Assembly (NCBI GenBank): GCA_028282505.1
Contig: JANQHV010000365.1
Coordinates: 1 to 32,140 of the forward strand
Source: SAR324 cluster bacterium
GTDB lineage: Bacteria > SAR324 > NAC60-12
DNA length: 32,140 bases
Direction: 5' to 3'
Position 1 is the stretch's first letter, and each line of letters opens with the position of its first letter. The notes beneath the pieces were generated by a model that searched no databases, was not told the DNA's origin, and was given only the letters and a program-made list of their open reading frames with translations. This document shows positions 1-32,140 of the stretch, piece after piece. Both the position numbers and the translations under genes were made by a program.

Positions 1-74
1 AACGGACTGAAAACAAATCTGATTAATTAGACAAATTATTTTCATTACATTCCTCTTCTCAATGAGGTGAATCA

Positions 75-3000
75 ATGACTATAGACTTCAATAATATCGT
101 TGGAATAGCCACAATTTTAGGGACACTAGCTGCCTGGATTACACTGTGGCCAATAGCTCGACCTTATGTCAAAAGATTCAGAGGAAGGATATCTCGCTTG
201 ACCGCCAAAGAAGAAACGTATTTGCTTTCTCTAGCAAAGAACTTGGAACAAAAGAATCAAAAAAACAGGTGGAGTGATAGGTTCTACATCGACGTTGATA
301 CGGAATTACAAAGCCGAAAATTACCTTATGAAATTCCACCCGCATTCTATGTTGTCAAGTCTATAAACAGGCACTCCAAGGAGCAGGATTTCAATAATTT
401 ATCGAATATTGAGAAGATTGACAGTTCGAGAGGAAAAACTTTCAATTCACTAGAGGCTGCAATTGCTGAAGCACAGGACAATGCAGTTGTAGTTATTGCT
501 CCGCCAGGGGGTGGAAAGACCGTTTCTTTGAGGAATCTGGCAACGAAACAGGTTAGTCAGCGCTTATCTATGAAGACAAACTTAATTCCTATTTTTGTTA
601 ATCTAGGCTACTACACTGGTTTGAATCCTGAAGGCAGCATCACAAATTTTGATGAATTTCTAGAAGAGTTCTTTTCAACATCGGGTTATTACAATTTTCT
701 CTCGAATCGCAATTGGGAAGATCTTATCAAACAATCGCGTTGCATCTTCTTTCTTGACGGTATAGACGAACTTCCTAGAAGGCCAGGGGAGTATGAGGCG
801 CGGTGTCAAAAAATTGCAGATTTTGTTCAAGCATGGCCAGAGACCCATTTTATACTTTCTTGTCGGGAACTTGACTATAACCGTGAACTTCCTTTTCAAC
901 AGATTTTAATCAAACCATTTGATCGAAAACACATCAAGCGGTATATGGAAAAATACTTTACAAAAGTTGATTTTAAAATGATCTTTCATCAGATGGAAGC
1001 ATCAACCGGTATTTTAGAGCTATGTGAAAATCCATTCTATTTGGATATTATCTGCTACTTTTCTAAATTTACAAAAAAAATACCGGAAAATAAGACTCAG
1101 CTCTTTGATCTGATAGTTAGCCAATTCATTCAACGAGAAAACAAAAAACAAGGGACTGTGGTCGCAAAGGATGATTTCATCTTTGCCATGTCGCATCTAG
1201 CCTATTATTTAGCAGTGGAACGGATGGCAACCACAATAAACATCGACGAGTATACTGACTCTCTGGAACATGATAAAAATCGTGATTTGTGTCTACACTT
1301 AATAGACTATGCAAAAAAGGGGGAATTGTTAGAGTTTAGTGAAAAAAGTCGTGAGGTGCGGTTTATACATAATCGTTTCCAAGAGTATTTCTCATCGTTT
1401 TATATCTTGAAAAACTATAGAAGTACAACAACTGTTATTCCACAGAATTTTTTCACCAACATTTGGTGGAAAGAAACCGCGTTATTTATTGGTGGACTTG
1501 ATGAAAATGTTGATGATTTTATCAACATGATACTTCAGCATAGAGATAAATTCAGCCACGCAAACAAAGTCATTGAAAAGCTTTTAAGGCTCGAAATGAC
1601 TTTGTTGGCATTTGAGTGCATTTTTAGTAACCTGACCTTCGATAACGAGCACTTGTATAAGAGTGTTCTAGACGACCTGATTCAGGAGTTTAGAAATGGA
1701 AATACTCTGGTAAAGGCAAAAATCCTTAACGCTTTTCGATACGACAAATCAATACAAGTGAACGATCTTATTCAAAAGGCTTTAAATGATAAGAGCCTCT
1801 GGATCTCCGAACGAGCCTTCTTTATGCTCACTGGCGGTCAACTGAAAATGCAGATGAATTTTCAGAACGTGCTAGGGGAATTCTTCAGGTTTTTCATTGA
1901 AGGCAGAATAATAGCCACTTTCGTTCCCGTCGTCAAAAGTGCTAGTAAGTCAAAAATAGTAAGATATCTTTTGCCCATTTACTTTTTGCTCGTATTGGCC
2001 AGTGTGCTTTCAATTGGATTAGTTGCATATGTGTTTTATTCGTTTTTCAGCTTCATTTTTTTCGAGCTCGAATTAGCATTTACAGCAGAATGCCTGAGTT
2101 GTTTGGCTTTGCTCAATATAGGCATGTTTATAATAATTTATTGTCTAACAAATAATAGTTATCCGATTCTAAAAAAGTTTATCTTTGTGGCGCCATTAGC
2201 AACAATGATTCATTATCTGATATTTAATATACCCAACAATCTTATTTATAGAATCGTGATATTTGCTTTGGGATGGTTAGTATACCATTTATATAATCGA
2301 TACGTAAAAAAGCCAAATGAGTCTGATTGGTCAGTTGGTTCAATTACAGCTGGTGTTTTTGGGTTTTCAGTTTTAATCCCCTTCCTCAACTTTGAAGCCG
2401 TCTCGCAGACTATAAAAACTCATACTGGCATATCGATAGACCTCCAAATATCTTCAACCACTTCTATTGTAATACTACCTAGCCTATTAAGCTTTGTTGC
2501 AATCTCATTTGCCGTTTATATTTACAGGCAGATTCGGGCTTTGAATCGTTTTAATGAATACGCTGGCAAGGTTGACGGAATATTAATTGCTCATCGTGAT
2601 AATAACGAAGCTGTCAGAGAGTTCCATGAGATGTTTAACAATCTGTCATTGGTGTGGGCACAAAAGCTACTGCTTCAAAAAATCATGGAAAGGATGACCA
2701 CTCAACTACAATTATCCAGAGAACAAAAAATTTCTTTCTTAGCTCTCCTTGCGAACGTTACTACTAGTATTCATTTTCGAGATGTCATTTATCAAAACTT
2801 AGAGGAAGAGGAGAAAAACTTCCGAAGGGCAATTAAGCTTGATGTTCCTGGCAAAAAAGCCAAAAAGAACATGCCATACTCGCAAGTATTTACGTCAATA
2901 AAAAGTGAGCACGTACGACCATTGCCTCAGAAAAAACTAACGACTCAAGAAATGGATCGCAACCCTCCTGAATTTGCAAAGAATTTCAATTTGTTAAATG

Positions 3001-3590
3001 CCGTAATTATTGCTACGGGAGGTTTTGCTCTTGCGTCTTTGTTAGCAGAATCCCGGAAGTTACTGCTTCTCCCTTTTTTTGATATACCCGATGCCTACCT
3101 AAAAATAGGTATTATATTTTTTATTCATGCTTTTGCTGCGAGGCTAGCTGGAACAACTGTAGGATATGTACTATCCAAGTTGATTACTTCGCCAAAAATT
3201 GAAAATGGACCATTAATAGGTGGATGGATAATAGGTTGGACGGCATCACTGTTTCTTTGGATTTTGATACCAAATGAAATACCTGCTAGTGAGAGAATAA
3301 TATTTATCAACTTGGTAGAAGCGATTATTGTTGCCTGGGCAGTAAGGATCGTCGTAAAAAAACATGTCATGGGTCTCGACACAAAGATTTTTATGTATTG
3401 GGTCTTTTCCAATGTTGCTACTATCATATTCTTCCTCATTGTACTTAATACAGATCATTTAGCTTTGAACGTTATTGTACTTAATACAGATCATTTAGCT
3501 TTGAACGTTCTCACCAATGTTATTGGGAATTCAATAACAGGTGGTTTGGGGTGTTATCTTACTTTACGTGAAATACAAAAGTCTATCTAA
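75..3590 (+). CDS. Membrane-anchored NACHT-family STAND NTPase
   Basis: A 1171-residue protein. One N-terminal membrane helix (about residues 7-28) precedes a NACHT NTPase module: Walker A APPGGGKT (about 142-149), Walker B FFLDGIDEL (about 225-233), the sensor-like ILSCREL, and the NPFYLDIICYF helix usual after the NACHT core. From about residue 630 to the end there are roughly ten further hydrophobic segments, interrupted by a soluble stretch near 830-975. NACHT proteins are signal-sensing switch ATPases, and bacterial ones include anti-phage sensors. Here the polytopic C-terminus sits where a sensor or repeat domain is normally found, so its output may be at the membrane; that is inference. 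The start is set by GAGGTGA at 64-70, 4 bases before ATG. Near the C-terminus a 12-residue segment is duplicated exactly. The gene looks AT-richer than the xseB-wzt block. The family call is firm; the function is unknown. Confidence 0.85.
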   Translation: MTIDFNNIVGIATILGTLAAWITLWPIARPYVKRFRGRISRLTAKEETYLLSLAKNLEQKNQKNRWSDRFYIDVDTELQSRKLPYEIPPAFYVVKSINRHSKEQDFNNLSNIEKIDSSRGKTFNSLEAAIAEAQDNAVVVIAPPGGGKTVSLRNLATKQVSQRLSMKTNLIPIFVNLGYYTGLNPEGSITNFDEFLEEFFSTSGYYNFLSNRNWEDLIKQSRCIFFLDGIDELPRRPGEYEARCQKIADFVQAWPETHFILSCRELDYNRELPFQQILIKPFDRKHIKRYMEKYFTKVDFKMIFHQMEASTGILELCENPFYLDIICYFSKFTKKIPENKTQLFDLIVSQFIQRENKKQGTVVAKDDFIFAMSHLAYYLAVERMATTINIDEYTDSLEHDKNRDLCLHLIDYAKKGELLEFSEKSREVRFIHNRFQEYFSSFYILKNYRSTTTVIPQNFFTNIWWKETALFIGGLDENVDDFINMILQHRDKFSHANKVIEKLLRLEMTLLAFECIFSNLTFDNEHLYKSVLDDLIQEFRNGNTLVKAKILNAFRYDKSIQVNDLIQKALNDKSLWISERAFFMLTGGQLKMQMNFQNVLGEFFRFFIEGRIIATFVPVVKSASKSKIVRYLLPIYFLLVLASVLSIGLVAYVFYSFFSFIFFELELAFTAECLSCLALLNIGMFIIIYCLTNNSYPILKKFIFVAPLATMIHYLIFNIPNNLIYRIVIFALGWLVYHLYNRYVKKPNESDWSVGSITAGVFGFSVLIPFLNFEAVSQTIKTHTGISIDLQISSTTSIVILPSLLSFVAISFAVYIYRQIRALNRFNEYAGKVDGILIAHRDNNEAVREFHEMFNNLSLVWAQKLLLQKIMERMTTQLQLSREQKISFLALLANVTTSIHFRDVIYQNLEEEEKNFRRAIKLDVPGKKAKKNMPYSQVFTSIKSEHVRPLPQKKLTTQEMDRNPPEFAKNFNLLNAVIIATGGFALASLLAESRKLLLLPFFDIPDAYLKIGIIFFIHAFAARLAGTTVGYVLSKLITSPKIENGPLIGGWIIGWTASLFLWILIPNEIPASERIIFINLVEAIIVAWAVRIVVKKHVMGLDTKIFMYWVFSNVATIIFFLIVLNTDHLALNVIVLNTDHLALNVLTNVIGNSITGGLGCYLTLREIQKSI
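3438..3509 (+). repeat. Perfect 36-bp tandem duplication inside the NACHT gene
   Basis: Two identical 36-base units, 3438-3473 and 3474-3509, lie end to end. Each encodes IVLNTDHLALNV (residues 1122-1133 and 1134-1145), so the frame is kept. The unit ends a predicted membrane helix. Complete nucleotide identity suggests a recent slippage or unequal-recombination event. Confidence 0.97.
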
Positions 3591-3648
3591 GCCAAAAGAT
3601 ATTTTCTCCTTACCTCTTATATGGTATTCACCGTAGATACAAAAGAAC

Positions 3649-3828
3649 ATGGAAATAGATAAATTAAATGTTATGAGTAATAATCAAAGTTCACAAGTTA
3701 GCAAAAACATTACTATAGTCAAACCTCAGATGGAGAGGATTTTCTCCCTCACCGATGGCATTGATGGAACAGCATTGTTTATGCAAACCGATCAGGCCAT
3801 CTGTGCTGTGAAAAACCTATTGATTTAA
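3649..3828 (+). pseudogene. Probable remnant of a STAS (anti-anti-sigma) protein C-terminus
   Basis: This open frame of 59 codons begins MEIDKLNVMSNNQ and contains VKPQMERIFSLTDGIDG followed by TALFMQTDQAICAVKNLL. The layout resembles the last third of STAS domains: a strand, then a helix of the form PxxxRIFxLTGID, then a short strand and a final helix starting with an acidic or polar turn and Ala. The phospho-acceptor Ser region and the first two-thirds of the domain are absent. A TAG stop lies in frame just upstream (3634-3636), and no ribosome binding site precedes either ATG. I read it as a decayed fragment beside the NACHT gene. A genuine small protein is the alternative. The STAS resemblance is by eye only. 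Confidence 0.4.
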
Positions 3829-3938
3829 AATGCAGGACTATGCTACCCTTAGCATTCATGAAATGAAAGAATGGAAAGCACGTTTGCATCGTTGGAATGA
3901 GATAGGATGCAAACAGAGGAGGATTCTAATAAAGGTAT
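3829..3938. other. Leader of xseB, no gene seen
   Basis: With the STAS-like remnant, the non-genic stretch between the NACHT gene and xseB is about 350 bases. This part has an AGGAGG at 3917-3922, which is 16 bases from the xseB ATG. An overlapping reading frame from 3830 runs into xseB in another frame and resembles nothing known. Confidence 0.4.
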
Positions 3939-4178
3939 ATGACAGAAAAAACCTTCGAGGACGCACTGCATCATCTGGAAGAAGCGGTAAACAAGCTAGA
4001 AAACGGCTCTTTGACTTTGGAAGAAGCAATGACTTCATTTGAGCAAGGAATTCGTTGGAGCCGAGAATGCCATCAATTTTTGGAGAAAGCTGAAAAACGT
4101 ATTGAAATGATTTTGAAAGACGAAAAAGGAGAATATACAAAAACCGAATTTATCGATGATCAGACCGATTGTTTGTAG
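3939..4178 (+). CDS. xseB: Exodeoxyribonuclease VII small subunit
   Basis: A 79-residue protein with the typical XseB helical hairpin: FEDALHHLEEAVNKLENG, then SLTLEEAMTSFEQGI, then a second helix. XseB subunits pack along the XseA coiled coil to form exonuclease VII, which degrades single-stranded DNA to oligonucleotides. Length is normal for the family (about 70-85). An in-frame TAA at 3930-3932 makes ATG 3939 the first possible ATG; a short AAAGG (3931-3935) is close, while the stronger AGGAGG at 3917-3922 is farther than usual. No xseA lies next to it in this window. The last dozen residues are polar and not conserved. Confidence 0.93.
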   Translation: MTEKTFEDALHHLEEAVNKLENGSLTLEEAMTSFEQGIRWSRECHQFLEKAEKRIEMILKDEKGEYTKTEFIDDQTDCL

Positions 4179-4421
4179 TAAGCGCCATATTCCAGAATAA
4201 TCAGTGTTTCAAAAGCAACTTCGGGGCATTCTGCCTCTTACTTTTTGCCTTCCTAAAATAGAAAACTTCCAAACCATTCCACTGCTTAGTCTGTCTCTCT
4301 TACAGAAAGGTTGGAGAGTTGGGCATGAATCGTAAATAAGATCCTTTGACATGGAGCCTTGTTATAGGAAGTAACCTGGTCACCTGTCTGATAGTATAGA
4401 ATTAATAATTTAGGAAAACGA

Positions 4422-7109
4422 ATGCCAAAAAATATCAAAAAAATGCTGGTCAATGTCGATGATGACGAAACCAGGATTGCTACAGTCACAGGAAATGTGC
4501 TCGAAAATTTGCATATTGAGCAAACCCACCATAAACGGATTGTTGGAAATATTTATCACGGAATTGTTGTCAAAGTGCAGACTTCGTTTCAAGCTGCCTT
4601 TATTGATTATGGTGGGGAACGCCATGGATTCCTTGCCTTTTCTGATGTCAATCCACACCTCTTCAAAAATTCCTCCGGCAAAAGAGGAAGGACTGCGATT
4701 GAACATGTTTTAAAACCTGGTCAGCCTGTCATGGTTCAGGTCACTCGAAATGAAATGGGAAATAAAGGGGTGAGTTTGACGACCAATATTAGCCTTCCTG
4801 GTCGTTTTCTGGTGTTCATGCCTAACAGTGATAAAGGAGGAGTCTCCAAAAAAATAGAAGATGCGGAAGCACGCACACGTCTGAAACATCTGCTGGATGG
4901 ATTATGTGGTGAAAAAGATTCTGCCATCATCCGCACTGCTGGTGTGAACCGAAGTTTGTCAGAATTAAAACGGGATTTTTTGATGTTGCGGCGCAAATGG
5001 AACAAAATCCAGAAAAAATATGAAAGCACTAAAAATCCACAATTGATCTATGAAGAAGAAGATGTGGTAGTTCGGACACTACGGGACTTTTTTATTGATG
5101 ATATTGCAGAGATTTGGATTGATCATCCAGAAGCATTCCAGCGAGCTCGCGAATTTTTCAAAGCCAGTATTCCGGCCAAGCAAAAGCGGTTGCAATTTTA
5201 TCTTGGAGAGCGCTCCCTCTTTTCGGCTTACGATATTGAAGCTCAAATAGAACAGCTTAGCAGCAACCAGGTCCCTTTAGCTTCTGGTGGGAGCCTGGTC
5301 ATCGATTCGACAGAAGCACTGGTTGCCATTGATGTCAACTCAGGACGTTTCAATCAGGGAAAAGACATTGAAGATACAGCATTACGTACGAATCTAGAAG
5401 CTGCAGAGGAAATTTCACGCCAGCTGCAACTCCGCAATCTGGGAGGACTGATCGTCATTGATTTTATCGACATGATTTCTGAAAAAAATCGCAATCTGGT
5501 GATAAAAACAATGGAAGAATGTCTACAACACGACAAAGCTAAGTGGACCCTGGGTAGTATTTCACAATTTGGATTGCTGGAGATGAGTCGCCAACGCATT
5601 GCAACAGCTCTGTCTCAAGAAACAAAAACGGTTTGTCCAACATGTGGTGGGGTTGGGATGGTTCTGTCTATTGCATCTCTCGCAAATGCCGTATTGCGAA
5701 AAATTAGAGAATTGGCGGCAACAGAAGATGCTTCTGAGATCCATAGCCGTATTTCTGTCGAATTGTCCAACTTTTTATTCAATAAGAAACGTCAACAATT
5801 GGATGAATTGGAAGCAGAGTTTGGCATCAAAATAGTCTTGTCAGCCGATCTTTCGATGGAATCAGGAAAGTTGCCTATCTTTGAATTGAAAACCAAAACA
5901 GGCACCCAAACCATTACTCCTGATAGTGAACAGCGGAATCTACGAGAAAAACAAGATCAAGAAGACGGAAAAGGAAAAAGCAAACGTTCTCGTTCTCCCC
6001 GTAAACGTGATAAATCGAGGTCGAAAAATGTGGTGGAAGCAGAGCAGGTTACTGAGGTAGTAACGGATACTCCGGACGAATCTGTAGAAGTCGAACCGGT
6101 CATTGAGACAGAGGTGGATACCTTGGATGAGGAGAAGGTCGAGAGCGAGTTGCCTTCAGAGGAGCCTCCTAAGATTCCAACCTTATTCAGTAGTGTACAT
6201 CAACCTTCACCGGATGGTGAAAACAACAAGGTAGAACGACGTGCAGAAGATCCTAATCGTGAAAAATTAAAGAATATCCCTCCTGGTACTATACTTTATA
6301 GCAGCATCCATCGCGATGATCCTCAAGGGGTCGAAGGTGCTGATCCTGTTAGGGAAATCCCTGACGCGTTGCAATCAGAGGCAATAGAAGCTGAAGAGAA
6401 TCAAGTCACAGGAGCGCATGATTCAGAAGAAGCAGAAGTGGGAGAATTTGAAAAAATTGCAGAAACAGATTTGACTCAGCAGGATATCGATTCAGTGGAA
6501 GCTGAGGAAAATGAGGGCACTGTAGAGAATGATGAAGCATTGGATACTGAAAAACCTGAAGGAGATGCAGAAGTATCAGTTTCTCCGCAAAGCGACTCCG
6601 AAGAAATAGAGACGACGCCACCAGAGAAAGAAACAGAGGATTCCCAAGAGAGTGATTCCGAAGAAATAAAAGCGATTTCATCTGAGGAGGAAACAAAAAC
6701 AGAGGCTGCTCAAGAGAATGAGCCTGGAGAAGTAGAAGCAACTCCCAAAAAGGCTCGACCTCGTAAGAAAACCACTGCAAAGTCTACAAAAACAAGATCA
6801 ACTAGAACTTCGACAAAAGCAAAAACGACTGCATCAAAAACGCGCACAGGTACCAGGGCTACGAAATCCACAGCAAAAAAAGCTGCGGATAAAGTAGAAA
6901 AGCCTGTGGAGAATGAGAATGCAGGAGAAACCGTAGAAACCAATGCAGGTTCTGAAGAGACGGCAGCTAAAGCAGCCAAAACCAGTACTGCAAAAAAGAA
7001 AACAACAACCAGGAAAAAAACTGCTGCTACAAAAAGAAAAACAACTGCTGCTACAAAAAGAAAAGCAGCATCTCCTGAAGAAGTAGCGAAATCAGAAGAT
7101 AAAGAATAA
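4422..7109 (+). CDS. rne: Ribonuclease E/G with long acidic-then-basic tail
   Basis: An 895-residue endoribonuclease for mRNA decay and rRNA processing. Residues about 38-120 form the S1 domain (NIYHGIVVKVQ, AAFIDYGGERHGFL). The DNase I-like catalytic fold carries the Mg ligands Asp304 (AIDVNSG) and Asp347 (IVIDFIDM). The Zn-link CPTCGG has Cys405 and Cys408. All sit one residue beyond the E. coli RNase E numbers (303, 346, 404, 407), so the catalytic half is full length. Residues from about 500 are low-complexity: a KRSRSPRK basic patch, a long Glu-rich stretch with two related motifs (LFSSVHQPSPDG 588-599, LYSSIHRDDPQG 625-636), then a Lys/Thr/Ala tail like histone H1. The tail differs from the E. 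coli degradosome scaffold; RNase E versus G naming is uncertain. The stop overlaps the selA start (TAATG). Confidence 0.93.
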   Translation: MPKNIKKMLVNVDDDETRIATVTGNVLENLHIEQTHHKRIVGNIYHGIVVKVQTSFQAAFIDYGGERHGFLAFSDVNPHLFKNSSGKRGRTAIEHVLKPGQPVMVQVTRNEMGNKGVSLTTNISLPGRFLVFMPNSDKGGVSKKIEDAEARTRLKHLLDGLCGEKDSAIIRTAGVNRSLSELKRDFLMLRRKWNKIQKKYESTKNPQLIYEEEDVVVRTLRDFFIDDIAEIWIDHPEAFQRAREFFKASIPAKQKRLQFYLGERSLFSAYDIEAQIEQLSSNQVPLASGGSLVIDSTEALVAIDVNSGRFNQGKDIEDTALRTNLEAAEEISRQLQLRNLGGLIVIDFIDMISEKNRNLVIKTMEECLQHDKAKWTLGSISQFGLLEMSRQRIATALSQETKTVCPTCGGVGMVLSIASLANAVLRKIRELAATEDASEIHSRISVELSNFLFNKKRQQLDELEAEFGIKIVLSADLSMESGKLPIFELKTKTGTQTITPDSEQRNLREKQDQEDGKGKSKRSRSPRKRDKSRSKNVVEAEQVTEVVTDTPDESVEVEPVIETEVDTLDEEKVESELPSEEPPKIPTLFSSVHQPSPDGENNKVERRAEDPNREKLKNIPPGTILYSSIHRDDPQGVEGADPVREIPDALQSEAIEAEENQVTGAHDSEEAEVGEFEKIAETDLTQQDIDSVEAEENEGTVENDEALDTEKPEGDAEVSVSPQSDSEEIETTPPEKETEDSQESDSEEIKAISSEEETKTEAAQENEPGEVEATPKKARPRKKTTAKSTKTRSTRTSTKAKTTASKTRTGTRATKSTAKKAADKVEKPVENENAGETVETNAGSEETAAKAAKTSTAKKKTTTRKKTAATKRKTTAATKRKAASPEEVAKSEDKE
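7020..7064 (+). repeat. 24-bp period tandem repeat in the RNase E/G tail
   Basis: A 21-base identical block occurs at 7020-7040 and 7044-7064 (period 24), encoding TAATKRK-type units. Together with degenerate (E)SDSEEI repeats near 6592-6670 it shows the tail grows and shrinks by slippage. Confidence 0.9.
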
Positions 7110-8524
7110 TGTCCTACAAATCTTCACTGTACAGTTTGTTGCCTTCGGTGACAGAAGTGGATCAATACCTAAAGCAACAAAACTTGTCTTTTGGTAAACC
7201 TGTGCGCTTTTTGGTGCATGAGGTACTCCAGAACTTACGGGATCAGATTACTCAGCTTTCTGATGATGAGCAGGCCCAGAATGTTTCTTTTTTCTCGAGT
7301 AAAGAAGAAGTTCTACAACATGTGGCATTGCAAGTGGCCCAGTATGGCCAAATGAGCATGCGCTCTGTGATCAATGCCACAGGCATTGTGATTCATACCA
7401 ATCTAGGCCGTGCCCCCATTTCAAAACAGCTCATCAATTCTATTTTACCTCTGTTGTCTGCCTACTCAACTGTCGAATATGACTTGACGACAGGCAAACG
7501 AGGAAGCCGTGGGGAAGGAGTCAAAAATCATTTGCGCATTCTATCTGGAGCAGAAGATGCAGTCGTGGTCAATAATAATGCTGCGGCGGTGTACTTGATG
7601 CTCATGGCATTGGCAACTGGAAAAGAAGTGATTGTTTCCCGTGGAGAGTTGATAGAGATTGGGGGTTCCTTTCGCATTCCTGACATTATGAGAGCTGCTG
7701 GTGTCACGCTTGTCGAGGTTGGTACGACCAACCGAACACGTATTTCGGATTATGAGAATGCTATCACAGAAAATACGTCAGCTTTGATGAAAGTGCACCC
7801 TTCCAACTATGCGATCCGTGGTTTTGTTGAAGAAACCCCAATGGCACAAATAGCAGAGTTAGCAAAGCGATATCAACTATCATCTTTTTATGATTTAGGA
7901 AGCGGCAATTTTTATCGTTTTCAGCAGCCTGCATTGCAAATTATGCCGACTGTACAACAGGAAATCCGTACCGGTGCCGATTTAGTCACATTCAGTGGGG
8001 ATAAATTATTGGGCAGCACACAGGCTGGAGTTGTTGTAGGACGCAAAGCATTAATCCAGAAGTTATCCCGCCATCCGTTATATCGGGCACTGCGTTTAGA
8101 TAAGATCACCTTAGCCTTGCTGGAGGCTCATTTAGTCGCCTATTTTGATGTATCCTCATTGCCAGAAAAGATTCCTACCATTGGTTTATTGGAACAAACT
8201 CCAACTGATATCCAAAAAAAAGCCGAGAGTGTGCTCAATGGTTTGCACATTCCTCAAGATTCACAATGGAAGGTGGAGTTAAGGCCAGCATCCTCTTTGA
8301 CAGGCGGAGGAGCACTCCCCGAAGTTTACCTGGATTCGTATTCATTGATTCTTCATCACCCCAGCAAAACAGCAGAATGGATCCAGGAATTTTTTCGCCA
8401 ACAAAAAACTCCCATTATTGGGCGAATTCAAGATGAGCAGGTATGGCTCGATTTTCGCACAATCTTTCCTGCAGATTTTCCAACCATCATTGATACTTTA
8501 CACAAGCTGTTTGTTATATCATGA
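7109..8524 (+). CDS. selA: L-seryl-tRNA(Sec) selenium transferase
   Basis: A 471-residue PLP enzyme that converts Ser-tRNA(Sec) to Sec-tRNA(Sec) with selenophosphate. Family landmarks: NATGIVIHTNLGRAP near residue 90, GGSFRIPDIMRAAG, VEVGTTNRTR, YDLGSGNF, and the PLP lysine Lys299 in FSGDKLLG (E. coli Lys295). Length matches the family (about 460-470). The residues after the lysine motif read STQAG where most homologues have GPQAG. The ATG at 7109 overlaps the upstream TAA as TAATG, and the last four bases (8521-8524) overlap the next start, so it is probably translated by coupling. Its presence implies selB, selC and selD elsewhere; none is in the window. Confidence 0.95.
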   Translation: MSYKSSLYSLLPSVTEVDQYLKQQNLSFGKPVRFLVHEVLQNLRDQITQLSDDEQAQNVSFFSSKEEVLQHVALQVAQYGQMSMRSVINATGIVIHTNLGRAPISKQLINSILPLLSAYSTVEYDLTTGKRGSRGEGVKNHLRILSGAEDAVVVNNNAAAVYLMLMALATGKEVIVSRGELIEIGGSFRIPDIMRAAGVTLVEVGTTNRTRISDYENAITENTSALMKVHPSNYAIRGFVEETPMAQIAELAKRYQLSSFYDLGSGNFYRFQQPALQIMPTVQQEIRTGADLVTFSGDKLLGSTQAGVVVGRKALIQKLSRHPLYRALRLDKITLALLEAHLVAYFDVSSLPEKIPTIGLLEQTPTDIQKKAESVLNGLHIPQDSQWKVELRPASSLTGGGALPEVYLDSYSLILHHPSKTAEWIQEFFRQQKTPIIGRIQDEQVWLDFRTIFPADFPTIIDTLHKLFVIS

Positions 8525-9405
8525 AGCTTCTAATTGCAGGGGCCAATGGGATGTTTGCCCATGACCTCATTCAGTCACTCCAGCAAAGCAATGATTCCCT
8601 GCACACGTGGGACTACCATGCTCCTTTGGAGACTGAACTGGATATTACACAACCGGAATCGATTGAACAAAATATCCATCATTTCAATCCCCAAGTCCTT
8701 GTCAATTGTGCGGCATATACCCAGGTGGACCAGGCAGAAACAGACGTTTCTCAGGCCACACAGATCAATCAAGAAGGAGTTCGACATTTAGCTCAGATTT
8801 GTACCAAAAAGCAAGTGAAGCTGGTGCATTTTTCTACAGATTTTGTGTTTGATGGCAATCAATCAATACCTTACCTCGAATCCGATCAGCCCCGTCCTCA
8901 GGGAATCTATGCACAAACAAAACTGGCAGGAGAGCATGCTATCCAAAAAAGTTCTGTGGATTATCTAATCATACGCACTTCCTGGTTGTATGGTGTAGCC
9001 GGACATAATTTTGTAAAAACCATTCTACGGCTGGCAAAAGAACGTCCCGATCTGAAAGTTGTCTGTGATCAAGTGGGTTCTCCCACCTGGACAGTGGATT
9101 TGGCACAGGCTATGATTTCTTTACTGAAAGTGGATGCGGCAGGTATTGTGCATTTCTCCAACCATGGACAGTGTAGCTGGTATGAATTTGCCAAAGCAAT
9201 CATTCAAATAGCACATGAACTGGATTATTTGCCCCAATCCACTCCTGTGCGGCCAATTCCAACCACAGAATATCCTTTGCCAGCAAAACGTCCGACCTTT
9301 TCTGTCTTGAATTGTGACAGATACATGAGATTAACCAAGCAGACTCCACCTTCTTGGCAAAGTGCTCTGAAACAAATGCTCACCAAGCTGCTACAAACGA
9401 ATTAA
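8521..9405 (+). CDS. rfbD: dTDP-4-dehydrorhamnose reductase
   Basis: A 294-residue extended short-chain dehydrogenase of the RmlD family, which makes the last step to dTDP-L-rhamnose by NAD(P)H reduction of the 4-keto sugar. Visible motifs: the Rossmann turn GANGMFAHDL, VNCAAYTQVDQAETD, STDFVFDG, the catalytic YxxxK as Tyr130 and Lys134 (YAQTKLAGEH), RTSWLYG, and the C-terminal sugar-binding HFSNHGQCSWYEFA. The third glycine of the usual GxxGQLG turn is replaced by alanine. It overlaps selA by ATGA, and an ABC polysaccharide exporter follows directly, consistent with a rhamnose-containing glycan. The other rml genes are not in the window. Confidence 0.92.
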   Translation: MKLLIAGANGMFAHDLIQSLQQSNDSLHTWDYHAPLETELDITQPESIEQNIHHFNPQVLVNCAAYTQVDQAETDVSQATQINQEGVRHLAQICTKKQVKLVHFSTDFVFDGNQSIPYLESDQPRPQGIYAQTKLAGEHAIQKSSVDYLIIRTSWLYGVAGHNFVKTILRLAKERPDLKVVCDQVGSPTWTVDLAQAMISLLKVDAAGIVHFSNHGQCSWYEFAKAIIQIAHELDYLPQSTPVRPIPTTEYPLPAKRPTFSVLNCDRYMRLTKQTPPSWQSALKQMLTKLLQTN

Positions 9406-9423
9406 GCAAGGAGTAGTTTCTGC

Positions 9424-10224
9424 ATGAGACCATTCTACAATCTGATCAAAAGGATTATCCATAACCGATACATGATTCGTGTGATGGCCATGCGTGAAAT
9501 CAAAAGCCGATATGTTGGCTCGATTATTGGGATATTTTGGTCTGTGATTCATCCAATCATGATGGTTTTTATCTATTGGTTTGTTTTTTCGTTGGGATTC
9601 AAAGTCCGTCCCACCAACAACATCCCTTTTGTGGTCTGGTTTTTTTGTGCTTTTGTTCCCTGGAGTACTTTCAATGAGATGCTTGGCACCACAACCAGTT
9701 CTGTACTGAACAACAGCACATTGATCAAGCGTACATTGTTTCCGAGTGAGATTCTTCCATTCATTTCGTTGGTTTCCAGTGGTATCAGTCACCTGATCAT
9801 GCTGTTAATCTTACTGGTGATGCTGGTGTTCAATGGAATTCCGTTCTCTGTGTATAATCTGCAATTCATTTACTACTGGTTTATCATGATGTTCATGATG
9901 TTAGGGCTGGGCTGGCTTTTTTCAGGGATTAACGTTTTCTTGAGAGATACCAGCCAATTGGTTGGAGTTCTGCTCCAAGTCTGGTTTTGGGCGACTCCTA
10001 TTTTTTGGACATTGGGCATGCTTCCGGAAAAGTTGCATTTCTTTCTCAAACTCAATCCCATGTTTTATATCGTGGAAGGGTATCGCGCTTCTTTTCTCTA
10101 TCATCGTCCATTTTGGGAAAATATGGAATTGGGCATGTACTACTGGGCTGTTTGTTTACTGATTTTTATAATCGGAGGAATAGCATTCCGAAAATTGAAA
10201 CCTGATTTTGCGGATGTGTTGTGA
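9424..10224 (+). CDS. wzm: ABC-2 polysaccharide export permease (Wzm-type)
   Basis: A 266-residue inner-membrane protein with a soluble amphipathic N-terminus followed by about six membrane helices, the layout of O-antigen and teichoic acid export permeases. Characteristic stretches are MAMREIKSRYVGS, LGIFWSVIHPI-like helix 1 and LNPMFYIVEGYRASFLY near the C-terminus. It would form the channel for a lipid-linked glycan, with the adjacent ATPase. AAGGAG at 9408-9413 lies 10 bases before ATG. Its stop overlaps the start of the next gene. Confidence 0.93.
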   Translation: MRPFYNLIKRIIHNRYMIRVMAMREIKSRYVGSIIGIFWSVIHPIMMVFIYWFVFSLGFKVRPTNNIPFVVWFFCAFVPWSTFNEMLGTTTSSVLNNSTLIKRTLFPSEILPFISLVSSGISHLIMLLILLVMLVFNGIPFSVYNLQFIYYWFIMMFMMLGLGWLFSGINVFLRDTSQLVGVLLQVWFWATPIFWTLGMLPEKLHFFLKLNPMFYIVEGYRASFLYHRPFWENMELGMYYWAVCLLIFIIGGIAFRKLKPDFADVL

Positions 10225-11588
10225 TGGTGGATACGCCTGCGGTGATCGTTGATCAAGTTTCGAAGAAGTATAAAATTTTTTCGTCCAATCGCGCCCGATT
10301 TTTAGAGTTTTTGCATCCTTTTAAGAAAAAATACCATCAGGAATTTTGGGCATTGCGTGATATTTCTTTTCAAATTCCCCATGGACAAACCTATGGTTTG
10401 ATTGGTCGAAATGGTTCTGGTAAGTCGACACTGCTCCAAATCATTGCAGGCGTTCTACAACCAACTGGTGGTTTGATCAAAATTCATGGCAGAATCTCTG
10501 CTTTACTGGAATTAGGAGCGGGATTTAACCCAAACTTTACAGGACGGGACAATGTGACCTTGAGTGGTGTGATTAGTGGGCTTTCCAAAGATGAAATAGA
10601 AGAGAAGTTGCCATCCATTATTGAATTTTCAGAACTGGGAGAATTTGTGGAGCAGCCTGTGCGGACATATTCGTCAGGAATGTATGTCCGTTTGGCTTTT
10701 TCTGCCGCAATCCATGTCGAGCCCGATATTTTGATTGTCGATGAAGCCTTAGCGGTCGGAGATGTGCGCTTCCAAAGAAAATGTTTCCGGAAATTTGAGC
10801 AATTCCGTAAAGAAGGCAAAACGATTTTTTTGGTAACGCATGATACCAATGCCATTGTACGGCATTGTGATTCGGCCATTCTGATGGAGGAAGGCAGAAT
10901 GATCAACATGGGCCATGCAAAAGACATCGTCAATCACTATGTGGAAATTGTGAATACGCCAGAAAAACCAGTGACATCTTCGTCTGCTCAGAAATCAAAA
11001 ACAGCAACAAAAGAATTTGCTCATATTGGATATGAATCAACTCCTGTTGATTCAGAAAATACTCCATTGGCTCAATTTTTTGCAGAAAAGCCCACGGGTG
11101 ATTGTTGTGCACAGAGAAAATCTTATAATCACCATGAACATCGTTATGGCACAAAAAAGGCAGAGATTTTTGATTATTGTCTGGTTTGTAAGGATGAATT
11201 TGATCCAGTCGTGGTCACGTCTCATGAGCCTTTGGAGATTTATGTTAAAGTTTTTTTTCATGAAGCCGTTGATTTTCCCATTTATGGCTTAACTGTCAAG
11301 AGGCTGGATGGGGTTGAAGTTTATGGTAGTAATTCATGGTTTGAGGAAGTCTCTGTACAATCACCAAAGTCGGGGGAATTTGTTATTTTTAAAATTTCAC
11401 TCGAAATGAGTTTGATTCAAGGAGATTATTTTTTTTCTTTGGGAATTGCAGAAAAGCAGGAAGATTTTGAAATTGTCGCGCTGGATCGTCGTTATGACCT
11501 GGTTCATCTGAAAGTACATCAGACAAACCGAGTGTTTGGTATTGTCGATCTCGATGCTGATTTTTTCGAATATAGGACCCTCAGTTGA
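10221..11588 (+). CDS. wzt: ABC polysaccharide export ATPase with glycan-binding C-terminus (Wzt-type)
   Basis: A 455-residue protein (GTG start at 10221, ATG at 10224 also possible) with two parts. The N-terminal ATPase has Walker A GRNGSGKST (62-70), signature YSSGMYVRLAFSAA, Walker B ILIVDEALAVGD and H-loop FLVTHD. Residues from about 250 form a linker (polar, with CCAQRK and HEHRYGT) and then a beta-rich module with VTSHEPLEIYVKVFF and IQGDYFFSLGIAEK, which matches the Wzt C-terminal carbohydrate-binding domain. In characterised systems that domain recognises the capped non-reducing end of the O-polysaccharide, so a terminal modification (often methyl or phosphate) is expected here. It overlaps wzm by 4 bases. 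Confidence 0.93.
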   Translation: MMVDTPAVIVDQVSKKYKIFSSNRARFLEFLHPFKKKYHQEFWALRDISFQIPHGQTYGLIGRNGSGKSTLLQIIAGVLQPTGGLIKIHGRISALLELGAGFNPNFTGRDNVTLSGVISGLSKDEIEEKLPSIIEFSELGEFVEQPVRTYSSGMYVRLAFSAAIHVEPDILIVDEALAVGDVRFQRKCFRKFEQFRKEGKTIFLVTHDTNAIVRHCDSAILMEEGRMINMGHAKDIVNHYVEIVNTPEKPVTSSSAQKSKTATKEFAHIGYESTPVDSENTPLAQFFAEKPTGDCCAQRKSYNHHEHRYGTKKAEIFDYCLVCKDEFDPVVVTSHEPLEIYVKVFFHEAVDFPIYGLTVKRLDGVEVYGSNSWFEEVSVQSPKSGEFVIFKISLEMSLIQGDYFFSLGIAEKQEDFEIVALDRRYDLVHLKVHQTNRVFGIVDLDADFFEYRTLS

Positions 11589-11639
11589 GCAAAAATCATT
11601 CGCCTCAACATGATCCTGCACAAAACTGTCTTGATCATG
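11584..11639. terminator. Nested inverted repeats at the end of wzt
   Basis: GTTGAG (11584-11589, spanning the wzt stop) pairs with CTCAAC (11604-11609), and CATGATC (11609-11615) pairs with GATCATG (11633-11639). Neither stem is followed by a T run, so a factor-independent terminator is doubtful. They could be mutually exclusive mRNA hairpins closing the rne-wzt unit. Confidence 0.25.
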
Positions 11640-11718
11640 GCATCAATATGCTTCATAACAACATATTTTATATATTTGGGGTTGGTCATATTTTCGGCCA
11701 GTTGTAAAAAAACGATTT

Positions 11719-11795
11719 CCCCTCCTTACCAAGGAGGCCGTCCGCAGAAGCGGGTTAGGGAAGGTTGTGGGTCAGAGTGCCAACCCCTCCTAACC
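11719..11795. repeat. Intergenic hairpin repeat element
   Basis: In the 336-base gap between wzt and proA, CCTCCTT (11721-11727) and AAGGAGG (11731-11737) make a perfect 7-bp stem with a 3-base loop. Next to it, 11753-11767 and 11781-11795 are inverted copies matching at 12 of 15 positions. The G/C-rich pyrimidine-purine pattern is like the dispersed intergenic repeats (REP or small MITE type) of many bacterial genomes. A reading frame across it (11610-11852) gives a protein fragment of the kind such repeats produce, and is not a gene. I see nothing else in this gap. Confidence 0.6.
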
Positions 11796-11924
11796 GAAGG
11801 TCAGCCCCGCTCTCTTAATAAGAAAAGGGACTTCAGGTGGTCGAAAACATGATCATGCCCATATATTTTCAGATAACCTTTTTGGATCACTAGAAATTTT
11901 ATCAACCCACTTTAGCAATTTTTG

Positions 11925-13247
11925 ATGACGGACAATCTTTTAGCCAGCCAAGCCAAAGCGGCACGTGATGCTTCTATCCAGTTGGCCAATTTACCAACCG
12001 AGCAAAAAAATCAGGTTTTGGATACTGTAGCAAATCATTTGCGGCGGAGTACGAAAAAAATTCTTCAGGCCAATCAATTGGATCAGGAAGCAGGACAGAA
12101 AATGGTAGAGACTGGTAAACTGTCGTCTTCTGCATACAAACGTCTTTTGCTAAATGAAGATAAGATTGAGCAAATGGCACTTAATATGGAAAGTGTTGCA
12201 CAATTGCCGGATCCCGTTGGTCAAATACAACAAGCAACACGATTGGATCATGGTCTGGATCTCTATCAGATCACGTGTCCCATTGGTGTTCTCTTGATCA
12301 TTTTTGAATCAAGGCCGGAAGTCGTTGTGCAAATCTCAGCATTGGCGATTAAATCGGGAAACGCCGTGATTTTGAAAGGAGGTAGTGAGGCACAACATTC
12401 TAACCAGGTATTGGCTGAGGTCATTTGGGAGGCATTGGAGCAGTTTGATTTCATGCCAAATGGTGCGATCAATTTGCTGAATACCCGAGAAGAAGTTTCT
12501 CAGATTTTACAAATGAGTGAATGCATTGATCTGATCATTCCGCGTGGCAGTAATGCTTTGGTTCAGCACATCCAGGCTCATTCCAAAGCACCTGTTTTGG
12601 CTCATGCTGACGGAATATGCCATGTCTATTTGGACGAATCAGCAGATCCGCAAAAATGTGAAGAAATTGTTTTAGATGCCAAATTGCAATATCCTGCCGT
12701 TTGTAATGCGATGGAAACGTTATTGGTGCATCAAAACACTCCAGAAGAGTTGCTTGCTAAAATTTTACTTAAACTACAGGATGCCCAAGTTGAATTGAGA
12801 GTTTGTCCTGTCACCAAAGAACGGTTGAAACATGTTGCTTCCCTGCAAGTGATGGATGCTGTTGAAGAAGACTGGTCTACGGAATATACCGATTTGATTT
12901 TGTCAATTAAATCAGTTTCTTCTTTGCAGGAGGCCGTAACACATATCAATTCATACGGTTCCAAGCACACGGATTCCATTGTCACAGAAAATGAAGAACA
13001 TGCAGAATGGTTCATGAATCAAGTGGATACCGCAAGTGCATTTTGGAATGCCTCGACACGGTTTGCCGATGGATTTCGTTATGGCTTTGGCGCAGAAGTG
13101 GGTATCAGTACCAACAAGACACACGCACGAGGGCCTGTTGGACTGGAAGGACTGGTAATTTATAAATTTAAGCTCTATGGACAAGGACAGGGAGTGGACC
13201 GTTACGAAGGAAAGAAGTTTTTGCATGAGGCCATTGAGGGACCTTGA
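11925..13247 (+). CDS. proA: Glutamate-5-semialdehyde dehydrogenase (gamma-glutamyl phosphate reductase)
   Basis: A 440-residue cytosolic enzyme of the aldehyde dehydrogenase superfamily. It reduces gamma-glutamyl phosphate to glutamate semialdehyde with NADPH, the second step of proline synthesis. Landmarks: GVLLIIFESRPEVVVQI, GNAVILKGGSEAQHSN, IDLIIPRGSNALVQHI, catalytic Cys260 in YPAVCNAMETLL, and the C-terminal HARGPVGLEGLVIYKF. Length is slightly above the usual 415-430. I take ATG 11925 rather than the adjoining TTG 11922; no good ribosome binding site is seen. proB is not adjacent. Confidence 0.95.
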   Translation: MTDNLLASQAKAARDASIQLANLPTEQKNQVLDTVANHLRRSTKKILQANQLDQEAGQKMVETGKLSSSAYKRLLLNEDKIEQMALNMESVAQLPDPVGQIQQATRLDHGLDLYQITCPIGVLLIIFESRPEVVVQISALAIKSGNAVILKGGSEAQHSNQVLAEVIWEALEQFDFMPNGAINLLNTREEVSQILQMSECIDLIIPRGSNALVQHIQAHSKAPVLAHADGICHVYLDESADPQKCEEIVLDAKLQYPAVCNAMETLLVHQNTPEELLAKILLKLQDAQVELRVCPVTKERLKHVASLQVMDAVEEDWSTEYTDLILSIKSVSSLQEAVTHINSYGSKHTDSIVTENEEHAEWFMNQVDTASAFWNASTRFADGFRYGFGAEVGISTNKTHARGPVGLEGLVIYKFKLYGQGQGVDRYEGKKFLHEAIEGP

Positions 13248-13292
13248 TGGTGAGAGATAAGTACATTTTTGTTTGTATATCATTGATATTAA

Positions 13293-13967
<675 letters not shown>

Positions 13968-14044
13968 CCATGAAATTGGATCCTGCTTTTGCAACCAAAT
14001 CAGTACCAAATTTCTGTGATACTCATATTTTATAATTAAACACT

Positions 14045-14494
14045 ATGGATTTAGTAAAAGAACTGGAGCAGCGTTTTCATCGTGACATTGTACTAACCCA
14101 GCATATGGGTCTTGCTGTAGAAACCTACAATGAAAATGGTTTGACACTGAGTGCTCCCCTGGAAAAAAACCTCAATCACAAACAAACAGCATTTGGTGGA
14201 AGTTTAAACTGCTTAGTCACGTTAGCAGGATGGGGAATGGTTTATGTTCTTCTGAGAGAAATGGACATAGACGCTCATATTATTATTCAAGAGAGCAAAA
14301 TTTCCTATCTTAAACCTGTTACTGAAGATTTTCAGGCAATCTGCCCAAAGCCAGATGATGCGATGTTGCACAAATTCAAGAAAATGCTGCAGAAAAAAAG
14401 ATTGGGCCGTATTCCTTTACACTGTGTGATCTATGAAGAAGACACACTGGCTGTTGAGTTTAGAGGATCTTATGTGGCAACAGTCACTACGTGA
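14045..14494 (+). CDS. YiiD C-terminal-type hotdog thioesterase
   Basis: A 149-residue single-domain protein. The sequence NLNHKQTAFGGSLNCLVTLAGWG fits the hotdog helix of the putative thioesterase domain found at the C-terminus of YiiD, with the strands LTLSAPLEKN before it and SKISYLKPVTEDFQAIC after it. Such proteins are thought to hydrolyse or bind acyl thioesters; the substrate is unknown. It stands alone here, without the acetyltransferase half found in YiiD. No partner gene is apparent, and no clear ribosome site precedes the ATG. Confidence 0.8.
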   Translation: MDLVKELEQRFHRDIVLTQHMGLAVETYNENGLTLSAPLEKNLNHKQTAFGGSLNCLVTLAGWGMVYVLLREMDIDAHIIIQESKISYLKPVTEDFQAICPKPDDAMLHKFKKMLQKKRLGRIPLHCVIYEEDTLAVEFRGSYVATVTT

Positions 14495-14546
14495 TGGTGG
14501 ATATCTGTCATAACCTTAGTACAAATATTCACAATGAAGTACACAA

Positions 14547-14593
14547 ATTCTTAATCTTAATCCCCCAATTTCCCAAGATTTCAGATTAAGAAT
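14547..14593. terminator. AT-rich hairpin between convergent genes
   Basis: ATTCTTAATC (14547-14556) and GATTAAGAAT (14584-14593) form a perfect 10-bp stem with a 27-base loop, in the gap where the thioesterase (+) and WecA-like (-) genes converge. Position suits a bidirectional terminator, but the stem is AT-rich and the loop long, so a true intrinsic terminator is uncertain. Confidence 0.35.
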
Positions 14594-14646
14594 AAGAGTA
14601 AGACTGTCTGATAAGAATTTGAATACTTATTGCTGACTAGTTGTAC

Positions 14647-16176
14647 TTAGTTATAATCCAGCGAATTAGGCGTTGCGATGTGCTCTGTTGTTTCTTTTCG
14701 ATGCAGAGGTGCGGAGATAACATCTTCTATGTCTGTTTCATCTTCAGCAAACCGACACATATTTTTGATGAATTCCTGAACAACCCTGTCCATCAATTTT
14801 CCTTTCACGTCTGAGTCTACATCCAGTTCATCTGCATAAAAATCCAGTCTAATTCGAACGTGCCCTTTCTCGTAAATCAATTGGCGAGAAATGGTTTTTG
14901 TAGCAGACAATGATGCTTGATAGTGAGTGTTCAGTTTCTTTCCGGCTTCGATGGAATAAGCAGCGATTTTCATTTGAGATGCCCAAAAAGCAAAACTTTT
15001 GAGCAAATCATCCAATGAAGTATCTTTTTCGAAAAAGACATCAATATGCTCGGATAATGCGTTGACAAAAGAACGTTGTCGTTTTAAGGTCGCCGTTTCT
15101 TTCATCATCTTGAAAGGAGCTTTGATTTCTTTGTATTCCAGAAAAAGCAAAGAGAAATATCCCAGTAATATGGCAGCTAAGCACATAACTAAATACCAAT
15201 CTGGCTGCCAATATACGGCAAGTGCCAAGATGCTAAACCCTGTTGCAATCAGATACATCACCAAAACAGCCTGGGGAATGCTGTACCCTTTTGCCAATAA
15301 CCGATGGTGCATATGATTTTTGTCTGCAGAATAAAATGGAATACCTTGAAGCTGACGTCGAAAAAATGAAAACAGTGTATCGAGAATGGGTAAACCTAAG
15401 AGGACAATTGGCAATAGATTGACGGCACCTGTTTCTGAATTTCTCATTCCCCAGATAGAAAGAGTCGACAAGCAGTATCCTAAAAATAAACTGCCTGAAT
15501 CTCCCATAAAAATAGAGGCGGGGTGTCTATTGAATAGCCAGAAGCCTAAGATGGAACCAATTAATGCTAATGAAAATACAATGATAACGACATCGACTTG
15601 TATGATGGAAATAACCAACAAACCTGTTAGCGCAATCATGGAGACACCACTTGCCAAACCATCGAGTCCATCAATAAGATTCAAAGCATTCATGACCCCC
15701 ACGATCCATAGAGTCGTTAACGGAAAGGCGAAAAAACCCAATTCCTGTGCACCATAAACGGGAAGATCTATTTTTTCTATGCTCAAACCAAACCAACTGA
15801 CAAAAGCGGCAACAAGGATTTGCCCCAATAACTTATAGCGTATCCGGATATTCCAAATGTCATCTGCCAACCCAACAGTAAAAATAGAAAATCCTCCAAT
15901 CAGAAAAATAAATAATGGTCCTTGCAAAGCAAGCGATAATGGATTTTCTGGTGAATTGGGTAAACCGCCAATCAGACTGTAGGCCAAGCTGATTGTAATG
16001 AGAAATCCCAACGTGATGCCGACTCCTCCTAAACGAGGAATTTCTTTGACATGGGAATCTCTTAAAGAGGATTGCTGCTTTGTAAAAAAACGCCCGGAAC
16101 CCGAATAGAGTAAAAATAAGATAAATGTTGTACTGACCAGGAGGGCAATTACGAAAACAAAGAGGAAGGTATTCAT
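14647..16176 (-). CDS. wecA: Undecaprenyl-phosphate sugar-1-phosphate transferase (WecA/MraY family) with cytosolic extension
   Basis: A 509-residue integral membrane protein. It transfers a sugar-1-phosphate, usually GlcNAc-1-P, from UDP-sugar to undecaprenyl phosphate to start O-antigen or related glycan synthesis. About eleven membrane helices span residues 1-350, with the family motifs EIPRLGGVGITLGF, GLADDIWNIRIRYKLLGQ, NALNLIDGLDGLASG, FMGDSGSLFLGY and DKNHMHHRLLAKGYS (the HHR loop). Residues from about 355 to 509 are an extra hydrophilic domain absent from plain WecA, which ends near 370. Its topology predicts a cytosolic location. It may supply the lipid acceptor for the wzm/wzt-exported glycan; that link is inference. 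Confidence 0.88.
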   Translation of the reverse strand: MNTFLFVFVIALLVSTTFILFLLYSGSGRFFTKQQSSLRDSHVKEIPRLGGVGITLGFLITISLAYSLIGGLPNSPENPLSLALQGPLFIFLIGGFSIFTVGLADDIWNIRIRYKLLGQILVAAFVSWFGLSIEKIDLPVYGAQELGFFAFPLTTLWIVGVMNALNLIDGLDGLASGVSMIALTGLLVISIIQVDVVIIVFSLALIGSILGFWLFNRHPASIFMGDSGSLFLGYCLSTLSIWGMRNSETGAVNLLPIVLLGLPILDTLFSFFRRQLQGIPFYSADKNHMHHRLLAKGYSIPQAVLVMYLIATGFSILALAVYWQPDWYLVMCLAAILLGYFSLLFLEYKEIKAPFKMMKETATLKRQRSFVNALSEHIDVFFEKDTSLDDLLKSFAFWASQMKIAAYSIEAGKKLNTHYQASLSATKTISRQLIYEKGHVRIRLDFYADELDVDSDVKGKLMDRVVQEFIKNMCRFAEDETDIEDVISAPLHRKETTEHIATPNSLDYN

Positions 16177-16329
16177 ATCATTTGTATCAAGAAGAGGAGG
16201 GCAATTTCATCAGCTCTTGTGTAGAGTGGGATTGAAATGTAGAATTTTTTTACAAAATACTCAAGAAAAACCTGTAAAACCAGTGGGTTAATCTCAATTT
16301 TTCCCAGAGGCATCCAAGGAACTGCTGGT

Positions 16330-16358
16330 TTGTATCAACATTTTTTCAGAGTTATGAT
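16330..16358 (+). promoter_or_regulatory. Possible lepA promoter
   Basis: TTGTAT (16330-16335), a 17-base spacer and TATGAT (16353-16358) give a sigma-70-like pair upstream of lepA. The -35 match is weak, so this is only a candidate. Confidence 0.3.
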
Positions 16359-16411
16359 AATAATAGACTTTGTCAGATCGCAGGCCGAGTCTACGAAAAA
16401 GGAGATTGAAG

Positions 16412-18211
16412 TTGGATCAGAAATACATTCGGAATTTTTCAATTATTGCTCACATTGATCATGGAAAATCGACCCTGGCGGATCGCTTGATGGAAGTGAC
16501 AGGGGCCGTCAGTGAACGGGAATCACAGGATCAGCTATTGGATAGCATGGATATTGAACGAGAACGAGGGATCACCATCAAATCCCAATCGGCACGATTG
16601 ATCTATCAGGCAGAAGATGGAAATACTTACATTTTGAATCTGATCGATACACCGGGACATGTTGATTTCACTTATGAAGTTTCCCGCTCTTTGGCTGCTT
16701 GTGAAGGCGCTTTATTGATTGTAGATGCAGCACAGGGAGTAGAAGCACAAACACTGGCCAATGTTTACCTGGCCTTAGAAAATGATCTCGAAATTTTACC
16801 TATTTTGAATAAAATTGATCTGCCCACAGCCGATCCTCAACGAGCATGTCAGGAAATAGAAGATGTGATCGGACTGGATACCAGTATGGCCGTGCGGGCA
16901 AGTGCCAAAGAGAAGATTGGAATTGCTGAAATACTGGAGCAAATTGTTCAACTGGTTCCCCCCCCAGATGGCGATCCTGCATTGCCACTACGCGCTTTGA
17001 TTTTTGATTCCTGGTTTGATTCATATACAGGCATTGTGGTCATGGTTCGTGTCATTGATGGTGCTGTTCATACAGGGGATAGAGTCCGTTTTATGGCAAC
17101 AGGACAAGAGTACGAAGTGACGGAATTGGGAATTTTTAATCCTTTCCAGGAGGTGAGGAAAGAGCTGACTGCCGGAGAAGTGGGATACATTTGTGCTTCG
17201 ATCAAAACGATTGGACATACTAAAATCGGGGATACGGTGACTTTGTGCAGCAATCCAGCACAAGAACCTTTGCCGGGTTATGCGGAAGCCAAACCGATGG
17301 TATTTAGTGGGATCTATCCCGCTGACAATGAACAGTATGAAGATCTCAAAGAAGCCCTGCGTAAACTGGCCCTCAATGATTCCTCCATCACTTATGAACC
17401 TGAAACATCCGCGGCACTAGGGTTCGGGTTTCGTTGCGGTTTTCTGGGCTTGCTTCATATGGAAATTGCTCAGGAACGCTTGGAACGGGAATTCAAAGTA
17501 CAATTGATTGCAACAGCCCCCACAGTGATTTATCGCGTTCATTTGAAAGACAAGACCATTCTGGACATCGATAACCCTTCTCAATTACCGCCTCCTCTGG
17601 AAATTGACTTCATTGAAGAGCCGTTCATTCGGGGTAAGATTTTAACTCCTCCCGAATTTTTGGGAAATCTGATGACGTTGTGTCAGGAACGTCGTGGCAT
17701 TCAAGTCAGTGTTGAATATCCAGCGCCAAATCGGACTTTACTCACCTATGAGTTCCCGTTGAATGAAATTGTTGCTAATTTTTATGACCGGCTCAAATCG
17801 ATTTCCAAGGGATATGCGTCTTTCGATTATGAACTGATCGATTATCGTAAAGGCGATCTGGTTAAATTGGATGTGATGATCAATGGAAAACAGGTGGATG
17901 CACTGTCTCTGATTGTTCCCAAAGTCAATGCCTATTATCGTGGGAGAGAGCTGGCTGCAAAAATGAAAACATTGATCCCTCGACAAATGTATGAAGTAGC
18001 CATTCAGGCAGCCATTGGTTCAAAAATTATTGCACGAGAAACACTGGGAGCTCTACGAAAAAATGTGACTGCAAAATGCTATGGGGGTGATATTACACGC
18101 AAGCGTAAACTGCTAGAAAAGCAAAAGGAGGGGAAAAAACGAATGAAACGATTGGGGACTGTGGAAGTTCCTCAAGAAGCATTTATGGCCGTCTTGAAAC
18201 TTGAAAAATGA
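16412..18211 (+). CDS. lepA: Elongation factor 4 (LepA), TTG start
   Basis: A 599-residue translational GTPase that acts on ribosomes during stress and biogenesis. G1 is [10 protein letters not shown]2 lies around [11 protein letters not shown]3 is DTPGHVDF, G4 [10 protein letters not shown], followed by domain II, the LepA-specific [14 protein letters not shown] region, and a basic C-terminus [16 protein letters not shown]. The TTG at 16412 gives [19 protein letters not shown], which fits the normal LepA N-terminus, and AAGGAGA (16399-16405) lies 6 bases before it. The frame stays open upstream to TTG 16370, but that would add 14 basic residues with no ribosome site. The usual partner lepB is not downstream. 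Confidence 0.95.
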
Positions 18212-18298
18212 GTTCGACCCAATTATTCTATAAATGATGACTTGTTGTTTTCACAAGCATCTATTCATTTTCTCTGTTTTTTAATGGGGAGAAACAAC

Positions 18299-18574
18299 AT
18301 GCTATTTCGTCTAATAATCCTGATTGTTGCAGCAACATGTGCCACTGCCCTATTGTGGCCCCTGGAGCGTCTGTATACCTATGGTATTGTGATTGTGGTT
18401 GCCGTCATATTGCACCAACTGCCCTATCTGCGAACTTTTACTCCCAAACAATTCACGCCTGGCCCTCGATCCAATGAGAAACCTCAAGAACCAAATAAAG
18501 TAGTTGATCTGGACGATTTTCGACGTAAAAAACAGAAGGCCGAAAAGAAAAGTGAATTTAAAACCAAACAGTAA
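18299..18574 (+). CDS. Small two-helix membrane protein
   Basis: A 91-residue protein beginning MLFRLIILIVAATCATALLW, with two hydrophobic helices (about residues 2-20 and 26-44) and a basic soluble tail containing VVDLDDFRRKKQKAEKK. GGGGAGA at 18286-18292 fits the ATG at 18299, which I prefer to the upstream in-frame TTG at 18242. It follows lepA by about 90 bases and ends 5 bases from the end of the convergent SprT-like gene. I do not recognise a family. The tail is predicted to be cytosolic. Confidence 0.65.
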   Translation: MLFRLIILIVAATCATALLWPLERLYTYGIVIVVAVILHQLPYLRTFTPKQFTPGPRSNEKPQEPNKVVDLDDFRRKKQKAEKKSEFKTKQ

Positions 18575-18579
18575 ATGCC

Positions 18580-19080
18580 TTATTCATTGAGTTGATAAAC
18601 CACCTTACTTCTACAGAACCGGCATATTAAATTTTTTTGCCGACGGTGTACTTTCCGTTCCCAGCATCCCTTTAAACAACGCTGTATGTATTTTGGCTGA
18701 GTGAATTGTAGCGAATGACAGCGATTCCCACTACAACCAATCGCAATGGCTGTCTTTCTCCACTTCTGGTGATGGCCTCGTGTGCCAACCAGGGCATGCG
18801 CGATTTCATGAAGTAGTGTATCTGTAATTTCAGCTGCGGGTGCATGATTGGCAAAGTTCCTTGAGAGAGAAATCTCTTTTTTGTCGTATCGGCATTGTCC
18901 TGCTCGTATTTTTGCATTATCAAAGCGAAACGTCCATCCTTGTTCAATCAATCCATGTTTACTCATTAAGAAATGCGCTTCCTGCAACACCGCATCTTCC
19001 TTCGTCTCTTGGCAAGGTGTTAAATGTCCTTTCTGATTTTGATTGCGGGCACATGGATTGATTCCTTTGTTATTTGCCAT
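18580..19080 (-). CDS. SprT-like zinc metalloprotease
   Basis: A 166-residue protein with the SprT-like metallopeptidase core. The zinc site is HEIAH (His91, Glu92, His95), and a third ligand is likely in RGHHQKW (103-104). A zinc-ribbon tail follows: Cys135, Cys139, Cys153, Cys156. Relatives of this fold include SprT of bacteria and the human DNA-protein crosslink protease SPRTN; the bacterial substrate is not established. The start at 19080 is set by GAGGAG 7 bases upstream. The gene overlaps the stop of the YciI gene by 11 bases, so the two are probably co-translated. The N-terminal 25 residues contain a Cys pair (10 and 23) of unknown role. Confidence 0.82.
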   Translation of the reverse strand: MANNKGINPCARNQNQKGHLTPCQETKEDAVLQEAHFLMSKHGLIEQGWTFRFDNAKIRAGQCRYDKKEISLSRNFANHAPAAEITDTLLHEIAHALVGTRGHHQKWRKTAIAIGCSGNRCHSLQFTQPKYIQRCLKGCWERKVHRRQKNLICRFCRSKVVYQLNE

Positions 19081-19369
19081 GAATCCACTCCTCGATATAT
19101 GGTTGTGCTTTTCGAACTTCAAACGAAATCCAATCATAACTGGCGAGATCTTGTGTGTGAAAAGGATCGTTTTTCACCAATTCCTGAACTCGTGTATCAT
19201 TTTCAGAACGCATTACAATCACACCTCCTGTTTTTGCACACTGAATTCCTGAAAATAAAACCGTTTGGTCCTCATAGAAAGTTTGCAGGTATTCCCGATG
19301 TGCCGGAGCGGCTTCCATTATTGTTTCTATGGGAACCTTGTAAGTTAAAATAACAACATAAATATGCAT
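19070..19369 (-). CDS. YciI-like protein
   Basis: A 99-residue protein of the YCII/DGPF ferredoxin-fold family. Landmarks: MHIYVVILTYKVP strand, APAHREYLQTFYEDQTVLFSG, and VKNDPFHTQDLASYDWISF with the conserved Asp-Pro-Phe. The family contains a His/Asp pair resembling an active site, but most members have no known reaction. Its stop lies inside the SprT-like gene, and it is divergent from the histidine kinase. Confidence 0.87.
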   Translation of the reverse strand: MHIYVVILTYKVPIETIMEAAPAHREYLQTFYEDQTVLFSGIQCAKTGGVIVMRSENDTRVQELVKNDPFHTQDLASYDWISFEVRKAQPYIEEWIHGK

Positions 19370-19797
19370 GTCATCCTTAATTGTAAATGTTAGTATTCAG
19401 CAACCATCATACTCTATTGACGGAACAACCCAGTAACAAAAGGCTTACTCATCCTACAGACCATCCGCTCCTGCCTAGATGGTAGAATTAGAAAACATAG
19501 TTGATAAGGATAATTCCTATGGCAAAGCGGTTCACATAATATCAATAATATAAGTTTATGTTTTAATAAAAAAAGACAATTCGAGTGGACGGAACCAATA
19601 AAACCAACTTTGCACTCTGGAATAAGATTTGTTTGGGAAATTTACCTAAAATGTATAATGTTGTTTTCAACAAAACCTGAATCAGGAATGGGCTTCGGTT
19701 TAGAGTTTGCCCAAAAGGTCATCTTAGTATATGATACACGACTAAAGTCGAAAGTAAGATTAGAAAAATGTTAACATTAAGCTCTAGAAAATGATCA
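19370..19797. other. Intergenic region between divergent YciI and kinase genes
   Basis: The 428 bases hold no convincing gene or RNA. A perfect palindrome CGACTAAAGTCG lies at 19739-19750, 47 bases before the kinase ATG, and a TATAAT at 19654-19659 has a possible weak TTGGGA (19633-19638) 15 bases upstream. The region is long for a plain two-promoter spacer, so a regulated leader is possible. Confidence 0.4.
19739..19750. promoter_or_regulatory. 12-bp palindrome before the histidine kinase
   Basis: CGACT-AA-AGTCG is a perfect inverted repeat upstream of the kinase start. It could be an operator half-site pair or a small mRNA hairpin. Only the symmetry supports it. Confidence 0.3.
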
Positions 19798-21213
19798 ATG
19801 AAATCCGATGAATTTGATCTTTTTAAAACAGATTCCCCTCATTCCCTAGATGAAGAGCGGGATAATCAAGTATACCCTCCTTCTGAGACAAAGAAAAATG
19901 GTTTGTCCTCCGTAGCGACTCTTGAAGAAGCAGTTCCTCTAATTTTGGTGATTGACGACGACCCAGGCATTCGGGACGCATTAGCCTACGTTTTGGAAGA
20001 AGAGTATCGATTGCTATTTTGCGCCAATGGAGATGACGGTATTCAGGCAGTCAATGCGGAAGTCTCAGCAGTTGTGCTGGATATTAAGATGCAGGGTAAA
20101 GATGGCTTTGAAACATTTACTGAAATCAAACGAAAATTTTCCCACCTTCCTATCATTTTTCATTCGGCCTACCAGAATTTAAAAGATCCTTATGATGTGA
20201 TGAATAAGTTTCGTCCTTTTGGATATATCAGGAAGGAAGGGGGTACGAGGGAGTTAATGGATACCTTGGCCAGCGCCGTAGATTACTATCGACAGATACT
20301 CAAGAATGCAGTCCTGGTGCGGGAACTCCAGAAGTTCAATCAGACTCTGGAAACTCAGATCGTTGAAAGAACTCAAAAACTCCAGGAGGCATTATCTCAA
20401 TTGGAAAAACAACATCAACAGCTCAAACAAACTCAATCCCAACTGGTGCAAGCAGAAAAAATGGCAGGACTGGGTACCTTAGTTGCTGGAATTGCTCATG
20501 AGATTAATAATCCCATCAACTTTATTTACATAGGAGGTTGCAACCTGGAAAAAAAATTACAGGAATTTCAAACGGCTTTGCTCCAATTAGTTGAAGAGGG
20601 TGACTCTGAGATTATAGAATACTTTGACCAACAGTTTGGAGGTTTTCAGGTGTCATTACAAGGTGTGGCCGAAGGCAGTAAGCGCATTAAAACAATCGTA
20701 GAAGATCTTCGGACGTTTTCCCGATTGGATGAAGCGGATAAAAAAACTGTGGATTTGATGGCCAGCCTGGAATCCACACTCAGGCTCATTCAAACCCGAT
20801 ACGAAAAAAGCACGGATTTCATTTATGAATTCGAGGATAGACCTATGCTGGAATGTTATCCTGCCAAGCTCAATCAGCTCTTTATGAACATTATAGTGAA
20901 TAGTTGCGAAGCAATCGAACAAAAGCAACGGCAAATGGGGGACAGCACGAAAGGGAGTATCACGATTTGTGGCACTATAAAAAATAAGGAACTGCATATT
21001 TCCTTTCAGGACACTGGTATTGGAATGAGCAGGCAAGTGAAAGAAAAAATGTTTGAGCCTTTTTTTACAACCAAGCGTGTCGGAGAAGGAACAGGGATGG
21101 GGATGTCGATTGCCTATGGAATTATTGAACAACACCAAGGACAAATTGAGGTTGAATCTGAGGAGGGAAAAGGAACAACCATCACCATACAACTTCCATT
21201 GGAAAGAGAGTAA
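19798..21213 (+). CDS. Soluble receiver-histidine kinase hybrid
   Basis: A 471-residue cytosolic signalling protein with the receiver first. Residues about 48-165 are a response-regulator receiver: acidic pocket VIDDDPG, phospho-acceptor Asp95 (VVLDIKM), switch Ser in FHSAYQ and the Lys of IRKEGG. A coiled coil (about 175-225, Gln/Glu/Leu-rich) leads to HisKA with His234 in AHEINNPINF. The HATPase domain follows: N box LFMNIIVNSCEAIE, G1 FQDTGIGMS, F box FEPFFTTK and G2 GTGMGMSIAYGII. No membrane segment or sensor domain is seen, so input probably comes by phosphorylation of its own receiver. No cognate regulator is adjacent. The 30-residue N-terminus is polar. Confidence 0.9.
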   Translation: MKSDEFDLFKTDSPHSLDEERDNQVYPPSETKKNGLSSVATLEEAVPLILVIDDDPGIRDALAYVLEEEYRLLFCANGDDGIQAVNAEVSAVVLDIKMQGKDGFETFTEIKRKFSHLPIIFHSAYQNLKDPYDVMNKFRPFGYIRKEGGTRELMDTLASAVDYYRQILKNAVLVRELQKFNQTLETQIVERTQKLQEALSQLEKQHQQLKQTQSQLVQAEKMAGLGTLVAGIAHEINNPINFIYIGGCNLEKKLQEFQTALLQLVEEGDSEIIEYFDQQFGGFQVSLQGVAEGSKRIKTIVEDLRTFSRLDEADKKTVDLMASLESTLRLIQTRYEKSTDFIYEFEDRPMLECYPAKLNQLFMNIIVNSCEAIEQKQRQMGDSTKGSITICGTIKNKELHISFQDTGIGMSRQVKEKMFEPFFTTKRVGEGTGMGMSIAYGIIEQHQGQIEVESEEGKGTTITIQLPLERE

Positions 21214-21281
21214 ACTGTTTCGTTTGTTCCTTGAATTATTGAATTGTGTTTAGTAAAGAAATCTAGGCTCTAAAGCTAACA

Positions 21282-21323
21282 AGCCTCTGAAATCTATAAA
21301 AAGCCATAATTTTTAAAGAGGCT
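21282..21323. terminator. Inverted repeat between convergent kinase and SMP-30 genes
   Basis: AGCCTCT (21282-21288) pairs perfectly with AGAGGCT (21317-21323), with a 28-base AT-rich loop, in the 144-base gap between convergent genes. Position fits a terminator, but the loop is long and no T run follows on either strand. Confidence 0.3.
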
Positions 21324-21357
21324 CTAACAATGCGAAAATTCATTCTTGGAAATCACC

Positions 21358-22284
21358 TCAAGGCCACTGTAGACCACGACGGCACAGAAAAACAGAATAA
21401 AGGGAGGTAACGCCCGTCATGAATAGGCGATTTTTTTTGATTCCCCCAAAAGTCACATTGCTTACAACTTCTGGAATGCGGATTTTGCCAAGCAATGCAC
21501 CTTCTGGAGAAAAACAATGGACACCATCGCCTGCACTGCTCCAAATGAACCCTTCTATATCCAGACGAAATCCATCCGGAATTCCAACATCCGTTACAGC
21601 AACCACTCGACCATTGGTCAGCTTTTTACCATCAACCACATCGTATGCTTTGATATGGTGTGCTCCTTCACCACCAAAACCACTCGTATCGGAAATGTAA
21701 AGGATTTTCTCATCTGGAGAAAATGCCAATCCATTGGGTTTTTCCAAATCATCGGCAACGACTTCCAGCGATCCAGTTTGAGGGTCGCATCGAAACACAT
21801 AATCGTTACCCAATTCACTTTCGGCCACATTCCCATCATAATCATCCACAATCCCATAAGCAGGATCTGTAAACCATACGGTGTCATCCGATTTGACCAC
21901 CACATCATTGGGGGAATTGATACGTTTGCCTTCATATTTATCAGCTAAGATCGTAATTTTGCCATCCCATTCTTCCCGAATCACTCGACGAGCTCCTTGT
22001 TCACATGTGATTAAGCGTCCTTGACGATCTCTGGTATTGCCATTACCATTATTGGTCAGTCCATTACCATTATTAGGTTGTCGGTATACCCTGACTGCCC
22101 CTGTTCTTTCGTCCCAGCATAACAATCGGTCGTTGGGAATGTCGCTCCAAACAAAGTATTGTCTGTCTCCAAAATAAACGGGACCTTCTCCATACCTTGT
22201 CCCTGTATAAAGACGCTCTACATCAGCATAGGGGTAGATGAATTCTTCAAACTTGGAATCTATGATTTGATAATCCTTTTCCAT
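21358..22284 (-). CDS. SMP-30/gluconolactonase family lactonase
   Basis: A 308-residue six-bladed beta-propeller, a metal-dependent sugar lactone hydrolase family. The expected divalent metal ligands are present: Glu33 (RYGEGPVY), Asn184 (EKPNGLAFS) and Asp237 (GIPDGFRLD). NSPNDVVV near 124-130 is the usual substrate-loop Asn region. The real start is ATG 22284, since the frame's TTG at 22290 has no support. Residues 71-82 read NNGNGLTNNGNG, where relatives usually have a single such segment; a 21-base repeat at 22040-22074 explains it. There is no signal peptide, so it is cytosolic. The specific lactone is not predictable. Confidence 0.87.
   Translation of the reverse strand: MEKDYQIIDSKFEEFIYPYADVERLYTGTRYGEGPVYFGDRQYFVWSDIPNDRLLCWDERTGAVRVYRQPNNGNGLTNNGNGNTRDRQGRLITCEQGARRVIREEWDGKITILADKYEGKRINSPNDVVVKSDDTVWFTDPAYGIVDDYDGNVAESELGNDYVFRCDPQTGSLEVVADDLEKPNGLAFSPDEKILYISDTSGFGGEGAHHIKAYDVVDGKKLTNGRVVAVTDVGIPDGFRLDIEGFIWSSAGDGVHCFSPEGALLGKIRIPEVVSNVTFGGIKKNRLFMTGVTSLYSVFLCRRGLQWP
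22040..22074 (-). repeat. 21-bp period direct repeat inside the lactonase gene
   Basis: The 14-base block CCATTACCATTATT (plus strand) occurs at 22040-22053 and 22061-22074. In the protein this adds one NNGNGLT unit of seven residues before the conserved GNTRDRQGRL segment. The frame is intact. Confidence 0.85.
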
Positions 22285-22782
22285 AATCAACTTTCATGAT
22301 TTAAAGGAGGAAGAAGAAAATAAAGTACCTGAATTGCCTAGGATTTTTCGTAACGAACCATCTTTTCCAAACAGGTTCTAAAAACTGAATCAAAGGTGTG
22401 TTTCCAATAATCGATTTGGAAACTTCCCAAATCTAAATGACTTTTTCTTGAATCATAATTAGAAGATGCGTTAAAAATTAACAAGAAATTTCTTCAGGAC
22501 AATCGCATTAAAACTCGTATTTTTTTATACTGTTTCCTAAAAAGTAATAGATGAGCTTTCAATTTTTCAAGGAAAGCAGACAACAAGTCCATTTGAATGA
22601 AACCCTAATTGACCTGCTTGAAGTTTTTTGCAGCATAAACTACGCTAATTGCTTTACTGTATTCATTTCTACTGAGCAAAGAAGGCTTCATGGATTTACG
22701 ATCTCACCTCTTTTAGTCACTGATTGCACAGGGGAAAGACGGTTTATCTTTTTGTCACTCAACTGGGCATAGGACTGTATTT
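22285..22782. other. Intergenic region between divergent lactonase and phosphoesterase genes
   Basis: In 498 bases I see two symmetric elements: GTTTCCAA (22400-22407) with TTGGAAAC (22416-22423), a perfect 8-bp inverted repeat over an 8-base centre, and the palindrome AAGAAATTTCTT (22483-22494). A 73-codon frame at 22551-22772 has no ribosome site and no resemblance to a family; I leave it out as a gene. The inverted repeats could be operator sites for either divergent gene. Confidence 0.4.
22400..22423. promoter_or_regulatory. Candidate operator: 8-bp inverted repeat
   Basis: GTTTCCAA and TTGGAAAC face each other across 8 bases, about 120 bases upstream of the lactonase start. The size and spacing suit a dimeric repressor site, but nothing else supports it. 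Confidence 0.3.
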
Positions 22783-23586
22783 ATGAAGATAGCCTTTATT
22801 GCTGATGTACACCTCGGCCGATCCAGTTATTGGAATGGCGTTAGACGAAAACTTGCTGAGTACGCTGAACAAAATATGTTGGATTTTGTCAATCATGTCT
22901 CTAACAGTGATGAGTATGCCTTTGCCATCCAATTAGGTGATTTGATACAAGATATTAGTAGAGAAAAAGATTTACATAATTATAAGTGGGGAGTTGAACT
23001 ATTCGGAAAGTGCCCAATTCCTGTGCATCACGTTATCGGAAATCATGATCTTATATTTTTGGAAGCTGATGATCTTCGTAAAATATTAGGGATAGAGTCT
23101 TTATATTATTCGTTTGATTATGACGATTTTCATTTTGTGATCCTCCATTCTCACGCACCGGTACCAAGAAAACCTCATCCTGTGATACTTGACCATCAAC
23201 TCGAGTGGCTTCAAACCGATTTAAAGAATACCACCAAACCATCACTGGTATTCTCGCATTATCCCCTTGCTGATCAGGATATGTCTACAAATTACTGGTT
23301 CAAAGACATACCCGAGTATGCCCTTGTTGTGAATCAACAAACCATCCGAGAAATTCTAGCGAACTCTGGAAAAGTAAGGGCCGTGGTGAATGCACACATT
23401 CATTGCAATCATATTTGTTACCATAATGGAATACCATATATTTCCGTTCAATCAGCCATAGAAAATTTCAACAACAACGAAATTCCATCCAATGCATGGG
23501 GGGTCATTGAAATCACCAAAGATAAGTTCTGTTTGGAGGTATTTGGTAATGATAGAATGAAATTTGAACATAACTTTGATCAGTAG
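22783..23586 (+). CDS. Calcineurin-like metallophosphoesterase
   Basis: A 267-residue cytosolic protein with the full two-metal phosphoesterase motif set: Asp8 and His10 (ADVHLG), Asp53 (GDLIQD), Asn87-His88 (GNHD), His159 (FSHYPL), and His205/His207 (NAHIHCNH, where GHxH is usual). It hydrolyses a phosphomonoester or phosphodiester that cannot be specified from sequence. It is the first of the plus-strand genes that run to 28401, but the gap to the next gene is about 330 bases, so it may be transcribed on its own. No strong ribosome site precedes ATG. Confidence 0.87.
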   Translation: MKIAFIADVHLGRSSYWNGVRRKLAEYAEQNMLDFVNHVSNSDEYAFAIQLGDLIQDISREKDLHNYKWGVELFGKCPIPVHHVIGNHDLIFLEADDLRKILGIESLYYSFDYDDFHFVILHSHAPVPRKPHPVILDHQLEWLQTDLKNTTKPSLVFSHYPLADQDMSTNYWFKDIPEYALVVNQQTIREILANSGKVRAVVNAHIHCNHICYHNGIPYISVQSAIENFNNNEIPSNAWGVIEITKDKFCLEVFGNDRMKFEHNFDQ

Positions 23587-23915
23587 ACAAAATGGCTTTA
23601 TAGGTCCATTACCATACATTTCTACTCTAAAATAAGTATAAAAAGTATTGTTTTTTTAACAAATTGGCAATATTTTCCACGATTGGTTTGTGTCTTTTTA
23701 AAATACCATTTCGGTTAAGGTTTCGGCTACCAAATTATTCCGGGAAAAAACTTTCCCTGGTTTCTCCTGAAAAACTAGAAAATGAACAGTCTTCTCTCCT
23801 TTTTTCAAGGGGAGGCGGGGAGAGCTTCGGTAAAGTACTGATTTTATTAACTGTCCCGTCTTAAGTGGATAGCGAAGGTTTCTTCTTGGAAAGCACCTAC
23901 AGCATTGAATTGATT
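23587..23915. other. Gap before the CoA transferase, with hairpin
   Basis: This 329-base stretch has no convincing gene. It contains the hairpin at 23794-23824 described separately. The open frame of the CoA transferase extends back to a GTG at 23865 but the extra residues do not look conserved. Confidence 0.4.
23794..23824. repeat. Intergenic hairpin, related in pattern to the one at 11719
   Basis: CTCTCC (23794-23799) pairs with GGAGAG (23819-23824), and inside it CCTT and AAGG pair around a T-rich loop. The CTCCTT...CAAGG...GGAGG pattern recalls the 11719-11795 element, so both may belong to dispersed repeat families. It sits just before the CoA transferase and could also attenuate transcription. 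Confidence 0.45.
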
Positions 23916-25139
23916 ATGGAAAAAGAAAATCTAAGTTCCTTTTTCAATAATTTAGTGATCACAGAACTGGCTTCTGTGCTGGCAGGTCCTCTGGTAGGCA
24001 ACTTTTTTGCGGAACTTGGGGCAAGTGTGATAAAAATTGAAAATCCCAAAACACAAGGGGACGTCACTCGCACATGGGCACTTGGAAATGAAGAATTTGA
24101 TGATGGTATTTCATCTTACTTTTCTGCAGTGAACTGGGGGAAAAAATCTATTACGTTAGATATCAAAAATCGATTAGGCAGAGATGTATTTTATGATTTA
24201 GTTAAAAAATCTGATGTTGTCATCACTAATCTTTTGCCACATTCTTTAAAAGCACTTAAAATTGATTATGAGCATTTATCAAATGTCAATTCCCAGCTCA
24301 TTTTTGCATCGATCTCTGGTTATGGTGCCAATAATTCCAGAAAAGGCTATGATGGATTGATACAGGCAGAAAGTGGATTAATGTCAATAAATGGCTATAA
24401 GAACGGAGAGCCGTTAAGGATTCCAATAGCTTATAACGATATTTTAACAGCCCATCAACTCATAGAAGGAATATTGATTGCTTTGTTACAACGTCAACTA
24501 AACGGGACCGGTACATCAATCGAGGTTTCCCTGTTTCACGGAGCAATTTCTTCTCTAATGAATCAAGCCACTAATTATTTGGTCGGGAAGAAGGTTCCTT
24601 ATCGAGCAGGTTCAGAACATCCGAATATTTCTCCCTATGGCACTGCCTATGAGTGTTCAGATAAAAAAGAAATCATACTGGCTATCGGAGACGATCAGCA
24701 GTTTTTTAAATTATGTGAAGTCTTAAATATCAAAGAATTGGCCAGCGATCCTCGCTTTAAAACAAACGACGATCGTATAAAACACAGGCAAACTTTAATC
24801 GAATTATTGAAAAAAACAATTAAGACATGGAATAGCCAAGCTTTACTCGATCAACTACACAAGAAAGGAGTCTTATCGGGCAAGGTGAATACCATAGAAG
24901 AAGCGTTGAAGATAGAAGAGGCTGAGGAAATAATAATTAATGGAAAAACATCGAGTGGAAGAGAAATCATGGGGATCAAAAAAAGCATCTTTCAACTCAA
25001 TGGAATCGGATCTAAACAGAACTTGTTGCCTCCCCCCAGACTGGGAGAGCATACCATTGAAATATTAAAAGAGGTGCTTGAATATTCTGATGAGAAAAAC
25101 AAACAATTGTTGGAACAGGCGGCGATTTTGGAAACATAA
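23916..25139 (+). CDS. Family III CoA transferase
   Basis: A 407-residue protein of the CaiB/BaiF/formyl-CoA transferase family, whose members form interlocked dimers and move CoA between carboxylates through an aspartyl-CoA intermediate. Visible: the N-terminal ELASVLAGPLVGNFFAELGA, KIENP, the catalytic Asp146 in KGYDGLIQAESGLM, and the C-terminal domain with SPYGTAYECSDKK and DPRFKTNDDRIKHR. ATG at 23916 puts the N-terminus where relatives start; the frame extends 17 codons farther to GTG 23865. Substrates cannot be named. It is followed 81 bases later by an aldo/keto reductase on the same strand, in a run ending with dehydrogenase and kinase genes. Confidence 0.88.
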   Translation: MEKENLSSFFNNLVITELASVLAGPLVGNFFAELGASVIKIENPKTQGDVTRTWALGNEEFDDGISSYFSAVNWGKKSITLDIKNRLGRDVFYDLVKKSDVVITNLLPHSLKALKIDYEHLSNVNSQLIFASISGYGANNSRKGYDGLIQAESGLMSINGYKNGEPLRIPIAYNDILTAHQLIEGILIALLQRQLNGTGTSIEVSLFHGAISSLMNQATNYLVGKKVPYRAGSEHPNISPYGTAYECSDKKEIILAIGDDQQFFKLCEVLNIKELASDPRFKTNDDRIKHRQTLIELLKKTIKTWNSQALLDQLHKKGVLSGKVNTIEEALKIEEAEEIIINGKTSSGREIMGIKKSIFQLNGIGSKQNLLPPPRLGEHTIEILKEVLEYSDEKNKQLLEQAAILET

Positions 25140-25220
25140 TCATTTTATTGTTAATTCACTTTTGCTCAAGTTTGTTTTTGTGTGAACAAGCTTGACTCTT
25201 TGGAGAGTTAGGAGGTTGTG

Positions 25221-26204
25221 ATGGAATACAGGACATTAGGACGACTGGGTTGGAAAGTTAGTGAGATCGGCTATGGTATGTGGGGAATGGGAGGCGGTGA
25301 AACCGGATGGACAGGAGCTAATAATCAACAGTCCATCATTGCGCTTAATGAAGCGCTCTCCCTGGGTTGTAATTTCTTTGATACAGCATGGAGCTACGGC
25401 AGAGGAAACAGTGAATCTTTACTCGGAGAATTGTTGCGTCAACATCCCGATAGAGAAATTCATTATGCGACAAAGATACCACCGAAAAACATGGTGTGGC
25501 CTTCTACACGCCAATGTTTACTTGAAGATATTTTCCCCCCAGATCACATTCGAGAATATACTGAGAAAAGCCTCAAAAATCTGGATGTCAGTTGCATCGA
25601 CTTGATACAATTCCATGTTTGGGAAGATGCATGGGCTCATGATGAACGCTGGCACAAAACAATAGAGGATTTGAAACAAGAAGGTTTAATCAATGCTGTA
25701 GGAATCAGTCTAAACACCTGGGAACCTTGGAATGGTATGGAAACCCTGCGTACAGGGTTGGTGGATACGGTGCAAGTCATCTATAACATTTTTGAACAAT
25801 CTCCAGAAGCTGAATTATTCCCTCTTTGTGAACAATTAAACATTGGAGTCATTGTCCGTGTTCCGTTTGATGAAGGAACACTCACCGGAACTCTAACAGA
25901 GCAATCTACCTGGCCGGAAGGAGACTGGCGAAATACTTTTTTTGTACCGGAACACTTAAAGGAATGTGTTCCTCGTGCTGAAGCACTCAAAAAAATCGTA
26001 CCAACAACGATGACCATGCCTGAAATGGCACTTCGTTTCATATTAAACAACCCCACAGTCTGTACGGTTATTCCTGGTATGAGAACTGTTGATCATGTTC
26101 GCAATAATATAAAAACCAGCGATGGAATTAAATTAATGGATGAGTTGGCTGCAGAGTTGGTCAAACATCGTTGGGACCGAGAACCAACCTGGTGGTCCCA
26201 ATAA
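25221..26204 (+). CDS. Aldo/keto reductase
   Basis: A 327-residue TIM-barrel NADPH oxidoreductase. The catalytic tetrad is visible: Asp54 (FFDTAW), Tyr59 (SYGRGN), Lys85 (ATKIPP) and His132 (QFHVWED). Late motifs GISLNTWEP, DTVQVIYNIFEQ and the cofactor-phase VIPGMRTVDHVRNN are typical. AGGAGG (25210-25215) lies 5 bases before ATG 25221, preferred over the GTG at 25218. These enzymes reduce aldehydes or ketones. Just upstream of an aspartate-semialdehyde dehydrogenase homologue, with 30 bases between, it stands where a homoserine-dehydrogenase-like reduction would be needed. That role is inference. Confidence 0.9.
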   Translation: MEYRTLGRLGWKVSEIGYGMWGMGGGETGWTGANNQQSIIALNEALSLGCNFFDTAWSYGRGNSESLLGELLRQHPDREIHYATKIPPKNMVWPSTRQCLLEDIFPPDHIREYTEKSLKNLDVSCIDLIQFHVWEDAWAHDERWHKTIEDLKQEGLINAVGISLNTWEPWNGMETLRTGLVDTVQVIYNIFEQSPEAELFPLCEQLNIGVIVRVPFDEGTLTGTLTEQSTWPEGDWRNTFFVPEHLKECVPRAEALKKIVPTTMTMPEMALRFILNNPTVCTVIPGMRTVDHVRNNIKTSDGIKLMDELAAELVKHRWDREPTWWSQ

Positions 26205-26234
26205 AGAGGTGGCATTTTTAGAACCAGTGTGATG

Positions 26235-27245
26235 ATGAACATACATATCATAGGCATCTCCGGTTTAGCCGGACAAGAAACTATCAAGCTTTTAGGGGAA
26301 CGTTCGTTTCCCGTTTCATCTTTGAAAGTATTTGGATTCAAAAAAAGTGTTGGTACGACTATCCATGATCCAAAATTTGGTAGTTTAGAAATTTTAGATC
26401 AAAGTCAAATTTCTGCTGATGACATTAAAAATTGCGATTTAGTCTTTCTGGCTACACCACCAGCTTCCAGCAACATACTTGTTAATCAGTATAATCGGAT
26501 TAATCCCAAATGTTTTATTATTGATTACAGTTCTTCCTTTAGACTACATGACAACATCCCCCTTGTTGTTCCTGAAATCAATTCGAATACCATTTCTTCC
26601 GAAAAAAGAGTCATTGCTAACCCCAATTGTACTACCATTCAATTAGTGTTGAGTATTGCTCCTCTGATCGGTCAGTATTCTATCCAACAAATCGTGGTCA
26701 CGACATTTCAATCGGCTTCTGGTGGCGGGAAAGAGGGGATAGAAATGTTATTAACACAAACGGCGTCCTACTTCAACCAAGAGAATAGGCCCAATCGCCC
26801 TAACACAGAAACCGAATATGCTTTTAACAATATCCCCGAAATTGGTTCTTTTTATGATGCATTTACGACCCACGAAGAAAATCAAATCTTCAAAGAATCC
26901 CAGAAAATTCTAGATCAGTTTGATTTGCCCATTGCGGTTACTGCAGTAAAGGTTCCCACCATGTATTGTCACTGTGAATCAATCTATCTTGAATTGGAAA
27001 ATCCATTCAAACTGGATCAAATCACTGATTCATATCAGTCCTATCCAGGGATCAAGTTTTATCCTGATAATGACATGCCTTTTCAGAATCACCTGAGGGG
27101 ATCTGACTGGGTGCATATCAGCAGGCTTCGAAACAATCCTTATTCTCAACGGAGTCTTTCATTATGGAGTGTGACCGACAATTTGCGAAAAGGTTCTGCA
27201 TTAAACGCAGTACAAATTGCTGAGTGTATTTTGCCGCTATTCTGA
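26235..27245 (+). CDS. Aspartate-semialdehyde dehydrogenase homologue
   Basis: A 336-residue Rossmann dehydrogenase. Family features: cofactor turn GISGLAGQETIKLL, FLATPPASSN, DYSSSFRLHDNIPLVVPE with the phosphate-binding Arg103, nucleophile Cys132 (ANPNCTTIQ), SASGGGKEGIE, Glu221 and Lys224 (ESQKIL), His246 (CHCES), and the closing SVTDNLRKGSALNAVQIAE. The enzyme normally reduces aspartyl-4-phosphate to aspartate semialdehyde. Seven residues before His246 stands Lys239 (AVKVPTMYCH), where the family has the Arg equivalent to E. coli Arg267 that binds substrate carboxylate. So a variant substrate is possible, and I withhold the name asd. The start is uncertain (GTG 26229, ATG 26232, ATG 26235); no close ribosome site. 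Confidence 0.85.
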   Translation: MNIHIIGISGLAGQETIKLLGERSFPVSSLKVFGFKKSVGTTIHDPKFGSLEILDQSQISADDIKNCDLVFLATPPASSNILVNQYNRINPKCFIIDYSSSFRLHDNIPLVVPEINSNTISSEKRVIANPNCTTIQLVLSIAPLIGQYSIQQIVVTTFQSASGGGKEGIEMLLTQTASYFNQENRPNRPNTETEYAFNNIPEIGSFYDAFTTHEENQIFKESQKILDQFDLPIAVTAVKVPTMYCHCESIYLELENPFKLDQITDSYQSYPGIKFYPDNDMPFQNHLRGSDWVHISRLRNNPYSQRSLSLWSVTDNLRKGSALNAVQIAECILPLF

Positions 27246-27258
27246 AGCATGATTGAAA

Positions 27259-28401
27259 ATGAAAATTTGTGAAAAGCTTTGGCACAAAGTAATCGTTGTT
27301 GCTCCTGCACAGATTGGGAATATGTTTGGTTTTTTTGATAGAGCCGGTGCATTATGTAGTGAGCCCCCTTCAAATGGTACATCAAGAACCGGAGGTCCAG
27401 GTGATTTAATCATGATCGAAAAAATTCCGAGTGATCAATTTGATGTGGTTGTTCAATATTGGATGCGTGGTTGTGATAATGAAGGATATTGGGAAGATAT
27501 CGAAGCTTTTCAAGAATTGGTGGAAGACATAAAAAACAATCCTGATAAAGAGCTCGTTCGATATTTAGTTCAGACGACCCTGAGGACTATGAAGGAGATT
27601 GGTAGTTTAGATGAAATATATTTGGATGGTTGGAGTCTAAAGATCACTATCATTAAACATTGTCCAAACAAGCAGGTTGGTTTGGGTTTAGGAAGTTCGG
27701 CTTGCAGTACCGCCATCGTCATTGCGTTGGATTATCTGTTGGGCGAGCCTCTTCGAAAAAAGGAGGAGACATTATTTCAGGAGAGCGGAATACATCCATA
27801 TTTTAGGGCAAATTTGATGGCCCAGGGAGAGGAAAAAGTTTCTGGTGCTATTTTTTTTGATAATGTGGCTCCATTGTGTATTGAAGGTGGACTCATTTAT
27901 ATAGATTATCTTCCCAACCAGTCTCTCCAATTAAGCTCACTGCCTTGGCCAGATGGACTCTTTTTTGTTACGATTACGCCAGATTTTTCTTTAGAAACCC
28001 GTATGATGAGAAATCATCTTCTCGGCAAAACCATTGATTGCAAAATGGCCAGTGATGCAGCACAGAGACGCGCAGATGTCATGCAAGGCCTCTGTACTGG
28101 AGACATAGAACGAATTATCCGCTTTGCTGGTGATCAAATCATCGAACCTTTGCGTTGGCCATTGATTCGAGGCCATGAAAAAATCAGAAGTCATATCTCA
28201 TCAAGGCAAAATCAAGGTGGGTGTTATAGCCTGGGTATTGCGGGAACTGGTCCTACCATCTATTGTCTTGCTGATTCCAGAGGAGCCGCTGATCAAATAG
28301 GTCAAGAAATACATGAAATTTGGAAAAAGCAAGGTTTCAATAACTGGTGGTTTGTTCATGAACTGAACAAACACGGAGCACGAGTGATTCATGTCTCTTA
28401 A
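27259..28401 (+). CDS. Homoserine kinase homologue (GHMP superfamily)
   Basis: A 380-residue GHMP kinase that best fits homoserine kinase. The ATP loop is GLGLGSSACS (141-150) and motif 3 is GIAGTGPTIY. Homoserine contacts known from the archaeal enzyme map onto Asn21 and Asp27 (GNMFGFFD), Asn202 (FFDNVAP), Arg251 (ETRMMR, with Thr247) and Arg299 (DQIIEPLR). Typical bacterial homoserine kinases are near 300 residues; the extra length is an insert around 55-125 (GCDNEGYWEDIEAFQELVED and following) and C-terminal WWFVHELN. It follows the dehydrogenase by 13 bases, so they are probably one operon. Product would be O-phosphohomoserine or a close analogue. I take ATG 27259 over TTG 27253. Confidence 0.8.
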   Translation: MKICEKLWHKVIVVAPAQIGNMFGFFDRAGALCSEPPSNGTSRTGGPGDLIMIEKIPSDQFDVVVQYWMRGCDNEGYWEDIEAFQELVEDIKNNPDKELVRYLVQTTLRTMKEIGSLDEIYLDGWSLKITIIKHCPNKQVGLGLGSSACSTAIVIALDYLLGEPLRKKEETLFQESGIHPYFRANLMAQGEEKVSGAIFFDNVAPLCIEGGLIYIDYLPNQSLQLSSLPWPDGLFFVTITPDFSLETRMMRNHLLGKTIDCKMASDAAQRRADVMQGLCTGDIERIIRFAGDQIIEPLRWPLIRGHEKIRSHISSRQNQGGCYSLGIAGTGPTIYCLADSRGAADQIGQEIHEIWKKQGFNNWWFVHELNKHGARVIHVS

Positions 28402-28404
28402 GGA

Positions 28405-29175
28405 CTAAGCCTCAATATGGTATTGCGCAGCGACAAATAATCGATTTCCAGTAAGATCTGTCTGTTTCAGTTCTAAATTGTCAAACATTCCCACGATTGA
28501 AAAGCCACTTTGTTGCAAAAATTGTCCGATTTCCTGGGGAAACAACATCCGCCATTCACAATAATCTTCAGTAACAGGGTATCCAGAAAGATGCCAGAAT
28601 CGCTTCCAAATCATGATCTGTTTTCTGAAGTCGAGGCGTTGATGCAAAATATATTTGCCCTGAAGGTTGGGAGTGTCGATTTCTTTTTCAATGGTCTCTG
28701 GCATGTCGTCCTGAAGGAAGCGAATATAATTCTTAATGTCCAGTATTAAAAGAGACCCTGGATGAGCATGTGCCGCAAATGTATTGAATGTTTGCTCAAG
28801 ATCCTTGTTACTGAGAGCATGCATCAGTACCGATCCCATGCATATCATCACATCGAAAGTACGATGTAAGCGGATACGACGCATATCTCCCTGAAGAAAC
28901 TGAAGGTGTTTATATTTCGATTGGGCAAATTCGACCATTTCTGGTAAATAATCAATCCCAACACAGTCTTGGCAAATCTTGGATAAATCATCAAGATTGC
29001 GCCCTGTTCCAGATCCCATATCCAGAATTGATTGAGGGGGCGCTGCTAAAAACCTTTCAAACATTCTCAAACACAGGGTCATATCGGTATACGACACGTC
29101 TAAACTGGGTGTTTGATAAACCAATTCATAAAGTTTTGGATCTTGATAAAGTGCATTCTTTACTTTTGCATCCAT
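28405..29175 (-). CDS. Class I SAM-dependent methyltransferase
   Basis: A 256-residue protein with the Rossmann methyltransferase fold: motif I ILDMGSGTGRN (50-60), acidic ribose contact in VGIDYLPEMVEFAQSK, motif II/III QGDMRRIRL and MICMGSVLMHAL. The N-terminus (LYELVYQTPS, SYTDMTLCLRMFE) resembles small-molecule methyltransferases. It is 9 bases after the radical SAM gene and reads toward the kinase gene with only 3 bases between the two stops. Acceptor unknown; O-, N- or carboxylate methylation all remain possible. Confidence 0.88.
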   Translation of the reverse strand: MDAKVKNALYQDPKLYELVYQTPSLDVSYTDMTLCLRMFERFLAAPPQSILDMGSGTGRNLDDLSKICQDCVGIDYLPEMVEFAQSKYKHLQFLQGDMRRIRLHRTFDVMICMGSVLMHALSNKDLEQTFNTFAAHAHPGSLLILDIKNYIRFLQDDMPETIEKEIDTPNLQGKYILHQRLDFRKQIMIWKRFWHLSGYPVTEDYCEWRMLFPQEIGQFLQQSGFSIVGMFDNLELKQTDLTGNRLFVAAQYHIEA

Positions 29176-29184
29176 AAAATTTTC

Positions 29185-30909
29185 TTAGACTCTTTTTAAA
29201 TTATATGAAAATCCACTCGATTCTAACCATTTTGGTACGTATTCTCGGATCTTTGCATGAGATTGGTTCTCTAGATACATTTTATAAATATATTTCCAGC
29301 CTGCATCAAAATTGACATGATGGTGGTAATCCAGAACCGAAGATACTTTATTGGGGTGTTTCATCAAGCTGCGATAAGGGGAAAAACTATAATCTTGCGC
29401 ATCAATATCATTTTTAATGATATGATCAGAGATAGTACATGCATGTTGTAGAGCTTCTTCCTGATTCATCGTTCGATGTTCCCACTGTTTACCAACGGCA
29501 AAAGCAATTTGTTTACCCCAAACAGATGTTTGATATTGTACTAGCTCATCAGCTCCCTCTATCGCATACTTTTCTAATTGTTCAGGCTGCATAATCGGTA
29601 CGAGGGTAGCAGGATTGAAATCAGGCATCCAGAGAAACACATGAACACTACTACCACTTTGCTGCTTTAAAAAGTCAATCGTGTTTTTCACAGTATCATC
29701 CGTTTCTCCTGGAAATCCCACAATAATGCCTAGTGATGAATAAATTCCCACTCGGTTACAATTTACAATTGCTTGGGCATTTTGTTGAATGGTTACCCGT
29801 TTATTCATATTGTCCAAAATAGTTTGAGAACCACTTTCCACGCCAATAAAAATATAGCGACACCCTGCCTCTTTCAGCAGTCTTACAAAATCCAAATCCC
29901 CCAACTCTGGTGCTCGGGCATTGCAAAACCAGGTTAGTTTTTTAGAAAGACCAGACTCAATTAACAAATGACAAAATTGTCTTATCCTTTTTTGAGGAAT
30001 CGTAAATAAGGAATCAACTAACTCAATATGATGCACTCCCAAACTTTCTAAGACAGTCCATTCTTCAAAAATAGTTTCGGCCGTTTTCATCCTGAATTTT
30101 GCATTTGCCGAAAGAAAAGGGTAATTGCAAAACGCACAACGATAAGGACAACCACGCACACTTTCATATTGGAACATCCCATTTCTTTCTTTCACAAATT
30201 CTCTGGTCGGATAACATCTCCAACTGTTGATATCAATTACTGATAATGGAGCAGTTGATGTATGGAACAATCCATTGTTTCTCCAGTAAAGTCCCGGTAT
30301 TTTGTGTAATTGTGTCTCATCTTTTGTCAATACCTGGTTCAAAATAGCAGAAAGGTTCTTTTCGGCCTCTGATGTTAAACAAAAATCAAAAGGAAAGGCT
30401 TGGAGACGCTCTTTTTTGAATCCCCTAACTAGTGCTCCACCAATGATCACGATCTTATTTAAATGTTCCAAAGCCTTCAAAATTTTCATCAAAGAGGTCA
30501 ATTGGATGATGTGAGTTGTTGAAACCGCAATGACATCAATGGTTTCTAATGCCGCATACCAATGGGCATTCACCTCAAAATTCCTATTGCTTCCACTGAC
30601 TTTAAAAAACCCCTCTATTGGTGCAGAAACAGGTTCGTATCCAGCCTCAATTGCTTCACCATACAAGAAGTGAATTGCTCCTCCCAGGCAAACGTTTTGC
30701 TTCTCTTCTAGATTAAAAGGAGAAAAATGAGTTTCTTTACGATATCGAACGACAGAGTCCAATTGTTCCACATTTTCTACTCTGAAAATATCTTGTAACA
30801 ATTGATCGGTTGTCTGAGCAAATGCATTAACCGCAGGATCTCCCTGATACCCTTCATAGGCAGATCCTCCCAGAATTAAAACTTTTTTGTGAAGGCTGGT
30901 TTTTGTCAT
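29185..30909 (-). CDS. Cobalamin-binding-type radical SAM enzyme
   Basis: A 574-residue protein. Residues about 80-195 look like a B12-binding Rossmann domain (VIAVSTTH, KIVIIGGALVRGF, FDFCLTSEAEKNL), but the DxHxxG cobalt-ligand motif is absent. The radical SAM barrel follows with Cys254, Cys258 and Cys261 (RGCPYRCAFCNYP), the FIGVESGSQ strand and IIVGFPGETDD. Residues from about 430 form an uncharacterised C-terminal region. Relatives methylate unactivated carbons or make rings and thioethers. GGGGGA lies 7 bases before the ATG. The next gene downstream is a methyltransferase, and the divergent neighbour is another. I cannot assign a reaction. Confidence 0.87.
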   Translation of the reverse strand: MTKTSLHKKVLILGGSAYEGYQGDPAVNAFAQTTDQLLQDIFRVENVEQLDSVVRYRKETHFSPFNLEEKQNVCLGGAIHFLYGEAIEAGYEPVSAPIEGFFKVSGSNRNFEVNAHWYAALETIDVIAVSTTHIIQLTSLMKILKALEHLNKIVIIGGALVRGFKKERLQAFPFDFCLTSEAEKNLSAILNQVLTKDETQLHKIPGLYWRNNGLFHTSTAPLSVIDINSWRCYPTREFVKERNGMFQYESVRGCPYRCAFCNYPFLSANAKFRMKTAETIFEEWTVLESLGVHHIELVDSLFTIPQKRIRQFCHLLIESGLSKKLTWFCNARAPELGDLDFVRLLKEAGCRYIFIGVESGSQTILDNMNKRVTIQQNAQAIVNCNRVGIYSSLGIIVGFPGETDDTVKNTIDFLKQQSGSSVHVFLWMPDFNPATLVPIMQPEQLEKYAIEGADELVQYQTSVWGKQIAFAVGKQWEHRTMNQEEALQHACTISDHIIKNDIDAQDYSFSPYRSLMKHPNKVSSVLDYHHHVNFDAGWKYIYKMYLENQSHAKIREYVPKWLESSGFSYNLKRV

Positions 30910-30992
30910 AATGAATCCCCCGTTTTAAAATTCAGTTGCACACTTCTACCATCTAAAGTATGGTCCGCTAAAAGAAGGTCTCTCACTCAAAC
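30910..30992. promoter_or_regulatory. Divergent promoter region
   Basis: The 83-base gap separates the radical SAM gene (-) from the second methyltransferase (+), so promoters for both must lie in or near it. I see no clear -10/-35 pair. It is short enough for one regulator to control both. Confidence 0.4.
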
Positions 30993-31922
30993 ATGTTTCG
31001 TCTTTTGCAATCAATAGAAACCCGTATCATTTCTGATGTCAAATTACAAAATGAAATGGATAACATGAGTCAATTTGAAAACTATAATAAAACTTCTCAA
31101 AACTATGACAAAACCCGCTCACCATCTGGTATGGAAATCATTCTAGGTTGTCTGGCTACATTGCAAACACCCCTTGAGCAAATGACAGTACTTGATGCGG
31201 GTTGTGGTACGGGCAACTACTCCCTGGCCCTCATACCTCATGTTGACCAGATAGAGGCTGTTGACCTGAATCCCAAAATGCTGGAAATTGCATCCGGCAA
31301 GTTAAAGCCCTTTATTCTGGAAGGTCGGATTCGGTTACACTGTGGGGATATCGTGACGTTACCTTTTGCCAATGAAACTTTTGATGCCGTTTTGATCAAT
31401 CAAGTGCTCCACCACCTTAAAGACAGCGCTAGTGACCAGTATCCAATCCATTGCCAAATTTTTCAGGAGATTCACCGCACTCTCAAACCTGGTGGTCTTG
31501 TTATCATCAATACCTGTTCGCAAGAGCAAATCCGCCGAGGCTTTTGGTTTTACCCCCTCTTTCCGGAAACAGTTGAGCAGTATTGTCAAATCTATATGCC
31601 TTTGGACACGTTACAAGCCCTCCTGGAGGAGTGCGAGTTCACCATGAAGGGTCGCTTTGTGGGCTTAGATACCATGCTTCGCCAAGCCGTATATTTTGAT
31701 CCAGAAGGACCATTGAAAAAAGAATGGAGGGATGGAGATTCCTTTTTTGCCTTAGTCACAGGTGACCAATTGGACCGTGCTTGTGAGGAAATCCGGGCAA
31801 GGAAAGCCAATGGAACGCTCATCTCCTATATGGAAGAACAAGACAGGAGTAGAAAGTACATAGGACAAAATACATTCTTGTGTGTATCCCGAGGTGCTTC
31901 CAACCTGGCCAGTCACCTTTAG
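30993..31922 (+). CDS. Class I SAM-dependent methyltransferase
   Basis: A 309-residue protein with motif I VLDAGCGTGNYSLAL (66-80), the EAVDLNPKMLEIA acidic loop, HCGDIVTLPFANETFDAV, and LHHLKD followed by HRTLKPGGLVIINTC. This is the Methyltransf_11 pattern of menaquinone/ubiquinone-type and natural-product methyltransferases. In-frame ATGs at 31056 and 31065 would give a shorter start (MSQFENYNKTSQNYDK resembles the usual family beginning), so the true start is uncertain. It is divergent from the radical SAM gene and ends the cluster. Confidence 0.86.
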   Translation: MFRLLQSIETRIISDVKLQNEMDNMSQFENYNKTSQNYDKTRSPSGMEIILGCLATLQTPLEQMTVLDAGCGTGNYSLALIPHVDQIEAVDLNPKMLEIASGKLKPFILEGRIRLHCGDIVTLPFANETFDAVLINQVLHHLKDSASDQYPIHCQIFQEIHRTLKPGGLVIINTCSQEQIRRGFWFYPLFPETVEQYCQIYMPLDTLQALLEECEFTMKGRFVGLDTMLRQAVYFDPEGPLKKEWRDGDSFFALVTGDQLDRACEEIRARKANGTLISYMEEQDRSRKYIGQNTFLCVSRGASNLASHL

Positions 31923-32140
31923 ATCAATCTTTTTAATTGTTCGACTATTGAACCATAATTTTAAATTTTTGGAAAAGCATAAGATCAGTAATCTTTAGGG
32001 GACTTTCGCATCATTTTAGTAACTATTGAGTCCTATCATTCAACTCATATTGAGCAGGTTACATTTCAAAAATAATGATATATATTTTTAACAGTATCTC
32101 CGAACAATGAAACCATGATTTGTCGATTCGGATTCATCGC
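31923..32140. other. No gene seen to the window end
   Basis: The last 218 bases are AT-rich. On the minus strand a frame enters from beyond the right edge and stops at about 32066; the 23 codons beginning MNPNRQIMV could be the end of a gene outside this window, but the piece is too short to judge. Confidence 0.3.

Follow-up and report, generated by a model that had tools for sequence, protein, structure and literature searches.

For ASADH, specific roles have been assigned to a lysine of the phosphate site and an arginine of the carboxylate site (PMC3276109), and in the Haemophilus influenzae enzyme the replacements K246R and R270K leave only 3.3 and 0.1% of activity, respectively (PMC3276109). 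In E. coli Asd, replacing the glutamate that binds the amino group lowers activity with aspartyl phosphate and moves specificity towards malyl phosphate (PMC5481828). Further along the same route, phosphohomoserine can be formed via a relative of shikimate kinase, as demonstrated by complementation for Desulfovibrio vulgaris (PMC5764234). The malonyl-CoA/succinyl-CoA reductase of Sulfolobales (structure 4dpk) belongs to the ASADH superfamily and uses CoA thioesters, whereas succinate–glutarate/hydroxymethylglutarate CoA-transferase (SUGCT) is a class III enzyme acting on dicarboxylates. Adenylation-carrier-thioester reductases (A-PCP-R) convert carboxylates to aldehydes. In addition, rhizocticin-type antibiotic synthesis reportedly employs homologues of homoserine kinase and threonine synthase, a precedent for a homoserine kinase homologue working in antibiotic formation.

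The stretch of DNA analyzed here (the window, 32140 bases) is one entire contig (C26) of a SAR324 cluster draft genome of 7.57 Mb in 692 contigs with a completeness of 88%. As originally predicted, four adjacent plus-strand ORFs are present at positions 23865–28401, all of them intact and with family matches far beyond chance, encoding a class III CoA-transferase, an aldo/keto reductase (AKR), an ASADH-like dehydrogenase and a homoserine-kinase-like GHMP kinase (Table 1). The genes are separated, in this order, by 78, 24 and 7 bases, and no terminator-like site is predicted between them. Reading of the sequence favors ATG codons at 23916 (CoA-transferase), 25221 (AKR, with AGGAGG upstream), 26232 (dehydrogenase) and 27259 (kinase) as the likelier starts. 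The set stops 3 bases short of where a convergent methyltransferase gene ends. Neither a PLP enzyme nor a transporter is seen downstream across the remaining contig.

Table 1. Genes of the locus with their positions in the window and supporting family matches.
Gene product	Position	Strand	Family match
Class III (CaiB/BaiF) CoA-transferase, dicarboxylate kind	23865-25139	+	Pfam PF02515, 309 bits, E 5.7e-92
Aldo/keto reductase (AKR)	25218-26204	+	PF00248, 177 bits, E 5e-52
ASADH-like dehydrogenase, altered substrate site	26229-27245	+	PF02774 E 5.8e-33, PF01118 E 1.3e-21
GHMP/homoserine-kinase-like kinase	27253-28401	+	NCBIfam NF002288 E 1.2e-33, TIGR00191 E 3.6e-22

The dehydrogenase is homologous over its full length to Asd of the beta type, with 35% identity to the genome's own Asd and only about 30–39% to the Asds of the class. 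It scores 279.9 bits on PRK14874, above the cut-off of 223, and 258.2 bits on TIGR01296, below the cut-off of 324.2. Retained are the catalytic Cys134 (nucleophile) and His248 (acid-base), Glu216 at the position contacting the amino group and, as one of the two phosphate ligands, Arg105 (corresponding to Arg102/103 of ASADH). In contrast, Gln219 is found in place of the phosphate-orienting lysine and Lys241 in place of the arginine binding the substrate carboxylate, both residues being conserved in all 13 class Asds aligned. Other differences from Asd are the coenzyme loop, which reads GFKKS instead of ASARS, and Ala-Thr-Pro instead of Ser-Ala-Gly. Because these exchanges affect invariant sites and the H. 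influenzae variants retain so little activity (PMC3276109), aspartyl phosphate is an unlikely substrate and the protein, judged from its residues, is probably not an ordinary reductase of aspartyl phosphate. That one phosphate ligand is lost would fit a CoA thioester as substrate but does not prove it, since the phosphate-site Arg105 remains. The Sulfolobales reductase can serve as a working analogy only: the window dehydrogenase, a bacterial enzyme of the beta type, shows similarity to 4dpk solely in the N-terminal domain (E 2.8e-11).

Homology to the solved homoserine kinases 4p52, 4rpf and 1fwk is evident for the kinase, which shares with GHMP-type ThrB the ATP loop (GLGSSACS), the DNVAP motif and a C-terminal GxGPT. 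Identity to ThrB is about 25%, however, and the scores stay below both curated cut-offs (116.5 bits versus 194 on NF002288 and 78.6 bits versus 168.25 on TIGR00191). When aligned with four ThrBs, Asn23, Asp29, Asn204, Arg253 and Arg301 line up with the homoserine site, and we take the individual contacts to correspond to those of the M. jannaschii homoserine kinase. The claim that the homoserine contacts are retained is borne out for these residues but not for the histidine preceding DNVAP (His139 in E. coli ThrB), which occurs in all four ThrBs compared and is replaced by Phe201 in the window kinase. Compared with ThrB, the latter also has additional loops, both behind Asp29 and ahead of the ATP loop.

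A housekeeping function of the locus is ruled out by other genes of the same genome. A separate standard asd is located on contig C123 (489 bits on PRK14874 and 457 bits on TIGR01296), the homoserine dehydrogenase gene hom on C567 and the threonine synthase gene thrC on C96. For a separate homoserine kinase, the candidate is of the shikimate kinase type. Of this family, the genome encodes two proteins, an ordinary shikimate kinase and one on C92 with the Desulfovibrio homoserine kinase model NF040667 as best family (166 bits at a cut-off of 197, next family 106). As the ordinary shikimate kinase reaches only 112 bits on this model, the protein on C92 is likely the housekeeping homoserine kinase, making the window kinase an extra enzyme. 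Two other candidates for the housekeeping kinase were dismissed, a ThrB_alt of the APH type (only 52 bits, beside an apparent polyketide-type gene) and a phosphoglycerate-mutase-like homoserine kinase (only 27 bits). Hence, the locus does not hold the only asd and homoserine kinase genes of the genome, and the view of a dedicated set outside ordinary threonine synthesis is upheld.

The AKR possesses the complete tetrad of Asp55, Tyr60, Lys86 and His133. Its best matches among plasmids are encoded on pTM3 of Tistrella mobilis (64% identity) and in Embleya sp. NBC_00888 (54%), two unrelated bacteria in which the AKR gene shares bases with the end of an A-PCP-R gene. It is followed by a BesD/HalD-type halogenase gene on pTM3, and by a peptide synthetase gene together with a threonine-synthase-like PLP gene in Embleya; neither locus contains any of the other three window genes. 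Aligning the adenylation domain from Tistrella led to no substrate assignment. Given that the closest relatives adjoin genes for adenylation-carrier-thioester reductases, the probable function of this AKR clade is the reduction of aldehydes that carboxylate-reducing enzymes supply or that arise from activated carboxylates, and the window AKR would presumably have the same task. In contrast to the Tistrella and Embleya systems, however, the aldehyde would be provided by the ASADH-like enzyme and the reduction be followed by a kinase step.

For the CoA-transferase, SUGCT is the closest named kind, with a match to structure 9br6 at E 9.7e-59 and the catalytic Asp163 within the motif GYD. The succinate-glutarate CoA-transferase family is also the best NCBIfam match, albeit with 277 bits far under the cut-off of 750. 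The enzyme belongs to a large family with relatives of up to 40% identity within the class, and it may be unrelated to the other three genes.

Conserved adjacency of the four genes was not found across the class genomes, species genomes, plasmids and phage or viral contigs searched, and nothing searched contained a second locus with even two of the four genes together. The kinase lacks a counterpart in 57 other genomes, which mostly belong to the same class. Nor did pattern scans, covering 84,980 species genomes as well as viral contigs, yield one, although relatives may be overlooked in such scans because short peptides have to match exactly (in one of the species-genome scans, the alignment contained artificial filler rows, used only to steer the choice of peptides). 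With the kinase as query, plasmids yielded nothing but ordinary ThrB of the enterobacterial type (about 25% identity) and phages no match. For the AKR, the class contains no match at E ≤ 1e-40, and none of the other 51 class genomes searched has a counterpart of either the kinase or the AKR. By these comparisons, both proteins are foreign to the class. The G+C content of the set resembles that of the remaining contig, so composition gives no sign of recent transfer. In line with the original prediction, a literature search for a cluster combining these enzymes found none; the enzyme families are all known, and it is their combination and the substitutions described above that are new relative to this search.

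With some reservation, we favor the view that the four genes were acquired horizontally and constitute a dedicated side pathway that applies the logic of the phosphohomoserine route to an aspartate-like amino-dicarboxylate, though not to aspartyl phosphate, for the formation of a specialized metabolite. The CoA-transferase would activate one carboxylate of the amino-dicarboxylate as CoA thioester, which the ASADH-like enzyme with its altered phosphate site would reduce to the semialdehyde. The AKR, replacing homoserine dehydrogenase, would then form the alcohol and the kinase phosphorylate it to an analogue of O-phosphohomoserine, which could be used by a later PLP enzyme not encoded on the contig. 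More doubtful is the specific idea of a new route by which the CoA-transferase, together with an ASADH that has been repurposed to use CoA thioesters, turns the beta-carboxylate of an amino-diacid into the alcohol, to which the repurposed homoserine kinase adds phosphate as a leaving group for making a specialized amino acid. Unlike in the rhizocticin-type systems, neither a threonine-synthase homologue nor a phosphonate gene was identified in the window. We infer the order of reactions, the CoA thioester as substrate, the identity of the acid, the horizontal origin and the joint action of the four genes. The side pathway is the best-supported account in view of the common strand and short gaps, the housekeeping genes elsewhere in the genome, the lack of kinase and AKR counterparts in the class genomes searched, the altered but partly retained substrate sites and the neighborhoods of the AKR relatives. 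It is weakened by the possibly unrelated CoA-transferase, by Arg105, which leaves acyl phosphate use possible, by the unremarkable G+C content and, mainly, by the missing second locus. Provided that the four enzymes cooperate, they would represent a natural route from carboxylate to phosphoalcohol built from aspartate-pathway enzymes and using CoA activation, which would help in preparing homoserine analogues and point the way to an amino-acid-type product. The substitutions amount to two precise, testable predictions on the specificity of ASADH and homoserine kinase.

As no conserved neighborhood was found in these searches, only the order of the genes and the logic of the enzymes link them into one pathway. 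The same negative result speaks for a locus that is not one pathway at all, in which a unit of AKR, dehydrogenase and kinase, or individual acquired genes, would lie beside an unrelated CoA-transferase, the latter being 78 bases away from the AKR gene and having ordinary relatives in the class. Such an arrangement is somewhat unlikely, considering that all genes are on the same strand with the last three closely spaced, that the enzyme order makes chemical sense and that neither the AKR nor the kinase is native to the class.

Among the readings that do assume a pathway, the original prediction had preferred one that leads from aspartate to a homoserine-phosphate-like metabolite, with the AKR replacing homoserine dehydrogenase. 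In strict form, this would be a second route to O-phosphohomoserine that starts from aspartyl phosphate. The amino-binding Glu216, the Asn, Asp and Arg contacts of the kinase and the PRK14874 score above cut-off would agree with this. However, such a route is distinctly improbable and not supported as originally worded, as both the phosphate-site lysine and the carboxylate-site arginine of the dehydrogenase are lost, with the effects known from H. influenzae (PMC3276109), the pocket histidine of the kinase is replaced by phenylalanine, the window lacks an aspartokinase and the genome already possesses asd, hom and a candidate homoserine kinase. Improbable, too, is the conversion of a non-amino acid, namely succinyl-, malonyl- or a methylated dicarboxyl-CoA, to a hydroxy acid with subsequent phosphorylation. 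While the resemblance of the CoA-transferase to dicarboxylate enzymes and the altered phosphate site of the dehydrogenase are consistent with such substrates, the retained Glu216, which in ASADH holds the amino group, and the amino and carboxylate contacts kept in the kinase argue against them; in E. coli Asd, it is replacement of this glutamate that cuts activity with aspartyl phosphate in favor of malyl phosphate (PMC5481828).

Besides the window kinase, the GHMP kinases of the genome, as identified by sequence reading, are a galactokinase, IspE and two sugar-kinase-like proteins. A true GHMP-type ThrB is encoded in only one other genome (G044, 208 bits) among the 52 class genomes searched. 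Apart from the weak match of the window kinase, the remaining GHMP matches in the class score below 47 bits and resemble IspE and other GHMP kinases, the match from the genome studied here being the only one of them that was read. This brings to notice a bacterial class making threonine without GHMP-type ThrB.

Homoserine kinase of the usual GHMP ThrB type was not found in nearly all of the 52 genomes searched from the bacterial class of the source genome and, because of this, the shikimate-kinase-family protein from contig C92 of the window's own genome, whose top-scoring family is the Desulfovibrio homoserine kinase model, is probably the homoserine kinase of the class. Of these genomes, G044 is the single one that encodes a true GHMP ThrB, where the gene is adjoined by a ribonuclease-HII-like ORF. 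Several genomes of the class, for example, G011, G013, and G025, possess two genes of the aspartate-semialdehyde dehydrogenase type with similar scores.

Among the clusters around the closest relatives of the window aldo/keto reductase (AKR), that on Tistrella mobilis pTM3 looks like an amino-acid antibiotic cluster. Distant relatives of the window radical SAM gene adjoin LOG-type (TIGR00730) genes on Rhodococcus fascians pA21d2 and on the Rhizobium rhizogenes pTi, the latter relative being also adjoined by an isopentenyl transferase gene. At the window start, a large protein with an APPGGGKT loop, the motif LDGIDELPRR and membrane segments at its C-terminal end reads as a NACHT-type NTPase and could be a STAND/defence-like protein.

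Features in the window, around AKR relatives (L085, L086) and in class genomes (L094, L021).
Feature	Position	Details
NACHT-type-like large NTPase	75-3590	reading of sequence
Methyltransferase gene	within 28405-31922	convergent with the four-gene set
B12-type radical SAM gene, PhpK-like	within 28405-31922	convergent with the set; 187 bits, below cut-off of 600
Second methyltransferase gene	within 28405-31922, towards contig end	divergent, after radical SAM gene
Tistrella mobilis pTM3 cluster	L085:6951-15125	unannotated; adenylation-carrier-reductase, AKR, HalD/BesD-type halogenase, desaturase, ATP-grasp ligase
Embleya cluster	L086:8673-20869	adenylation-carrier-reductase, AKR, peptide synthetase, threonine-synthase-like PLP enzyme
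Shikimate-kinase-family protein	L094:1462-1992 (G000:C92)	
True GHMP ThrB gene	L021:1465-2373 (G044)	208 bits
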